Origin: Halobacteriovorax sp. GB3
GTDB taxonomy: Bacteria; Bdellovibrionota; Bacteriovoracia; Bacteriovoracales; Bacteriovoracaceae
Assembly (NCBI RefSeq): GCF_028649655.1
Contig: NZ_JAQSLN010000003.1
Coordinates: 558,001-622,000 of the forward strand
Length of the DNA stretch: 64,000 nt
Direction: 5' to 3'
The notes beneath the pieces were generated by a model. The model saw nothing but the letters and a program-made list of their open reading frames with translations, was not told the origin of the DNA and did no database searches. This document shows positions 1 through 64,000 of the stretch, in pieces; within the stretch, counting starts at the first letter, position 1; each line of letters opens with the position of its first letter. A program made the position numbers and the translations under genes.

Positions 1-120
1 AAATTAGGCGTTGGTGATAGCTGTGGTATTTGCTTAATTGATGCTCTTGAAAAGATTGCTCCTGAATCAGAACTCAAATCGAGCGAGTCTGTAACAATTT
101 CCCCTGTTTCAAGTAAGTAA
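1..120 (+). CDS. bfd: Bacterioferritin-associated ferredoxin-like protein (C-terminal part)
   Basis: Frame 1 is open from the window edge to TAA at 118-120, giving 39 residues with a GVGDSCGIC motif. This matches the last two cysteines (C-x2-C) of the BFD-type [2Fe-2S] domain. Bfd proteins bind bacterioferritin and reduce its ferric core so that iron can be released. The gene directly downstream is bacterioferritin, the usual partner, which supports the call. A tail of about 20 Ser/Glu-rich residues follows the domain. The start is outside the window. A different BFD-domain protein cannot be excluded because only the end is visible. Confidence 0.72.
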   Translation, partial: KLGVGDSCGICLIDALEKIAPESELKSSESVTISPVSSK

Positions 121-131
121 CCATTGTTCTA

Positions 132-160
132 TTGCACAGACTCCGTGCACTCCCTATAAT
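132..160 (+). promoter_or_regulatory. Sigma-70-type promoter of bfr
   Basis: TTGCAC (132-137) and TATAAT (155-160) are separated by 17 bp, which is a near-consensus promoter 44 bp before the bfr start. The spacer is flanked by an inverted repeat, TGCAC (133-137) and GTGCA (145-149), 7 bp apart, which could be an operator. bfr can therefore be transcribed independently of bfd. Confidence 0.7.
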
Positions 161-203
161 CAATAATGTACCCATTTAAATTAACTAAAAATGAGGAGAT
201 TCC

Positions 204-674
204 ATGAAAGGTAATCAACAAGTTATTGATGCACTCAATGCTGTATTAACAAAAGAACTAACGGCCATTAACCAATATTTTCTTCACGCACGTATGCTCC
301 AAGACTGGGGTCTTGAAAAGCTAGGTAAGCTTGAATACGATGCCAGTATTGATGAGATGAAGCACGCTGATGAGCTGATCAAGAGAATTCTTTTTCTTGA
401 AGGGCTACCAAACCTTCAAAAGCTTGATCGCATTAAAATTGGTCAAAACGTCACAGAAATTATTGATGCTGACCTAGAAGTTGAGTACGCTGCGATTCCT
501 CTTCTAAAGCAAAATATCGCTCTTTGTGAAAAAGAAGCTGATTACGTTTCAAGAGAGCTTTTTGTAGAGATCCTAAAAAGTGAAGAAGAGCACGTTGATT
601 GGCTTGAGACTCAAAAAGATCTGATCCAAAAAATTGGAATCGAAAATTACATGCAATCACAATTAGATGATTAA
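204..674 (+). CDS. bfr: Bacterioferritin
   Basis: This is a 156-residue ferritin-like four-helix protein that oxidises Fe(II) and stores iron as a ferric mineral inside a 24-mer shell in the cytoplasm. All six ferroxidase ligands of bacterioferritin are at their usual positions: E18, E51, H54, E94, E127 and H130. M52, the residue that coordinates heme between two subunits, is also present, so this is a heme-type Bfr and not a plain ferritin. Length is typical. A good Shine-Dalgarno (GAGGAG) lies 7 bp before the ATG. It follows bfd, has its own promoter, and ends in an intrinsic terminator. Confidence 0.97.
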   Translation: MKGNQQVIDALNAVLTKELTAINQYFLHARMLQDWGLEKLGKLEYDASIDEMKHADELIKRILFLEGLPNLQKLDRIKIGQNVTEIIDADLEVEYAAIPLLKQNIALCEKEADYVSRELFVEILKSEEEHVDWLETQKDLIQKIGIENYMQSQLDD

Positions 675-678
675 TATT

Positions 679-705
679 AAAGGCCCTTCATGAGGGCCTT
701 TTTTA
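679..705 (+). terminator. Intrinsic terminator of bfr
   Basis: AAAGGCCC and GGGCCTTT form an 8-bp stem with a 7-nt loop, followed by a T run. It sits 5 bp after the bfr stop and overlaps the end of the convergent gene. Confidence 0.85.
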
Positions 706-1425
706 TTTCTTCTTTTCTGCTTGATCACCTAGTCGAATAGGCCGTTTAAAAAAATCATTCAACTCCAAAACCAAATCCGACCTTGAAATAGATGAAAAGC
801 AATAGCCGCTCTCAACATGCTTTACCATTGGAAGAAGTTCTAATTGCCTTTTTTTAGAAACCTCTCTATCGTAGAAAAGTCCAACACTCGTGTTGAGAAA
901 AACCGCATCGACGCGACCGAGATAGAGAAGCTCAAGCAGTTTTTCCACATCAAAGACTTCCTTTAACTGTACAAGACCAGAATCAACTCGCTCTTTTAAC
1001 GGCGTGACAGTAAAACCAAATAAAGTGCCGACAACTTTAATATCACCTTTCTCTTTAAGCCTGTGTCCCTTTAAAGAAAAGAGACCATCAGTATAGGAAA
1101 TAATTGGTTTTGAGTAGATAAAACTCTCCCCGGACTTTTTGTCATTAATCCAAAGAGGATTGTCGGGAAACATCAGATCAACTTGCTTTTCTTTAAGCTC
1201 TTTATTTGCCCGAAGATAAGGGAGTACCTTGTATTGAACAGAGTAGTTTTTCTTTTGAAAAAACTGATCGAGAATATCTCTAGCAAAGCCTTTAAACTCA
1301 CCATTTTCAATATAATAGAGAGGATGATACTGAAGTTTCTCAATGGCCACCACAACTCTGTTCGACTCTGTTGCAAAAGAGTCTATGGCAAAAAAAAAGA
1401 ATAGGAATAAAAACAAAGTTTTCAT
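703..1425 (-). CDS. Periplasmic solute-binding-like protein (SBP family 3)
   Basis: A 240-residue exported protein. The first ~18 residues are a phenylalanine-rich signal peptide ending around FATES. The rest resembles the family 3 amino-acid-binding fold: an early LQYHPLYYIENGEFKGFARDI stretch like the N-terminal lobe of polar amino-acid binding proteins, then the alternating lobe pattern with V-D-A-V-F in the second half. No permease or ATPase gene is adjacent. In this group of bacteria such orphan family 3 proteins are often sensory or of unknown role, so the ligand and partner are unknown. It converges on bfr and shares the terminator region. Confidence 0.65.
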   Translation of the reverse strand: MKTLFLFLFFFFAIDSFATESNRVVVAIEKLQYHPLYYIENGEFKGFARDILDQFFQKKNYSVQYKVLPYLRANKELKEKQVDLMFPDNPLWINDKKSGESFIYSKPIISYTDGLFSLKGHRLKEKGDIKVVGTLFGFTVTPLKERVDSGLVQLKEVFDVEKLLELLYLGRVDAVFLNTSVGLFYDREVSKKRQLELLPMVKHVESGYCFSSISRSDLVLELNDFFKRPIRLGDQAEKKK

Positions 1426-1484
1426 TGTTCTATTATATCTTATAAAGAGGATTTCAAGAGTAATTTTTATTAAATTTAAAGCTT

Positions 1485-2345
1485 TTAATCAGCGAAAAAT
1501 CGATTACTTTTAACGACATAAAGAGAGAGGAAAATCAGCCCAGTTCCCACAATGAAACTTGGGTTGAAATTCATATTTTTCGTCCATAAAAAGTTTAAAA
1601 CAATTCCTAGGGGGATGACCATATTATTCATTACGGCCAAAACACCATGAGAAACTTCACTGGCCCCTTTATTCCATAGGTAATAGCCAATCCCACTTGC
1701 ACCAAGACCTAGCCATAATAGAGCAAGCCACTGAGATGAGCTTGTTGGAATTTTAGTAAAGTCAGAAAATAAGAAACAAAGTGGTGTAACAAAGACAATG
1801 GCACCCAAATAGAAATAAGAAAAGACACTCATTTGATCAATACCCTTCATTGACGATGAAAGAGAAAGTTTACGATAAACCACTTGCCCAATCGCAAATG
1901 AAATATTGGCGCCTTGAACGAGAAAAAAACCCAACAAAAAGTTTGAATCAATACCTTTATAGCGAATGATAAAACTACCTATGACGGCTATAAGAGCTCC
2001 AAGAACATTTTTTAAAATGAACTTTTTATCAAGAGCATTACCTATAAGTGAAATATAGAGAGGCGTAAATATAGTAAAAAGAATCACTTCATAGACTTTT
2101 AAATAAGTAAAAGACTGATAGAAAAAAAGATACATCAGTCCAACTTGAACTGAGCCAATTCCCATTAACTTTAACATTATTTTTCTGTTTACCCCTTTAA
2201 ACTTAGTAAAGGGAATAAACAGAACAAAGGCCAAAATAAAGCGCGATAAAATAGCGATGTAATTATCAACGGCTCCCGAGAGATACTTTCCAATTAAAGT
2301 AAATGAAAAGGCCCATAAAAAAGAGCATATCCACAATTTAATCAC
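1485..2345 (-). CDS. EamA/DMT-family transporter
   Basis: A 286-residue inner-membrane protein made of about ten hydrophobic helices in two EamA repeats, the usual size and form of drug/metabolite transporters. The substrate cannot be read from the sequence. The GTG start lies one base after the TAG of the ferrochelatase-MFS gene, so the two are surely co-transcribed and may be translationally coupled. This makes an exporter linked to tetrapyrrole metabolism possible, but that rests only on context. Confidence 0.8.
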   Translation of the reverse strand: MIKLWICSFLWAFSFTLIGKYLSGAVDNYIAILSRFILAFVLFIPFTKFKGVNRKIMLKLMGIGSVQVGLMYLFFYQSFTYLKVYEVILFTIFTPLYISLIGNALDKKFILKNVLGALIAVIGSFIIRYKGIDSNFLLGFFLVQGANISFAIGQVVYRKLSLSSSMKGIDQMSVFSYFYLGAIVFVTPLCFLFSDFTKIPTSSSQWLALLWLGLGASGIGYYLWNKGASEVSHGVLAVMNNMVIPLGIVLNFLWTKNMNFNPSFIVGTGLIFLSLYVVKSNRFFAD

Positions 2346-2346
2346 T

Positions 2347-4785
2347 CTACGCCTTTTGATACTTTGGTAATCTTGAAATCATCAAAATTGGAATAATCAA
2401 AAAGAAGGCCCCAAAATAATATGGAGTATGAGAACCGTAGCGCCAATAAATGACAGAAGCAACCACAGGACCAACAACTCTTGCTAAGGCCCCAAGAGAT
2501 CTAAAAATACCAATACTCTTTCCTTGGTATTGAGATGGCGTATACATACTCACAAGACTCGTTAGACAAGGTATTGCCATTGAAGATCCCATTGCTAAAA
2601 AGAAGAGACCTAAATAGAGGATGCCAATAGAGTAAGTCTTACCAATTAAGAGTAATCCAGGAATAAGAAGGATTAGTCCCATAACGGCCATCTTCTTCTC
2701 ACCTACTTGATTGGCCTTTCTACGAACAACTCCACCTTGAACTAAAGCAATGATCAATCCGATAAAAATGAACATATAAGCGTTATCCATTGAAGAGAAG
2801 CTCATTCTTTCTACTGCAAGAAATGTCAGAGTAAACTCCATTCCAGAGAAGGCCGCTAAGAAAAAGAAATGTCCAAAATTTGTTAAATTCACACCAGCAT
2901 AAGGGAGTGGCTTAAATAGTTTAATCGGATTGAACGTTCTATCCGTTTCGTGAGTACCACGTTTATCCTCTGGAAGTGTTTCTTCAAATTTTTTCCAAAT
3001 ATAGTAAAAGTTAAAAAACGACAAAATGGCAGCAAGTGCAGCGGGTAGTGAAAATGGGTTCACACCAATTTCTTTAAGAGCGGGATAATATGAAGAAAGA
3101 TCCCACATAGAAAGAATTCCACCGAGGGCCGGTCCAATAATGAAACCAAGAGCAAAGGCAATACCAATAATGGCCATTCCCTTTGAGCGGTTCTCTTTAG
3201 AGGTAATATCAGCAACAACAGCTGTAGCAGTTGAAATATTTCCTCCCATAATCCCGCCGATAAAACGAGCTGCGATTAAGAGAGTAAATGATCCTGAGAA
3301 AAACCAAAGAACATAACTTAAGGCCAAGCAAAAAACTGACCAAAGGAGAATTGGCTTTCTTCCAAGTCTATCAGAGAGTGTTCCCCAAATAGGAGCTGCA
3401 ATAAATTGTAGTAAACTATAAAGAGCTCCAAGAGCACCACCAAAGAGAACAACAGAGTTCATCGTCTGCATTCCACCGGTATTGGCCCAAGTTGAAATCG
3501 TATTAAAGATCAATTGTAAAAAGTAATTATCTCCATCCACTGTCAGATAGTGTTTTGCAAGAGCTGGAAACAGAGGAAAAATAATTGAAAAACCGACGAG
3601 ATCTAAAAAGAGAGTTAAAAAGATGATCTTTAACGTGAGCTTTGTTTGATCACTTAAAGGCTCGGCCTTCATTTCCTGTTGTGGCATATCCATATATGTA
3701 TCCTTTTCCATTTGATAAAAATCTTCTTTACGTGTTTTAACATCGGCCAGACTTTGATTCTTAATAAAGCCAGCAAAGTCATCACACCACTTATCATCAT
3801 CATTTAAACATGGAATAAGGTGAACATCCCCACCCCACTCTTTCGCTTCAACCTTAAGCTCATGTCCAAGTTCATCAATTGTTTCTAAACAATCGGCGAC
3901 AAAACTTGGTGCATAAACGGCCAAGTTCTTCTTATTTTTGTTTTCGATTAAATCTTGAACATACTCATCAGTATAAGGAGTTAACCATTCTTCAGAACCA
4001 AAGCGCGATTGAAAAGTCATATGAACTTCATCGGCATTGGCATGTTTTAAACGATCACGAATGAGAACAAAGGTTTCATAGCAGTGCTGATAGTACGGGT
4101 CTTTTTTAAAGAGAACTCTTCTCTTTGGAATCCCATGAAAAGACATGATCAGACCATCAAACTGACCTTGCTCCTTAAGTTTAGCGATATGCTCGTCAAC
4201 GATACGAACACTATTATCGATAAAGGCCCTTGAACGGTGAAAATTTGTCATTACTTTAAGATTTGGTATTCTCACTCTCTTTTCAAGAACACTAGTAAGC
4301 CCATCAATCCCAGAGGCAATAGTACTTTCTGAATATTGTGGGAAAAGAGGAACTGCAAAGAGTTCACTGGCTCCATTTTCTCTCTCATCGAGATCTTCTT
4401 CCCAGTCTGTATAGACTTCGTGAACACGTGGTGATGAAAGTAAAAAAGCATGATTGACTTCAATATCGTCACAGTCTTTAAGGCGAGCATCAATTTTCTC
4501 ACTAAAGCTTTTTGTAATTTCGATTAAAGGAAAACTTCGACCATCCCAAATTCTCGAATAAAGAGCAGCAGATCTTTTTGGCCTAAATGGAATGACAAAG
4601 AGGTTGAGAATAATCTTCCAAACGAAGGGATTAATATCCACAACTCGCGGATCGCCAAGGAACTCTTTGAGATATGCGCGCACATCAGGAATTTTTGGAG
4701 ATTTTGGAGATCCAAGTTGCACAAAAACAACTTTTGTTTTACCCTCTTGGGTTCTTTGGCTTAGTTCCCGTAATTTTTTCTGCAC
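2347..4785 (-). CDS. hemH: Ferrochelatase fused to an MFS transporter
   Basis: One open frame of about 812 residues encodes two proteins. Residues ~15-345 are a full-length ferrochelatase, the enzyme that inserts Fe(II) into protoporphyrin or coproporphyrin. Seen are an LGSP start motif, LFPQYSEST, SFHGIPKR with the catalytic His (H217), FQSRFG and DCLETIDE with the catalytic Glu (E301). After a ~35-residue linker, residues ~380-812 form an MFS transporter of about 12 membrane segments with the loop motif GTLSDRLGRKP of the TetA/Bcr-like branch. I chose GTG at 4785 because GGAAAGG lies 6 bp before it. A TTG at 4842 gives 19 more unconserved residues. No frameshift or internal stop separates the halves. 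The catalytic part would face the cytoplasm next to the transporter. The exported or imported molecule is unknown; heme or porphyrin is an inference. Confidence 0.9.
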   Translation of the reverse strand: MQKKLRELSQRTQEGKTKVVFVQLGSPKSPKIPDVRAYLKEFLGDPRVVDINPFVWKIILNLFVIPFRPKRSAALYSRIWDGRSFPLIEITKSFSEKIDARLKDCDDIEVNHAFLLSSPRVHEVYTDWEEDLDERENGASELFAVPLFPQYSESTIASGIDGLTSVLEKRVRIPNLKVMTNFHRSRAFIDNSVRIVDEHIAKLKEQGQFDGLIMSFHGIPKRRVLFKKDPYYQHCYETFVLIRDRLKHANADEVHMTFQSRFGSEEWLTPYTDEYVQDLIENKNKKNLAVYAPSFVADCLETIDELGHELKVEAKEWGGDVHLIPCLNDDDKWCDDFAGFIKNQSLADVKTRKEDFYQMEKDTYMDMPQQEMKAEPLSDQTKLTLKIIFLTLFLDLVGFSIIFPLFPALAKHYLTVDGDNYFLQLIFNTISTWANTGGMQTMNSVVLFGGALGALYSLLQFIAAPIWGTLSDRLGRKPILLWSVFCLALSYVLWFFSGSFTLLIAARFIGGIMGGNISTATAVVADITSKENRSKGMAIIGIAFALGFIIGPALGGILSMWDLSSYYPALKEIGVNPFSLPAALAAILSFFNFYYIWKKFEETLPEDKRGTHETDRTFNPIKLFKPLPYAGVNLTNFGHFFFLAAFSGMEFTLTFLAVERMSFSSMDNAYMFIFIGLIIALVQGGVVRRKANQVGEKKMAVMGLILLIPGLLLIGKTYSIGILYLGLFFLAMGSSMAIPCLTSLVSMYTPSQYQGKSIGIFRSLGALARVVGPVVASVIYWRYGSHTPYYFGAFFLIIPILMISRLPKYQKA

Positions 4786-4885
4786 AAGACACCTTTCCAC
4801 TACAAAATTATTATGATCTAAGTTATGTTGAGAATGACTCAAATATCACGTAACATATCAAATTTTAAATACTAGGACTAGGAAA

Positions 4886-5449
4886 ATGGCAAAAGCGAAA
4901 AAGAAGGTCACTAAGGCAAATTCGAGACAAAAAAAGGGAGCTCTCTCAGAGGGGCGTTCAACGAATGAACTCAAAGATCTAGCCCTTGGGCAGAGCAATA
5001 CAGAATATCTCATGAGCTATGCTCCAGAGGTTCTAGAAACATTTCCAAATAAGAACCCTGGTCACGATGCGTGGACAACATTTGTCTGTACAGAGTTCAC
5101 TTCTCTGTGTCCAAAAACAAATCAGCCTGACTTCGCGCGCATCTACATCAACTATATCGCCGATGATATCATGGTTGAATCAAAATCGTTAAAACTCTAT
5201 CTCTTTAGCTTTAGAAACCATGGGGATTTCCACGAAGACTGCGTGCAAAAAATCTGTAATGACTTAACAAAGCTGATGAAGCCAAAGTATCTTGAAGTTA
5301 TCGGTGAATTCACTCCACGTGGTGGAATCTGTATTTACCCTTATGCTAGCTCGAGCAATCGCTCTAAAAAGTATAAAGACTTAAAAGATAAGCGTTTCAT
5401 GGAATATGCTCCAGGGAAATACTCGATGGATGTTTCAAAGATCTATTAA
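4886..5449 (+). CDS. queF: NADPH-dependent 7-cyano-7-deazaguanine reductase QueF
   Basis: Reduces preQ0 to preQ1 in queuosine biosynthesis for tRNA. The QueF motif [20 protein letters not shown] is present and [12 protein letters not shown] holds the active-site Cys that forms the thioimide with preQ0. At 187 residues it belongs to the short, unimodular YkvM-like type. About 35 Lys-rich N-terminal residues precede the conserved part, and a later start is possible but no better ribosome site is seen. It is divergent from the ferrochelatase fusion with a short shared promoter region. I saw no preQ1 riboswitch upstream. Confidence 0.94.
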
Positions 5450-5452
5450 CGA

Positions 5453-5481
5453 TTGACATCGATCCTTGCAGATAAGAAAAT
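5453..5481 (+). promoter_or_regulatory. Candidate promoter of tatA
   Basis: A perfect TTGACA (5453-5458) starts 4 bp after the queF stop, followed after 17 bp by GAAAAT (5476-5481), a weak -10. The tatA start is 24 bp downstream of the -10. Confidence 0.45.
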
Positions 5482-5504
5482 AGACCTATCATTAGGAGAT
5501 ATAT

Positions 5505-5702
5505 ATGTTTGGACTAGGTATTGGTGAAGGTCTTATTATTTTGGCCGTCGTCCTATTAGTTTTTGGTGGAAAGAAACTTCCAGAACTTGGAAAGTCTATG
5601 GGTGAGGCCATCAACGGTTTCAAAAAAGGACTGAAAGACAGCAGCGAAGAAGACAATAAAAAAATCGCCGACAATTCAAAAGACGACAATAAAAATTCTT
5701 AA
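5505..5702 (+). CDS. tatA: Twin-arginine translocase subunit TatA/TatE
   Basis: A 65-residue protein with one N-terminal transmembrane helix (GEGLIILAVVLLVF), the conserved FGGKKLPELG hinge, an amphipathic helix (GKSMGEAINGFKKGL) and a short charged tail. This is the standard TatA architecture. TatA forms the pore-like assembly that moves folded proteins across the inner membrane. No tatB or tatC is next to it, so the other subunits must lie elsewhere. AGGAG precedes the ATG at the usual distance. Confidence 0.93.
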   Translation: MFGLGIGEGLIILAVVLLVFGGKKLPELGKSMGEAINGFKKGLKDSSEEDNKKIADNSKDDNKNS

Positions 5703-5707
5703 TACAA

Positions 5708-5735
5708 CAAGGCCTTCACCGAGAAGGCCTTGCTC
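5708..5735. terminator. Shared hairpin between convergent genes
   Basis: CAAGGCCTTC (5708-5717) and GAAGGCCTTG (5723-5732) make a perfect 10-bp stem with a 5-nt loop between tatA and the SIS-domain gene. The T runs on both sides are short, so it may end both transcripts weakly. The stem contains the last codons of the minus-strand gene. Confidence 0.6.
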
Positions 5736-7191
5736 TTTCTAAAAGTCGCATAACAATCGACTCTTTATCATTCATTTCTTTTAATTCCTCTTCTAACAGC
5801 TCATATAATTGATCATATGATAAATCTTGATATGACTTTTCATCACGCGCTAATAGGAACTGTGCGTAGCGAATGGCACGATCTTTCAACTTACCATTAC
5901 TTGGCTTAACCCACATCATCATATTCCCTTCGTAACGGCCAAGCCTTCCCATTAGAATAGTCGAATGTGCGTTCATAAGCATCTTCAAAAAAAGTGTCCG
6001 CATCCAATGAGAAGACTGTGAAAATGAGATATCAATTTCGATGTCCTGAAAATAAATCATGATTTTATTTTCGCTATAGGGAAAATCAACGCGCAGTGAT
6101 TTCTCTCTTTTCTTATTATCGAGTAAAAATGAAAACAATGCCTTTCTCGAGTAGCGCCCCTCAAGCTCATTCCAATCCAACGGACGCTCGCTGCGCGATA
6201 AGATGGCCCTAAAGAATTCGCTTCGACTATAAGCTCGATTGATTTTGCAATAAACAAGAGAGTTAAAAGAATCTTGCTTTCTTTCAAAAGGACGAAGGTT
6301 AAAAGTTGGTGCCCTCTCAGTGGTGTCAGTTAAAATATTGAGATAATCTCTCTCATCACAAAAATAATCGACGGCCCCATTATTCAAATAAATATCACTC
6401 TCCCACAGAGTAAAAGGAACCAAATGACGATAATCCAATAACTCATGTTCTTTTACGAGAGATTCAAAACGACTCTCTAAAGAATCTCTATGAAGGCCAA
6501 GGGCACACTCCAAAGAGAGTGCACAAAATATGAGCTGAACGCTCGTTGCCTGCAACCTCGTTGAACCGCTTAGCGCCATGGGTCCACATGTCAAATTAAC
6601 TTTTTTTATGCTCTCATTTTCAAGCACAGAGCGTGAGCGCTTAATTTGCATTAATTGATCATCAGGATTGCAATAAAGAAAATAACTAACAGAACACAAA
6701 GATGCTGCCTCTTCAGTGGCACCGATGACAAAGGGAGTTTCACCGCCTTCAGTGATTCCTATAAAAAGATCAATCTCCTTTGGTCTTAGTTCATGCAATT
6801 GCCTTAGACCATATTCGGGATGATCTTCAAACGCTTCAATCGATTGGACAAGTGCGTAATCACCACCGCACATGAAACTTGTTATATGGGCCTGATAGTA
6901 CTTTTTAAAAAGATGCTCAAGCAACAGGGCCAAACGACCCGTAGCACCACAGCCACAGAGAATAATTCTGCCCCCACGAGAAAGCGTTTTTTCTATATCC
7001 AATGATAATTCATGAACTTTTGAAAGGTTTTTTCTTAAAGAACAAAGAGCAAGGGAGTCCACTTTTTGAAAAGTCTCAAATGCTTTTGAGAGAGTTGAAG
7101 GACTTTTGGCCAGCTCACTTAGATTTGTCGTCAACTCATGGGAAGATTCACTAACCAAATTACCAAGCTGATAAATTTCACGATCTTCCAT
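5716..7191 (-). CDS. SIS-domain protein of the MurQ/GCKR family
   Basis: A 491-residue cytoplasmic protein with sugar-isomerase (SIS) motifs arranged as in N-acetylmuramate 6-phosphate etherase: CGCGATGRLA (residues ~78-88), GITEGGETPFVIGA and GPMALSGSTRLQATS. MurQ enzymes are about 300 residues and cleave the lactyl ether of MurNAc-6-phosphate. Glucokinase regulatory proteins (GCKR) are longer and carry two SIS domains. The length and the second half here fit the longer GCKR-like group better, though the second SIS domain is weakly marked. No murein-recycling gene is adjacent. Whether it is an etherase or a sugar-phosphate-binding regulator is open. Confidence 0.75.
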   Translation of the reverse strand: MEDREIYQLGNLVSESSHELTTNLSELAKSPSTLSKAFETFQKVDSLALCSLRKNLSKVHELSLDIEKTLSRGGRIILCGCGATGRLALLLEHLFKKYYQAHITSFMCGGDYALVQSIEAFEDHPEYGLRQLHELRPKEIDLFIGITEGGETPFVIGATEEAASLCSVSYFLYCNPDDQLMQIKRSRSVLENESIKKVNLTCGPMALSGSTRLQATSVQLIFCALSLECALGLHRDSLESRFESLVKEHELLDYRHLVPFTLWESDIYLNNGAVDYFCDERDYLNILTDTTERAPTFNLRPFERKQDSFNSLVYCKINRAYSRSEFFRAILSRSERPLDWNELEGRYSRKALFSFLLDNKKREKSLRVDFPYSENKIMIYFQDIEIDISFSQSSHWMRTLFLKMLMNAHSTILMGRLGRYEGNMMMWVKPSNGKLKDRAIRYAQFLLARDEKSYQDLSYDQLYELLEEELKEMNDKESIVMRLLERARPSR

Positions 7192-7241
7192 ACGAGATTC
7201 ACTGATAACAACCCCCTTATGGATTGTTGCCCAAAGTGGAA

Positions 7242-7610
7242 TTATGATTCTCTAACTAACTTTATTAGCTCATCAATATCAAAAGGCTTGATAATGATAC
7301 CAGTGGCCCCAGCATCGATGAGACTTTTCTCATCAATATCCATCGCCCCTGTTGAAAAAAAGAATTTTGGAAATGAGTCCCTATCAAATAGAGAACTTAA
7401 CTTTTCAAGGAATTCGCGACCAGACATTTCAGGCATCATATAATCACTTACGACAACATCAACTTCTTCGGTCTTTAGAATCTCAATGGCCCTCGGCCCA
7501 TTATCGGCCCCAAAAACACGAAATCCTTCGAGTTCGAAGGTTTCCACACAAATATCCAAGAGATCTTTTTCATCATCAACGATTAAGACCGTGATTTTTT
7601 CATCACTCAT
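7242..7610 (-). CDS. Single-domain response regulator
   Basis: A CheY-like receiver of 122 residues with no output domain. The acidic pair D12-D13, the phosphoacceptor D56 in VVSDYMMP, a Thr/Ser at the usual switch position (FFSTGA) and the Lys of IIKPFD are all present, so it should be phosphorylatable. No kinase gene is adjacent. It lies 50 bp before the SIS-domain gene on the same strand and could share its transcript. Confidence 0.9.
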   Translation of the reverse strand: MSDEKITVLIVDDEKDLLDICVETFELEGFRVFGADNGPRAIEILKTEEVDVVVSDYMMPEMSGREFLEKLSSLFDRDSFPKFFFSTGAMDIDEKSLIDAGATGIIIKPFDIDELIKLVRES

Positions 7611-7672
7611 TTTAGACTTTCTCCATCACCATCATTTATTCTATTGTAAACGAAGGTTATATAGAGAGAGAA

Positions 7673-7703
7673 ATAAAAAAAGGCCCCATGGACAAGGAGC
7701 CTT
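7673..7703 (-). terminator. Terminator after rpsP-khpA
   Basis: On the minus strand, AAGGCTCC pairs with GGGGCCTT (8 bp with one G-U) and is followed by seven T. It lies 36 bp past the khpA stop. Confidence 0.82.
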
Positions 7704-7739
7704 AGAATTTAATCTTTTCTTAAGGATGTATATCTAGGA

Positions 7740-7985
7740 TTATTCAATAATCTCTAGAACAGAACGCTTCTTAAGTTTTGTTGAAGCTGCATTAAGAATA
7801 GTTCTTAAAGCACGAGCTGTGCGACCTTGCTTTCCAATAACCTTACCAAGATCACTCTTGTCAACTTTGAGTTCGACAACAGTTGTCTGCTCGCCAATGA
7901 TTTCATTGACTTCAACATTCTCTGGCATATCCACAAGCGCTTTGCTTACGTATTCAATCAAATCTCTCAATTCACTCATACTCAA
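7740..7985 (-). CDS. khpA: KH-domain RNA-binding protein KhpA
   Basis: An 81-residue single KH domain with the RNA-binding GKQG loop (LGKVIGKQGRTARALRTIL), the size and sequence of KhpA (YlqC). KhpA binds RNA, often together with KhpB, and in several bacteria affects cell division and translation. Its position directly after rpsP is the conserved location of this gene in many bacteria, which supports the call. It is separated from rpsP by about 100 bp. Confidence 0.92.
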   Translation of the reverse strand: MSMSELRDLIEYVSKALVDMPENVEVNEIIGEQTTVVELKVDKSDLGKVIGKQGRTARALRTILNAASTKLKKRSVLEIIE

Positions 7986-8087
7986 ATCCCGAAAAAAACA
8001 AGTTAAAAAACTTTAGCGTTAACAATACCAATTTCAATAAATTCTATTCTATAAATAAAATCTTGAAAAAGGTACTCTTTTTTTCGC

Positions 8088-8333
8088 TTAAGCTAAAACT
8101 TTGTTCTTTTTCAGTAGAGTTCTAACTGAATCAGAAATTGTAGCTCCACCTTCAAGAAGAGTCTTAATTCTGTCGGCCTTAACATCGATCAAGTTGTTTT
8201 CAGCAAGGTGTGGGTTGTACTGTCCAAGCTTCTCAATAAAACGACCGTCTCTCGCGTTTCTTGAATCAGTTGAAACGATTGTATAAATTGGCTTGTGTGT
8301 TCTACCACCACGTTGCATTCTAATTGTAAGCAT
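8088..8333 (-). CDS. rpsP: 30S ribosomal protein S16
   Basis: 81 residues with the S16 pattern from MLTIRMQRGGRTHKPIYTI through RDGRFIEKLGQYNP. It is a small-subunit assembly protein that binds the 16S rRNA 5' domain. In many bacteria rpsP is in an operon with ffh, rimM, trmD and rplS; here khpA follows it, ffh is 5 kb away on the same strand, and rimM-trmD-rplS are not in the window. Confidence 0.98.
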   Translation of the reverse strand: MLTIRMQRGGRTHKPIYTIVSTDSRNARDGRFIEKLGQYNPHLAENNLIDVKADRIKTLLEGGATISDSVRTLLKKNKVLA

Positions 8334-8439
8334 TTATCCTACTCCTACATCAGTAATAACATTAACGAATTTGTAAAATATAGATATTTCCTAGAGAAAT
8401 CAACCTATTTTTCGCCGTTTTGGCCTTTTTTCCCATTAA

Positions 8440-8850
8440 TTATAGGCCTTGGCACTTAAGTCTTGTCACAAGGTGACTAAAATCTCCACGAATCTTTTCC
8501 ATAACTGATTGCTCAATACGTGTTTGGTTGCCAGCAATCACTGCCCCTAAACGAATTTCATTACGAAGAGCTGAATACCTCTCCTCATAAGCGCTTAAAC
8601 ATGAAAGGCTTTCCTTTGTCGCGACAAGGTGACAAACAAATTTATTGGCCGCAACCTCAGTACTTAAAAGTCCAACTCTCATGACAAAGTCCTGATCATC
8701 CATATAACCAGAATTGAAATCATCGACATAACCAACGAGCTCATCGTAGGCATTTTGAAAAAGCTGACGACAGTCTGCATCAGAATATGTTGCAGAAGCT
8801 GAAATTGAGAATGTAAAGATTGCTGTTATAAGAAGTATATATCGCTTCAT
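8440..8850 (-). CDS. Small secreted protein of unknown function
   Basis: 136 residues starting with a clear signal peptide (MKRYILLITAIFTFSISASA) and an expected cleavage after ASA. The mature part is helical, with four Cys (in DADCRQL, KFVCHL, SLSCLSAYEE and LKCQG), an even number that could form two disulphides in the periplasm. I do not recognise the family. The start is set by a strong GGAGGA seven bases before the ATG. A strong hairpin lies upstream, so it is probably transcribed alone. Confidence 0.7.
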   Translation of the reverse strand: MKRYILLITAIFTFSISASATYSDADCRQLFQNAYDELVGYVDDFNSGYMDDQDFVMRVGLLSTEVAANKFVCHLVATKESLSCLSAYEERYSALRNEIRLGAVIAGNQTRIEQSVMEKIRGDFSHLVTRLKCQGL

Positions 8851-8887
8851 AAGTCCTCCAAATTAAAATGAGATGGAGGAATATAGC

Positions 8888-8917
8888 ACAAGGCACAACA
8901 AGATGGTTGTGCCTTGT
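8888..8917 (-). terminator. Strong hairpin after dps
   Basis: A perfect 12-bp stem (ACAAGGCACAAC / GTTGTGCCTTGT) with a 6-nt loop lies 15 bp after the dps stop. The minus-strand tail is poor in T, so termination may be incomplete. Confidence 0.6.
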
Positions 8918-8932
8918 AAATTTTATTTGAAA

Positions 8933-9364
8933 TTAAGAAAGAAAGCTTTTGAGCATCCAGTTTTCTTTTTCAAGGAAGGCCACTTGCTCATCACAAAAAG
9001 CAACAGTCGTTGAGTCATCTTCTGAAACTTCGGCAAGTGACTTAAATTCCTTTCTAAGAAAATCAAAATCAGAAAGAAGATTTTTAGCAACGTAAGCCGC
9101 ATCAAAATCAGTCGATCCGTCTTCTTGTAAACGACTTAGTTCTAGTACTTGCTTTAAAGTAACAATTGGCTTTCCCTCTAATTGAAGAACTCTCTCAGCA
9201 AGCTCATCATAGATTGTAGCAAAGTGGTTGTAATACTCTTCTGTCTTATCGTGCATACCAAAGAAGTATGGCCCTTTTACATTCCAGTGATAGTTTTGAA
9301 TTTTAGTATACAAAACGTGGATGTCGGCCAGTAGCAAGTTCATTGATTCTGTTGTTTTACTCAT
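8933..9364 (-). CDS. dps: Dps-family ferritin-like DNA protection protein
   Basis: 143 residues of the Dps/miniferritin family, which form 12-mers that oxidise Fe(II) with hydrogen peroxide and shield DNA. The inter-subunit ferroxidase ligands are visible: H26 in NYHWNVKGP, H38, D53 and E57 in YDELAERVL. There is no long basic N-terminal tail, so DNA binding of the E. coli kind is not expected. An ATAG-N7-CTAT element of the OxyR type lies about 90 bp upstream. A GGGGG-rich ribosome site precedes the ATG. Confidence 0.93.
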   Translation of the reverse strand: MSKTTESMNLLLADIHVLYTKIQNYHWNVKGPYFFGMHDKTEEYYNHFATIYDELAERVLQLEGKPIVTLKQVLELSRLQEDGSTDFDAAYVAKNLLSDFDFLRKEFKSLAEVSEDDSTTVAFCDEQVAFLEKENWMLKSFLS

Positions 9365-9449
9365 ATATCCCCCTTCAAGGTTTTCATTAAATTACATTTA
9401 CTATTATCGACAATTCTAATGGAAAATAAATTCAATTTTGTCCATATGG

Positions 9450-9468
9450 TGATAGATATTCTCTATCA
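9450..9468. promoter_or_regulatory. OxyR-like inverted repeat between dps and the TatD gene
   Basis: TGATAGA and TCTATCA form 7-bp arms with a 5-bp spacer. It contains ATAG (9452-9455), 7 bp, then CTAT (9463-9466), which is one dimer half of the OxyR operator. It lies 86 bp from dps and 61 bp from the divergent TatD gene. The second OxyR half is not seen. Confidence 0.4.
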
Positions 9469-9528
9469 GTTCTAAATATTGATCAAATCTCAACTCTTAT
9501 TGATTTGTTTTATAAATAGACCAATAAT

Positions 9529-10224
9529 ATGACTATGAGCTTAATCAACTTTCATACTCATTCTGGTAATCAAACCTTTGAAGAAGGGCCAGAAATCCAC
9601 TCTCTTAGCTGGCCAGAAGAGAATCACGAACTCCTTCACGAACAGGGCCTCTTTAGTCTAGGAATCCACCCTTGGTCACTAGGTCAAAAAAAAATTGACT
9701 GGGATGAATTTGAACGAATGATTCTTACAATTTATGAGAGGGACAACTTCTTTGCTCTTGGAGAAACGGGAATTGATCTTGTTAAAAAAAATCATCTTAA
9801 AGAGCAAGAAAAAATATTTGAAAAACATATACAACTGGCAAACAAAATTCGAAAACCCTTGATCATCCACTGCGTACGCGCTCAAAATTTAATCATTAAG
9901 TATTCAAAGAAATATATCAATCATACGCCCTGGGTACTACATGACTTTAATGCCAACGAGCAAATGATAAGCGATATGGTGAAAAGAGATTTTTATTTTT
10001 CTCTTGGCCCAACAATTTTGAAAGAGACAAGTAAAATACGACAAAATATTCGCCTTGTTCCCATTGATCGAATTTTTATAGAAACAGATGATTCCAATTA
10101 TTCTATTAAACATATGTACAATGAAATGGCCTCTCTTTTAAAAATAGACGTGAACGCTCTAGCTAGTGAGATTGAAAAAAACTTTCTTCGACTTAAATAC
10201 TTTGATGAGTTTACTAAGTCCTAA
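9529..10224 (+). CDS. TatD-family metal-dependent hydrolase
   Basis: 231 residues with the TatD metal-binding pattern: HTH near the N-terminus (H9, H11), GETGID with the bridging Glu, IIHCVRA, LHDFNA and the late IETDDS Asp. TatD proteins are TIM-barrel 3'-5' deoxyribonucleases or related hydrolases. At 231 residues it is slightly shorter than the ~260 usual for TatD, like the YcfH/TatD-related sub-families. No clear ribosome site precedes either ATG (9529 or 9535). Its last 11 bp overlap the convergent response regulator gene. Confidence 0.85.
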   Translation: MTMSLINFHTHSGNQTFEEGPEIHSLSWPEENHELLHEQGLFSLGIHPWSLGQKKIDWDEFERMILTIYERDNFFALGETGIDLVKKNHLKEQEKIFEKHIQLANKIRKPLIIHCVRAQNLIIKYSKKYINHTPWVLHDFNANEQMISDMVKRDFYFSLGPTILKETSKIRQNIRLVPIDRIFIETDDSNYSIKHMYNEMASLLKIDVNALASEIEKNFLRLKYFDEFTKS

Positions 10225-10615
10225 CCAGTGATGCCGTTAACTTCTCTAAGAGCACATCTCCTTTTATAGGTTTTACTATATAGCTATCAACACCGACATT
10301 TAAGGCCTGTATCACATGATCTCTCTCGCGATCGGAAGTGACCATGATAAATGGGACATCTTTAAATCGATCATCAAGACGAACGCGCGAAAGCAATTGA
10401 AGCCCATCGACATTTGGCATTTGCCAATCAGCAAGAATCACACCAACAGGCTCAAACGCAGTGTAGGATTCATTTAAGACTTCTATTGCACGCTCTCCAT
10501 CGGAAACGCTTAATACATTTTTAAAACCTTTTTTAAGAAGAATCTGCTTAATGAAATTTCTTGTATCGATACAATCATCAACAATTAGAATTCTTAGTGA
10601 TGAACTAACTTTCAT
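10214..10615 (-). CDS. Single-domain response regulator
   Basis: 133-residue CheY-like receiver with acidic pair D13-D14, phosphoacceptor D63 (LADWQMPNVDG), switch Thr in VTSD and the Lys of VKPIKG. No output domain. It follows another receiver gene by 15 bp on the same strand, forming a two-receiver operon without a kinase. The QMPNVDGL stretch is close to chemotaxis CheY proteins, but no flagellar or che gene is nearby. Confidence 0.9.
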   Translation of the reverse strand: MKVSSSLRILIVDDCIDTRNFIKQILLKKGFKNVLSVSDGERAIEVLNESYTAFEPVGVILADWQMPNVDGLQLLSRVRLDDRFKDVPFIMVTSDRERDHVIQALNVGVDSYIVKPIKGDVLLEKLTASLVRT

Positions 10616-10630
10616 AAAGAGCTCCTCTAT

Positions 10631-11065
10631 CTATTTATCGACTCTTTTTTTAATTAAATTATGCCAATAGCTAAGATGTTCAATACAATGGTCAATAACT
10701 CTATAGAGTTCTTTTTTATCAATAGGTTTTTCCAAAAAGTAGCGGGCGCCATTGTTATAGGATTCAATGGCCGTGATGAGAGTTTGATCGGCTGAGAGAG
10801 CAACTATCTGAATCCCCTTTTCTACGATAAAACACTCTTTGATTACATCCCACGCCAAGCGACCATCATCAAGATGGATATCACAAAAGGCAAAGTGGAT
10901 GACACTCTTTGAATTATCAATATATTCTCTCGCACTTTGAAGCGTGTTTCGATAAACGACATCGACATCTCCGGCATAGCGAAGAGTTACATAAGTTTCA
11001 ATCAGCTCGTGAATGGATGGATCATCATCAACGAGAAGGATTTGAAAAGGTGGTTGAAAAATCAT
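10631..11065 (-). CDS. Single-domain response regulator
   Basis: About 144 residues: a receiver with acidic residues D14-D16, phosphoacceptor near residue 62 (FCDIHLDDGR), ALSAD at the switch and EKPIDK with the conserved Lys, followed by a short helical tail. The MP motif that normally follows the phospho-Asp is replaced by HL, so its kinase partner may differ from those of its neighbours. GGGAG lies 6 bp before the ATG at 11065, which I prefer to the TTG codon just before it. It is the first gene of a pair with the next receiver. Confidence 0.88.
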   Translation of the reverse strand: MIFQPPFQILLVDDDPSIHELIETYVTLRYAGDVDVVYRNTLQSAREYIDNSKSVIHFAFCDIHLDDGRLAWDVIKECFIVEKGIQIVALSADQTLITAIESYNNGARYFLEKPIDKKELYRVIDHCIEHLSYWHNLIKKRVDK

Positions 11066-11177
11066 CAAGGGCTCCCGACATTTTAAAATTATTAACTATT
11101 AGACCATAAAGCGAAAATAAGTTACCTTAATTTGGGCCAAATATGCGCCACTAAAACCTATCTCTAAGGTCATATAA

Positions 11178-12239
11178 ATGAAGCTTTTCTTAAACCAGAG
11201 ACCGATTCTTGAAGGAAATGTAACATTTCCTTTAATGCTCGCTCCAATGGTTGGCATCAGTCATTATCCGTTTAGAAAAATAGTCGCCGACTACATGCCT
11301 GAAGGCATGAGTGCTCTATGGCCAACAGAGATGCTCAATTCACGAAGGCTTCCGGGTCAAAAATTGGGCCAGACTCCTGAGACGATTAAAGGAGAGCATG
11401 AACAATTTCTTTGCCCACAAATTCTTGGTAACCAAGAGAAATACATCGCCCCCTCAGTTTTAAAACTTGAACAGTGGGGTGCTAAGGCCATCGATATCAA
11501 TATGGGTTGTCCTGTTAACAAGGCCCTTAAACATAACTATGGCGTCGCCCTAATGGGTGATATCGACTATGCAAAAGAAGTCGTTCGAATGACAGTTGCA
11601 AACGCAACGGTTCCAGTTTCGGTTAAGCTTAGGGCCGGCCACCAAAGAGATGAAAAGTTTCTTGTTAACTTTGTACAACAAATGCAAAACGCCGGTGCGA
11701 GCTGGATCACTCTCCACCCAAGACTTGCGAGTGAAATGAGAAAGGGAAAGGCCGACTGGTCTCAAATAACTCTTGTTCGCGATAATCTTGATATACCAGT
11801 CATTGGTAATGGAGACATCCAAACACTCGATGATATTTTTTCAATGCACGAGCAAACCAATTGTGATGGCGTCATGATAGGAAGGGCCCTTACAGCGAGA
11901 CCTTGGCTCTTTTGGCAATATGCTAAGAAGGTAGGACTTCCCGCTCCTCTTGGAAAGAATCACGAACAATGCCCAGAAACTCCAGAACAAGAAGCGCGCG
12001 AATATGTGCAAATGCTAATCAATCTTCTAAGAGAACTAACAAGTCATTTTGAAATGGCCTACGCCCTTAGAAAGTTTCGCTTCTTTGTGAAAACCAGCTG
12101 TGCTTGGCTTAATTTTGGCCATAGTATTTACAGTGGCGTTCACAAAAACAAGACGGCCATCGAGATTGAGAGCTTTCTACTTAAAATGAAAGAAAATTCC
12201 TCACTTAAAATGGCCAAAACAACTTCTCTTCATCAATAA
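11178..12239 (+). CDS. tRNA-dihydrouridine synthase (first of two)
   Basis: A 353-residue FMN-dependent Dus enzyme that reduces uridines in tRNA. Motifs: MLAPMVGISHYPFR at the start of the TIM barrel, INMGCPVNK with the catalytic Cys (C111), KLRAGH, ITLHPR in place of the usual VHGRT, and IGNGDI. The altered VHGRT motif and the long C-terminal part suggest a branch separate from DusB. A second Dus gene lies at 15.9 kb. The two probably modify different tRNA positions, but which ones cannot be told here. Confidence 0.9.
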   Translation: MKLFLNQRPILEGNVTFPLMLAPMVGISHYPFRKIVADYMPEGMSALWPTEMLNSRRLPGQKLGQTPETIKGEHEQFLCPQILGNQEKYIAPSVLKLEQWGAKAIDINMGCPVNKALKHNYGVALMGDIDYAKEVVRMTVANATVPVSVKLRAGHQRDEKFLVNFVQQMQNAGASWITLHPRLASEMRKGKADWSQITLVRDNLDIPVIGNGDIQTLDDIFSMHEQTNCDGVMIGRALTARPWLFWQYAKKVGLPAPLGKNHEQCPETPEQEAREYVQMLINLLRELTSHFEMAYALRKFRFFVKTSCAWLNFGHSIYSGVHKNKTAIEIESFLLKMKENSSLKMAKTTSLHQ

Positions 12240-12317
12240 ATTCTTATCATGTTAAAACTTCGACACCCCTGTAAAAGTGTGGCCCTCGCCTTGTCAGTAG
12301 AGAAAAATAAAGGCGTA

Positions 12318-13283
12318 ATGCCCATTATGAAAAAAATTATTCTTTCACTTACACTTCTAAGTACATTATCTAGTCTCAATGCTTACAGTGCAGAAATAGA
12401 CTCCTATACTCATAGAGACAAACTCTTTGTCTTTGATGCTTCTCATTTTATTGATGAACTCTTTAATCAAAAAATTGAAGCCGCCGTAAAAGAGATGAAT
12501 GAAATTGAACTTCAATGCCCAACGAATGAATTTGAGGCCGAAGAAGCGTTTGATCTCATACATGAAAAACTCGCCTCCCCCTTCATTGGTCACAGCATAG
12601 CCCAAGAATTAGAAGACACTCTTCCCGATCGCCGAAAAATTTATACGAGCTATGAAGAGTCAATCTATAGCGACACGACTCTATGGCAAGGAATCTCTTT
12701 AAAACTAAAAGGAATCCTCTCAACGATGAAAATCAAAGGAAATATTGTTGGAGTCGACAAGCTTGGCCACTTCTTTGTCGAGGGATGGGGCTTTTATAAA
12801 AGGGCCTATCTCGAAGACTTAGATCAAGTCTATATTGATGATGCTATCGACTGGGGGCGTTTTACAGAGAAGACTTACTTCGGCATGACTACAACGGGGA
12901 TCTTCTCTCATAGTGACTTAATTGCAAACTTTAATGGCATGCGCTTTTGGAATCGAATCTTCTCATTTAAAGAAGACGTCCTAGCAAAGAAGAAACTTCC
13001 GGCCTATCTCTCGTGCAAAGATTCCAATTGGAAAATGGCCAAGAGATTCACAATTAAAGAGTATGTAGACCCGGCCTGGGATGAAGGAATCAACTGCAAT
13101 CTCTACGACAGTGAAACCATCGAAGATCATGTGACTTCTAAAATTAAAAAGAGTTTTTGGATTAAAGACTTCTTTTTTGATAATTTTGATTTCTGTCCTG
13201 TGAATCTTAGAGAATGCAAGAGTGAAACTGAAAAATATGGAAAATGGGCACAAGGCCTATTCCACCCTATCTGCCTAGAATAA
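12318..13283 (+). CDS. Secreted protein with a DKLGHFF motif, unknown function
   Basis: About 321 residues with a signal peptide (KKIILSLTLLSTLSSLNAYSA). I place the start at ATG 12318 because AAAGG precedes it; the frame is open further up to 12249 but that part has no signal-peptide character. The mature protein contains VDKLGHFFVEGWGFYKRAY, which resembles the DK-x-x-H-F core of periplasmic DUF2279/YfiM-type proteins, and several Cys. Family assignment is weak. A strong terminator follows immediately. Confidence 0.7.
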   Translation: MPIMKKIILSLTLLSTLSSLNAYSAEIDSYTHRDKLFVFDASHFIDELFNQKIEAAVKEMNEIELQCPTNEFEAEEAFDLIHEKLASPFIGHSIAQELEDTLPDRRKIYTSYEESIYSDTTLWQGISLKLKGILSTMKIKGNIVGVDKLGHFFVEGWGFYKRAYLEDLDQVYIDDAIDWGRFTEKTYFGMTTTGIFSHSDLIANFNGMRFWNRIFSFKEDVLAKKKLPAYLSCKDSNWKMAKRFTIKEYVDPAWDEGINCNLYDSETIEDHVTSKIKKSFWIKDFFFDNFDFCPVNLRECKSETEKYGKWAQGLFHPICLE

Positions 13284-13285
13284 TA

Positions 13286-13325
13286 CAAGGCCGTCCTAGA
13301 AATAGACGGCCTTGGTAATTTTTTT
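13286..13325 (+). terminator. Intrinsic terminator
   Basis: CAAGGCCGTC and GACGGCCTTG form a perfect 10-bp stem with a 9-nt loop just after the stop of the secreted-protein gene, followed by a seven-T run a few bases on. Confidence 0.88.
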
Positions 13326-13367
13326 AACAATCCTACAAAAATATCATTTATCTGAAATAATAGAATT

Positions 13368-13715
13368 ATGAAAAAACTACTTTTTCTTTCGGTCTTTTTA
13401 TTTTCCATCTTAAGCACAGCTTCCGGACCAAGTGTTCTGCGTGTTCATCCTGATGACTTACAGATTGTAAGCTTCAAGACCAATATGATTTTCGCGATTA
13501 AGAACCAAGGAAAAATGGAACAATATTACTGTCTCGATTATCAGCATGTAAGAAAAGTACAAAGGATTTTAAAAAAGAAATTGATGGATGCCAAAAAAAT
13601 GGCAAAAACTCAAAAAGTAATTCTTGAATTTAATCCTTTTGCATGGAGTGCAAAAAACTGTATGGAAATCAATGAAACCGTTACGGATGATGTTCTAAAA
13701 GTAATCTTAAATTAA
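13368..13715 (+). CDS. Small secreted protein, unknown function
   Basis: 115 residues with a signal peptide (MKKLLFLSVFLFSILSTASG). The mature part is basic in its middle (KVQRILKKKLMDAKKMAKTQK) with two Cys (YYCLDY and AKNCMEI) that could pair in the periplasm. No known family is recognised. It lies alone between a terminator and the convergent ffh gene. Confidence 0.65.
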   Translation: MKKLLFLSVFLFSILSTASGPSVLRVHPDDLQIVSFKTNMIFAIKNQGKMEQYYCLDYQHVRKVQRILKKKLMDAKKMAKTQKVILEFNPFAWSAKNCMEINETVTDDVLKVILN

Positions 13716-13718
13716 GAT

Positions 13719-13740
13719 TGGTGGCTAAAAGAAGCCACCA
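13719..13740. terminator. Hairpin between convergent gene and ffh
   Basis: TGGTGGCT and AGCCACCA form a perfect 8-bp stem with a 6-nt loop. There is no T run on the plus side and only an A/T-rich tail on the minus side, so it may be a weak terminator for ffh. It includes the last ffh codons. Confidence 0.45.
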
Positions 13741-15164
13741 CCCCATGGACCTTTTCTCTTACCTTTTTTCTTTTTCTTACCACCAGGCATTCCAGGCATT
13801 CCACCCATTCCAGGCATTCCAGGCATTCCTGGCATCCCCGGCATACCGCCACCTTTCATCATTTGCATCATTCCACCCATCATTTTTTCCATTTGGCGGA
13901 ACTTTGATAAAAAGTCTTTGACCTGAGCTTCTGTATTACCTGAACCGGTAGCGATGCGCTTAATACGAGACTCTTTAACTAATTTGTAGTCATCTCTTTC
14001 AGCTTTTGTCATAGAATCAATAATAACTCTCATGCGCTTCATTTCTGCTTCTGCTGGTGAAAGGTCACCCACCTGGCGAAGCATATTTCCCATTCCAGGA
14101 ATCATCTTTAAGATAGAACTCATAGAACCGAGGTTCTTAATCATATCCATTTGCTTCATGAAATCATCGACTGTGAATTTTCCCTTTTCAAGACGCTTCA
14201 TCATTCCTTCTGCAGCATCTTTATCAATACTCTCCTCTGCTTTTTCCACAAGAGAGAGGACATCACCCATATCGAGAATTCTTCCTGCAAGCCTATCAGG
14301 ATGAAAGAGTTCAAGGTCTTTCATCTTCTCACCAGTTGAGATGTACTTAATTGGAACACCCGTTACGTGACGAATAGACAGGGCCGCCCCACCACGTGCA
14401 TCAGAGTCCATCTTTGAGAGAACAACACCTGTTAGACCAACAGCTTCATGGAAACTCTTGGCAACATTAACGGCTTCCTGACCTGTCATGGCATCTGCAA
14501 CCATCAAAACTTCAGGGTTTCTATCATTAAGAGATTCTCTTACCTCTTTAATTTGTCCCATCAATTCTTCATCGACGTGTAAACGCCCGGCCGTATCAAT
14601 AATTACGACATCCTTACCATTTTCTTCAGCAAATTTGAGGGCATCTGTTGCAATATCTTTTGGGTGCTTTGAAAGATCTGAATCAAACCAGTCCATTTGC
14701 ATACTTTTAGCAAGAGTGATCAATTGATCTTTAGCAGCTGGCCTAAAAGTATCGGCAGGAACAAGAAGAACATTCTTCTTTTTCTTTTTAGACAAGTGAA
14801 GAGAGAGCTTTCCTGAGAAAGTCGTCTTACCCTGACCGTTTAAACCAACGACGAGAATTGGTGCGATATCTTTTCTATCGAGATTCACTTCCTCGTTAGC
14901 AACACCCATAACCTTAGCAAGTTCATCGTGAACAATTTTAATGAATTGCTCTTCAGGATTGACACCTTTGATGACCTTTTCACCAAGGGCCTGTTCTTTT
15001 ACATTGCCAATAAATTCTTTGACGACTTTAAAGTTAACGTCAGCTTCGAGAAGGGCCGTGCGAACTTGCTTAAGCGCTTGTTCAATATTCGTCTCACTAA
15101 TTTTACCCTTACCTTGAATGTTTTTAAAAGCTTCAGAAAACTTCTCACTTAAAGTATCAAACAT
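13725..15164 (-). CDS. ffh: Signal recognition particle protein Ffh
   Basis: The 479-residue SRP54 GTPase binds SRP RNA and signal sequences and brings ribosomes to the membrane via FtsY. Seen are the N domain (residues ~1-85), P-loop GLNGQGKTT, DTAGRLHVDEEL, the guanine motif SKMDSDARGG and the Met-rich M domain with IPGMGNM. The C-terminus is unusual: after MMGGMMQMMKGGG come repeated GMP triplets and then a run of Lys/Arg ending in GPWGGGFF. It is followed 9 bp upstream in the same orientation by the HAD phosphatase gene, so the two are probably one transcript. Confidence 0.98.
   Translation of the reverse strand: MFDTLSEKFSEAFKNIQGKGKISETNIEQALKQVRTALLEADVNFKVVKEFIGNVKEQALGEKVIKGVNPEEQFIKIVHDELAKVMGVANEEVNLDRKDIAPILVVGLNGQGKTTFSGKLSLHLSKKKKKNVLLVPADTFRPAAKDQLITLAKSMQMDWFDSDLSKHPKDIATDALKFAEENGKDVVIIDTAGRLHVDEELMGQIKEVRESLNDRNPEVLMVADAMTGQEAVNVAKSFHEAVGLTGVVLSKMDSDARGGAALSIRHVTGVPIKYISTGEKMKDLELFHPDRLAGRILDMGDVLSLVEKAEESIDKDAAEGMMKRLEKGKFTVDDFMKQMDMIKNLGSMSSILKMIPGMGNMLRQVGDLSPAEAEMKRMRVIIDSMTKAERDDYKLVKESRIKRIATGSGNTEAQVKDFLSKFRQMEKMMGGMMQMMKGGGMPGMPGMPGMPGMGGMPGMPGGKKKKKGKRKGPWGGGFF
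13782..13852 (-). repeat. Coding tandem repeat in ffh (Gly-Met-Pro)
   Basis: Imperfect copies of a 9-bp unit (GGCATTCCA on the plus strand) encode successive Gly-Met-Pro triplets in the Ffh tail. Short tandem coding repeats like this can change copy number without frameshift. Confidence 0.75.
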
Positions 15165-15173
15165 TTTTTAATC

Positions 15174-15842
15174 CTATTTATGTTTTAAAATTATATCTAA
15201 ACAATCTTTTGGTTCATTCACGATAAAGTCAGCACCTTCGTTTTCAAGCTGCCCATTATTCGCATACTCACTCCAAGTACAACCAATGGACTGACAACCG
15301 AAGCTTCGTGCACCTCGTATATCTGTATAGCTATCTCCAATAACGATGACCTTATCCTTAGGACAGTCATTTCCCACTAACTCGAAAATCCCTTGTGGAT
15401 GTGGTTTAGGAGTTGTGTCATCGACACAGCGAAAATCCAGAAAGTACTTTGCAACATCGAGCTTCTTTAAAATCTCAAGTGTTGTCTTTCGATCGCGACC
15501 TGTCCAAACATAAAGCAAAAAGTTCGCTTTTCCAAGTTCCAATAAAAGATCTTTAATCCCAGGAAAAAGTTCATAGTTTAGTCCCATCCTAGCTGACATC
15601 AGCTGGAAGCGCTTGATCATCTCTTTTTGCACTTTGGGATCATCGTGTGCCTGTACACCAAAGTTCTCTGCTAACTGCCTTAAATCTGGTACGTACTTTT
15701 CGCGCACTTCTTCCATCGTGACAGGTCTATTTAAATAGTCACTAAAAAGCTTAGAAACAGCACGATAAATCCCAAATTCACTTGAAATAAGGGTACCATC
15801 ACAGTCAAAAACGACGTGTCCACGGGGCTTATCAAGGTTCAT
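15174..15842 (-). CDS. HAD-superfamily phosphatase (Gph-like)
   Basis: About 222 residues with the HAD motifs VFDCDGTL (motif I nucleophile Asp), WTGRD (motif II), KPHPQG (motif III Lys) and IGDSYTDIRGA (motif IV). The helical cap between motifs I and II fits phosphoglycolate-phosphatase-like enzymes, but the substrate is not predictable. The start at 15842 is chosen because AAGGA lies 8 bp upstream; an ATG 27 bp earlier lacks one. It precedes ffh by 9 bp. Confidence 0.88.
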   Translation of the reverse strand: MNLDKPRGHVVFDCDGTLISSEFGIYRAVSKLFSDYLNRPVTMEEVREKYVPDLRQLAENFGVQAHDDPKVQKEMIKRFQLMSARMGLNYELFPGIKDLLLELGKANFLLYVWTGRDRKTTLEILKKLDVAKYFLDFRCVDDTTPKPHPQGIFELVGNDCPKDKVIVIGDSYTDIRGARSFGCQSIGCTWSEYANNGQLENEGADFIVNEPKDCLDIILKHK

Positions 15843-15906
15843 CTTTTTTTCCTTATGCGATATCGTCAATTGACGCTAATCATAACCTCTGGTAAACATT
15901 TGGGCC

Positions 15907-16998
15907 ATGACAAATACGACAAGAACACCATTTTCCAAACAACTACAAAGCAAGATTGATCTGCTATCAAAACGCACAACAAAGATTCAAATGGGAGACG
16001 TTTCTTTTGACTCCCCACTACTTCTTGCTCCTATGTCGGCCATCTGCATTGCACCATTTCGTCTTCTTATGGAAGAACTCGGGGCCGGTGGAACAGTGAG
16101 TGAGCTCATCTCTTGTCATGGAATCAACTACGGTAATGAAAAAACTCACCAGATGCTTCGCATCGATCCGCGTGAAAAGAATATTGGTATTCAACTCTTT
16201 GGTGAAGACCCAGAGGCCATGGCCCGCGCCTCAGAAGTGGCCCAGGAGAGAAATCCAAAATTTATCGATATCAACATGGGTTGCCCGGTAAGAAAAGTCG
16301 TAAGCAAAGGTGGTGGATCGGCCTTAATGAAAGATCCAAAAAAACTTGGTGCTTATTTTGGTGCCATGAAAAAGGCCATCAACATTCCTCTTACCGTAAA
16401 AATTAGAACGGGATGGGATGAAGAGTCAATTAACGCTCAAGAAGTCATTCATATCGCTAAAGAAGAAGGATTAGAATTTGTTGCAGTTCACGGCAGAACG
16501 CGAACACAACAATATAAAGGTAGAGCAAACTGGGAACTTCTTGAAAACCTCGCAACGACTTCCCCGCTTCCTCTCATTGGAAATGGTGATCTCCATACGC
16601 ACAAGCAAGTTCAAGAGCGCCTCTCTAAAACGACTTGCCAAGCTCTCATGCTCGGTCGAGGACCACTAAGAAATCCTTTCATCTTTCTAGAAAGTTATAT
16701 CCAAGAAGGAGAAGATCTCTCTTTTAGTTCAAGAGATTACTTTGAAATTATTCAACGCCTTTACCATTATATTAGTGAGTACACAGAGCGCGAAAGAACA
16801 CAATTAGTGCAGATGAGAAAGCACATTGTGTGGATGGCCCAGGGCTTTCCAGGTGTTGCCCAATTTCGTGGACAAATTTTTACGACCCCTGATCTTGGAG
16901 ACACCATGAAAGTTACTGAGGACTTTTTTATGGGCCTTGAAGGTAAGGATAAAAACATTAATCACGATGAAGCTTTTATGACTTCAGGTCACGGTTAA
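15907..16998 (+). CDS. tRNA-dihydrouridine synthase, DusB-like (second)
   Basis: 363 residues. Motifs: LLAPMSAICIAPFR, INMGCPVRKV with catalytic Cys C126, KGGGSALM, VKIRTGWD, VHGRTRTQQYKG and IGNGDL, the standard DusB signature set. It reduces uridine to dihydrouridine in the tRNA D-loop or nearby using FMN and NADPH. Compared with the Dus at 11.2 kb this copy keeps the canonical VHGRT motif. It is divergent from the HAD-ffh unit. Confidence 0.93.
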   Translation: MTNTTRTPFSKQLQSKIDLLSKRTTKIQMGDVSFDSPLLLAPMSAICIAPFRLLMEELGAGGTVSELISCHGINYGNEKTHQMLRIDPREKNIGIQLFGEDPEAMARASEVAQERNPKFIDINMGCPVRKVVSKGGGSALMKDPKKLGAYFGAMKKAINIPLTVKIRTGWDEESINAQEVIHIAKEEGLEFVAVHGRTRTQQYKGRANWELLENLATTSPLPLIGNGDLHTHKQVQERLSKTTCQALMLGRGPLRNPFIFLESYIQEGEDLSFSSRDYFEIIQRLYHYISEYTERERTQLVQMRKHIVWMAQGFPGVAQFRGQIFTTPDLGDTMKVTEDFFMGLEGKDKNINHDEAFMTSGHG

Positions 16999-17151
16999 TA
17001 AAGAACGCACAATTTCTTGGCACTCAATTTTCTTAAACTCTCCTTCTCATAGAGCTTCTAAGCTATAGAAAGAACTCAAATACCCGAGTTTATAGTTAAA
17101 GATTATTCATCGTATTCACGAAAAGATAAGCACTAGGATTATTATCAAAGT

Positions 17152-19296
17152 GTGAACATGAATAAATTGAAAACAACAACATTCATCCTAAGCGTAGCTT
17201 CTCTTTTAGAAGTGCACGCAGTCACACCTGAAAAACTCAAATGTACGCAAATCAAAGACAGTATTCTAACTGTTGAAAAAGTTCAAAATGAACTAAGCAC
17301 TCCCATTGGAAATGGAGACCATAAATATAAAGTCAAAGAATTGAAAAGTGAGTACGACCGTCTTTTGGCACGCCTTGTACTTCTTGAAGGAATCAAAGAC
17401 CTTAAAAGCAAGTACAATAAATTTAAGCACTCAGTACTAACAGATGAAAATTTTGGTGTCATTAATGCCAATATCTTCAAAGATTTCGATACAATCAGCC
17501 AAGGAATTGAATCAGCGAAGAAGCTCTCGATTTTAGAAGATCAACTCACTCAGATGATTGGAGATCCACGAAAAGAGCTTGCAGCAATGCCAGATGAAAC
17601 ACCCAATGTAGAGGATATTGGAAAAATGCGTGATAATGCGTTTCCAAAAATAGAGACTCCATCAGTACTTGAGAAAGTACCTTACACCAGTAATCTCATA
17701 GAAAAAAAGTGCGAAGAAATCGTCAGTATGAATGATCGAAATCTTTGCTCGCAAATTGATTCAGAGGGATATCAATTCTTCTCTAAAGGTGAAACAACGC
17801 AAATGATTGAAGGTTTCTTTCAAGCTTTTCACGTTGGATATAGCGATATACAAAGTAAAGAAGAAAGAAAAAAAGTACTCAAACAGTTTCTTGAGCTAGT
17901 AAAAAAATCAAAAGATGGAGAAGAAGGACTTTTTGGTCTCACTTCAACTGATGAATTAAAAATTTTTGCCGACTATGAAAGGTCGCTTGTTCATCAAGTA
18001 ATGAAAAAACTAGATGTCAAATCACTTCCTCAAGAGCAAGTGGATACAACTCTTAAAGGCCTTGCCCATAAGCTTGAAAATAAAATGATTCCACTTAATC
18101 CTGAAAAAAGTGCTCTTGGAAATTGCCTAACGGCCTCTATTTTAAAAAGTGTGCCAGTTACTTCTAAAACTTGTTTTTATCAAGCACAAGCTCTTAATGA
18201 AGAGCTTAAAAAGACGACTCCAATTATGCAGGCACTCCTTGCAGCAGACCAAATTAAAGTTACCGATAGAGATATTATCGACTACGACAAAGTTAAAAAA
18301 ATTCAAGATGAAATTAAAGCGATGACTCTCGATCTCGATCAATATTCTAGTAAACTAAATAAGCTTGGTAAGGGTAATGCTTATCAAGGGATGACAAATA
18401 TTATGGAATCACTTTGTCGCGGTGAAACGGTTCAAGATGTTGATCATGAAAGACTAACCAATTGTATCCAGACAGTGAATCAAGAATATCTCGATGAAGA
18501 GTATAAAAAAGCTAAAAGAGATTACGAACTTTTTAAGAAAAATAAACTTCTTCCAGGATTGAGCGCTGGTTCAAACCCCAAGTACATGGGAATGGAAGCT
18601 CTAAAAAGAGAACTCATCAAAGAATATCAGGTGTGTAAAGATCAACCAGAAGAGTTAAACCTTGCTCACTGTAACCCAAAAGTCGATCAATCACGTTTTT
18701 CTAATTTTAAAAAGTTTGCTGAAGATGCGATCGTCTCTCTAGATGACCATTACTCTACATCAAATATGGATAAATACGATGCACTTAAACTTGTTTCAGA
18801 AAGTTGCGATTCTATATTCCCTGTTATTAGTTCATTAAATGATCTTGATAAAGACATGATGATGTCCATGTGCGCAGATAAGAAAAAGAGCTTTAAAAGT
18901 GCCCATGTCGCAAGAGAGAAAGCTCAAGAAGTTAAAAGAGAGCTGCAAAATATTGGGGATTACAATTACACATACGATGCTGATCGCGATCAAATTATCA
19001 AAACAAGAAGAAAGTCCTCTCTTTCATTTTTTGCCTCAGCGGCCTTTAAATCCATGAGTAATCTTCTTCCGACAGTGATTAATAGAAATCAATCGCGCTA
19101 TTACTACGATGCAGCCGCCAACCAGGCCATTATGCAAAAGCAGTATTATAATAACATGCAAAGTGCCTATGAGTGGTATGGCTATGGAATAGCGGACTAT
19201 TCTAGTGGTTTTGGTGGAATCTTTAGCCACAACTCACCAATCTATTTTAATGGAACAAATAGCTACACTAATACAAACTCTGGTTTTGCTTGGTAA
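17152..19296 (+). CDS. Large exported coiled-coil protein, unknown function
   Basis: 714 residues. A signal peptide (MNKLKTTTFILSVASLLEVHA) is followed by a long, charged, mostly helical protein with predicted coiled-coil character and about a dozen scattered Cys. The last ~60 residues change in style: rich in Tyr, Asn, Gly and Ser (YYYDAAANQAIMQKQYY, ending NTNSGFAW), like a surface-exposed or secreted tail. A GTG at 17152 or the ATG at 17158 could be the start; neither has a clear ribosome site. It lies 216 bp before the giant lipoprotein gene, on the same strand. I recognise no family. Confidence 0.75.
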   Translation: MNMNKLKTTTFILSVASLLEVHAVTPEKLKCTQIKDSILTVEKVQNELSTPIGNGDHKYKVKELKSEYDRLLARLVLLEGIKDLKSKYNKFKHSVLTDENFGVINANIFKDFDTISQGIESAKKLSILEDQLTQMIGDPRKELAAMPDETPNVEDIGKMRDNAFPKIETPSVLEKVPYTSNLIEKKCEEIVSMNDRNLCSQIDSEGYQFFSKGETTQMIEGFFQAFHVGYSDIQSKEERKKVLKQFLELVKKSKDGEEGLFGLTSTDELKIFADYERSLVHQVMKKLDVKSLPQEQVDTTLKGLAHKLENKMIPLNPEKSALGNCLTASILKSVPVTSKTCFYQAQALNEELKKTTPIMQALLAADQIKVTDRDIIDYDKVKKIQDEIKAMTLDLDQYSSKLNKLGKGNAYQGMTNIMESLCRGETVQDVDHERLTNCIQTVNQEYLDEEYKKAKRDYELFKKNKLLPGLSAGSNPKYMGMEALKRELIKEYQVCKDQPEELNLAHCNPKVDQSRFSNFKKFAEDAIVSLDDHYSTSNMDKYDALKLVSESCDSIFPVISSLNDLDKDMMMSMCADKKKSFKSAHVAREKAQEVKRELQNIGDYNYTYDADRDQIIKTRRKSSLSFFASAAFKSMSNLLPTVINRNQSRYYYDAAANQAIMQKQYYNNMQSAYEWYGYGIADYSSGFGGIFSHNSPIYFNGTNSYTNTNSGFAW

Positions 19297-19512
19297 TTGA
19301 CAAGAATATCTGACACTTACAATCAATTTTCCCCTCATACTCCCCCCTCTTCTTTTGTAAATTCTTCATCAGTTTTCAGTATTTCTAACAACTTGAGAAC
19401 TTAACCTTAGTCAACTTGAAATCTCTTCCCCTAAATAGAGGTAAAATGAAATAAGTTAAACTCCCGTTTTCTAACGACCGAAAGGAATAGTAGAAGAGCA
19501 CAAAATTTAAGG

Positions 19513-22500
19513 ATGATGAATTTGGCGCAAATAATTATAACTCTATTTCTCGCACTGACTATGCTCACAGGATGTATCGGGCAAACACCTTCTTCTAAAA
19601 GAAATACCGATGCACAGGAACAGGCGGCCAGTGATGATCCAACAGAAGTTGATCAAGAAAGTGAAGTCTATTGGTATACGACATCAAAAATTGAAGGTCA
19701 GCTAACAATCAATCAAGACTCGTCTAGCAATCTCTTTTTAAAAGGGAATACAATTCATGATTTTTTAAACACAGACAGTAACAAAGATTATCAGTACTGT
19801 TTAGTGATTAACTTCAATGACTCACAAACATCAAACGCTCCATTCATTAGGGCAAGAGCACTTCCACTAAGTTCACTGAATTTAAAAAACAACACAAGAG
19901 AATATTACTTAAGAATCGAACTGAATGATCAAGCGACAAATACTTCAACTTGTGCTGGTACAATTAATCACTATCAAACCCTAGCAAGCTCTCCAACACT
20001 CAAAGCAAACGGAGCCTACGATCTTGTCAATCTGTGCACCAATTGCTCTGGAAAGCAATCATCAACAAAAATTGATCTCTATCGAGTTGTCTCAAGTCAA
20101 ATATCAACAAGCTCACTCATTAGCTCAAACCTTGTTGGTCTTGGCGGACTTTCTTTTAGAATCGATTATACAAATAACTCTAGTGGTACAGGTTCAGGCT
20201 CATCTTGTAGCGATACAGACTGTCGCGCTCAAGGACTTGATTGTTGTGTTGATGGGCAATGTGTTCAAGATGCAACATTGAAGTTAAATCCAAACCAAGA
20301 CGATCTTCTTGAAGCGATCGCTGCCGTTAATTTAGATTTTAAAAATTATAAGAAATGGCCTTCTGTGTACAATGTTTGTGGAACAGGCGCGCCGAGTACG
20401 GGAGATGAAGATGAAACAGATCCCGACGATGAGGCACAAGCGAGAATTGATGAAAAGGTAGGTTGGTATAATTGCCTTGAAGGTGCAAAAAGTGATCCAG
20501 CTTCCTACTCGAGTTGTCTTCCATCGGGAGATCTTACAAGCTTTCAAACAATTCGAACAAAGTTTTGGCAAGAGTGTGGTTGTGCTGTTGATGAAGATTC
20601 AAACCCAACAGATTCGACTTGTATTAACTACGGCCTAAAACTCGTCACGGCCACAGATGGTACCGTAACAAATGTCGTCTGTGATATTCCAGCTAGTGAT
20701 AGTGATGGAACTTTTCAAGAGCTCGATGTCACTCTATCAACTCGCTCCACTCCTCACCGCTTCTACGCGGAGAATGGGACAAATTATGATGAAATCGACA
20801 GTCTTCAAACAATACTTCCCGATCTAAAACAAGAGGGTGAAGAGTTTAAATACTTCGATGAAATCAATAAGTCAGGACCAATGCCAACACGCTTTAGTAT
20901 GAATGCCATTTTAGGACAGATGAGTGTTGGACTAGATAAGGCACTCCCAGCTAAAGTTGTGACAGTTGAGTTGAATAAGAACTATCGTATCGCTGTGAAC
21001 AAGGGTTACTATACTCCTTGTCCAAGCTGCGAAAAAGATAAATGGTGGAAGCTTTTTCTTCCCCATCCCGCTTCTGACTATGGAAATGGTATTGATGCTG
21101 ATCCAGTTACGACAAACCGTGCCGTCACAGGCTACAGTACTCATAGTGCGAATTACGAAGATAATATTTTTGGAAGAGCTTGCTTTGTCCCTCCGACAAT
21201 GCTTCCTTTTTCTCACAAAGCGAAATCAGATCTTCAAACTCAACGCCTTGATCGCCTTGCCACCCAAGCGGCCATGTATATCAATGGATACCAAAGAGAC
21301 TGGTATGGGTTTAACAAAGGTGCTGTCATTGGTTCATTTGACGGTGTAAAGTGGTTTGCAGTTGGTTCATTAACAAGAAGGGTTCGCTCTACTAGCAAGA
21401 AGCTCTTTCTCGCAATCAATGCCCCATTTGCCGATCTTGCCCAAGAGTCTTCCATCTCTGTTCGAATTATTGAAGATAATGGCGCGGCCGATGTTTCAAC
21501 AAAGGACTACGATCCAGATCTCGCAATTAATGATTACAATCAAAATAGAGCGGCAACTTGTCAAAAAAATCATTTTTGTAATGTTGATTCAGATTGTGTC
21601 ACAACTTTAGGATGGGAATATACCTGTGCCGATGTTTCAAAGTTTAAAACATACTGGCCTAAATATTCAACAACGGCCGAAGAGGTTGCTGGCGACGAGT
21701 ATGCCGACTATACATTTTCGAGTTTAATTTTTGGTGGAACAAATACGACTTTAAAAAGATGTGTCTACAGAGGAGCTGGAGCACCTTGTAAAGTGAGCTA
21801 CCAAGATGGGCTGACTGATGCAAAAACACAAAAGCTCTTTCAATGTGCACCTAACTTCTACTGCTCTTCTATGAACGATATCAATTTCAACGACGAGCTT
21901 GTTAGAAGCACAACAAATATTAGCAATATCGCTTATGGACAAGATGCCGACATTCTAGGTCGACCTCTTAACTATGTTGGTGGAGCATCAAATGGTTCAC
22001 TGACTGCAAGTATCAAAGAAAATCTCCTTCACAATGCGGCCCTCTTTTTTGATAAAGATACCTCAAATGCTCAAGCGAATGACTTTGGCTTCTGTCGCCC
22101 AGGAAAACTTCTCACTGGTTCATGGCAAAACCAGCATAAAGTGGCAGATAATATAAAAAGAGCTGACTACATCAATCAGATCGGTAGCTGTGATAGTTCA
22201 CTTAGTTCAACATCGAGAGTTCAAAGCTGTCCTGCTTTTGATAGCGATGGAAATTACATCAATGAAACAGCGACAATCGCTCTAAGAAACGAACAGAACT
22301 CTTGTGGCGGAGAGACTTTAAAGTCTGACAACACATCCACTTTTGATTTTATTGAAGCACTTAATTTACCAAGTGTGACAAGTATCTCTCGCCCAACTCT
22401 CGTTAAAGATGCCTGTTTTAGAAGACCTGGATCAGTTTGTCACACAGACCTAGACTGTTCGCCAAATAGGCTTCATAAAGAAGTGGCCTCTTCCCTTAGT

Positions 22501-24549
22501 TTTCTAGACTTTGGAAATACGGAAGCTGAATATAACTATTGGCAAGAGCAACTCATTTGTGGTCAGGCCACTCCAAAACCTTCTTGGGGATCAGAAGATG
22601 CTCTTAATTACGATCTCACACAAAATAGATGCTGTCGTGAAGTTGGAAAAACAATCACAATGTTCACCGAGGGAACTCATCTTAATAGCAATGTAAATAA
22701 TCAACAGCTAAACGCTGATCTCTACCCTGCAAGCAGTCCTAGCTCAACTGGTAGATACTCACGCTACGCTGTTACCAGTGCAGCAAACTACTCAGTATCA
22801 GGAAGTAGCTCTCCTGTTTACCAAGTTCCTGCTGTCACTCAATTTCAAGCACCAAAGGCCTACCAATGGCGCACGATTAATTCAACAGCTCAAAAGACTT
22901 GTTGTGGAGGCGGTTGGATTAGAAAGTTTTCTGATGGAACACATATTTGGCCTAGAAAGAAATTGATGGCACTTAATATGAGTGATTTGAAATGTATCAA
23001 CTATGAAAACCCACTTTATAAAGAGGCCTTACCTGGTGCTAATACTCTAAACTACGCAAAAGATGCTTCAAAACTTTGTCTCCATCCAAGTGAAAATAAT
23101 GGATGTCTACAAATTCCTCTAACGGCAGGGACATTTGATGTAACACCTCCACGGGCCATTAATTCAGGATTGGCCACAACTTTGGATACTTCACCCGAAA
23201 CGCAATACGATAAACTCTCAAGTGAAGTGTTCTATATGCCAACACCTTATAAAACGCCTGTCGACATGCTTAGTAATGGGAAAATGTATAATTATTTCTT
23301 TGATTCTGAGTTCGCCTATGGACTGAGTATCTACCTGCCAATTTACATAAGAGATGTAAATGCTTTAAGACCAGTCGATCATGATGCCGATATAACAACG
23401 TCACCAATTGAAAGTATCAGGGCCTTTTATTACAATGAAAATGGGCAAAAGATTCATGAAGAATGGCTACTTGAGCACACTCCAGTTGGTACAAATTGTC
23501 TTGATGACGGTACAAGTAATGCTAATCAAAATGCGGCAGCAAATCTACCCGACAGAACATGGTGTATGGAAAACCGGGATGGTTACACGATCTTACACGC
23601 TAATGCGGGAGCAGGAGATCTTCTAACAGGAGATCCGTATACAAATGCCGGTCTAGTCATTGAATTCTACACTTATAGAGCAACGGCTGCAGTTACGAAC
23701 AAACCAATGAAGGCCGGTAATGATCTCTATTACTCGACAAAGCTCTCACGCTTCGAGTTAGCAGGTATTCCACAAATGTTCTACGAGCCACTCTACTGCA
23801 ACGACAATAGAGAAAATCTTGTCCCAGGGCTCTTTAATAGTGCAACAACGAGAACGGACTTTGAAAATGGAGCCTATGGATCTTATGATTACAATGGAAC
23901 AAACGGATCGCAAAACGATCTCCATCAAATTCATGATCCAACTAATACGACACTTGATGATTCAAATACAGCGGGATTAGTTGTCGATGAGACAAGAATT
24001 ACGCAACAACCATTTTTCTCTGAAAATGAATTCATGTGCTGTACGAATCTTGGTCAAGAAGTTGATAATGCCAGCAATTGCTGCTCTGGTTATGCAACAT
24101 CAGATGAAGATGGTGCCCTTACTTGTAAATTGCCAAGTAAAACAAATCTTATGGTTTATTTTAACCGCTTCGTTTCAGGTGAAGGTGTTGGCGACGAGCA
24201 ACCAGGTGGTGGACTTGTCGATGATGATTTTATTATGGAAACAGGTGAACCTAAACTGCGTTCATCGACATACACAAAAATTCGAGCTCTAGGTGAAGAA
24301 TACTGTGATGATGGCCTTGGTTCAAGCGACTCCTCTGGCTCTAAAACTAGAAATGGTGCCAGTTTTGGTTCCTTCACTCCAGAACCTAATACTGGTGGGT
24401 TTATAGGCTCAGATGACGATTTCGACCCTAACACAGTGGGCTACTATTCTATTGTTGACTCGGCCGATGATGACGATGCCGATATCAGCACGGGAGCTGG
24501 CTACTATTTACAGGGTTATCGCTGGGGTCACCATATTTACTGTAAATAA
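19513..24549 (+). CDS. Giant Cys-rich lipoprotein, unknown function
   Basis: 1678 residues, the largest gene here. The N-terminus is a lipoprotein signal (ALTMLTGC), so the mature protein is lipid-anchored. Three short Cys modules resemble the C-x-x-D-x-D-C units of myxobacterial and eukaryotic extracellular proteins: CSDTDCRAQGLDCCVDGQC, CNVDSDCVT and CHTDLDCSPN. Several CC pairs occur (NRCCREVG, KTCCGGGW, FMCCTNLG, NCCSGY). The C-terminus is acidic with Gly/Ser linkers. The rest has no motif I know. A TTG at 19522 with AGGA 8-9 bp upstream is an alternative start. Codon use resembles the neighbours, so recent transfer is not indicated. Confidence 0.85.
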   Translation: MMNLAQIIITLFLALTMLTGCIGQTPSSKRNTDAQEQAASDDPTEVDQESEVYWYTTSKIEGQLTINQDSSSNLFLKGNTIHDFLNTDSNKDYQYCLVINFNDSQTSNAPFIRARALPLSSLNLKNNTREYYLRIELNDQATNTSTCAGTINHYQTLASSPTLKANGAYDLVNLCTNCSGKQSSTKIDLYRVVSSQISTSSLISSNLVGLGGLSFRIDYTNNSSGTGSGSSCSDTDCRAQGLDCCVDGQCVQDATLKLNPNQDDLLEAIAAVNLDFKNYKKWPSVYNVCGTGAPSTGDEDETDPDDEAQARIDEKVGWYNCLEGAKSDPASYSSCLPSGDLTSFQTIRTKFWQECGCAVDEDSNPTDSTCINYGLKLVTATDGTVTNVVCDIPASDSDGTFQELDVTLSTRSTPHRFYAENGTNYDEIDSLQTILPDLKQEGEEFKYFDEINKSGPMPTRFSMNAILGQMSVGLDKALPAKVVTVELNKNYRIAVNKGYYTPCPSCEKDKWWKLFLPHPASDYGNGIDADPVTTNRAVTGYSTHSANYEDNIFGRACFVPPTMLPFSHKAKSDLQTQRLDRLATQAAMYINGYQRDWYGFNKGAVIGSFDGVKWFAVGSLTRRVRSTSKKLFLAINAPFADLAQESSISVRIIEDNGAADVSTKDYDPDLAINDYNQNRAATCQKNHFCNVDSDCVTTLGWEYTCADVSKFKTYWPKYSTTAEEVAGDEYADYTFSSLIFGGTNTTLKRCVYRGAGAPCKVSYQDGLTDAKTQKLFQCAPNFYCSSMNDINFNDELVRSTTNISNIAYGQDADILGRPLNYVGGASNGSLTASIKENLLHNAALFFDKDTSNAQANDFGFCRPGKLLTGSWQNQHKVADNIKRADYINQIGSCDSSLSSTSRVQSCPAFDSDGNYINETATIALRNEQNSCGGETLKSDNTSTFDFIEALNLPSVTSISRPTLVKDACFRRPGSVCHTDLDCSPNRLHKEVASSLSFLDFGNTEAEYNYWQEQLICGQATPKPSWGSEDALNYDLTQNRCCREVGKTITMFTEGTHLNSNVNNQQLNADLYPASSPSSTGRYSRYAVTSAANYSVSGSSSPVYQVPAVTQFQAPKAYQWRTINSTAQKTCCGGGWIRKFSDGTHIWPRKKLMALNMSDLKCINYENPLYKEALPGANTLNYAKDASKLCLHPSENNGCLQIPLTAGTFDVTPPRAINSGLATTLDTSPETQYDKLSSEVFYMPTPYKTPVDMLSNGKMYNYFFDSEFAYGLSIYLPIYIRDVNALRPVDHDADITTSPIESIRAFYYNENGQKIHEEWLLEHTPVGTNCLDDGTSNANQNAAANLPDRTWCMENRDGYTILHANAGAGDLLTGDPYTNAGLVIEFYTYRATAAVTNKPMKAGNDLYYSTKLSRFELAGIPQMFYEPLYCNDNRENLVPGLFNSATTRTDFENGAYGSYDYNGTNGSQNDLHQIHDPTNTTLDDSNTAGLVVDETRITQQPFFSENEFMCCTNLGQEVDNASNCCSGYATSDEDGALTCKLPSKTNLMVYFNRFVSGEGVGDEQPGGGLVDDDFIMETGEPKLRSSTYTKIRALGEEYCDDGLGSSDSSGSKTRNGASFGSFTPEPNTGGFIGSDDDFDPNTVGYYSIVDSADDDDADISTGAGYYLQGYRWGHHIYCK

Positions 24550-24558
24550 TGACAAATA

Positions 24559-24586
24559 TTGACTACCTGAATTCTATAGAGATAAT
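24559..24586 (+). promoter_or_regulatory. Sigma-70-type promoter of the znu operon
   Basis: TTGACT (24559-24564), 16 bp, GATAAT (24581-24586), each one mismatch from consensus. A perfect 5-1-5 palindrome CGTTA-G-TAACG at 24588-24598 covers the expected transcription start and is a candidate operator. Confidence 0.6.
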
Positions 24587-24609
24587 GCGTTAGTAACGAA
24601 GGATTCAGG

Positions 24610-25371
24610 ATGAGATTATTAACACTCTTTATATTTATGATCTTTGCTAGTCATGCGAAGGCCGAACTTGTTTGTTATCAAACCCAAGTTTGTAATTTAG
24701 TAAAAGAGCTCTTAATCGATCAAAAAGTTGTCAAAACAGCGCTTCTTCCAAAGGGAGCTGATCCCCACCACTATGAATTAAAAGGAAAAGAGATCAAAGA
24801 TCTCATCAAGGCAAAATACTTAATTGCTCCTAACCTTCACTTGAGCCCGTGGCTAAAAAAAATTGGAAATCAAAGAGACTCGAAACAAACATACTTTCTA
24901 AAAGAAAGGCAAATGGATGGTTTTTCTAAAGAAAGCCTCGCCCACTTTTGGCTTGATCCCGAGCACCTTTGCCAAACGGCCAGAGAGCTCGAAAAAGTTT
25001 TACAAAACTGGAAATTAGAAACAAAGACATTTCAATGCAAAAACTTTGGAACTAAAAAATCTAAGACTAATGTCTACATCATTACTCACGATGCTCTAGG
25101 CCCTCTGTTAAAAAAAGAAGGACATCTCTATTTTGCCATTCGAACAAGTGGGCATGGCCATGTTGTAGGACCAAAAGAGATGAAAAAACTGGCCCTCTTT
25201 TTAAATCAGCATCCTAAAGTCACTTGGCTAATTGAGACAAATATCGATTTACCGACAGTCATCAAGAAAATGTACAGAAAGGGCGATAAAAAGATAACAA
25301 TCAATACATCAGGCGAAGTAGGACAACCATCCTACCGTGTTCTCGATCATCTTTTTTCAATCTTTCACTAG
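24610..25371 (+). CDS. znuA: Zinc/manganese-type ABC transporter substrate-binding protein
   Basis: 253 residues with signal peptide and the cluster A-I (ZnuA/TroA) metal ligands in order: GADPHHYELKG (H53), HFWLDPEH (H112), ITHDALGPL (H160) and a late acidic ligand. It captures a divalent metal, probably Zn, in the periplasm for ZnuBC. It is shorter than the usual ~300 residues and lacks the His/Asp-rich loop typical of many ZnuA proteins. It heads a znuA-C-B operon. Confidence 0.9.
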   Translation: MRLLTLFIFMIFASHAKAELVCYQTQVCNLVKELLIDQKVVKTALLPKGADPHHYELKGKEIKDLIKAKYLIAPNLHLSPWLKKIGNQRDSKQTYFLKERQMDGFSKESLAHFWLDPEHLCQTARELEKVLQNWKLETKTFQCKNFGTKKSKTNVYIITHDALGPLLKKEGHLYFAIRTSGHGHVVGPKEMKKLALFLNQHPKVTWLIETNIDLPTVIKKMYRKGDKKITINTSGEVGQPSYRVLDHLFSIFH

Positions 25372-25378
25372 GAATACA

Positions 25379-26167
25379 ATGGCCGATACAGCACTAATCT
25401 CCATTAAAGATCTTCACTTTCGCTATAACGAGCACGAAGACATTTTGAAGTCGATTACTTTCGATGTCCTGCAAGAAGAGATGCTTGGCATAATTGGCCC
25501 AAATGGAGGGGGAAAGTCCACTCTTTTAAAATTAATTGTCGGACTAGAAAAAGTAAGCAAGGGAAAAATTACTCTTCACTCGAAGAAAATTGCCTACGTG
25601 GCCCAAACGGCCAAATTAAATACGACTTTTCCTCTGACAGTTGAAGAATATTTGAAACTCTCTCTTGATGCCCCAAATGGTAATTTAGAGTGGGCACTTG
25701 AATTTGTTAATATGAAGGCCCATGCCAAAGCTCTTGTAAGGGAACTCTCCGGAGGTCAAAAGCAAAGAGTCCAATTAGCGAAGGCCCTTGTTCAAAAACC
25801 TGAAGTTCTCATTTTAGATGAACCCACAAATGGCCTCGATAGTGACGGTCAAGATCAGCTTTTAAAACTCATTGGAGATGTAAAAAGAGATTATAAGGCC
25901 GCAGTGATTATCGTTGATCACAATATCGGACAGGTTTTAAAACACGCAGACAAAGTTCTCTGTCTTAATAGAACCTACCACTGGCATGGACACAAAGAAC
26001 TTGCAAATAGGTCTATGGTTGAGTCTGTCTACCACTGTGAATTAGAGCATCTCATGATTCACGAGCAACTTGGAGCAGGTCCAGAAGTTGATCATCATGA
26101 ATGCCATAAAGATCATGGCGCGCACAAGCACAATTCACACGAACAAAATAAAGAAGAGAAAGAATAA
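25379..26167 (+). CDS. znuC: Metal ABC transporter ATP-binding protein
   Basis: About 262 residues: Walker A GPNGGGKST, signature LSGGQKQRVQLAKAL, Walker B VLILDEPTNGLD and a switch His in IVDHN. It powers import of metal by the ZnuB channel. The start ATG 25379 has AGGAA 5 bp upstream; an in-frame start at 25337 would overlap znuA. The C-terminus ends in a His-rich tail of ~25 residues (DHHECHKDHGAHKHNSH), a likely cytoplasmic Zn-binding or buffering segment. Confidence 0.95.
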   Translation: MADTALISIKDLHFRYNEHEDILKSITFDVLQEEMLGIIGPNGGGKSTLLKLIVGLEKVSKGKITLHSKKIAYVAQTAKLNTTFPLTVEEYLKLSLDAPNGNLEWALEFVNMKAHAKALVRELSGGQKQRVQLAKALVQKPEVLILDEPTNGLDSDGQDQLLKLIGDVKRDYKAAVIIVDHNIGQVLKHADKVLCLNRTYHWHGHKELANRSMVESVYHCELEHLMIHEQLGAGPEVDHHECHKDHGAHKHNSHEQNKEEKE

Positions 26168-27009
26168 TGATAGAATATCTTCAATCACTCAATGACTTCA
26201 TTCAATTTGATTTCTTGCAAAGGGCATTGATTGGAACGCTTCTACTTTCACTTTGTTCAGGAATACTTTCTCCTTTTATTGTCGCAAAAAAATATGCCTT
26301 TATTGGATCGGCCGTAAGCCATTCAACTCTCCTAGGCCTCTCCTTAACCATCGGAGTTTTAGGGCTGAGCACCCCTTATGTGATCTTCCTAACTCTCTTG
26401 GCAATCACCCTCATGCTCAATCTCTTTTTGGCCTACTCAACATATAAAGATAGAATTCCAGCAGACTCTCTTATTGGAATTTTTTTCACTGCAACCATGG
26501 GACTTGGAATCATCATTCATGGACTTGTTGGAAAAAACTCTTCTGAACTTGTGAGTTACCTTTTTGGAAATATTCTACTTATCGATAATGGCGACCTTTT
26601 AATTTCAAGCTTACTCCTCATCATTGTTTCTTTAAGTATCTTTCCTCTCTTTAAAAAGTGGATCTATACGACGTTTGACCCAGAAGGAGCACAGGTTTCA
26701 GGAATCTCTACAAAGGCCTTTCACTATGGCTTTTTTCTTCTCATTACTCTTGTTATAGTAAGTGCCGTTAAACTATCAGGAACAGTTCTTATTAACACCC
26801 TGCTTATTATGCCAGGGGTCTTTGCTTTGAAAATGGGAAGAAATATAAAGAGTGTCTTTGTTTACTCTATTCTATTTTGTCTTTTCACTTCAACTTTTGG
26901 ACTAAGCATAGCAAATTTTTTCGATCAACCCTCAGGTGCAACAATGACAGTGATTCAGTTTGCTGTTCTTGGAGTTTTCTATCTCTACAGAAAAGTGTCT
27001 AAAGCATAA
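26167..27009 (+). CDS. znuB: Metal ABC transporter permease
   Basis: 280 residues, an ABC-3 family inner-membrane permease of about eight helices with GTVLINTLLIMPG, the conserved C-terminal signature region of ZnuB/TroC permeases. Its ATG overlaps the znuC TAA by one base (TAATG), so it is translationally coupled. With znuA and znuC it forms a complete Zn/Mn importer. No regulator gene (zur or mntR) is adjacent. Confidence 0.94.
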   Translation: MIEYLQSLNDFIQFDFLQRALIGTLLLSLCSGILSPFIVAKKYAFIGSAVSHSTLLGLSLTIGVLGLSTPYVIFLTLLAITLMLNLFLAYSTYKDRIPADSLIGIFFTATMGLGIIIHGLVGKNSSELVSYLFGNILLIDNGDLLISSLLLIIVSLSIFPLFKKWIYTTFDPEGAQVSGISTKAFHYGFFLLITLVIVSAVKLSGTVLINTLLIMPGVFALKMGRNIKSVFVYSILFCLFTSTFGLSIANFFDQPSGATMTVIQFAVLGVFYLYRKVSKA

Positions 27010-27164
27010 ACACCCCTATCTTTTTGACTAAGGGCCCTTACACCTCTTTAAATACTGCATGATAATAGAAAGTTATGCGTGCTCGCTTTGTACGGCCGTC
27101 TATTTCTTAGACACATCCCAATCAGATTAATGCCCTAAGCTCCTAAAATAACGTCCCTATTTTC

Positions 27165-27180
27165 TGGCATAGCTCTTGCT
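27165..27180 (+). promoter_or_regulatory. Consensus sigma-54 promoter
   Basis: TGGCATAGCTCTTGCT fits the sigma-54 consensus TGGCAY-R-N4-TTGCW at every fixed base. A start around 27190 would leave a ~35-base leader before the 27225 gene. A second copy-like element, TGGCATAATACTTTGC, begins at 27188 with one base too many between its halves. Confidence 0.6.
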
Positions 27181-27224
27181 TTATACATGGCATAATACTT
27201 TGCTTGGAATAACGGGAGAAAACC

Positions 27225-28250
27225 ATGAAAACTAAAATTCTACTACCACTTATGGCCTTAGGATTTTCATCAGTCGCATCGGCTAATATTTGTGATGCAC
27301 TCTTGGAGTCTTATAAGAACAAGGGAAAATCGAGCTTCAGTGAATTAACAATTGCTGAAAAAGATAGAATTAATGAATGTACAATTCAATACCCAGAAGC
27401 GACAAAGTCTTCTACGTATAAAAAGTTTCAATCGAATGAAAATTCGCGAAACCAAGAAATTGCAGATCGCGAGCGCCAGGAACAAGAAGAGCGCGAACGA
27501 ATGGCCAAGAGACAGGAAACTGTATTTGACAGTGACGAAGTCTCACAATTTGGAATTCCACTCATTGCTTTTGAACTTAAACATATGCAAACAAATAGTG
27601 ACATTCCAAGACCGCACGCGAAGCTTGTGGAAAAAACAGATGCCAATGCCTTCTGTCAGCTCAAGGGCTATGACATGGCAACAGAGGCCATTGTTAAGGC
27701 CGAAATGAAAATTAACAATAGAGCATCATCAATTTCAAATGAAGCCTTTGTCATATCAAGAAAGTGGCATCAAATTAGTGAAAAGTTTCAGCCATACGCT
27801 TATGACAAATCAGAAGAATTCGATCGCAGAGACGAATTTCAAGTTCCACACGCGCTGAAATTTGAATCGATTCGCTGTATGAAGGCCGGAGATGCAAAAG
27901 ATAAACTAAAAGATCAAAAAACGATCGTAAAATTTAGAGATATACTTGGAAATGAAAGAGTTCATATTACTGATGAAGAAGAAAGAGAACTTGAAACAAC
28001 ATTTGCCAAGTGGATGAAAGGCGAGGCCGATGATTCAAAAGAAGTCTATAATGAATCGAGAAATGGTTGTAGCAACGGAGAATTTCTTGGTGTTGATTAC
28101 ACAAAATGTTCATACTCTTACAATTCATGGAGTGATGAAGATCTAGATGATGAGCAACAAGAATCAGTTGAAGAAAATAGCTCAAGTGACTTCATGCCAC
28201 ATAGCAAATTAGAAGAAGTGAGAAAACGCTATAAGTCAGAGTCTCGATAA
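27225..28250 (+). CDS. Secreted protein with charged coiled-coil, unknown function
   Basis: 341 residues. Signal peptide (MKTKILLPLMALGFSSVASA), then CDALLESYKNKGK, a very charged helical stretch of Arg and Glu (residues ~78-97) and a globular C-terminal half with several Cys. The end is acidic. Not a family I recognise. GGGAG precedes the ATG and a sigma-54-type promoter lies just upstream, which suggests tight regulation by an activator. A strong terminator follows, so it is a single-gene unit. Confidence 0.72.
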   Translation: MKTKILLPLMALGFSSVASANICDALLESYKNKGKSSFSELTIAEKDRINECTIQYPEATKSSTYKKFQSNENSRNQEIADRERQEQEERERMAKRQETVFDSDEVSQFGIPLIAFELKHMQTNSDIPRPHAKLVEKTDANAFCQLKGYDMATEAIVKAEMKINNRASSISNEAFVISRKWHQISEKFQPYAYDKSEEFDRRDEFQVPHALKFESIRCMKAGDAKDKLKDQKTIVKFRDILGNERVHITDEEERELETTFAKWMKGEADDSKEVYNESRNGCSNGEFLGVDYTKCSYSYNSWSDEDLDDEQQESVEENSSSDFMPHSKLEEVRKRYKSESR

Positions 28251-28290
28251 AAAGAATTCGAAATAAGATAATATACAAAGATTAAATACA

Positions 28291-28316
28291 AAAGGCCTTC
28301 AAATGAAGGCCTTTTC
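28291..28316 (+). terminator. Intrinsic terminator
   Basis: AAGGCCTTC and GAAGGCCTT make a perfect 9-bp stem with loop AAAT and a TTTTC tail, 40 bp after the stop of the secreted-protein gene. Confidence 0.85.
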
Positions 28317-28365
28317 TTTGACCTCACTCTTCTTTTTCTCTAAAATAAAGCTAGCGAGGTTATAA

Positions 28366-29097
28366 TTGAACTATTCCATTATCATTTTTACTCTCTTATT
28401 TTGTTCTAATGCTCTTTCTCTCACTGAAGAGGAAGTTGATTGGTCTAAAAAATTCAAACCTCACATGCTTGATCACATCAATAAAGGCTGTCCTACAAAT
28501 TCTCAATGTTCCAAAGAGCTCGGACTCATCCGCTTGCAATGGGAAAACCTTTTTAAAGAAAAAAAATCTCCAAAAGAGTTTAATCGCTTCATTAAAAAAA
28601 ATGGCTTCCCTCTCAAAGCATGGGTAAAGGCCAGTCATTCAAAAGATAGCAATGTCATCTCATGGCATTCACAATGTGAAACTCACAGAAAAGAAGAAAT
28701 CAACATTCGCACAGCTGAAATTTTTCATAAAAAGACCTTTAAAGAGAATGTCCTCTTCCATAAAATTTTTATTGAAAAGGAAAGTGGTATTCAAAAGTAT
28801 ATCGTCCCAAGAAATGAGAGTCCCTTATTTCTTGACGGTGATGATCTCTACTTTACCATTGAAGAGGCCGGTAGTTATTACGGACTCAAAGTTGATAAGA
28901 ACAACACTTTCAGTATAGTTCAAACAAAGAAAACGGATCACTTTGTTGAAGCGACCAATTGCTCCGAAGCACTTAAAAAGAAGTTTGTGAGTGAAATCAA
29001 CGATAAGAATCTCTACATGTTTATGAATTGTCGCCTCATTTGGAATAAGAAGAAAAAGTCTTACTCGAAATATATAACGGGAAAGGCCTGCCCTTGA
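28366..29097 (+). CDS. Secreted protein, unknown function
   Basis: 243 residues from a TTG start preceded by GAGG. Signal peptide (NYSIIIFTLLFCSNALSL) and a mature basic protein with Cys in KGCPTNSQC and other positions. It ends in a TTGA overlap with the next gene, an endonuclease/exonuclease/phosphatase-family protein, so the two are translationally coupled. No known domain is recognised. Confidence 0.7.
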   Translation: MNYSIIIFTLLFCSNALSLTEEEVDWSKKFKPHMLDHINKGCPTNSQCSKELGLIRLQWENLFKEKKSPKEFNRFIKKNGFPLKAWVKASHSKDSNVISWHSQCETHRKEEINIRTAEIFHKKTFKENVLFHKIFIEKESGIQKYIVPRNESPLFLDGDDLYFTIEEAGSYYGLKVDKNNTFSIVQTKKTDHFVEATNCSEALKKKFVSEINDKNLYMFMNCRLIWNKKKKSYSKYITGKACP

Positions 29098-30014
29098 AAG
29101 AACTTAAAACTTGTACATTTAATCTTGAAAACTTCTTTCTTGTGCAAACGGAACACGTAGAGAATCCACTGGCCTACAAATCCTTAGACAAAATCAAGTG
29201 GATTGCCAATGTTATCGAAGAGATCGATGCAGACATTTATCTACTAACAGAAGTTGGCACCGAAGACTCTCTTCACTATTTTAATGATAAGTACTTAGAC
29301 TCAAAATACCATGTCTCTGTCATTCGCGGTAACACAAACCGTGGCATCGAGATTGGCTTTCTCATTAATAAACGACTCCCCTTTCATTATTCTCATTTTA
29401 CTTACAAGAATCACTCTCTTGGCTTTAAATACGAAAATACTGAAGAAGACGGGCCATTTGAAAAAATGAGTCGTGACATTGCTGAACTTCACATAAAGGA
29501 CCCCAAAACGGAAGAGGTTCTTTTTATATGTTTACTCGTTCATCTCAAATCAAAACTCGATAAAGATGGAATTGATCCCGAGGGAAATTATAGAAGAGAG
29601 GCGGAGGCCAATCTTTTGGCCAAGGCCTATAAAAAATTAGAAGAGCAATTTCCAAAAGTTCCTAAGCTCATTGCAGGTGATTTTAATAATACACTTTCTG
29701 ACTCAACTAATTGGGAGCTCCAGGCCTTAAGAGATCTTGAAATGAAAGACATTTTAGAACTTCTCGATCTTCCTGATCATATGAAGGCCACGCATGTCCA
29801 CTTTCCCCATCAGGAGCCTGCTAAATTTTACCAATTAGACTACATTCTCCTTCATCCTCTGCTTTGGAATAGGATCAACCCAGAACAGTCGGGAGTCTAT
29901 CGCTACAAAGATCAACATGGAAATCGGATGGGTCTACCAACAGAGCACTACCATCGCTATGGACTGCCATCAGACCACTATCCAGTTGTCGCAACATTTT
30001 CTTGGAAGTTGTAA
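29094..30014 (+). CDS. Endonuclease/exonuclease/phosphatase-family protein
   Basis: 306 residues of the EEP fold (DNase I/AP-endonuclease-like). Catalytic motifs in order: FNLENFF with the conserved Asn, LLTEVGTED with the metal-binding Glu, CLLVHLKS with the His, AGDFNNTL with the Asp-x-Asn pair, LDYILL and PSDHYPV with the final Asp-His. It has no signal peptide, so it should be cytoplasmic; the substrate could be nucleic acid or a phosphoester. It starts with TTG inside the end of the preceding gene. It is coupled to a secreted protein, an odd pairing. Confidence 0.88.
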   Translation: MKELKTCTFNLENFFLVQTEHVENPLAYKSLDKIKWIANVIEEIDADIYLLTEVGTEDSLHYFNDKYLDSKYHVSVIRGNTNRGIEIGFLINKRLPFHYSHFTYKNHSLGFKYENTEEDGPFEKMSRDIAELHIKDPKTEEVLFICLLVHLKSKLDKDGIDPEGNYRREAEANLLAKAYKKLEEQFPKVPKLIAGDFNNTLSDSTNWELQALRDLEMKDILELLDLPDHMKATHVHFPHQEPAKFYQLDYILLHPLLWNRINPEQSGVYRYKDQHGNRMGLPTEHYHRYGLPSDHYPVVATFSWKL

Positions 30015-30101
30015 TCATTTTGAGATCTTATACTCCTGTATTTCTCTCAAATAATGCTAGTTTTTGCCGATAAGTTCCTTAGCTGAAGTTAAGGAGCGTT
30101 C

Positions 30102-30998
30102 ATGAAATTTGGCGGAAAAAAACAAAAAATCATACCAATGGCCCTCTCTCTGAGCTTTTTGGCCGGTTGTGCAGGTCACTACAAGAGACCTGAGTCTATT
30201 GAAGAGAAAATGGCAAGATTTGAGCCACAAAATAGTCAAGTTAATCAAGTTCCCCTAATCAATGCGGGAAAGTATCGCCCTACGCGAAAGGCCAACCGTG
30301 CCCCAGCATCGGTGAGCGAAGATAGCAAAAAAGCAAAGAAGTTCTCAAATAAGAGACTCTATTTTCTTTCTCTTTACGAGCAGTACCAAGCGATGTCCCA
30401 ATATACAGACAAGCAAAATGCGCCAAAGATTAATACGTGCCCAAATTTTCATACGTCGCTTTTAACGTATAGAGAAAATGATCACAAAAACTACACTAAA
30501 AAAGAACTTAACTTTGATATCGCAACTTTTAATAAAAATGCTACAAACGAAGAGTTCTTAGCACAAAATCCAGAATACTATCTCCCTCTCTCTACAGATA
30601 GCATTCGCCCTCGTGTCGTTGATATCATTACAAAAGATATTCCAAACCACGAGAAAAAGGCCGTAATCCAAAAAGCTCTCAATATCCATGTAGCAAAAAC
30701 CTATGCCGAACTGAGTGAGTTATGCCAAACGGGCTATAGTGATAATTACTATATTTACGAGAATCTTCTTACACAAAATAAGAGACAGTCTCTCTTTTCT
30801 CGCTCAAGTAGCGGGATAAATATTCTTCTTAGAACAACCGTGTTCTCAAATATGTCTCTTGTGAAATCACTACAAAAGAAAGAAGAAAAAAGAAATTTTA
30901 GAGGGCTTGCAAGCTCAGAAGAAAAGTCCATCCTTACAGATGAACTTTTCCAAAGATTAGATGTAAATTGGAGTAAAGACTACTTTGAACAAGAGTAG
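30102..30998 (+). CDS. Lipoprotein, unknown function
   Basis: 298 residues with a lipoprotein signal (LSLSFLAGC, Cys at about residue 23). The mature part begins with a Pro/Lys-rich linker and then a helical domain with Cys in INTCPNF and SELCQTG. A GGAG-like site precedes the ATG. It converges on bamB and its stop is 2 bp from the bamB stop. No family recognised; an outer-membrane or inner-membrane location cannot be decided. Confidence 0.7.
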   Translation: MKFGGKKQKIIPMALSLSFLAGCAGHYKRPESIEEKMARFEPQNSQVNQVPLINAGKYRPTRKANRAPASVSEDSKKAKKFSNKRLYFLSLYEQYQAMSQYTDKQNAPKINTCPNFHTSLLTYRENDHKNYTKKELNFDIATFNKNATNEEFLAQNPEYYLPLSTDSIRPRVVDIITKDIPNHEKKAVIQKALNIHVAKTYAELSELCQTGYSDNYYIYENLLTQNKRQSLFSRSSSGINILLRTTVFSNMSLVKSLQKKEEKRNFRGLASSEEKSILTDELFQRLDVNWSKDYFEQE

Positions 30999-31000
30999 TC

Positions 31001-32113
31001 TTACTTAAAGACGTAGAGTCTATTGCGTGATGAGAAGGCGGCAAGCCTTTCATCCGCTTGGACGAGTTCACCAAAAATGGCCGAGTACTCACTTCCAAGA
31101 GAATAAGTTTGTTCAACCTTTAATAAATCACTCTTTACGTAATAAAGTTTCTTCCCTACAGAAGAGATAGCATATCCACCTTTCCATTTTACAAGAGAAC
31201 TTAAAGCTTCCTTGCTAACAGAAAGTTTTTTCTTTTCGTTATAAAATTCATCTAAAAGAACAACTTCCCCATTAGAAGTTAAAACAACTAGATTTTTTCC
31301 ATCCACGTAAACTTCTCTTGAGATGCTATAAGGAAGGCGTCTAAGCACTTGTCCATATTCAGGAGAAAGAACAACAAGATCCCCAGTAATAGATCCAACA
31401 ATCAAATGTCCATTAAAGAGAACCGGATCGGTGTCAACGTCGACGAACTTAGTTCCCGTCGCAATTCTCTTCTCCCAAAGAACAACACCATCCTCAGGAC
31501 CAAAGGCAACGATTGATCCATCAGCAAAGCCTACAAACAACTTATTATCGATTACAACAGGTCTCGATGCTCTTTGTAGTGTTGTCAAAAAAGGAACTGA
31601 ACGCTTATAGGCCCAAAGAACTTTTCCCGTCTTTGCATCTAAAGAGAAGATCTTGTGATCTCTCGTCTGTGCAAAGAGGCGTCCTTTATGAATAAATGGT
31701 CTAGTTTCCACACTGGCCCCGAGATCAACTTCATAATCGAGTTTACCTGTCATGAGATTTCTCGAGTAAAGTCTTCCTTGAACATTTCCGTATACAAGAT
31801 TGTCATTGAAAACAACTGGTCTAGAAAAGTAGGCACCATTATCTTTTGTCTTCCAAACAATACGTCCATTAGATAAATTGTAAGCACTCATCGTACCGGA
31901 AGCATCACCAAGATAAAGCAACTCTCCATGTATGAGAGGAGAATTAAGTGAGATTGGTAAATTACCTGTTTCATAAACTGGATCTAAATTTTTAGTCCAA
32001 GAAACATGAAAAGCACCAAGATCATCTTTAACAGCACTTGGAGTATACTTAGCTGGAAGTTTTGAACAACCGGCCATGATTAAAAGGGCCAAAGGCCCAA
32101 TGAATTTTAACAT
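31001..32113 (-). CDS. bamB: Outer membrane assembly lipoprotein BamB
   Basis: 370 residues: lipobox LLIMAGC and then a PQQ-type beta-propeller with repeats such as GRIVWKTKDNG, GKVLWAYKR and GVVLWEKRI, followed by the last blade RNRLYVF. BamB is a periplasmic propeller subunit of the BAM complex that inserts beta-barrels. It follows a YfgM-like TPR protein by 10 bp, the same order as in E. coli (yfgM-bamB), and der, next in E. coli, lies 4.5 kb further on the same strand. Confidence 0.93.
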   Translation of the reverse strand: MLKFIGPLALLIMAGCSKLPAKYTPSAVKDDLGAFHVSWTKNLDPVYETGNLPISLNSPLIHGELLYLGDASGTMSAYNLSNGRIVWKTKDNGAYFSRPVVFNDNLVYGNVQGRLYSRNLMTGKLDYEVDLGASVETRPFIHKGRLFAQTRDHKIFSLDAKTGKVLWAYKRSVPFLTTLQRASRPVVIDNKLFVGFADGSIVAFGPEDGVVLWEKRIATGTKFVDVDTDPVLFNGHLIVGSITGDLVVLSPEYGQVLRRLPYSISREVYVDGKNLVVLTSNGEVVLLDEFYNEKKKLSVSKEALSSLVKWKGGYAISSVGKKLYYVKSDLLKVEQTYSLGSEYSAIFGELVQADERLAAFSSRNRLYVFK

Positions 32114-32123
32114 AGTAAATTCC

Positions 32124-32792
32124 TTACTTAAGCTTCGACAGATAAATATCAGCTAGCTTTTTGTACTCATCCTGAGCAAGGTTCTTTTTAATATAATCAA
32201 AGCTTGCACGAGCTTTTTCTTTATCACCTTTGGCCATATAAAGACGACCAAGGTCTAGGTAGATCTTTTCTTCAAGAAGCTTCAGTCCACCTTGATTAAC
32301 TTTTTCAAGAGAAGCGATGGCCATATCAACTTTCCCCATATCTTCGTAAAGGGCCGCAAGACGAGTATCGATAAAGAATCTTGCCGTTGAACTTGATACA
32401 TCATTAAGTTTTTCAAGGAAAGAAAGCGCCATTTCTTTTTCATTATTTTTAACAAGTTGATCTGAAAGAGAAATCGTTACAGGAGTAAGTCCAACGAATG
32501 ATCCCACTTCACTAACGAGTTCTTGATAGGCCTTTGATAATTGAGCGGCATCAATTTTTTTATCTGTATAATTTTTTGCAAATGTTGTTGTAAAAGCAGC
32601 AACCTTGTCGGCCTTAACTTCATCAGACTTATTTTTTTGAATAGAGAAAATCCCATATCCAAAGATGGCAACGATGGCCAAAACGATTAAACCTACAACA
32701 AATCCTTTGTTCTTAGAGACAAAGCTTCCTAATTCAGTTTGTTGAAGTTCACCTTCAAGAGTTCCACCAGTTGTTCCCGTTGTTGCATTCAC
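32124..32792 (-). CDS. YfgM-like membrane-anchored TPR protein
   Basis: 222 residues from a GTG start with AAGGA upstream. One N-terminal membrane helix (GFVVGLIVLAIVAIFGYGIF, residues ~30-50) is followed by a periplasmic helical-repeat domain (TPR-like; GRLYMAKGDKEKARASFDYI is a typical unit). This is the YfgM form, a SecYEG-associated protein that helps release exported proteins to periplasmic chaperones. Being upstream of bamB supports this assignment. Confidence 0.82.
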   Translation of the reverse strand: MNATTGTTGGTLEGELQQTELGSFVSKNKGFVVGLIVLAIVAIFGYGIFSIQKNKSDEVKADKVAAFTTTFAKNYTDKKIDAAQLSKAYQELVSEVGSFVGLTPVTISLSDQLVKNNEKEMALSFLEKLNDVSSSTARFFIDTRLAALYEDMGKVDMAIASLEKVNQGGLKLLEEKIYLDLGRLYMAKGDKEKARASFDYIKKNLAQDEYKKLADIYLSKLK

Positions 32793-32940
32793 TACTCTAC
32801 ATCCTTGTTATAAAAACTTAGTAAGACCATAAGGGTCGATTTTCTAAAGTTAAATTTTAAAAATCTTCGTTGAAGTTGTCAAAAATACTGAGCTTCGTTA
32901 TCATAATAAAGATTTAATTTTTGACGCAAGGATGCGAAAC

Positions 32941-33423
32941 ATGAAAAATACAATAATCTTTCTTTTTTCTTTTCTCGCTATTACATCAACAACACTGGCC
33001 ACAGAGAGAATAGGCCGCCTAGGAGTCGGAATGACGACTCAGTTAGTCAATGATCTGCCGGCCGTTTCTTTTAAGATACAGCAATCAAAGACTTTCTCTT
33101 TTGGCGGACTCTTAAGCCTTGATTCTTCTGATACAGGGGGATGGGGAGCAGGAGTTAAGCTCTATCGCGTCATTTTTGAAGAGCCACAAACTAACTTTTA
33201 CTTGGGTTTTCTTGGAGCTCTTTTAAACGACAAAAAAGATGAAAGCACTGATAAGACAGGCTTTCAATTTGACCTTACGGTGGGATCAGAATTTAGCTTC
33301 GCAGGACTTACAAGCCTTGGTCTAAGCTTTGAAACAGGAATCTCACTTAATAAGATCGATGACTTTGCTATCCAAACTGTTGGAAGTCAATTTATCATTG
33401 GATCGATACATTTCTACTTATAA
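32941..33423 (+). CDS. Small outer-membrane-like exported protein
   Basis: About 160 residues. I chose ATG 32941 because AAGGA lies 8-9 bp before it. Signal peptide (KNTIIFLFSFLAITSTTLA), then alternating polar/nonpolar strands rich in Gly and aromatic residues, ending SIHFYL with a C-terminal aromatic pattern as in small beta-barrels. Only 14 bp separate it from the next similar gene, so they are one operon. Function unknown. Confidence 0.68.
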   Translation: MKNTIIFLFSFLAITSTTLATERIGRLGVGMTTQLVNDLPAVSFKIQQSKTFSFGGLLSLDSSDTGGWGAGVKLYRVIFEEPQTNFYLGFLGALLNDKKDESTDKTGFQFDLTVGSEFSFAGLTSLGLSFETGISLNKIDDFAIQTVGSQFIIGSIHFYL

Positions 33424-33437
33424 GGAACCCTAGCCCT

Positions 33438-34211
33438 GTGAAAAAGCTCGCTGCTCTTCTATTGCTATTTTTGGCCCTTAGCTCCAACGCCCAATTTGAT
33501 CCTATCAACTTTCAAGAAGATGAATTAAATATAGGTGGAGATATTTTTAGTGACTTCAACGAAGACCTAGAAAACACTCAAGTCATGGAAGATGAGCGCT
33601 TCTACAAATTTGGTCGCCTCTTCTCTTTCCAACTAGGGCTAGGACTAACTCAGTTTGGTGGTAACCGAGGACAGCTCTACGAAGACGATCATCCTTCTTA
33701 TGGAATGGGGATCAATTACTTTGTCGACTTTCAAACGGCCTTCGGTATGGGATTTGAGTTTTCAAAACACCATTTTTTTATGGCCGAAGAAACACAAATA
33801 CTCGATGGCGAGCCCCTAGGTTTCGTCGATGTATCATTACTTCGCGTCTTTTTAAGCTGGCGTTACTATATTGACACCTCTGACCTTGGTACGGCCCTTA
33901 CCTACTCAAATCCCTATTTCATTGGAAGAATGGAGTACTGGTACACAACAACGAAGTACGTCGATCAAGAAGACCTTCCAAATGACAAGGGAGGCGGTCT
34001 TGGAGTAGGACTCGGCTTTGGTTTTGATTTCCCAATTAGAATTAGAGAGTCCTATATCAACGCAGAATTTCTCTGGCACAGAGTTAATTTCCACGATAAG
34101 TACACTGATGATTACGCCCAAGTTAATAGCGAGGGTAACCTTTCTGGTGGAGTGGCCGACCTAACTGGAGATGGATATACGATGTTTGTTTCTTATGTCT
34201 TTAACTGGTAA
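33438..34211 (+). CDS. Outer-membrane beta-barrel-like protein
   Basis: 257 residues starting at GTG. Signal peptide (KKLAALLLLFLALSSNA), a ~35-residue acidic region, then a Gly/aromatic-rich domain of amphipathic strands ending FVSYVFNW with a C-terminal aromatic residue typical of BAM substrates. Probably an outer-membrane barrel with a periplasmic N-terminal tail. No specific family seen. It pairs with the gene just upstream. Confidence 0.7.
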   Translation: MKKLAALLLLFLALSSNAQFDPINFQEDELNIGGDIFSDFNEDLENTQVMEDERFYKFGRLFSFQLGLGLTQFGGNRGQLYEDDHPSYGMGINYFVDFQTAFGMGFEFSKHHFFMAEETQILDGEPLGFVDVSLLRVFLSWRYYIDTSDLGTALTYSNPYFIGRMEYWYTTTKYVDQEDLPNDKGGGLGVGLGFGFDFPIRIRESYINAEFLWHRVNFHDKYTDDYAQVNSEGNLSGGVADLTGDGYTMFVSYVFNW

Positions 34212-34238
34212 GAGAGGATCATTCAAGGCCCTCTCTTA
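34209..34238. terminator. Hairpin between convergent genes
   Basis: TAAGAGAGG and CCTCTCTTA form a perfect 9-bp stem with a 12-nt loop right at the stop of the barrel gene. There is no T run; probably a weak bidirectional terminator. Confidence 0.45.
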
Positions 34239-34251
34239 CAAGAACGTTTGC

Positions 34252-34614
34252 TTATTGCTCGTCTTCGATGCGTACTAATTTCAAAGAGTCCCTAACGACT
34301 TGCCAGTGATTCTCTTTCTTAAAAAGCTCCATCTTGATCTCAAAAACGTCCTGACAAAGACAATTTGACTCTTCTGGAAGAACAACTGCTTCGATAACGA
34401 CAAAGTCTTGGTAATTTAAGATATCTGTTTTTACATTTAACACAAAAAGGTCTCTCTCATGAAGCTCACTTTTAATAAGATTATCTTTCATCATCACTTT
34501 TGAAGACTTCTCTAAGACGACACTTTTAACAGCATCGTAATCTTCACTAATTAAAGTAGAGCCAAATGAGCAAACCCCAATAAATAACAATAGTGAAGCG
34601 ATAACAAATTTCAT
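34252..34614 (-). CDS. Small secreted protein, unknown function
   Basis: 120 residues with signal peptide (KFVIASLLLFIGVCSFGS). The mature protein has a CLCQ Cys pair and is likely an alpha/beta fold; the pattern of QVVRDSLKLVRI at the end is reminiscent of SnoaL/NTF2-like periplasmic domains, but this is a weak impression. The ATG has GGGGAC upstream. Confidence 0.6.
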   Translation of the reverse strand: MKFVIASLLLFIGVCSFGSTLISEDYDAVKSVVLEKSSKVMMKDNLIKSELHERDLFVLNVKTDILNYQDFVVIEAVVLPEESNCLCQDVFEIKMELFKKENHWQVVRDSLKLVRIEDEQ

Positions 34615-34809
34615 AAAGTCCCCTTGCTTATTAATAAACTCAAAATATTGGTGACTGCATTAGTACTTAAACTAAAAGTAAATTGCAAATTTGGATTAAA
34701 GAATCCATAGAACACAATGATTAAATAAACAAATCCTATCAATTTTACACTGTTCACACTTTCTGTGAAAATGTATTGATGTTTTTCACAACTTCTTTTA
34801 TAAAAGGCC

Positions 34810-35595
34810 ATGACTTTTACTGAGACCTATTCCGATCGTCCCAATTTGAAAGACCAAGTCGCCTATGATTTGGATAAAGCAATTAGTCAATTTAACGACC
34901 CTAAAAAGGGCCTGCGCATTCTTTCTTCAAAGATGCAGATTCATGAAAAAACATTAAAGCGTCTCATTCAGGGTGAAAATAAACCGGGACATCAAACGCT
35001 TTATAAAATCTATCGCGTTTTAACTGATTCAAAAAATGACTCTGAGCTACTAGATCTCGTCTCACCGATTATAAGAGATACCATCGAAAAAAAATCTTTC
35101 AAGCCCCTTGACCAAGAACTCATCTACACTCTCGATATAGAGCAAGAAATGATTCGCGACAGGGCCTTCAGTGAAATTTTCTTTCTTGCAGCTACGGGTC
35201 CGTTAACAAAAGAATTCATCACGTTTCGCTACGGAGAACACGGGCTAGAAACGTTAAAGAAAATGATCAAACTCGGCGCCATTGAAGTTCAACAAGATGG
35301 GACACTCATTCTTGGAAAGGCCAGAACCAATCTGCGAGCTGAAAGCATTAAGCAATTGTCGATTCAGATGCTTGAGCGTTTCTTAAGGCCCGAGGCCACA
35401 GATGATAATAATGAAAATCACATGGCCATCTATTGTGAAGGTTTAAATGATGAGGGTTACCAAGAGTGGATCAATATCGATGAGCAGGCCTATAAAAAGA
35501 AAATAGAAATTGCCAATAATAAAAATTATCAAGGCCACATTAGAGGAATAACATTTCAATGTGTGGACAAAATGAATCCAGGAATTAATTCATGA
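34810..35595 (+). CDS. HTH-containing regulator coupled to a secreted protein
   Basis: 261 residues, no signal peptide. The segment KMQIHEKTLKRLIQGENKP (residues ~41-60) reads as a Cro/XRE-type helix-turn-helix with the following helix of TLYKIYRVL. The C-terminal 150 residues form an alpha/beta domain of unknown kind. In this organism group two-part proteins of this size (HTH plus a DUF4423-like domain, TIGR02147) are common, and this may be a distant member. Its stop overlaps the ATG of the secreted-protein gene that follows (ATGA), so the two are surely co-produced. Confidence 0.65.
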   Translation: MTFTETYSDRPNLKDQVAYDLDKAISQFNDPKKGLRILSSKMQIHEKTLKRLIQGENKPGHQTLYKIYRVLTDSKNDSELLDLVSPIIRDTIEKKSFKPLDQELIYTLDIEQEMIRDRAFSEIFFLAATGPLTKEFITFRYGEHGLETLKKMIKLGAIEVQQDGTLILGKARTNLRAESIKQLSIQMLERFLRPEATDDNNENHMAIYCEGLNDEGYQEWINIDEQAYKKKIEIANNKNYQGHIRGITFQCVDKMNPGINS

Positions 35596-36065
35596 AAAAA
35601 ACACTTCTCCTAATGGCCTTATTGATAACCAATACACTTGCCGGATTTGGCGATAGTGCCGGAGGATCGGGCAAGAGTTTAACTTGGCAACAACTTAAAA
35701 ATAACGAGAAGATTATCTTTGATCTTCCTGGACATAAATTTGAAAGTTTCTGGCTCGATATAACGAAAATTTGTAACGAAGGAAATACAATACGAAGTAT
35801 TGAAAAATTACCAATTCGAGAGCAACGATGGCTTGGTCGCCGTAATGATTCTTACGAGTATGTTACAGTTGGAGAGGAGTTTAAAAGGGCCCCTCTTTTC
35901 AATGATCAAGGAAAGCGTATCTTACAAGATGAATACGAAATTAAAGTCAGTAAGAAGCGCTATACAGGCTCACACAGAAATACCAGAAATGTTAGTGCCG
36001 GTCGTAAGCTATTTACAAAGAAAGCGATTCTTAAGGCATGTGAAGAGCTTGAATCACAAGACTAA
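35592..36065 (+). CDS. Small secreted protein coupled to an HTH regulator
   Basis: 157 residues, signal peptide (MKKTLLLMALLITNTLAG). The mature protein is basic, with two Cys (KICNEG and KACEEL) and an RRNDSYEYVTVGEEF patch. It overlaps its upstream regulator by 4 bp. Family unknown. Confidence 0.7.
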   Translation: MKKTLLLMALLITNTLAGFGDSAGGSGKSLTWQQLKNNEKIIFDLPGHKFESFWLDITKICNEGNTIRSIEKLPIREQRWLGRRNDSYEYVTVGEEFKRAPLFNDQGKRILQDEYEIKVSKKRYTGSHRNTRNVSAGRKLFTKKAILKACEELESQD

Positions 36066-36455
36066 TTATGCAAGGGCCTGTGAATGTTCATGGGCCCTTA
36101 AAAAATACTTCACAACAATTTTAAAGAGCTCATCTTCGATTGAAGAATGTTTTACAAAGAAATAATCAGCCCCAATATCTAAGACTTCTCGTGGGGAAAG
36201 AGAGAGTTTAGAGGATAGTAAAAAGAAAATAAGATCTTCTCTTTTCTTTTTAACTTCTTTACAAAATTCGAGCCCACTCATTACAGGCATACAGATATCA
36301 GAGAGAACAAGAAATATATCTTGATTCTTTTCCAGGACATCTAAGGCTTCACGCCCATTACTTGCACTAATAACATCAACGATTCCAACGTTTCTAAGTT
36401 TATGCTTATAATATTCAAGAATCGAACGATCATCATCAACAACAAGAATTTTCAT
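36066..36455 (-). CDS. Single-domain response regulator
   Basis: About 129 residues; ATG 36455 is preceded by GGAG, whereas the longer frame upstream lacks a ribosome site. Receiver with VVDDD acidic triad, phosphoacceptor in VLSDICMPVMSG and SSK at the switch. The conserved Lys is followed by His (FVKHSS) instead of Pro, a small departure from the CheY norm. Its 3' end abuts the convergent secreted-protein gene with no gap. Confidence 0.88.
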   Translation of the reverse strand: MKILVVDDDRSILEYYKHKLRNVGIVDVISASNGREALDVLEKNQDIFLVLSDICMPVMSGLEFCKEVKKKREDLIFFLLSSKLSLSPREVLDIGADYFFVKHSSIEDELFKIVVKYFLRAHEHSQALA

Positions 36456-36600
36456 AACAAACTCCAATAAATTATCCTCTAGATAATATTTCGGCATTTT
36501 GAAAATTTAAAAGCTGAGATGGATCATGTTTTATATTGATCTGTCATTTCTTGAATAATAAAGGGAACTTACAAAGGTCGAATCCAATAAGGACTATAGA

Positions 36601-36630
36601 GAAAAGCCGCTCCCATAAAAAAGGAGCGGC
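36601..36630 (-). terminator. Terminator of the rnc-era-der operon
   Basis: GCCGCTCC and GGAGCGGC (8 bp) with a 9-nt loop and a TTTTC tail, 12 bp past the der stop. Confidence 0.82.
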
Positions 36631-36641
36631 CATAAAAAGAA

Positions 36642-38585
36642 TTAATCAAAGTTGATTTCTTTAGCGAGCTTAGATTTTTTCATTCTCTTAGCGAGATCAT
36701 TACCCGTTCTAAAGATCAAATGAATTGGTGTATTATCAAATTCGAAAGCATCACGAAGACCATTTTTAAGATAACGACGATAGCTATCAGGAATTCCCTG
36801 AGACTTATTGGTAAAGAAAAGAAAAGTAGGAGGACTCGTCTTTACCATAGACGTATACTTAACTTTAAAACGCTTCCCCTTTGCTCCCTTAGTAACAATA
36901 GGGTGTCTTTCAATGAGATCAAAAATATAGCGGTTAAGGGCCGATGTTGGAATCTGGCGCTTTCTAATGAGAACCGTTTTTTTCATGGCATTTCTAAGTT
37001 GTTTTACTCTCTTTCCATACTTTGCAGAAATAGGAATGAGATCACAGAAATAAAGCCAAGGAACATCACGGCGAAGATCTTTTAACCACTCTCTTTTTGC
37101 CTTTTCGTCTTTAAGCTCGTCTCCTAAAAGATCAATCTTATTGAGACAAACAATAACTGACTTACCTTTTTCAAGGGCAATATCGAGAAGGCGACGATCT
37201 TGGTGCCCCATTCCTTTGGTTGCATCAATCATATAGATGACAATATCAGATTCTGTAATACAACGAAGTGAGCGATAAACAGATTGCTCTTCAATGAAGC
37301 CTTTTACTGATTTTTGACGACGAATCCCCGCTGTATCGACAACGTGTAGAGAGCGCCAAAAACTTCCTTCATCGATTTCTTCATCTAGTTGTTGTGACTC
37401 AGAGTCTTGTTGCTCATCTTGCTCGTCCTGTTGTTCATCTTGTTCGCTCTCATCGCTTTCAAAGACTTGAGAGTAAAGACGATCGAGATTTTCATCATCA
37501 CTTTCGGCCGAAGAGAAATCATCATCAACATAAACGTCTTCCTCAGAAAAATCTTCTTCAGAAAATTGATCGTACTCTCCTTCAAAATTATCAACAAGAC
37601 CATCGAGAAGCATATCATCTTCTAAGTGGCGAATCCCATTACTCTTATCTGCGCTTTCTTCACGGTTATAAGAATTGATCATCGACTCATAGACATCTGG
37701 GTTATTTTTTCTGAAGTCTTCGTATTGCTTAAAGAGAAGTCCATCTTGTTTAAAGATATTCATATCTTCATTCAATTCCTTAGATTCCTTTCCAAAATAA
37801 AGATCAAAGTAACCTTCAATTGGATCAACAGTAGTCCCAGGAATATCGGATACAAGGGCCCTTTTTGAACCAACGAGGTGGTTAAGAAGAGTAGACTTTC
37901 CAGCATTAGGAGCACCAATGAGGGCCACACGTGAAACAACTTGTTCTCTTGGTGTAACACCTTTTTGTAAATGCCCACTAACGAGTGTCTCATTATTTGT
38001 CTGATAATTCGCAAGTTTTCCGTGAATTCTCTCACGTAACTCTTGCACTCCTAAACCGTGTGCAGAAGAGACCATAAACATATTCTCAGGGTCGAGACCG
38101 AGAGAGTAGAAGTCAACTTCATCACCCCATTGTTTATCAGAATCAAACTTGTTCACAATCAGCCAAAAGTCTTTTCTTTGTGTTCGAATATAACGAGCGA
38201 TTTGTTCATCAAAAGGAAGAACACCTTCACGCACATCTACGACAAAAAGAACCAAATCAGACTCCTGAATGGCCATTTCAGCATGCTCAGTCATAATATT
38301 GAAGAATTTATCAGCATACATATCATCATTGCTGATACTTGAATCACTTCTTTTTTCTTCAATCTTTTGTGGATAGAAACCACCAGTATCAACCAGGATC
38401 GTTTCACACTCTTGTTCATTAGCAAGATCATCAAACTTGGCAATCCCATAGTGACGATCTCTCGTAACTCCTGGCATATCATGTGTGATGGCCTTATGTT
38501 GTTTTTTCAATAAACGGTTAAAGAGAGAACTCTTTCCCACGTTTGGTCTTCCAATTAAGGAAATAACCATAGATCTTTTACTCAT
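36642..38585 (-). CDS. der: Ribosome-associated GTPase Der with large acidic insertion
   Basis: Der (EngA) has two GTPase domains and a KH-like C-terminus and helps mature the 50S subunit. Here: first P-loop GRPNVGKSS, DTGG, NKFD; second P-loop GAPNAGKST, PGTT, DTAGIRR, NKID; and the C-terminal KH-like part with PPTFLFF. Total ~647 residues against ~450-490 usual. The excess is about 150 residues between PGTT and DTAG of the second GTPase, at roughly residues 263-410, full of Asp/Glu/Ser/Gln (DEQQDEQDEQQD). It lies in a loop that normally holds only ~12 residues. The first GTPase has a small ~12-residue insertion after DTGG. The start is taken at 38585 on ribosome-site spacing. Confidence 0.95.
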   Translation of the reverse strand: MSKRSMVISLIGRPNVGKSSLFNRLLKKQHKAITHDMPGVTRDRHYGIAKFDDLANEQECETILVDTGGFYPQKIEEKRSDSSISNDDMYADKFFNIMTEHAEMAIQESDLVLFVVDVREGVLPFDEQIARYIRTQRKDFWLIVNKFDSDKQWGDEVDFYSLGLDPENMFMVSSAHGLGVQELRERIHGKLANYQTNNETLVSGHLQKGVTPREQVVSRVALIGAPNAGKSTLLNHLVGSKRALVSDIPGTTVDPIEGYFDLYFGKESKELNEDMNIFKQDGLLFKQYEDFRKNNPDVYESMINSYNREESADKSNGIRHLEDDMLLDGLVDNFEGEYDQFSEEDFSEEDVYVDDDFSSAESDDENLDRLYSQVFESDESEQDEQQDEQDEQQDSESQQLDEEIDEGSFWRSLHVVDTAGIRRQKSVKGFIEEQSVYRSLRCITESDIVIYMIDATKGMGHQDRRLLDIALEKGKSVIVCLNKIDLLGDELKDEKAKREWLKDLRRDVPWLYFCDLIPISAKYGKRVKQLRNAMKKTVLIRKRQIPTSALNRYIFDLIERHPIVTKGAKGKRFKVKYTSMVKTSPPTFLFFTNKSQGIPDSYRRYLKNGLRDAFEFDNTPIHLIFRTGNDLAKRMKKSKLAKEINFD

Positions 38586-38602
38586 AATCATTCACCTTTT
38601 AT

Positions 38603-39589
38603 TTATCTTTTTCTCCAAACACGATTTGAATCTTGAGCTCTTGGAAGTCCAAGCTCTTCAAGTACAAAGTTGTTTTTAAACCACTTTGGTGAAACTTTTA
38701 CGTGTAAGTTTAGATGAACTTTACCAGCGACCATGGCCTCAATTTTCTTTCTCGAACGCGTCCCGATTTCTTTAATCATTGTTCCCTTAGAACCAACAAC
38801 AATGGCCCTTTGAGATGGACGGTTCACAAGGATTGTCGCAGAAATAAAGGCCGTAACACTTGGCTTTTTCCCTCTATCAAATTCATCTCTTTGTCTCATG
38901 TCTTTGTATTCATCAACAACGACAGCAACTTCATATGGAATTTCATCTTTTAAAAGTTCGAAGGCCTGCTCACGAATGTATTCCGTTGCAAAAAATCTCT
39001 CATTCTTATTTGAGATTTCTCCACCATCGTAAAGGTGTGGACCTGGTTTCGCACTATCACAAAGAGCACCTGTTAGTGCGTGCATATTATCCCCAGACTT
39101 AGATGATACAACAAAAAACTTTGTAAGCTCAGGAAGAACTTCTTTTGCTTTTTCAAAAACTTCAGCAAGAGGTAAGGCCTCAGCATTTTCGATACGATCA
39201 GATTTCGTAAAGACAATCCAAGTCTCTCCAAGTTCTCTTTGAATATTTTCTTTAAATTCTGTAATTTGAGGAAAGATCTCTTTTGATAGATCAATTAAAA
39301 GAAGATTGATATCGGCACCTTCAGTTCCCTCTCTCGCCTGTTCATTAAGCCTTTTGTTTAGTTCTTGATTCGACTTATGCAGACCCGGAGTATCAACGAG
39401 AATAACTTCCGTATGATCAACAGTGAAAACACAGTGAAATTTATTTCTCGTTGTCTGTGCTTTATTAGTAACAATACTTAAATCTAGCCCTAGAAGATAA
39501 TTAATCATAGAACTTTTACCAACGTTTGGAGCTCCAAGAATAGCAACCATAATCGATTTATTATCCGGGTGTTGATGTTCAATAAGCAT
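38603..39589 (-). CDS. era: GTPase Era
   Basis: 328 residues: P-loop GAPNVGKSS, DTPGLH, FTKSD (NKxD variant) and the C-terminal KH domain with VVGSKGTMIKEIG. Era binds 16S rRNA near its 3' end and couples 30S assembly to growth. The NKxD motif reads TKSD, a mild variant. A GGAGG ribosome site precedes the ATG. It lies between rnc and der in one operon. Confidence 0.97.
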   Translation of the reverse strand: MLIEHQHPDNKSIMVAILGAPNVGKSSMINYLLGLDLSIVTNKAQTTRNKFHCVFTVDHTEVILVDTPGLHKSNQELNKRLNEQAREGTEGADINLLLIDLSKEIFPQITEFKENIQRELGETWIVFTKSDRIENAEALPLAEVFEKAKEVLPELTKFFVVSSKSGDNMHALTGALCDSAKPGPHLYDGGEISNKNERFFATEYIREQAFELLKDEIPYEVAVVVDEYKDMRQRDEFDRGKKPSVTAFISATILVNRPSQRAIVVGSKGTMIKEIGTRSRKKIEAMVAGKVHLNLHVKVSPKWFKNNFVLEELGLPRAQDSNRVWRKR

Positions 39590-39611
39590 AGTCTTTCCTC
39601 CGATAGATGAA

Positions 39612-40463
39612 TTAAAAATTATATAGTTTTTCTTTTAAGCATTTTTTTGCACATTGGTGCTCGGCCTCTTTCTTAGATTTCCCACTGGCCTTACAAATAA
39701 CCTTATCGCAAATAACAAGTTCAATAACAAAGCCCGTTTCACTTTGATCGATCACTCGATAAAGAGGTGTCTCTGTAAACATTTTCATTGTTAATTCTTG
39801 TAATTTAGATTTTGAATCGAATTCTAAGAGCTGATCAGGACTGAAAAAATCCATATTGTATTTACTTTTAAATAGCTCACAAAGGTGACTAAAAAAGCTT
39901 TTAGCAAAACCTAGACCACCTGTTAAATAACTTGCTCCTAAAAGGGCTTCAACAATATCGGCCATGACACTTTCATTAAAATGACCTCTTTTTAGGAATT
40001 CACCCTTACCTACAAGTGCAACTTCGGACACTCCCATAAGCTCAGCAATCTTTGCGAGAGTCTTTTCATTTACTAGCGCCCCTCTCATTTTTGAAAGCTC
40101 ACCCTCAGAAAAGTCGTGAATGTCACTATAAAGAGTTGTGCTAACAATGAGAGAAAGAACTGTATCACCGAGAAACTCAAGGCGCTCATAGCTTTTGTTA
40201 GCGAGAGGCTTCATTTCATGAACCAAAGATTTGTGAGTAAGTGCTTCACAAAGAAGCTCACGCTCCAACTTTTCTAAAGAGTTCTTTTGTATGAATGAAT
40301 CGAGGATTTCATGCTCGAGAAGAGCTTTTTTAAAGTCTTGATAAGGAAGTGGTGCCGAAGAGCGTCCTTTATAAAAAGCATTGATACCTTGTACCCAACC
40401 AGAAAGACACTTTGCATCATCATTTTCAAATGCGTAATCTTTCACGAGTGAATTAAAGGTCAT
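39612..40463 (-). CDS. rnc: Ribonuclease III
   Basis: 283 residues. Signature YERLEFLGDTVL with the catalytic acidic residues, second acidic motif ADIVEALLGASY and a C-terminal double-stranded RNA-binding domain (SKLQELT... ASGKSKKEAEHQCAKKCL). It processes rRNA precursors. About 55 residues precede the catalytic domain, longer than in E. coli (226 residues total). GGAG lies 6 bp before the ATG at 40463, which I prefer to a TTG codon four codons earlier. First gene of rnc-era-der. Confidence 0.97.
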   Translation of the reverse strand: MTFNSLVKDYAFENDDAKCLSGWVQGINAFYKGRSSAPLPYQDFKKALLEHEILDSFIQKNSLEKLERELLCEALTHKSLVHEMKPLANKSYERLEFLGDTVLSLIVSTTLYSDIHDFSEGELSKMRGALVNEKTLAKIAELMGVSEVALVGKGEFLKRGHFNESVMADIVEALLGASYLTGGLGFAKSFFSHLCELFKSKYNMDFFSPDQLLEFDSKSKLQELTMKMFTETPLYRVIDQSETGFVIELVICDKVICKASGKSKKEAEHQCAKKCLKEKLYNF

Positions 40464-40660
40464 CTTATGCTCCAAAAGGGCCCACTTATATTTAACTAAT
40501 TAAAATTCTTCCCTTTTCTAACACTTTCACTCTTTTGAATCAATAGATGATTAAGGTGTTGTGAAATTTTATCAAGGGCGATAATATTTTAGACAGGAAT
40601 CTCTGAACTTAATCAGTTATTACCAAAAATCAGTGACTTATAAATAAGAAAGGTTCACAA

Positions 40661-41635
40661 ATGGACAATCATTTCAATAAAGAAAATTTAAAAAACTGGC
40701 AAAACAACTTTTTCAAGCTCATGGATGCCAATGGAAAAAGTCCAAATACCATTAAAAATTACAAAACAGACTTGCAGTGCTTTAACAACTACCTTATGCA
40801 CAAACAGGGGCATCTCGATATCAGTGGCTTTGAGATTTCTCATATTAAAGACTACGGAGCCTATCTAGATAATAAGTACAACTCACATAATTCAAGAAGA
40901 AGACGTGTTCAGGCACTTCGCCTTTTCTTTGATTACCTCGTTGAAAGAGGAGCCTTTAATTCTAACCCAGTGAGAAAACTTCCAACCTCTCCAAAATTTC
41001 TCGATATCCCGCGCCCAACGCCTTTTATCGATGTAAAAACACTTTGGGTTCACTTACTTGAAGAAGAGAAAAACGAGAGTGACATGGCCAAGCTCTTGGC
41101 CTTAAGAAATCAAGTGATCATGCTTCTTATCTATGGAGCAGGTCTCAAAGTGAGTGATCTTCAAAATATTACGACGGCCCAAATTTTTAAGGGAACAAGT
41201 CCAAGAGTGCTTATTCATCATCCAAAACGCGACTCTTACACAATTCCACTCCCGGCCATTACAAGTCTAGTTTTTGATCGCTACTTAGAACTACTCAATA
41301 CTTTCAAAAAGAAAGATAACTTAGAATTTAATGAACTTCTTTTTAATGCGAATCCTTATAGAATCCTCTCTGGAGGACTTTCTGCACGAGGGCTTGAGAT
41401 TGTTTTTGAAGAGCTTAGAAAAAAGCTTATGATAACACTCACACCCAAGTCTCTAAGACAGGCCTGTATCTTCAAATGGCTTGGGCAAGATAAGGCCGAT
41501 AACCTTATCAAGGAATGGCTTGGACTAGCACCCTCTTATTCTTTAAAACTCTATAAAGAACACATGTCATCACATATCTACCACGATACATTTCTAGAAG
41601 AACTTTATAAAAATAACTTATCTAAGACGAATTAG
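40661..41635 (+). CDS. Xer-like tyrosine recombinase lacking catalytic residues
   Basis: 324 residues with the full layout of XerC/XerD: an N-terminal SAM-like core-binding domain (~12-105) and a C-terminal catalytic-type domain. Against the R-K-H-R-H-Y set, the first Arg is Lys (GAGLKVSDL, K163), the motif-II His is Lys (TPKSLRQA, K263), the last His is Leu (LGLAP, L289), while R266 and the Tyr nucleophile (LYKEH, Y298) stay. Recombination is therefore doubtful; DNA binding may remain. It is a lone gene with no attachment site, so it is not an integrase of a visible element. Confidence 0.8.
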   Translation: MDNHFNKENLKNWQNNFFKLMDANGKSPNTIKNYKTDLQCFNNYLMHKQGHLDISGFEISHIKDYGAYLDNKYNSHNSRRRRVQALRLFFDYLVERGAFNSNPVRKLPTSPKFLDIPRPTPFIDVKTLWVHLLEEEKNESDMAKLLALRNQVIMLLIYGAGLKVSDLQNITTAQIFKGTSPRVLIHHPKRDSYTIPLPAITSLVFDRYLELLNTFKKKDNLEFNELLFNANPYRILSGGLSARGLEIVFEELRKKLMITLTPKSLRQACIFKWLGQDKADNLIKEWLGLAPSYSLKLYKEHMSSHIYHDTFLEELYKNNLSKTN

Positions 41636-42450
41636 TCGCGAAGGTCTTGGGGTCTCTGTTGTACAGGGACTCCAGTGTCTTGGTCGAGATGCCAACGATC
41701 AACAAAGAGTTCTTGACGCTCAATCTTATAAAAATCGAGATCCTTTTTTAGCTCATCTATTTGAAAGGCCAATTGGCGCTGAAGTTTTGCAAAATCTTCT
41801 TTCTTACTAATCAGCTGATCAACAGCTTTTTCTCTCTGCTTTATCAAATCATTAATTTGCTCATCATACTTAGCGGCAACTTTGACTTTTTCCTGATCAA
41901 AACTCCAAATGAAGTGATTTACTTTGTTGAGCTGGTTGAAAAAATCTTTCTTTCTTCTAAGAAGGGTCATTCGATAAAGAGAGGCTTGATCAACTCTTTT
42001 TGCAAGATCTTCAGAATCAAAAACAAGAACCGTCCCTCTTCGAAAATAAAGACTCTCCCCCCAACAAGGATTGAGATTTTCCGCATAAATTGTAAAGTAG
42101 CCATCTTCAGATGAGCGAACATGACCAACACAAGGAGTGCGATCTTTCATTGTAATCACATTAAACTCCACGCGGTCACCGGCCCTAAAAAAACGCACTG
42201 TCGAATTTTCAGAACTAATCTTCATAAGATTGGCCGTTTTATCTCTATCAGTCACTCGACCGGAGAATTTAGCATAATTTAAATCGCGATCATAAAAGGA
42301 ATCGAGACCCTCTAAGCTCTCACTTGTCGCCATTTTTTCTTTGGCCACAGGCTTTCTTCTAAGACCCTCTTTTTTAGTAAATTCAGACCCTATCGCCATA
42401 GGAGCTAAACTAAATATCATCAATGTAAGTAAGATAAACTTGTGACGCAT
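41632..42450 (-). CDS. Secreted protein with C-terminal coiled coil
   Basis: 272 residues. Signal peptide (KFILLTLMIFSLAPMAIGS), a beta-rich middle (residues ~60-150: FFRAGDRVEFNVITMKDRTPCVG, reminiscent of flagellar/FlgA or SH3-like exported domains) with two Cys, then a ~90-residue helical coiled coil rich in Lys and Glu. Function unknown. Its 3' end overlaps the convergent Xer-like gene by 4 bp. Confidence 0.7.
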   Translation of the reverse strand: MRHKFILLTLMIFSLAPMAIGSEFTKKEGLRRKPVAKEKMATSESLEGLDSFYDRDLNYAKFSGRVTDRDKTANLMKISSENSTVRFFRAGDRVEFNVITMKDRTPCVGHVRSSEDGYFTIYAENLNPCWGESLYFRRGTVLVFDSEDLAKRVDQASLYRMTLLRRKKDFFNQLNKVNHFIWSFDQEKVKVAAKYDEQINDLIKQREKAVDQLISKKEDFAKLQRQLAFQIDELKKDLDFYKIERQELFVDRWHLDQDTGVPVQQRPQDLRD

Positions 42451-42560
42451 AACTTTATTATGGCCTAAGGTGAAACAAATTGTTTTGGGCGGAAAAACTT
42501 GTCTAGAGGCCTTCTCATTGCTACCTTAATCTAGTATTTCAACAAAACTTAGGAGTTATT

Positions 42561-43205
42561 ATGGACTTTTTCCTAGATACAGGAATCATCTCAGAAATTG
42601 AAGAAGCGGCCACATGGGGAATCATTGATGGTGTAACGACAAACCCATCACTTATCGCTCAAACAGGACGCACTCAAGAAGAGGTCATCACAGATATTAC
42701 TAAGATTATTGATGGTCCAATTTCAGCGGAAGTTATCTCAACAGAAAGAGAAGCGATGATTAAAGAAGGTGCAAAACTTGCTGAGATCAATGAAAATATC
42801 GTTATTAAACTTCCTCTAACAATCGATGGAATCTCTGCTTGTAAGTGGTTTTCTGACAATAATATCAACACGAACGTCACACTTTGTTTCTCGGCCAACC
42901 AGGCCCTTTTAGCTGCGAAAAATGGAGCAACTTATATTTCTCCATTCCTAGGTCGTCTTGACGATATTTCACATGATGGTGTTCAGCTCATCAACGAAAT
43001 CAGACAAGTTTACGATAACTATGGATTTCAAACTCAAATCCTAGCAGCTTCAATTCGCCACCCAATGCACGTTAAAGAATGTGCTCTTATTGGTGCCGAT
43101 GTTGCAACAATGCCTATCAAGGTTGTTAAACAACTTTTCAAGCATCAGCTCACTGATCAAGGACTTGAGCAATTCCTTAAAGATCACGCTAATGCGAACA
43201 AATAA
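42561..43205 (+). CDS. Transaldolase/fructose-6-phosphate aldolase family enzyme
   Basis: 214 residues of the short transaldolase type (TalC/FSA). The Schiff-base Lys is in VIKLPLT; other family motifs are [17 protein letters not shown] and SPFLGRLDD. Such enzymes act as transaldolase in the pentose phosphate pathway or as fructose-6-phosphate aldolase; length and motifs fit the subfamily but do not decide between them. AGGAG lies before the ATG. It stands alone. Confidence 0.93.
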
Positions 43206-43291
43206 CCAGACTAAATAGCTCTGCTTATTATTTCTTAATATAAGGTTTCATTTCCCGATAGGAACATAGCTTTCTAAAAGGAGATGAAGCC

Positions 43292-44110
43292 TTGAAATCT
43301 TACCTATTCACTCTGTTAATGCTGATCGCACTAGTCTCTTGTACTGGTGGTGATGACGAGTCCCCAACAATTCAAGGTGGGCAAACTGCAGAAGTCAAAA
43401 ATAAATGGCAAGACACGGCCTTCCCTCTAAGTATCGAACTATCTACAGATTTTGATTCTTTCTATGATTCTGATGACACCGTTGATGGAAAAGATCCCAT
43501 TGAAAGAATGATGGCGCTTTGGAATGACTCTCATCCACAACTTACATTTTTCAATGACCCTTCAAAAGTTGTAAATTATGAACCATCTACTTCGGCCACT
43601 TACAAAGATGGTCTTATTGGAATTTATCTCTCACATAGCTGGTACGATGATTTTTCTTCAAGTGCTCTTGCTGTGACTCAATACTGGGCGACAAGCTCTG
43701 GTTTGATTATTCATGGTGATATTATTTTTAATAATAGAGACTATACGTTTTCAACTGATACGACTACAGATGGTGGCTACGATCTTGCGACAGTGGCCCT
43801 ACATGAGCTAGGACATTTAATAGGACTTAAGCATACTGCTTGGTGGGAGTATCCAAGTATTATGGGTGATAGCTTAGGTGCACAAGAAGTCAAACAAGAA
43901 GTTTACGATGTCGATAAAGAAAACCTCACAGAACTCTACCCTTCGACGACGGCCTTAGCACTATCAAAGTCAATTCAAAACCTTCGAATTGAAAAACAAG
44001 ATGATACTGATGAAAAAGTTTACCGCGGAGTCATTGAACTCCATCCCGATGGTACTTGCTATCACTATCTAGAAAATGAGCTCATTGAAACACATGAAAC
44101 AAATCTCTAA
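43292..44110 (+). CDS. Lipoprotein metalloprotease with matrixin zinc motif
   Basis: 272 residues from TTG, with AAGGAG 9 bp upstream. Lipobox LLMLIALVSC gives a lipid-anchored protein. The zinc site HELGHLIGLKH (H-E-x-x-H-x-x-G-x-x-H) is the full metzincin motif, followed by an IMGDS Met-turn-like stretch. This is a peptidase of the M10 (matrixin) type in the periplasm or on the cell surface. In a predatory or saprophytic bacterium it could digest host or environmental protein; the target is unknown. Confidence 0.85.
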   Translation: MKSYLFTLLMLIALVSCTGGDDESPTIQGGQTAEVKNKWQDTAFPLSIELSTDFDSFYDSDDTVDGKDPIERMMALWNDSHPQLTFFNDPSKVVNYEPSTSATYKDGLIGIYLSHSWYDDFSSSALAVTQYWATSSGLIIHGDIIFNNRDYTFSTDTTTDGGYDLATVALHELGHLIGLKHTAWWEYPSIMGDSLGAQEVKQEVYDVDKENLTELYPSTTALALSKSIQNLRIEKQDDTDEKVYRGVIELHPDGTCYHYLENELIETHETNL

Positions 44111-44114
44111 TATC

Positions 44115-44134
44115 AGGGCCTAAAGGCCCTTTTT
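44115..44134 (+). terminator. Terminator of the metalloprotease gene
   Basis: AGGGCC and GGCCCT (6 bp, loop TAAA) followed by TTTTT, 5 bp after the stop; it overlaps the end of the convergent sigma-factor gene. Confidence 0.8.
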
Positions 44135-44723
44135 ACTTCATATTTCTTTCGACACAATCCTTCATACGATTTCGACCGCGAAAGAGTAGTTGCCTAAGGT
44201 GAGTGGCCTTAATATCAAGAGCATCACAAATCTCATCACTATCAAATTCCTGAACAACCTTCATCATAAAAACACTTTTTTGAAGATCAGGTAAGTGTTC
44301 GAGACATTTCTCAATGATACTCATGGCCTCCTTTCCTTCAAGCTCATCACTTGGCTCTCGAATATCCTGGGACCAATGGCCATCACTTTTAAATTGAGAT
44401 TCAACGACCATTTCAATAGGATCAGTATTTTCAAACTTCATATTGGAGCGACGCTGCTCAGAAACTTTATGATAAAGAATGCCAAAGAGAAACGTACGAA
44501 TATGACTTCTTTTTTCAAAGCGATCTAATATTTCAAAGAAAGTAAGCCAGCAAGAATGAGTGACATCATGTGCTTTCTCTTCGCTGAGTCCCATTCCAAG
44601 TGCCGCTTTATACAAATGTTGAGTATAGACCTTAACTAGTTTTGATACGGCCTTCTCCTCTCTTTCAAAGAGTTTCTTTAAAAATTCTTCACTTTTAAAA
44701 TAGAGATAATCACCATTTTTCAC
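44133..44723 (-). CDS. RNA polymerase sigma factor, ECF type
   Basis: 196 residues with region 2 (YTQHLYKAALGMGLSEEKAHDVTHSCW ... FEKRSHIRTFLFGI) and region 4 (HLPDLQKSVFMMK ... DEICDALDIKATHLRQLLFRGRNRMK), the form of an extracytoplasmic-function sigma factor. No anti-sigma factor is recognisable next to it. It is divergent from the DUF547 protein gene, which could be a target. Confidence 0.88.
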   Translation of the reverse strand: MKNGDYLYFKSEEFLKKLFEREEKAVSKLVKVYTQHLYKAALGMGLSEEKAHDVTHSCWLTFFEILDRFEKRSHIRTFLFGILYHKVSEQRRSNMKFENTDPIEMVVESQFKSDGHWSQDIREPSDELEGKEAMSIIEKCLEHLPDLQKSVFMMKVVQEFDSDEICDALDIKATHLRQLLFRGRNRMKDCVERNMK

Positions 44724-44855
44724 TAGTACCTCTAAGCTTATAGGGCCTTCTTCAAGATTACTCTAAGAAATTGGAAATACAATTTAACTGAGAGATTCAT
44801 GTTAAAATTGTATCAAGAAATAAGGCGATGGCAAACAGAGGTCTTCGAGTGCATT

Positions 44856-45620
44856 ATGAAAATTATCTTCTTTTTTGGACTCATTTATTCAGTAGCTTCG
44901 TGGTCATTTGACCATTCCCACCAAAAATTCTCAAATGTCCTTGAAGAACATGTCCTTGTAAAAGGTACCCAATCCAAAGTGAATTATTCCAAGCTTGTGA
45001 AATCGTCTAAGGAACTTGAATCTTATTTAAACGAACTATCATCACTAAGTGAGCGAGAGTTTAAAAGTTTTACAAATGAGCAACAGCTTGCCTTCTTAAT
45101 CAATGCCTACAATGCTTTTACGCTAAAGCTTGTTATCGACAACTATCCGATTCGAAGCTTAAAAGACATAGGAACCCTATTTAAGTCGCCCTGGAAAAAA
45201 ACATTCTTTACTCTTTTTGGTAAAGAGAGACATCTCGATGAAATTGAACACGATATGATTCGAAAAAATTTTAATGAACCTCGAATACATTTTGCACTCG
45301 TCTGCGCTTCTATTAGCTGTCCACCACTTTCCAAAGAAGCCTACCAAGCAGACAAACTCAACGAACAACTTGATCAGCGGACATATGATTTTATCAATGA
45401 TAAAAAGAGAAACCGCTTGAGTATAAAGAAAAAAAGACTCTATCTCTCAAAAATTTTTCAGTGGTATGAACAAGATTTTTTAAAAGATGGCGGCTCTATA
45501 CAAGGCTTCATTAGAACATATATCGATGATACATTTGAAAGAGAAGCCCTTGATCGCGAAGACTTTAGGGTACGCTTTGAAAGATATGACTGGAGCCTCA
45601 ATGATCTTGAAGAAAATTAA
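44856..45620 (+). CDS. DUF547-domain exported protein
   Basis: About 254 residues. Start placed at ATG 44856, which gives a signal peptide (KIIFFFGLIYSVASWS); the frame opens 57 bp earlier. The DUF547 block is clear: LAFLINAYNAFTLKLV and HFALVCASISCPPLS with the conserved Cys pair. DUF547 proteins are exported and of unknown biochemical function, widespread in marine and gliding bacteria. Confidence 0.85.
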   Translation: MKIIFFFGLIYSVASWSFDHSHQKFSNVLEEHVLVKGTQSKVNYSKLVKSSKELESYLNELSSLSEREFKSFTNEQQLAFLINAYNAFTLKLVIDNYPIRSLKDIGTLFKSPWKKTFFTLFGKERHLDEIEHDMIRKNFNEPRIHFALVCASISCPPLSKEAYQADKLNEQLDQRTYDFINDKKRNRLSIKKKRLYLSKIFQWYEQDFLKDGGSIQGFIRTYIDDTFEREALDREDFRVRFERYDWSLNDLEEN

Positions 45621-46288
45621 GCAAGCTCTGCTCTATAACCTTTTCCATAAACTGACTTAATCGCAACATTCGAGCTCTTCACTTTCTTTCTTAAAAGACT
45701 CATATGATAATTAACAACGCGATCGACACCTTCAGAATCACTCTCATTGAATAACTTATTTAACTGCGCACGCTCGACAATTGCTCCTCTCTCTTTAATA
45801 ACAGCAACGAGAAGGCGAAACTCACTAGGAGTTAGATCAACTTTACTCGTTTGAATCATGACAATTTGAGAGTCCAAGTTAAGAGTCATATCACCATACT
45901 TAAGAACATGTCCGCGAGTTTCACTTTTAGCAAGAACAGAGGAAACAATCGCTCTAAACTCATTTTTATCAAATGGTTTTTCAACGTAATTGATCGCCCC
46001 CAACTTATAAGAAGTAATTTTAGATTGAACGTCTTTATTTGAAGAGAGCATGATAATTGGGATATTCTTTAACTCATCTTCACCTTGCAAGAAAGAGCAA
46101 ACTTCATAGCCGCTCATATCTGGTAAAAGAATATCCAGGATGATTAGATCAGGCTTAAAAGTTTTGGCCCTAAGCAAGCCCTCTCTTCCATCTTCTGCCG
46201 TCTGAACGAGGTAATCATTTTTTAAAATTGATTCGACCAACAGGCGCATTGTTGAATTGTCTTCCACACAAAGTATTTTTTTCTGCAT
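45617..46288 (-). CDS. OmpR/PhoB-type response regulator
   Basis: About 223 residues: receiver with VEDN acidic motif, phosphoacceptor in IILDILLPDMSG, LSSN switch and EKPFDK Lys; then a winged-helix DNA-binding domain with LTPSEFRLLVAVIKERG and VVNYHMSLLRKKV and GKGYRAEL. A transcription factor without an adjacent kinase. Start at 46288 fits the receiver's natural beginning; a longer frame adds 15 residues. Its end overlaps the DUF547 gene by 4 bp. Confidence 0.92.
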   Translation of the reverse strand: MQKKILCVEDNSTMRLLVESILKNDYLVQTAEDGREGLLRAKTFKPDLIILDILLPDMSGYEVCSFLQGEDELKNIPIIMLSSNKDVQSKITSYKLGAINYVEKPFDKNEFRAIVSSVLAKSETRGHVLKYGDMTLNLDSQIVMIQTSKVDLTPSEFRLLVAVIKERGAIVERAQLNKLFNESDSEGVDRVVNYHMSLLRKKVKSSNVAIKSVYGKGYRAELA

Positions 46289-46371
46289 ATACGTTTTCTT
46301 TAAGTTGTTACTATCATTAAAATTATAATGCATTTAGGTTGAGGATGAAACAGATTCCGAAGAAAATTAAC

Positions 46372-46403
46372 AAAAAAAAGGGCCACAATAAATGCGGCCC
46401 TTT
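46372..46403 (-). terminator. Terminator of rplT
   Basis: AAAGGGCC and GGCCCTTT (8-bp stem, 11-nt loop) followed by a run of T on the minus strand, 33 bp after the rplT stop. Confidence 0.87.
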
Positions 46404-46436
46404 ATATTTTTGGTCTTTAATTTCGAATGTGAATTT

Positions 46437-46781
46437 TTACTTAGTTGATTCCATGATTGCTTTGAAACCATCAAAGTCTCTTGCAGCAATTTCAGAAAGC
46501 ATTTTTCTATTAAGAACACAACCTTTCGCTTTAAGTGTTCCCATGAACTTAGAATATGATGTTCCAAGTTGCTTAGACGCAGCTGAGATTCTTGTAATCC
46601 AAAGCTTACGCATATCTCTCTTTAGTAGTCTTCTACCAATGTAGCTGTAGTGTAGTGCACGCTTAACAGTTTCTGCAGTGTGCTTGTATTTCGTTCTTCT
46701 GTCGAAGTGAAAACCTTTTGCAAGTTTAAGGACTTTATTTCTTCTTCTTCTTGCCTTAAAACCTCTTCTTACTCTAGACAT
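46437..46781 (-). CDS. rplT: 50S ribosomal protein L20
   Basis: 114 residues with the L20 pattern (RRGFKARRRRNKVLKLAKGF and GRRLLKRDMRKLWITRI). L20 is needed early in 50S assembly and represses its own operon in E. coli and B. subtilis by binding an mRNA structure. GGAG precedes the ATG, and the segment right before it can fold into a pseudoknot-like structure. Confidence 0.98.
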   Translation of the reverse strand: MSRVRRGFKARRRRNKVLKLAKGFHFDRRTKYKHTAETVKRALHYSYIGRRLLKRDMRKLWITRISAASKQLGTSYSKFMGTLKAKGCVLNRKMLSEIAARDFDGFKAIMESTK

Positions 46782-46788
46782 CTTTTTT

Positions 46789-46843
46789 CTCCTTTAAACG
46801 ATCCTTGGGGGCCAATGGCTCTTCTTATGTCGTTTTTCCCAAG
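46789..46843 (-). promoter_or_regulatory. Candidate pseudoknot at the rplT ribosome-binding site
   Basis: In the mRNA, CUUGGG (46838-46843) can pair with CCCAAG (46804-46809), and AAACGA (46830-46835) with UCGUUU (46796-46801). The two 6-bp helices interleave as in a pseudoknot, and the second ends at the Shine-Dalgarno AAAGGAG (46789-46795). The third loop is only 2 nt, so they may instead be alternatives. Confidence 0.45.
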
Positions 46844-46895
46844 TCTCAGTCAAATAACTTCAAATTTCTTTTAACAAAAATAACCGGCTAAGCGA

Positions 46896-47093
46896 TTAAA
46901 CGTAAGGTAGACATCTCTTTACTTTTTTAAGATCAGCTTCGTGTACGTAGTCAGTTTTACCTGCTCTTTTCTTACACTTTTGGCTTTTCTTTTCAAGAAT
47001 GTGTCTTAGGTTAGCTCTTTTTCTTTTAAGCTTTCCATTACCTACTGCTTTAAATCTCTTCGCAACAGCTCTTCTCGTCTTCATTTTAGGCAT
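46896..47093 (-). CDS. rpmI: 50S ribosomal protein L35
   Basis: 65 residues starting MPKMKTRRAVAKRFK, the typical L35 start, with the usual basic composition. It precedes rplT by 114 bp, a long gap for this pair, which contains the candidate regulatory structure. AGGAG lies before the ATG. Confidence 0.97.
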   Translation of the reverse strand: MPKMKTRRAVAKRFKAVGNGKLKRKRANLRHILEKKSQKCKKRAGKTDYVHEADLKKVKRCLPYV

Positions 47094-47149
47094 GTTGTAC
47101 TCCTACAATATCTGCATTAAGACCAAAAATTCACTTTAATAAGCGGTTA

Positions 47150-47178
47150 TAAATATCAATAACTCGGTGAAAAGTAAA
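47150..47178 (-). promoter_or_regulatory. Candidate promoter of rpmI-rplT
   Basis: On the minus strand TTTACT (47178-47173), 17 bp, TATTTA (47155-47150) with a TG one base before the -10. It lies 57 bp before rpmI and after the infC terminator, so rpmI-rplT can be expressed separately. Confidence 0.45.
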
Positions 47179-47216
47179 AGGAAAAACGAAAGGTTAGCAT
47201 ATTTTTTAGGTCCTCA

Positions 47217-47243
47217 ATAAAAAAAGGAGACCTAAGTCTCCTT
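47217..47243 (-). terminator. Terminator between infC and rpmI
   Basis: AAGGAGAC and GTCTCCTT form a perfect 8-bp stem with a 4-nt loop, then seven T. It lies 36 bp after the infC stop. Another 6-bp hairpin (CTTAGC/GCTAAG, 47254-47269) precedes it. Confidence 0.85.
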
Positions 47244-47278
47244 ATATCAAGAACTTAGCAAATGCTAAGGTATCGATT

Positions 47279-47836
47279 TTACTTTTTCGCCGGTGCTTTT
47301 GATGGTGAAAGGATTGTAATAATACGGTTCCCCATCATTTTTGGATTCGATTCAACGATCGCTCCCATCTCTTCAACGACGGCGATAATCCCTTTAAATT
47401 TTTCCATTCCTGCATCTCTGTAGGCCATTTCACGACCACGAAACTGCATTACCATTTTAATTTTATCACCCTGCTCTAAGAACTTTTCAGCTCTCTTAAG
47501 CTTAGTCTGAAGATCGTGCTCTTCGATGTTTGGACGGAATTGAATTTCTTTTAATTGCGCCTGAGCTTGCTTTTTCTTGGCCTCATTGGCCTTCTTTTGC
47601 ATGTCATATTTATACTTACCGTAATCAATAACCTTAACAACAGGCGGTTTGGCCGTGGGAGAGACTTCTACTAAATCAAGTCCTTTATCTGCTGCAATTT
47701 TTCTTGCTTCATCTAAAGAAACAATACCAAAAGCTTCACCCTCATCACTAATGAGTCTACACTCTTGAATTCTAATTTGGTCGTTTACTCTTGGACCAAG
47801 GTTCTTTTTTCCCTTGCCACCACGTCTATCTCTAAT
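47279..47836 (-). CDS. infC: Translation initiation factor IF-3, AUU start
   Basis: About 185 residues: N-domain NLGPRVNDQIRI, linker and C-domain ending RIITILSP. IF-3 rejects wrong start codons on the 30S subunit. The frame has no ATG, GTG or TTG before residue ~79; an in-frame TAA lies 8 codons upstream of the likely start. GGAGG (47843-47847) precedes two ATT codons; the second (47834-47836) has the better spacing of 6 bp. The start is thus AUU (or the neighbouring AUU), as in E. coli infC, where it serves autoregulation. A 107-residue call from the ATG at 47602 would lack the whole N-domain. Confidence 0.95.
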   Translation of the reverse strand: MRDRRGGKGKKNLGPRVNDQIRIQECRLISDEGEAFGIVSLDEARKIAADKGLDLVEVSPTAKPPVVKVIDYGKYKYDMQKKANEAKKKQAQAQLKEIQFRPNIEEHDLQTKLKRAEKFLEQGDKIKMVMQFRGREMAYRDAGMEKFKGIIAVVEEMGAIVESNPKMMGNRIITILSPSKAPAKK

Positions 47837-47919
47837 AATCCACCTCCGGATAAGTTAATAAATTCAGGCCCTAATGAAATAACATGCGGCCTAAGCTTTT
47901 GAAAGTCTATTTTACCAAA

Positions 47920-47928
47920 ATTATATCA
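47920..47928 (-). promoter_or_regulatory. Extended -10 promoter of infC
   Basis: TGATATAAT on the minus strand is a consensus extended -10 (TG-N-TATAAT) about 85 bp before the infC start; no good -35 is seen, as expected for this type. It sits on the stop codon of the upstream gene. Confidence 0.55.
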
Positions 47929-48358
47929 AAAAAAAATAGTTAAACCAGAGCTTTGGAGCTTCTTGCTGCCAATCAATAACCACTCTCCACGTAGGGGCCA
48001 ACTTTTCCCCAGCAGACTCAGCTTCAGCCTTACTGCGTCGCCCAAGAGAGAGGAGCTCATCCATTGTCAGTTCAAACCAATTTTTACTACAAAGTACCTG
48101 GAGACACTCTCCACCGGAAAAATCTTCAACCTGATAAGAATCAGGAAGACCAGTTGGGTAGCCAACTATCTCTCTTGATACCCAGTACTCGCTTTGATTA
48201 TCATCAAAAAAATAAAGAACCGTCTGATCGCTTCTAAGGTTTAATTTTGGGTGTTTTTCAATAAAGGCCATTAGCTGTCCATCAACCAATTGCCAATTCT
48301 CATTATGAACATCGCAACACTGATATAGGAATCTTGAATTACCTAGTTCCACTTTCAT
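47921..48358 (-). CDS. Hypothetical protein, possibly GyrI/effector-binding fold
   Basis: 145 residues, no signal peptide. The pattern YWVSREIVGYPTGLPDSYQ, FSGGECLQVLC and a final RVVIDWQQEAP resembles the small-molecule-binding (GyrI-like) domain, but the match is faint. It overlaps the CDF transporter gene by 4 bp (ATGA) and so is made with it; a ligand-binding accessory role is a guess. Confidence 0.6.
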   Translation of the reverse strand: MKVELGNSRFLYQCCDVHNENWQLVDGQLMAFIEKHPKLNLRSDQTVLYFFDDNQSEYWVSREIVGYPTGLPDSYQVEDFSGGECLQVLCSKNWFELTMDELLSLGRRSKAEAESAGEKLAPTWRVVIDWQQEAPKLWFNYFFLI

Positions 48359-49284
48359 GGACTCTCCTCTTCTTCATAGGGCTCGATATGAATGAGTACA
48401 TCTACATTTTGAGAATACTCCCTAAGCCAACGATGCACTCTTTGCTCGACATCTTTACCAATGCGGTGGGCATCAACAAGTGAGAGAGCAGGATCTAGGT
48501 GTACATGAAAATCAGCATGGAGCCAATGCTCATTGCCCCGAACTCTAAAATTATGAACATCGTAAACAAAGTCCATTTTCTCAATTTCTAAAAGAAAGGA
48601 ATCATCAATATCTGGTGCTCCATCTAAGAGCTCATTAATATTCATACGGACAATTTTTAGGGCAAGAAAAACTAAATAACCTGTAACTAAAAGACCTACA
48701 AAGAGGTCAAAGAAATGATATCCAAACTTAGAGAGAATAAGTGAAATTAAAACGGCCCCACTAATTAAGAAGTCTCCAAACGTATGAGAGGCATCAGCAA
48801 GCAGTAGCGTTGAATTATACTTTTTCCCTTCTTTGTTTTCATACCAAGAAACAAAAAGTGACGTCGCCATCGAAATGGTAATACTCACAATTGTCCATGG
48901 ACTAAAAGTTGCTTGGCTAACAAAGTTTCCAGATACAAGGGCCTTTAAATCAACTTGAGAAGCAATTTGATAGGCGGAAAAAAGAAGAAGAACCGCAACG
49001 ACTAAACTTCCTAAATTCTCAGCTTTATAATGCCCATAATTATGATCTTCATCAGGCGGAGCTGATGCAAATGAAATCGTCAGTAGTGCCAAGATATTTG
49101 TTGATCCATCAACGAGTGACTCAAGCCCAGAAGATGTCAAAGAAAGAAAATGATAATGATTACCAACAATGATTTTCAAGAAGGCCACAAAGAGATTCAA
49201 CACCAAGGTGATAATCAGAACTTTAGCAATGGCCTTCTTTCGATTTTTTTGACTTTCTTTTTTAACCTCAGAAGCTTGCCTCAT
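48355..49284 (-). CDS. Cation diffusion facilitator (CDF) metal exporter
   Basis: 309 residues, six membrane helices and a cytoplasmic C-terminal domain with the dimerising beta-alpha fold (HADFHVHLDPALSLVDAH). The transport site is E55-x3-D59 in helix 2 (LESLVDGSTN) and H167-x3-D171 in helix 5 (ASHTFGDFL), a Glu in place of the first Asp of YiiP. Exports Zn, Fe, Co or similar metals. The ATG follows the acyltransferase stop codon directly, and the 145-residue gene follows it. Confidence 0.9.
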   Translation of the reverse strand: MRQASEVKKESQKNRKKAIAKVLIITLVLNLFVAFLKIIVGNHYHFLSLTSSGLESLVDGSTNILALLTISFASAPPDEDHNYGHYKAENLGSLVVAVLLLFSAYQIASQVDLKALVSGNFVSQATFSPWTIVSITISMATSLFVSWYENKEGKKYNSTLLLADASHTFGDFLISGAVLISLILSKFGYHFFDLFVGLLVTGYLVFLALKIVRMNINELLDGAPDIDDSFLLEIEKMDFVYDVHNFRVRGNEHWLHADFHVHLDPALSLVDAHRIGKDVEQRVHRWLREYSQNVDVLIHIEPYEEEESP

Positions 49285-51066
49285 TTAATCGGCCCTTAGA
49301 TTAAACTTAAGTTGCTCTTTTAAATCACTTTCAAAATGAGAAAGCTTTTTTTCCAACTCTTCTTTATTAGTAATCTTATAGAGGCCCTTATCATTTTCAG
49401 CATAAGACTCTTGTGTGAAATACTTTAATGAGTTTTTCATTAGTGGCTGACTATAGGATTCTTGAAACTTTATGATTTTTCCAAGATCGCGTTCACTATT
49501 AAAGTTTTCTTTAAAAAGGTTAAAGTAGTCATCCCCTTTAAAGCCTTCAGGTTTTGTCTCCCCTAGTTCTTTAAGCGTTAGGGCACTCACATAGTAAGCT
49601 TCGTTAATATAACTTAGAGAGCGAGAAAATGGACTTAAAAAACTAGCAATGGCATAAAGTTCTTTATGAGAGAGATTCATTAAGTCTTCAATTGTCTCAA
49701 CCTTTCGACCAATGGCCTTAGAAACAATTTGCACGGCCTGCATAAAGAATTCTCTAACTGTCGGTAAATAGAACTCATGCTTCATCTGGCTACGCTGATT
49801 AAGAAAGAACTTTTTCAAATCTTCTACTGTATTTAAATTACCACTAAAGAGATTGATCCAGGCCAAGTTAATCGTCCAAGGAACAAGAAAGTGGTGAAGA
49901 ATAGTATTTTTAAAATAGAGCATTTCTTGACGAGACTCTTCTTTAATTGAATAGAAGACGTGACCACTCTTATTTTTACCAATGACATTTATTTTTTTAT
50001 TACCAATCAAAATATCAACGGCGCGACCGAGAGTATCTTCAACCTGCTCACCTTTGAGAGAGTCCGTAAAAGGAACGTCAAACAAGGCGCAGTATTCGAG
50101 AATCTTCTTTGCTTTAGAAAGAATTTCATTCCACTGCATGGCCCCTGCGGGTTCATCTAAAAGTATCAATGATAAAAGAGCTGTAGGAGTCACAACCATG
50201 CGCTTACCGACTTGTCTAAAACAATTAAAGGCCAGTTCATAAGTTGTGTCTTTAAGATTTACATCATCATTTTTCTTCGCTTCAATTGGGCTTCCAAGAG
50301 TGATGTGAACATTTCCAAATTGATAAGAAAGAAATTTCAATAGCCCTAAAAGCTGGCCAGAACTTTCTTTTACTTTCTTAGCTCCCTTTAACTCACGGGC
50401 CAGGGACTTCGTCTCTGGTACGTATTCGTGATTGATACTCACAGGGCAAAAAAGAAGCTTAGCTTTTTCATTCTCAGGAATGTGACTATGGGCCTCAAGA
50501 AGCATTTGATAAAGGCCAAATCTAGGAGGAAGTAATTTTCCTGTTCTCGATCTTCCCCCCTCAAAGAAAAACTCAATTGGTTTTTTCTGAATGAGTAAGC
50601 AGTAGAGATAAGCCTCTAAAGATAACTTATAAAGGATATCACTTGCAAAAGATCGGCGTATAAAGAAACAGCCCGACTTTCTAAAAAGCTTTCCAATAGG
50701 AAAGATATTAAGATTAATTCCACCAGCGACATAGAGCGGAAAACCAAAGGTCTTATAAACGATGTAGTTAATGGCCAAATAATCAGCATGAGACTGATGA
50801 TTGGGAACAAGGACGACACAATTTTCTTTCACAAGTTTTTTAAAGTCGTGTCCATTTTCGTTAAAATTAATTCCATCATAGAGATTTGGAAGAGTGGCAT
50901 CAAGCATCTTTTCAAATGTCTTAATATAAGTTTTTGAATACTCGGCCTTAATTTCATCAAGGTTTTTTAAGGCCTTTTCCTGCTCAAGTTTTGGATTATC
51001 TCGTGAATCGATTCTCTCTTTGAGCTTTGGATAACTTAAAAATATTTTTTGTAACTTTGTTAACAT
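49285..51066 (-). CDS. plsB: PlsB-type glycerol-3-phosphate acyltransferase
   Basis: 593 residues. The acyltransferase blocks are in order: NHQSHADYL (H-x4-D), GGINLNIFPIGKLFRKSG, FFIRRSFASD, EGGRSRTGKLLPPR and FCPVSINHEYVPE. This is the PlsB type, which uses acyl-ACP or acyl-CoA for the first step of phospholipid synthesis at the inner membrane. E. coli PlsB is 807 residues; the N-terminal extension is missing and the C-terminal part is shorter. It begins an operon with the CDF transporter. Confidence 0.9.
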   Translation of the reverse strand: MLTKLQKIFLSYPKLKERIDSRDNPKLEQEKALKNLDEIKAEYSKTYIKTFEKMLDATLPNLYDGINFNENGHDFKKLVKENCVVLVPNHQSHADYLAINYIVYKTFGFPLYVAGGINLNIFPIGKLFRKSGCFFIRRSFASDILYKLSLEAYLYCLLIQKKPIEFFFEGGRSRTGKLLPPRFGLYQMLLEAHSHIPENEKAKLLFCPVSINHEYVPETKSLARELKGAKKVKESSGQLLGLLKFLSYQFGNVHITLGSPIEAKKNDDVNLKDTTYELAFNCFRQVGKRMVVTPTALLSLILLDEPAGAMQWNEILSKAKKILEYCALFDVPFTDSLKGEQVEDTLGRAVDILIGNKKINVIGKNKSGHVFYSIKEESRQEMLYFKNTILHHFLVPWTINLAWINLFSGNLNTVEDLKKFFLNQRSQMKHEFYLPTVREFFMQAVQIVSKAIGRKVETIEDLMNLSHKELYAIASFLSPFSRSLSYINEAYYVSALTLKELGETKPEGFKGDDYFNLFKENFNSERDLGKIIKFQESYSQPLMKNSLKYFTQESYAENDKGLYKITNKEELEKKLSHFESDLKEQLKFNLRAD

Positions 51067-51074
51067 AATAATTC

Positions 51075-52136
51075 CTAACGAACTCCGTGTGGTTTACTTT
51101 CACTCATCCCCGAGCTACTCATTTCCATATAAAGGGCCGCTTCACTCATTGATTTAATATTATCCACACCAAGGTACGTCATTCCAGAGCGAATCCCTCC
51201 AGTGAGTTCATCAATAATATTACCAACTGGTCCTTTACAAGCAATCATCGTATCCTCACCCTCAGCGGCCATTCCCTTTGGAAGTTCTCCACGCCAAGAG
51301 ACTTGCGCGGCCTTAGAGGCCATTCCACGATACTCTTTCTTTCCGCTTTTTACATCACCCGGTGTTTCAAGAGTTCCAGCAACTAAAGATCCAACCATAC
51401 AGCTACTTGCTCCTGCACAGAGTGCCTTGACCATATCACCAGAGTTTTTGAGGCCACCATCGGCAATGACAGGGATACCATGCTTTTGCGCCTCATCGAC
51501 ACACATTGCAATTGCCGTTAACTGAGGAACACCATGTCCGGTAATAATACGTGTTGTACACATTGATCCAGGACCGATTCCAACTTTAACCGCATCGGCG
51601 CCGGCATCAATCATACGAGCAACACCATCAGCTGTGGCGACATTTCCTGCAATCACATCAATATGAGGGTATTTATTTTTTACGAATTTTAAAACATCTA
51701 GCATCATAACTGAATCACCGTGGGCGATATCAATTGTTAAAATATCAACGCCCTCTTCACTTAACATTTGAGCGCGTTTCATTCCCTCTTCTTTAACACC
51801 AATAGAAGCAGCTACAGGTGTATTGAGGTTATTTTCTTTTAGGAATTTTTTAATAAAACGAATGTCTTCAACTTGTTGCTCAGCACTCATGAAACGGTGA
51901 AGAATCCCCATTCCTCCAAGTTTTGCCATAGCACAGGCCATTTCTTTACCTGTAACAGTATCCATGTTGGCCGTAACGATTGGCACATCAATTCTGTGGT
52001 TCTTTGTCACTTGAGTTTTTAGACTCGGGTGGCGACGAGAAGAAATTTCACTGTGTCTTGGGATTAATAAAACATCATCGAAAGTTAGACCTTTAGAGCG
52101 GTTTAAAATACCCGCTGCATTAAACATTAATTCCAT
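51075..52136 (-). CDS. IMP dehydrogenase/GMP reductase family enzyme, probably GMP reductase
   Basis: 353 residues. TIM-barrel enzyme with the catalytic loop GPGSMCTTR (Cys nucleophile), [11 protein letters not shown] start, [18 protein letters not shown] and [10 protein letters not shown]. It lacks the ~120-residue CBS pair of IMP dehydrogenase, and [21 protein letters not shown] plus the absence of the Arg-Tyr flap point to GMP reductase (GMP to IMP). Its front half, however, is IMPDH-like. So GMP reductase is favoured; a CBS-less IMP dehydrogenase is not excluded. Confidence 0.8.
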
Positions 52137-52239
52137 GTGTGTGATTCCTTTTCAAATGTTTCTGGCACAAAAAGAATAACTTTTTTGGAACGATATTGAA
52201 AGAAATCTGAGTTTAAACTTGAATTAAACCAAGGACATG

Positions 52240-53901
52240 TCAGCGAATGTTAGCCTGTAGGAGCTCCATGGAATGGCTTCGAATCTTCTTGGCAGAAGTA
52301 ACCATATCCGAGAACGCCAAAACCGTATAGGGCGATGCAGAGTTTTTGGCACTTTCCAGCATAAAATCCTCACGAAGTTTCTCACCTTCGGATTTAAGTT
52401 TGATCATATCTTCCTTAACAAGTAATTCATCGAGAAATCCTCCCTCGATAATGCCACTAGTCGTTTTGAGATAGAACTCTTTCACTTTCTGGTGGTAGGC
52501 CATGAAGTTCGTTCGTATCTCTCCTTCATAGAGCGCATTTTCACAAAACCTCGTCTTAGATGTGATCAATTTATCTAAGTAATCAGCTATACTCTCTAAT
52601 TCCCTTGCTGACTCCATAATGACTTGAGCTCTCTTGGACTCTTCATCAGAGAGAGGACTTTCCATGAGCTTTAAAATAAAGCGACTAATCTCACTGTGAA
52701 TATTATCAGTGATTCTCTCGTAATCCTTTATCTTAGCAAGAACACGAGGAAGGTTTGTGGGAGACTTAATATATTCATCACAACGGTCATACATGCGATC
52801 GACGATATCTTTTAACTTTTGTAACTCTCTTTCCCCAAGAACAAGGGCCGTTGCGGGAATTAAGTGCGCCTGATCAGTGAGAACTTCCAATTTTGTTTGT
52901 TCCTTCATTTCTTTATGAGGGTGAAGCGAGCTGACAAAGCTTGTAATTTGCCTAACAAATGGCACCAAAATTAGCGCAGAACACAAGTGAGTAAAAGTGT
53001 GGAAGAAGGCCAAATGAATGGCGACATTCGGGTAGGGCCCATTTTCAACATGAAAACCGGGATGCCCAGGAATAAGCCAAACCGATAGAGACATAATCTG
53101 ATTAATAAAAAGAAGTGAAAAAGTGAAGTTGAAAAGAGCATAAATCGTCCCCGCCTTTCTCGTTCTCTTTGCAATGACATTGCCATTTGCTTGAAAGATC
53201 TGATCACCTAGAGAACAAGCTAGGCTCATTACTACAAGGCATAGCGAGGCCTGAAAAAAGTCAATGATTCCCGATGTGGCAAAGGCCATAACAAGGGCCA
53301 AGACAAGGAGGCTCTGCCTAACAAAAAATCCAATGAGAAAAACAAAGAGACTTAATAGAAAATAAGAATAACTCTCGTTTGAAAATAAAAGAATAAACGT
53401 ATCGCTATCTAAAACCTCACTCACTTGCAGCTTTAAGAGGTTCTCCCCTAGAAGATTGAGAGAAAAAAAGATTAGAGCTAGTCCAAAGAGAACTTTTGCT
53501 AGCTCCCTAAACTTTTGAGAGTAAGGAATGATATTGCATAAAAGACCTAAGGCCATAATAATAAGGGAGTACTTTGAAAGCTCCATGGAAAAGAGCCAAC
53601 CTAAAATTGTCGCCCCGATATTGGCGCCAAAAATAACACTGATGGCCATTGGCAAGGCCATTAACCCCGCATTAACTAATCCTACGATCATAAAGAGGGC
53701 CACAGACTCCCCTTGGACAAGGAAGCTGATAGAAAGTCCTCCAAAGAGTGCACCAAAACGATCTGATCTTTTTAGACCTTGAATAATTTGACGAATACTA
53801 GGTCCACTCAAAACCTGAAAAGATTCACTGAACGTTTTTAAACCAAAGTAAAAGAGCCCAAAGGATCCGAGGGCAGAGAATAAGGCCAAGAGAATTTCCA
53901 A
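52240..53901 (-). CDS. Na/Pi-cotransporter family protein with PhoU-like domain
   Basis: 553 residues: about nine membrane helices (residues ~1-320) of the NptA/PNaS type and a cytoplasmic helical C-terminus like PhoU (residues ~350-545, YERITDNIHSEISRF and SIADYLDKLI). The paired QSSS motifs of active members read QGES in the first repeat and are not visible in the second, so phosphate or Na+ binding may be changed. GANIGATILG of the first repeat is kept. Probably regulatory or with altered substrate. Confidence 0.83.
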   Translation of the reverse strand: MEILLALFSALGSFGLFYFGLKTFSESFQVLSGPSIRQIIQGLKRSDRFGALFGGLSISFLVQGESVALFMIVGLVNAGLMALPMAISVIFGANIGATILGWLFSMELSKYSLIIMALGLLCNIIPYSQKFRELAKVLFGLALIFFSLNLLGENLLKLQVSEVLDSDTFILLFSNESYSYFLLSLFVFLIGFFVRQSLLVLALVMAFATSGIIDFFQASLCLVVMSLACSLGDQIFQANGNVIAKRTRKAGTIYALFNFTFSLLFINQIMSLSVWLIPGHPGFHVENGPYPNVAIHLAFFHTFTHLCSALILVPFVRQITSFVSSLHPHKEMKEQTKLEVLTDQAHLIPATALVLGERELQKLKDIVDRMYDRCDEYIKSPTNLPRVLAKIKDYERITDNIHSEISRFILKLMESPLSDEESKRAQVIMESARELESIADYLDKLITSKTRFCENALYEGEIRTNFMAYHQKVKEFYLKTTSGIIEGGFLDELLVKEDMIKLKSEGEKLREDFMLESAKNSASPYTVLAFSDMVTSAKKIRSHSMELLQANIR

Positions 53902-54037
53902 GCAATCTCCCTAAGATTACACAACTTAATAACTTTATTATTATTCATCTAAAGAAAGATAGGATCAAGCAAAAGGTGGCTAAGTCCATAAAACTTCAAG
54001 AATGGACTGCTAAACATAGAAAATAACTAGCTTTTTC

Positions 54038-54457
54038 TTAGTTACCCGTCGTCGCTTTTGCAAAGAAGATTGGAATAATGATGTAGAGAATTGTGTCCCT
54101 AACAAGGTAAAAGAGAAAGAAGTAGACAAACGCTTTGGGGCTTTTGAAATAGAGTTTTTCAACGCCAAGGTATTGCACCTTCTTTGACATACTGATCATA
54201 AAGCGGCTCTTTCCCCAGTGCTTAAAGAAAAAAGAGATCGCTCCGTCCACTTTTCTATCAAAGGCCAAAAATTGATCTTTGACCCATTGTGGAGTCACTT
54301 TCAAAATAAACGCCCACAGAATATCCCCTAGTTTTTTCCAAAAAGGCATAATCACCTCTTGAGAATCACTCTCGCCACTCGATGTAGCGACACTTGAAGC
54401 TTTAGCGACATTCTTGGCCTGAGTCTTTTTATTTAGGGCATTTTCAGTAGTTTCCAT
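54038..54457 (-). CDS. Small membrane protein, unknown function
   Basis: 139 residues: a polar N-terminal 35, basic amphipathic middle with two Trp-rich stretches (FWKKLGDILWAFILK), and a single clear membrane helix near the C-terminus (VYFFLFYLVRDTILYIIIPIFF). No signal peptide. It is divergent from hemA. No family recognised. Confidence 0.65.
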   Translation of the reverse strand: METTENALNKKTQAKNVAKASSVATSSGESDSQEVIMPFWKKLGDILWAFILKVTPQWVKDQFLAFDRKVDGAISFFFKHWGKSRFMISMSKKVQYLGVEKLYFKSPKAFVYFFLFYLVRDTILYIIIPIFFAKATTGN

Positions 54458-54623
54458 GAGCGGACATTAACAGAATTTAACACCCTTGCAAAGCCGTTTA
54501 GATAATCTTATAAACATGAGCTATATCATTAAACTTATTACAAAACTGTGACAAATAAATACAGGCCCCAAGCTATATTGGGCTAAACCACGCAACCTTT
54601 ATTTATCGCATCTGGAACATTGT

Positions 54624-55553
54624 ATGATCCAAGGTCTAAAATTAATTAATTTACCACCAGCAAGCCCTTTGGCAAAAGAGCCTTGTGGCGATGCTTTTAT
54701 TTTAAAGACATGTCAAAGAACGATGATCATAGGTCACAATATCGTCCCTCTTCTCTATGTCGATAGTGCTCTTAAAGAAACTCAATATGATGTCTTTAAC
54801 GAGGAAGATGCTTATCTCTATTTACTTGAGACAATCTGCGGATTAAAGAGCAAAGTTCTCGCAGAAAACGAAGTGACGGGCCAATTTAAAGACGCTTATC
54901 TTGAATACCTCGCTCACGATCAGAGAAACCCTTTAATTATGAATGTTCTAGAAAAGCTCTTTAAAGATGCCAAAGAAGTTCGTTCACAATATCTCTATGC
55001 CGTAGGACAACAATCCTATGCAGGGTTGTCTCGTCAGTTTTTAAAATCTAAAAAGAACTCGGGTCGCGTCCTCTTAGTAGGTTCAGGAAAATTAACAAGA
55101 GATCTCATCAAACTTCTCGATAAAAATTATGAGCTCTTTGTTACAGCTCGTAATGAGCAAAAGATCAAAGAACTCTTGAAAGAATACCCAGATAAGATTA
55201 TTAAGACTGTGAGCTGGCTCGATTATTCGGCCTATGAAACTTTTGAGTTAATTGTAAATACTATTGGAGCTGAAACAATTCTTTTCAATGAGAACTTCTT
55301 TAAAAATTGGTCTGGGGCCAATGGTGAAGTTTTTGTCGATCTTGGATCTCCAAGTGTTCTTAAAACAAACTTTACGCAAAAACAGGGACTCTACAGACTC
55401 CCTGATGTCTTTGCCCACGCCAATTACCTGAATGAACAAAAAGATCTGAAAGTTAAAAACGCGCGCGCTCATATTGAAAAACTAGTTATTAAAAGAAAAA
55501 AATCATTCAGCCTAAATTACCCTTTTGGCTGGGAGGACCTACAATTTGTCTAA
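54624..55553 (+). CDS. hemA: Compact glutamyl-tRNA reductase
   Basis: 309 residues. GluTR reduces glutamyl-tRNA to glutamate-1-semialdehyde, the first step of heme synthesis. The catalytic Cys (KTCQR, C30) and the GLKSKVLAENEVTGQFKDAY stretch are kept, and RVLLVGSGKLTRDLIKLL is the NADPH-binding domain. The enzyme lacks the first ~20 residues with the usual HKTAP-x2-R(E) motif and the ~90-residue C-terminal dimerisation domain (E. coli 418 residues). No longer frame restores them. Function is supported by being first in an otherwise complete heme operon. Overlaps hemC by 8 bp. Confidence 0.88.
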   Translation: MIQGLKLINLPPASPLAKEPCGDAFILKTCQRTMIIGHNIVPLLYVDSALKETQYDVFNEEDAYLYLLETICGLKSKVLAENEVTGQFKDAYLEYLAHDQRNPLIMNVLEKLFKDAKEVRSQYLYAVGQQSYAGLSRQFLKSKKNSGRVLLVGSGKLTRDLIKLLDKNYELFVTARNEQKIKELLKEYPDKIIKTVSWLDYSAYETFELIVNTIGAETILFNENFFKNWSGANGEVFVDLGSPSVLKTNFTQKQGLYRLPDVFAHANYLNEQKDLKVKNARAHIEKLVIKRKKSFSLNYPFGWEDLQFV

Positions 55554-57096
55554 CTCAAAAAAGCACTACAAAATCGGAACACGTGGCAGCCTTCTTGCCC
55601 TCACTCAATGTACACAAGTAAAAGAAGAACTCGAGGCCCTAACGGGAGATGAATTCACGCTTGAAGTTATTAAGACTCAAGGAGATATCATTGTCGATCG
55701 TCCTCTGTGGCAACTTGAAGGAAAAGACTTCTTTACTAAAGAACTCGACCAGGCCCTTGTTGAAGGTTCTGTTGATCTCGTGGTTCACTCGTATAAAGAT
55801 CTTGGTTCTGATCGCCCAGAAGAATTTGAACTGGCGGCAATTACTAAGAGGGCCTACGCAGAGGATATTCTCTTCATCAGAAAAGATGTAAAAGAAAAGC
55901 TTCACACAATGGACAAACTCATTGTTGGAACCAGTTCACCAAGAAGAATTGTAAATATTGAAAAGTCACTTTCAAAATATATTCCTGCAAAAAAAGACAT
56001 TGCAGTTGAAACAAAAATGCTAAGAGGAAACGTAAACACTCGTCTAGCAAAGCTAAATGACAAGCAATACGATGCCATTGTACTCGCATGGGCAGGAATC
56101 GAAAGACTGGCAATTTGTGATAAAGCAAAAGAAGATCTCTTACCACTAATTAAAGACCTCGACTTTATGATTCTCCCTCACGGAGACTTCCCTCCAGCGG
56201 CTTCACAAGGAGCCCTTGCCATCGAATGCAAAAAGGGAAGAGATGATAACGGAGAATTATTAGAGAAACTCATTAAGATGAATGATAAAACAACGATCTC
56301 TGAAGTTCAAAGAGAGCGCTCGGCCTTTACTGGCTATGGCGGAGGATGCCACCTTGCCGTAGGTGTTCACGTTAAAAAAGTTGGAGACTTCTATCTTCAC
56401 ACTCACCGTGGAAGTGTTGATGACAAGGTCATTTCTGTTTCAACAACAGAAGGTGCCTTTGAAACTTTTGAAGGAAATAAAAAGAACGTTTTTATCGGTC
56501 TGCCAAAAGATAAAATGGATGACGACATTCTTTGCGATGAGTACATTTCAAAGACCCTGTTAAATGTCGATCTAAGTGACAAGAATTTAGAAGATGTCTT
56601 TGCCACATCTAATTACACAATCCCTGCCCTTAAAACTGCGAGATCCTATAAGGCCCTCTTTGCAGCAGGCTCTAAAACACTACAACAGTTAACTAAAGAA
56701 GGTTTTTGGGTAAATGGTTCATCAGAAGGTCTCTCGGAAGATTATCTTAACCATATGCGCTCTTCAGCACTTCTTTCTTTATTTCTTGGGCAAAAGAGAT
56801 CCCTTACGGCCCTATCAAACGACGAAGCAACAAGCACTGAAGGAGAGGTTTTAGCCTGTTATCAAAGAGAAACTTTGAAAGTCAGTGACCAGTATCTTGA
56901 GCGCCTTGAAAAGTGCGAAGTCTTCTTTTGGACGAGCTTTCATCAATATCAAGAATTCACAAAACTTTGCCCTTCTATTAAGAAGAAGTTTCACGCAACG
57001 GGACTTGGCAAAACCTATAAAAAGTTTCAAGAAGAAGGGATAAGAGTAAGAGCATTTGCGACACTCAGTGAATTCAAAGAATGGATTAATAAATAA
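55546..57096 (+). CDS. hemC: Porphobilinogen deaminase-uroporphyrinogen III synthase fusion
   Basis: About 516 residues from TTG 55546, with GGGAGG 8 bp upstream. Residues ~10-310 are HemC: IGTRGSLLALTQ, VVHSYKDL, GTSSPRR, RGNVNTRL, AASQGALAIEC and GGCHLAVG with the dipyrromethane-cofactor Cys. Residues ~355-516 look like a divergent HemD, with the second lobe clear (EVFFWTSFHQYQEF and ATGLGKTYKKF). Together they turn four porphobilinogens into uroporphyrinogen III. HemD sequences are weakly conserved, so this half is less sure. Starts inside the hemA end. Confidence 0.9.
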   Translation: MSNSKKHYKIGTRGSLLALTQCTQVKEELEALTGDEFTLEVIKTQGDIIVDRPLWQLEGKDFFTKELDQALVEGSVDLVVHSYKDLGSDRPEEFELAAITKRAYAEDILFIRKDVKEKLHTMDKLIVGTSSPRRIVNIEKSLSKYIPAKKDIAVETKMLRGNVNTRLAKLNDKQYDAIVLAWAGIERLAICDKAKEDLLPLIKDLDFMILPHGDFPPAASQGALAIECKKGRDDNGELLEKLIKMNDKTTISEVQRERSAFTGYGGGCHLAVGVHVKKVGDFYLHTHRGSVDDKVISVSTTEGAFETFEGNKKNVFIGLPKDKMDDDILCDEYISKTLLNVDLSDKNLEDVFATSNYTIPALKTARSYKALFAAGSKTLQQLTKEGFWVNGSSEGLSEDYLNHMRSSALLSLFLGQKRSLTALSNDEATSTEGEVLACYQRETLKVSDQYLERLEKCEVFFWTSFHQYQEFTKLCPSIKKKFHATGLGKTYKKFQEEGIRVRAFATLSEFKEWINK

Positions 57097-57105
57097 GAGG
57101 AATAT

Positions 57106-58374
57106 ATGACAAAACAAACAGAGCTCTTTGAGCGTTCAAAAAAATTAGTACCAGGTGGAGTTCACTCTCCTGTTAGAAGTTTCAAAGGTCTTCACATCAC
57201 GCCACGCTTTATTGAAAAAGCGAATGGTGCATACTTTAGCGATGTTGATGGAAAAGACTATATTGATTTCTGTATGAGTTTTGGTCCACTTATCCTTGGA
57301 CACAAAGACGAAGAAGTAGAAAAAGATTTACAAGGGGCCTTATCTCGCGGTTGGAGTTATGGTGCTTGTGAACCCTACTCGCTAGATCTTGCTGAATATC
57401 TTTTAGAAAAACTTCCTTTTGTCGATCAACTACGCTTTGTAAACTCTGGAACTGAAGCCGTGATGACAGCACTTCGCCTAGCTCGAGGTGTGACAAAGAA
57501 AAATAAAATCATCAAATTTAATGGCTGCTATCACGGTCACGTCGATTCAATGCTTATTAAGGCAGGCTCTGGTCTAGCAGGAAGTGCAGAGGCTTCATCT
57601 GCGGGTGTACCAGAAGGGATTGCAAACGACACTCTTATCTTGGAACTTGGTGACAAAGAAGAAGTTATCAAATGTTTTGAAGACCATAAAGATCAAATTG
57701 CGGCCATCATCATTGAGCCACTACCGGCCAATAATGGTCTCATGATTCAAGATCAAGAATATTTAGAATTTCTAAGAGAGATCACAAAACAAAATAATGC
57801 ACTTTTAATTTTTGATGAAGTCATTTCAGGTTTTAGAGTGGCCTTTGGTGGTATGGCACAGAAAACGGGAATTCGCCCGGACATCGTGACCTATGGAAAA
57901 ATCATAGGTGGTGGTCTTCCAGTTGGTGCTATTGCTTCAACAAATGAGATCATGTCAAACCTCGCCCCTCTTGGAAATGTCTATCAAGCGGGAACTCTGA
58001 GTGCCAACCCTCTTGCCATGGTTGGTGGTCTTTCAACGTTGAAAAAACTAAATGACAAGAGTTACGAAACACTAGAAGAAAATGGAAAGAAACTAGAGTC
58101 TATTTTTAGCAAATGGCTAAATGAATTCAATGACGGTCAATTTAGTGATTACAATCTTACGAGATCTGGATCGCTCTTTTGGGTTCACCCAGGAAACTCT
58201 ATTCAAAATATTAATCAAATGCCACAAAACTTAAATGAAAGATTCTACGAGCTTTTTGAAGTTCTTCTCAATAAGGGGATCTATCTTTCACCAAACGCAT
58301 ACGAAGTTGGCTTCCTAAGCCTCTCTCACGATCAGTCCGTTTTAGATGATCTTGAAAAGAGACTTTGGAGCTAA
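57106..58374 (+). CDS. hemL: Glutamate-1-semialdehyde aminotransferase
   Basis: 422 residues. PLP enzyme making 5-aminolevulinate; motifs VNSGTEAVMTALRLAR, FNGCYHGHVD, FDEVISGFR and YGKIIGGGLPVGA with the PLP-Lys K265. AGAGGA precedes the ATG; hemCD ends 9 bp before it. Together with hemA it is the C5 route to heme. Confidence 0.97.
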   Translation: MTKQTELFERSKKLVPGGVHSPVRSFKGLHITPRFIEKANGAYFSDVDGKDYIDFCMSFGPLILGHKDEEVEKDLQGALSRGWSYGACEPYSLDLAEYLLEKLPFVDQLRFVNSGTEAVMTALRLARGVTKKNKIIKFNGCYHGHVDSMLIKAGSGLAGSAEASSAGVPEGIANDTLILELGDKEEVIKCFEDHKDQIAAIIIEPLPANNGLMIQDQEYLEFLREITKQNNALLIFDEVISGFRVAFGGMAQKTGIRPDIVTYGKIIGGGLPVGAIASTNEIMSNLAPLGNVYQAGTLSANPLAMVGGLSTLKKLNDKSYETLEENGKKLESIFSKWLNEFNDGQFSDYNLTRSGSLFWVHPGNSIQNINQMPQNLNERFYELFEVLLNKGIYLSPNAYEVGFLSLSHDQSVLDDLEKRLWS

Positions 58375-58388
58375 GAGAGGATATTTAA

Positions 58389-59294
58389 TTGACTCAAAAA
58401 CGCGTTTTTCCAATTCTTGCAACACTGTGGATCACAACTTCCTTGGCCCTTGGCTCATGGTGGTTATACCTACTTGTGATGTATGAAGATAAATTAGAAA
58501 AATTAGGAATGACACTTCCAGAGCTTGGTTTCAGGCCGAATCTGGTTCGCATGCTAAAATGGGAGGGAACAACATTAATCCTTCTCATTACATTCCTGTC
58601 TATTTCACTATTTATTCTTTATTACAAAGATCAAAGAAAAACCAAGGCCCTTCAAGCATTCTTTGCAGGATTAACTCACGAGCTGAAAACTCCTCTTGCA
58701 TCGATTCGCCTGCAAGCAGAGGTCATTAACGATACAATTGAAGAGAAATATAAAGAAGATAAATTACTAGATACACTCACAGATCGACTCATTGAGGATA
58801 CCGGAAATCTTGAAACACAAATGGATAAAATTCTCCAACTTTCAAGAATTGAGAGAGGTGGTAACCTAAACCCAGCTCCTGTTGATCTTATGTCTGTTCT
58901 AAGAACGACAATTAACAAGAGAGCAAGGAATTTAAGTGTTGAGATTGATCAACGTATTGAAGATCCAATTATCTTGGCCGATTTATTTGCACTCGAATTA
59001 ATTTTAAAAAACTTATTTGAAAATACAAAAGCTCACACAGAAGAAAAAAAGGCCAACATCAAAATTGATCAAAAAGAAGATACTATTATTCTTGTCTATA
59101 ACGATGGTGGAACTTTCCAAGGAGAGATTGAAAAGCTTGGAAACCTTTTTTACAAGTTCAATTCGGCCAAAGGCTCTGGAATTGGACTTTATCTCATTAA
59201 AAAATTAATGGAAAAAATGTCTGGAAGCCTTGTCGTAGAAAATAAGAGCAATCTTGTTTTCACCCTTTATTTCAAGAAGGAAACCGAGAGCTAA
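58389..59294 (+). CDS. Membrane sensor histidine kinase in the heme operon
   Basis: 301 residues from TTG. Two membrane helices (~8-30 and ~61-79) with a short ~30-residue periplasmic loop (DKLEKLGMTLPELGFRPN), then the HisKA domain (LTHELKTPLASI, phospho-His) and an HATPase_c domain (N-box NLFENTKAHT, G1 YNDGG, G2 GSGIGLYLIKKL). It is complete and probably active. The small sensor loop suggests membrane- or intramembrane sensing. 14 bp after hemL and 1 bp before its regulator. Confidence 0.93.
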   Translation: MTQKRVFPILATLWITTSLALGSWWLYLLVMYEDKLEKLGMTLPELGFRPNLVRMLKWEGTTLILLITFLSISLFILYYKDQRKTKALQAFFAGLTHELKTPLASIRLQAEVINDTIEEKYKEDKLLDTLTDRLIEDTGNLETQMDKILQLSRIERGGNLNPAPVDLMSVLRTTINKRARNLSVEIDQRIEDPIILADLFALELILKNLFENTKAHTEEKKANIKIDQKEDTIILVYNDGGTFQGEIEKLGNLFYKFNSAKGSGIGLYLIKKLMEKMSGSLVVENKSNLVFTLYFKKETES

Positions 59295-59295
59295 T

Positions 59296-60000
59296 ATGGG
59301 GCAAAGTGGAAAGATTCTCATCGTAGAAGATGAACAAAACTTGGGATTCACGCTCAATGACTATCTCAATGGTCTAGGGCACACCTGCAAACTGGCAACC
59401 TCTGCTAAAGAGGCCAGAGAACTCTTCAAAGATTTTGCTCCAAATATCATTCTCATGGATATCGGGCTTCCCGATGGAAGTGGCCTTGAGCTTGCGAGAG
59501 AATTTAGACTTCTTAGAAAAGACTTTGTTCTTCTCTTTTTAAGCGCTCAAAATGACCCGGACACTCGTGTTGAAGGTTTAGAGATCGGTGCTGAAGACTA
59601 TATTACAAAGCCTTTCGCCTTGAAAGAATTGGTGTTGAGATTGAAGCGTATTCTTAGTTCACAAGACCTCAAGCAAACTTTTCCCGATGAAATCACTCAT
59701 GGAAGTCTTCGCATTTGGTTTAAAAAATTCGAAGTTCAAGATGGAAGTGGGAAAGTTCTCGCTCTTCCTCAAAAGGAATGCGCGATTCTAGAGCTCCTCT
59801 ATCAAAAAGCGGGTGAGGCTGTTGATAGGAATGAAATTATTGAAAAAATCTGGGGCGCTGATAAGTACCCTAGTAACCGCACAGTTGATAACTATATCGT
59901 GCGTCTTAGAAAATGGATGGAAACTGATGAGCAAGGAATTCTTGATATTCAGTCCATTCGCGGAATTGGATATAAATTAGTCATTCTACATAAGGATTAG
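59296..60000 (+). CDS. OmpR-type response regulator in the heme operon
   Basis: About 234 residues from ATG 59296; GAGAG precedes it. Receiver: VEDEQ, phosphoacceptor in ILMDIGLPDGSG, LSAQND and TKPFALK. Winged helix: LPQKECAILELLYQKAG, NRTVDNYIVRLRKWM and IQSIRGIGYKLV. It pairs with the kinase just upstream and precedes hemE by 3 bp, so both are co-expressed with heme enzymes. Confidence 0.95.
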   Translation: MGQSGKILIVEDEQNLGFTLNDYLNGLGHTCKLATSAKEARELFKDFAPNIILMDIGLPDGSGLELAREFRLLRKDFVLLFLSAQNDPDTRVEGLEIGAEDYITKPFALKELVLRLKRILSSQDLKQTFPDEITHGSLRIWFKKFEVQDGSGKVLALPQKECAILELLYQKAGEAVDRNEIIEKIWGADKYPSNRTVDNYIVRLRKWMETDEQGILDIQSIRGIGYKLVILHKD

Positions 60001-60003
60001 AAA

Positions 60004-61038
60004 ATGGGACTTTTTAACAATAGACAACAACAAGATGGCAAAGAGATCGTTCCAGTTTGGTTTATGAGACAGGCCGGGCGCTACCATTCACACTATCAGA
60101 ATATCAAAAAGAAAAGTAACTTCATGGAGATGTGTAAAGATCCAAAACTTGCCCAAGAAGTAACGCATGGACCTCTTGATGAATTTAACTTCGATGCGGC
60201 CATCCTCTTTAGTGACCTTCTCTTTCCACTAGAACATTTAGGAATGGGACTGACATACGCACCAGGGCCAAAACTAGGTTTCACACTAGAGCAGACAGAG
60301 GACCTAAAAAAACTATCTCCCCTAGCACCAGCTGAAGAATTTTATGCTTTCCAAGGTGATGCTTGTGCTCTTTTAAGAGAAAGTATGCCTGAGTACAAAA
60401 CACTTTTAGGTTTTGTAGGTTCACCATGGACTCTTTATACTTATGCTTGTCAAGGATCTCACGCCGGAAACCTGACACCTTCTAAGAATGGATTTTACGA
60501 TGGAAGATTTGCTGGTTTTTGTGAACTTCTACTTCCAAATCTTTTAACAGAAATGCGTGTTCAGGCCCAAAATGGTGCTGATGCCATCTGCTTATTCGAC
60601 ACAGCAGTTGGTGAATTAACCAAAGATGATTTCTGTGAATTTGTTCTTCCAAAAATAAAAGAAGTAACAGAGAAATTTAAATCAGAATTTCCTGACAAGA
60701 AAATTGTTTATTATTCTAAGTTAACTCACATTGATTACCTAGAAATGATCGATGATAAAAATATCGACGTCCTTGGTATTGATTGGCGTGTTAATATCGA
60801 AGATGCACTCAATGCGCTTTCTGACAGATACTATATCCAAGGAAACCTCGATCCTTCTCACCTTCATTTACCATGGGAACTTCTAGAGAAAAAATGGATG
60901 GCCCTTTGGGAGAAAGTAGAGAGAACTGGAAAAGCAAATCGCTGGATTTGTGGACTTGGTCACGGTGTTCTTCAACATACACCAGAAGAGAATGTTAAAA
61001 ATTCTGTTGCCCTTATCCACGAGAGATTTCGCTACTAA
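60004..61038 (+). CDS. hemE: Uroporphyrinogen decarboxylase
   Basis: 344 residues. Motifs: PVWFMRQAGRYH (substrate-binding Arg), AILFSDLLFP with the catalytic Asp, GFVGSPWTL, FDTAVGEL and the late GLGHGVLQHTP. Converts uroporphyrinogen III to coproporphyrinogen III. Its last base overlaps the hemN start. Confidence 0.97.
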   Translation: MGLFNNRQQQDGKEIVPVWFMRQAGRYHSHYQNIKKKSNFMEMCKDPKLAQEVTHGPLDEFNFDAAILFSDLLFPLEHLGMGLTYAPGPKLGFTLEQTEDLKKLSPLAPAEEFYAFQGDACALLRESMPEYKTLLGFVGSPWTLYTYACQGSHAGNLTPSKNGFYDGRFAGFCELLLPNLLTEMRVQAQNGADAICLFDTAVGELTKDDFCEFVLPKIKEVTEKFKSEFPDKKIVYYSKLTHIDYLEMIDDKNIDVLGIDWRVNIEDALNALSDRYYIQGNLDPSHLHLPWELLEKKWMALWEKVERTGKANRWICGLGHGVLQHTPEENVKNSVALIHERFRY

Positions 61039-62306
61039 TGGATGAGCAAAGACTCTATGAGAATCTTTTAAAGTACCACTCGGCCGGTGGCCGTTTCACT
61101 TATTTCCCAAGAAAATCACAATGGGAAAACAAGGTAGAGATCTCTCAAATTGAACATTCAATTAAAAACATTAAGGGAAGTGCCTATCTCTATGTGCACA
61201 TCCCTTTTTGTCAGAGCCTTTGCACTTTTTGTGGTTGTAATATAAAAGTTACCTCCGATAGAGATCTCGTCGAACACTACATCGAGGCCATAAAAGCACA
61301 GTGGCAACACTACCTAGAGTTAAACCCTACACTTGAACTACAGGGTGTTTACTTTGGCGGGGGTAGTCCAAATTTCTTAGGTGTAAAGGATCTAGATCTT
61401 CTCTTTGATACTCTTGGAGTAACGAAGAAGACGCCAATTATTCTTGAACTTGACCCGCGACGAGTTCAGGAGACACTCATTGATTTTCTTAAAAGTTACA
61501 ATGTAGAACGGGTCATTCTTGGTTTGCAAGACATTGATCGCAAAGTTTTAAAACAAGTTAATCGCGATCAAGATCAGGAAGAAATGAGTGCTGTCATTCA
61601 CGCACTCAAGCAATTGAAAGGTGTTGATATAACGGCAGAGCTTATTTACGGTCTCCCACATCAACAGAAGCAAAATCTTGAAAAAGCGGTGGAATTCTAT
61701 TCCCAATGTGGGATAACAAGCTTTCAACTCTACCCCCTCGCACCAGTGCCATGGCAAAAGGCCAGTCAAAATGCTTTTGGAGTTTATTGTCCACTTTCAA
61801 CTAAAGAATTATACGAAGTATACCTCGGAGCAATTAAGGCGCTTGAAAAATTAAACTTCGAACACATAAACTTTGGTCACTGGCAACAAAGTGAGCTTTC
61901 AAAACGCACTTCATTTCAAAACAGAACCATCATGGGTAATATGAACTACACCATAGACTCACTGATTGGACTTGGCCCATCGGCGATTTCGAAATTGGAA
62001 GGGCTCTTTTTTCAAAATGAATCGATTTATGACAAGTATCTCTTTCAAGCGAAGCAGAGGAAGTTGAATTTTCAGATGACTCATAGGCAAAGTGAGCAAG
62101 AAAAAGAAATAGATCAACGCATTAATGAAATCCTCATAACGAAACGAATTCCAAAAAGCCTTTTACAAAAGTCTGAGCTCACACAATTGATGCTTCGTGA
62201 CAAGGTCATCATTGAGTCTCAAAACGACTATCTCATCGATAGTTTCGGCCTCCACTTTCTCAAGTACATCCTAGAAGAGCTCACTCGCTCTTTAGCATCC
62301 AAGTAG
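61038..62306 (+). CDS. hemN: Oxygen-independent coproporphyrinogen III oxidase, HemN type
   Basis: 422 residues of radical SAM type. The HemN-specific cluster C-x3-C-x2-C-x-C is seen as CQSLCTFCGCN (C58, C62, C65, C67), following YLYVHIPFC. GVYFGGGSPN and GLQDIDRKVLKQVNR are other family motifs. The specific C-x-F-C-G-C pattern separates true HemN from HemW-like proteins. It makes protoporphyrinogen IX without oxygen. Last gene of the operon. Confidence 0.93.
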   Translation: MDEQRLYENLLKYHSAGGRFTYFPRKSQWENKVEISQIEHSIKNIKGSAYLYVHIPFCQSLCTFCGCNIKVTSDRDLVEHYIEAIKAQWQHYLELNPTLELQGVYFGGGSPNFLGVKDLDLLFDTLGVTKKTPIILELDPRRVQETLIDFLKSYNVERVILGLQDIDRKVLKQVNRDQDQEEMSAVIHALKQLKGVDITAELIYGLPHQQKQNLEKAVEFYSQCGITSFQLYPLAPVPWQKASQNAFGVYCPLSTKELYEVYLGAIKALEKLNFEHINFGHWQQSELSKRTSFQNRTIMGNMNYTIDSLIGLGPSAISKLEGLFFQNESIYDKYLFQAKQRKLNFQMTHRQSEQEKEIDQRINEILITKRIPKSLLQKSELTQLMLRDKVIIESQNDYLIDSFGLHFLKYILEELTRSLASK

Positions 62307-62418
62307 TAAAGTCAATTTTATCTTAAAAAGTAAGAAAGTATTTGTTTTTTGACATTTTAGCCCAAGAGAACATGTGTAAAAATAATAATAAGTTTTACAA
62401 AAACCATGGAAGGTTCTC

Positions 62419-63606
62419 ATGAAATGGAATGGCCCATTGAAAACACTCATCAGCACATTTGCTCTAGCGACAACAGTTCTTTCTCACGCTGCACCACACT
62501 ACATCAGTGTGGGTAATGACATGGCCAAAGACTTAATGAAGTCTAACAGTCATATTAAAGTGATCAAGGAAGATCATAATCACTCTCTTTTGGAAGTTAA
62601 GCAATCTGACAAGCTTGAAGCTTCGTTACTTGCACACGAAAAATTTCACCGTTGCGGTGGTTTTTTTAGCTATGAAACATTAGAAGAAGCGATCTCTGAA
62701 TTTGATAATCACGCTCACTTCCAACAGAGTATGCTCTCTTTTCAAGATTATACAATCAATCAAGAATCGACTGTCTCTAAGGCCATATCAATGGCAAAAG
62801 AAGAAAATATCAGAAACGTTATTACAAAACTTTCTTCTTACCATAACCGTTACTACAAGAGTGAAACAGGTGTTCAAGCGAGTAACTGGATCTTTGATCA
62901 GTGGAAATCTCTAACGGACCACAGAAGTGATGTCAGCGTAGAGCTTTTCAATCATAGCAATTGGCCACAACCATCAGTAATTCTAACAATCAAAGGGAAA
63001 TCGCCAGAAGTTGTTGTCATCGGTGGTCACGCAGATTCAATTGCAGGTTTTTGGGCCCGTCATAAAGCTCATGCTCCAGGAGCTGACGATAATGCTTCAG
63101 GTATTGCAACGATGACTGAAACAATTAGAGTTCTCATGGAAATGAACCATAGACCAGAAAAAACAATTGCATTCATGGCCTACGCTGCAGAAGAAGTTGG
63201 TCTTCTTGGATCAAAAGAAATCGCTAAAAAGTATAAGCAAGACAATGTGGAAATTGCAGGTGTTCTCCAACTTGATATGACAAATTTTAAAGGTCAAAAA
63301 TGGGATATCGTTCTCATGCAAGACTATACAAATGCTGAGCAAAACACATTTATTGGCAAGCTTATTGACACATACCTGACAGGACTTGAGTGGGGATATG
63401 ACAAATGTGGATATGGTTGTTCTGACCACGCCTCATGGCACCTCCAAGGTTTCCCAGCTTCGATTCCTTTTGAGTCTCGTATGAGTGAAAAAAATCACAA
63501 TATCCATACAAAGAATGACACACTTGAAAGTATGGGTGGAAATGCAAATCACGCCCTTAAATTTTCTAAGTTAGCACTATCTTACGCCATCGAATTGGCG
63601 AAATAA
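62419..63606 (+). CDS. Secreted M28 zinc aminopeptidase
   Basis: 395 residues. Signal peptide (KTLISTFALATTVLSHAAP), an N-terminal propeptide-like part (~25-110) and an M28 catalytic domain: VIGGHADS (H), GADDNASG (Asp bridging), AAEEVGLLGS (Glu-Glu), LQLDM (Asp) and HTKNDTLES (His), all five Zn ligands and the base. A Cys pair (KCGYGC) and the Vibrio leucine aminopeptidase-like order suggest an extracellular enzyme. Confidence 0.92.
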   Translation: MKWNGPLKTLISTFALATTVLSHAAPHYISVGNDMAKDLMKSNSHIKVIKEDHNHSLLEVKQSDKLEASLLAHEKFHRCGGFFSYETLEEAISEFDNHAHFQQSMLSFQDYTINQESTVSKAISMAKEENIRNVITKLSSYHNRYYKSETGVQASNWIFDQWKSLTDHRSDVSVELFNHSNWPQPSVILTIKGKSPEVVVIGGHADSIAGFWARHKAHAPGADDNASGIATMTETIRVLMEMNHRPEKTIAFMAYAAEEVGLLGSKEIAKKYKQDNVEIAGVLQLDMTNFKGQKWDIVLMQDYTNAEQNTFIGKLIDTYLTGLEWGYDKCGYGCSDHASWHLQGFPASIPFESRMSEKNHNIHTKNDTLESMGGNANHALKFSKLALSYAIELAK

Positions 63607-63607
63607 T

Positions 63608-64000
63608 TTAAGCCCCGATCTGGCCGCGACTCTCAAAATCTAGCGCGGCCTTTTTGGGCAATTGAATAATAAAACGATACTCTTTCAACTGTCCTTCCCG
63701 TTTATCGCCTTTAGTCCATAATTTTCCACTGTGCATTTTAATAATTTTCTCAATCTGGTTGAAAGCAAAAATACTTTTCTTATCTACCAATGAGAAGTCT
63801 GCTGTATCTCGAATAAGAAAGAAAAGATTATTTCTATTGGCCATCACTCGTAGCCATATCACTTTTTTGGTTGAACCTGTTAAGCGTTTTTTTGAATCTT
63901 CCAAAAGAAGCATTATTGCTTGTTCTAATAAAATAAAGTGGCCATGAATTGTAAGTTCATCTATTTTTCCTGAAATATTGAAGATAATTCCCTCTTCTTT
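63608..64000 (-). CDS. Degenerate histidine-kinase-like ATPase domain (C-terminal part)
   Basis: The frame stays open to the window edge, so at least 130 residues are seen. The pattern follows a histidine kinase ATP-binding domain: HFILLEQAIMLLLEDS in the N-box position, LRVMANRNNLFFLIRDTAD near G1, FAFNQIEKIIKMHSGKLW in the helix after G2 and YRFIIQLP at the end. The N-box Asn, the glycines of G1 and the GxGxG of G2 are missing, so ATP binding is doubtful. The rest of the gene is outside the window. Confidence 0.6.
   Translation of the reverse strand, partial: KEEGIIFNISGKIDELTIHGHFILLEQAIMLLLEDSKKRLTGSTKKVIWLRVMANRNNLFFLIRDTADFSLVDKKSIFAFNQIEKIIKMHSGKLWTKGDKREGQLKEYRFIIQLPKKAALDFESRGQIGA
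63622..63655 (+). terminator. Terminator of the aminopeptidase gene
   Basis: GGCCGCG and CGCGGCC (7 bp, 15-nt loop) followed by TTTTT, 15 bp after the stop. It lies inside the 3' end of the convergent kinase-like gene. Confidence 0.75.

Follow-up and report, generated by a model that had tools for sequence, protein, structure and literature searches.

A predicted HemKR two-component system and its hem-box in the heme biosynthesis operons of Bdellovibrionota

Heme-linked two-component systems

The closest described relative of the system presented in this article is HemKR of Leptospira. In L. interrogans, the kinase/regulator pair is placed between hemL and hemE, and hklep/rrlep mutants of L. 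biflexa are heme/5-aminolevulinic acid (ALA) auxotrophs with lowered hemAEL (Louvel et al. 2008, PMC2266917). According to Imelio et al. 2024 (PMC11426443), HemR recognizes a hem-box of the type TGACA-N6-TGACA, and its phosphorylated form (P-HemR) activates hemA and represses hmuO in L. biflexa. The cue in this species is ALA or a product, and the system is shut off by the phosphatase activity of HemK through T102 (PMC11426443). Deletion of hemKR does not simply lower hemA, which points to composite control (2024 study, PMC11426443). Further boxes occur at exbB1/D1 and beside a PhuR-like receptor gene, i.e., at TonB-linked uptake functions (PMC11426443). For Bdellovibrio bacteriovorus, a hem-linked pair was remarked upon with data not shown (PMC2266917). 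A sequence-only reading of the DNA described below had held that no known heme-sensing kinase belongs to a synthesis operon; the position of the pair in L. interrogans contradicts this, as does the linkage remark for B. bacteriovorus (both PMC2266917).

Herein, we describe a histidine kinase (HK) and response regulator (RR) pair within a heme operon of Bdellovibrionota. It is very likely a HemKR system whose phosphorylated RR activates its own operon from a hem-box, and heme uptake as well, with a shut-off triggered by product. New here are the occurrence of the box throughout the phylum, its class II geometry, a conserved WW/E motif in the membrane part of the kinase, and a tree that places the Leptospira operon inside Bdellovibrionota.

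Architecture of the hem operon

The window, meaning the whole stretch of DNA analyzed, comprises 64,000 nucleotides of Halobacteriovorax sp. GB3 (contig NZ_JAQSLN010000003.1, positions 558,001 to 622,000). The source genome, which shares its genus with G001, comprises 3.62 Mb in 9 contigs; a search for related loci gave Bacteriovorax sp. BSW11_IV as the sole match. According to ORFs and Pfam, an HK and an OmpR-type RR sit between hemL and hemE in the order hemA–hemCD–hemL–HK–RR–hemE–hemN, all head to tail on the plus strand.

The first gene, hemA (54624–55553; 309 aa; GlutR_N and Shikimate_DH in Pfam), encodes a short glutamyl-tRNA reductase, the C-terminal dimerization part of which seems to be missing. 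It is diverged, reaching 50 bits against TIGR01035 with its cut-off of 210, and matches the equally short hemA of L. interrogans (1.2e-21). It is followed by hemCD (55546–57096; Porphobil_deam in Pfam), which carries a C-terminal part in the HemD position and matches the bifunctional HemCD of L. interrogans (1.9e-46). The hemC ORF probably encodes a protein of hemCD fusion length that starts at TTG 55546, since a GGGAGG lies at 55531–55536. Next comes hemL (57106–58374; Aminotran_3 in Pfam), a glutamate-1-semialdehyde aminomutase with 50.6% identity to HemL of L. interrogans. The HK gene (58389–59294; TTG start, 301 aa; HisKA and HATPase_c in Pfam) and the RR gene (59296–60000; 234 aa; Response_reg and Trans_reg_C in Pfam) precede the uroporphyrinogen decarboxylase gene hemE (60004–61038; URO-D in Pfam) and a hemN-type radical SAM coproporphyrinogen oxidase gene (61038–62306; Radical_SAM in Pfam), which match HemE and HemN of L. 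interrogans with 2.5e-79 and 2.5e-57, respectively. The corresponding L. interrogans locus (L114) consists of the short hemA, hemCD, hemB, hemL, HK, RR, hemE, and hemN, followed by hemG and hemH; hemB is not among the genes of the window operon.

The ORF calls leave gaps of 14 bp between hemL and HK, 1 bp between HK and RR, and 3 bp between RR and hemE, exactly as given in the sequence-only reading, which had also identified the kinase as complete. An intrinsic terminator is predicted in none of the tight junctions, and terminator-like matches stay below shuffle level (4 found versus 6.6 expected). That all seven genes from hemA to hemN are read as one transcript, as proposed in that reading, is very probable from the sequence. 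The pair is very probably cotranscribed with the hem genes and would feed back on heme synthesis.

Further genes were noticed elsewhere in the window. A ferrochelatase is fused to a major-facilitator transporter in a single 831-aa protein (2347–4842, minus strand; PF00762 and PF07690), and no box was found at the promoter of this hemH fusion, where a second site for the regulator had been suggested. The window also encodes a bacterioferritin-like protein, judged by sequence alone (204–674), and a ferritin/Dps-like protein (8933–9364; PF00210).

The histidine kinase and the response regulator

The HK of the window shares 35% identity with HemK of L. interrogans from end to end, membrane part included, and the RR shares 40% with HemR, likewise end to end and with a common recognition helix. 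Within a plasmid collection, HemK is the clear best HK match with 137 bits, as opposed to at most 72 bits for other HKs among the matches listed. On this orthology, the pair is assigned to the HemKR two-component system. The best match of the receiver domain of the RR is PDB 4q7e, which we take to be HemR of L. biflexa and do not count as proof.

The HK is complete, with two hydrophobic helices, H97 in the motif HELKT, an N-box, and a G-S-G-I-G box. The phospho-accepting H97 and the threonine at H+4 (T101), the phosphatase residue, are both conserved. In the RR, D55 aligns with the phospho-Asp of HemR, and the recognition helix reads RTVDNYIVRLR. Hydropathy and alignment give the HK two transmembrane (TM) helices that enclose a short, hypervariable periplasmic loop of ~25 residues; Pfam recognizes no PAS or other sensor domain in the HK. 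In an alignment of 30 HK orthologs, E59 never varies, and W24, W25, W58, and G60 hardly do. WW24-25 lies in TM1 and E59 at the start of TM2, and HemK of L. interrogans has WW and EG at the equivalent places. The periplasmic loop of the Leptospira kinase was found to be replaceable and its membrane part to be needed (Louvel et al. 2008, PMC2266917). From these features, we infer that the signal is sensed inside the membrane; that WW24-25 and E59 are the residues reading it is a guess.

The same features leave some room for a pair that is HemKR by descent but responds to redox, oxygen, or membrane state instead of a heme precursor, a reading that we regard as unlikely. A hypervariable loop together with a conserved WW and E in the membrane would make a quinone or porphyrin cue possible, and an oxygen signal would make sense because HemN-type enzymes are oxygen-sensitive. 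It is countered by the lack of a PAS or comparable domain and by L. biflexa, where ALA turns the system off via the HemK phosphatase (PMC11426443). Of the role suggested in the sequence-only reading, feedback on heme synthesis is supported; the membrane redox state as signal finds no support.

The hem-box and promoter geometry

Upstream of hemA lies a predicted HemR-type operator, the hem-box TTACAAAACTGTGACA (54538–54553, plus strand), composed of the half-sites TTACA and TGACA around the spacer AAACTG. No other intergenic site of the window matches the motif exactly, and this one falls within 54458–54623, the region in which binding of the regulator had been anticipated. The box is one base off the published consensus (TTACA-N6-TGACA versus TGACA-N6-TGACA). 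Exactly 20 nt after the box follows the −10 hexamer TATATT (54574–54579, plus strand). No −35 hexamer occurs at the usual distance in this promoter, and a sigma-70 scan that requires one finds no −35/−10 pair. A possible third, degenerate half-site, TACAG (54560–54564, plus strand), continues the same 11-bp register, as read from the window sequence only.

Among 31 genomes bearing the pair, YKACA-N6-TGACA is present upstream of hemA in 28, and other spacings (0 to 15) give zero or one hit. For G010, the start of a CTACATTT site is visible upstream of hemA, clipped by the start codon chosen. The first half-site is mostly CTACA or TTACA, not TGACA, in the family of the window, and nearly all genomes outside this family have a perfect TGACA-N6-TGACA. 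A TAnnnT exactly 20 nt after the box is found in 20 of 29 promoters, with at most four at any other spacer; L. interrogans has TGACACTTCTTTGACA, 19 nt, and TATAGT. A −10 element at 20 nt puts the center of the box near −40.5. Activators of class II that belong to the PhoB/OmpR group have this layout.

It is improbable that the RR acts from the box as a repressor of the hem operon rather than as its activator. A site that overlaps the −35 region can block polymerase, and P-HemR does act as a repressor on hmuO in L. biflexa (PMC11426443). However, a promoter without a −35 at normal distance and with its −10 fixed at 20 nt from the box fits activation, and hemAEL fall in the hklep/rrlep mutants of L. 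biflexa, which need heme or ALA (PMC2266917).

As an independent check, the geometry was followed through 241 genomes with a strict pattern (box, N20, TAnnnT). Of the 150 sites listed, 80 share the strand of the HK (or hemL) and stand no more than 8 kb 5′ of it; their distances all fall between 2.4 and 5.4 kb, and 64 of these 80 are in genomes not used for motif definition. In a few genomes in which the HK position was not listed, that of hemL, or one directly 3′ of it, served as anchor. Among the genomes with the two-component system (TCS) that the strict pattern missed, 20 were inspected; a box stands at the right place in 16 of them, in perfect form in the Bdellovibrio-like ones, and two of the four without a box are on short contigs. 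The 16 include the full set of ten from a single Bdellovibrio-type genus, in most of which the −10 at 20 nt is TAAACC.

Conservation across Bdellovibrionota

At the hemL loci, the order hemA–hemCD–hemL–HK–RR–hemE, often with hemN, recurs in nearly all of the window's family, and five other families of the phylum show it as well. The conserved order hemL–kinase–regulator–hemE, proposed as a check in the sequence-only reading, is hence not due to chance. A tally of 241 Bdellovibrionota genomes, made by hand from search tables (thresholds 1e-30 and 1e-75), gives 170 with both HK and hemL, three with HK only, 32 with hemL only, and 36 with neither. Both coordinates were listed for 114 genomes; with three set aside that have the genes on different contigs, hemL and the HK share a strand in 111 of 111, with hemL as the immediate 5′ neighbor. 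Several relatives have hemB at the hem locus, in many of them between hemCD and hemL as in Leptospira. The locus of G012 (L071/L115) is split, with hemA 8 kb away; the lone hemA and the remaining hemCD–hemL–HK–RR–hemE operon each carry a hem-box.

The pair is absent from G017, G019, and G025, which keep the hem genes and have no box upstream of them; judged by the hemL tree, this corresponds to at least two losses. Orthology, operon order, the box with its geometry, and the disappearance of box and pair together can be read from the genomes directly. It is hardly credible that a generic passenger pair, co-expressed with the hem genes, regulates something else: the HK core is that of an ordinary HisKA kinase, of which the genome carries 31 matches, but the adjacency holds in 111 of 111 genomes, the HK is lost together with hemL or the box, and a box of the same regulator family precedes hemA across the phylum.

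A predicted wider regulon

In its own genome, the plain box has 26 matches versus 16 for the reversed pattern; hence, most of the plain matches are background. Requiring the spacer composition of the hemA type leaves four sites in the genome, including hemA. Another of the four lies 47 nt before the start of a gene for a TonB-dependent heme/hemoglobin receptor (G000:C3:109281–111296, minus strand; L142/L155), which has a Plug domain and scores 186 bits with TIGR01785, below the cut-off of that model. Here, too, an AT-rich hexamer (TATTTA) follows 20 nt after the box. Receptor orthologs were compared in seven relatives (G010, G011, G012, G015, G018, G035, and G036). The box is exact in the window genome (G000), G010, and G018 and has one mismatch in G036. 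It is missing in G012 and G035, which account for two of the six receptor orthologs from genomes with the TCS, as well as in G011 and G015, both without the HK. Most relatives have no TonB heme receptor gene. A PF01126 search detected no heme oxygenase, the counterpart of hmuO, in the genome, so by this measure the regulon differs from that of Leptospira.

Other sites were also encountered. A TesA-like gene is preceded by an exact box with a −10 (C1:353840), a single site that is probably due to chance. Three genomes from the same genus (G003:C1:577030, G087:C2:653818, and G091:C5:136885) share a second site with box and −10 (TTACATAAA..CTGACA...TATAAT); located upstream of a lipoprotein-like gene in G003, it is a possible extra target. 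At L118 (G023:C38:14026), box, N20, and TAnnnT precede the gene of a secreted protein that has a CxxCH motif for heme attachment.

Evolutionary history

When the sequences of hemL, HK, and RR are joined, the resulting tree has L. interrogans inside Bdellovibrionota together with G008, G049, G041, and G055 (100/100); the tree of hemL shows the same with lower support. Both readings are based on one Leptospira, Bdellovibrionota only besides, and a chosen root. They suggest, as a lead, that the entire operon was transferred between Bdellovibrionota and Leptospira. G008 (L095) is a genome of the window's family in which hemL, HK, and RR group with other families and Leptospira and not with its own family; this placement suggests that the operon moves between lineages. 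A more far-reaching and quite tentative scenario, which we consider possible but rather doubtful, is that HemKR and the hem-box arose in Bdellovibrionota as a switch for heme synthesis and uptake throughout the phylum and that the complete operon, with its regulator, later moved horizontally to Leptospira, with HemK sensing its signal inside the membrane via Trp-Trp and Glu59.

Proposed mechanism

The Leptospira experiments serve as the model for phosphotransfer, for activation, and for ALA or a product as the off-signal. When products of the heme pathway are low, the membrane kinase HemK would phosphorylate HemR. Phospho-HemR would bind the two 5-bp half-sites at 54538–54553 as a tandem dimer, stand in for the missing −35, and recruit RNA polymerase by class II activation. 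Herein, the whole operon would be raised, including the HK and RR genes themselves. Once a pathway product builds up, HemK would turn into a phosphatase (T101) and the operon would fall. Via the box at the TonB-dependent heme receptor, synthesis and uptake may rise together.

A TCS switch for heme synthesis would not be a speciality of Leptospira but a general rule in the phylum of the predatory Bdellovibrio and Bacteriovorax. The regulon, the promoter rule, and the conserved membrane residues can be tested in Bdellovibrio, which is non-pathogenic, or L. biflexa and bear on how HemK senses its signal. The observation that led to this analysis was right and stronger than stated; its claim of novelty was not.

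Comparison with known systems

HssRS and ChrSA/HrrSA of Gram-positive bacteria resemble the window in that two-component control is tied to heme. They answer external heme and drive its export or degradation. The window locus has no hrtBA-type exporter; the neighbors of the pair are hemA to hemN only. The pair of B. bacteriovorus has both the phylum and the linkage to heme genes in common with the window, and no box or regulon is described for it in PMC2266917. The one-line remark of 2008 has now become a tested case, with a DNA site shared with Leptospira.

HemKR of Leptospira (Hklep/Rrlep; LB014/LB015) is like the window system in the end-to-end orthology of HK and RR and in their position between hemL and hemE. 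The neighbors are also the same, namely the short hemA, the hemCD fusion, hemL, hemE, and hemN. The likeness extends to the hem-box, the geometry from box to −10, the phospho-His, the Thr at H+4, and the phospho-Asp. In contrast to Leptospira, the window lineage has neither hemB in the operon nor a PF01126 target, and the first half-site is YTACA in most of the window's family. On the side of uptake, the TonB heme receptor gene itself carries the box in the window genome, whereas the boxes of L. biflexa are located at exbB1/D1 and beside the PhuR-like gene.
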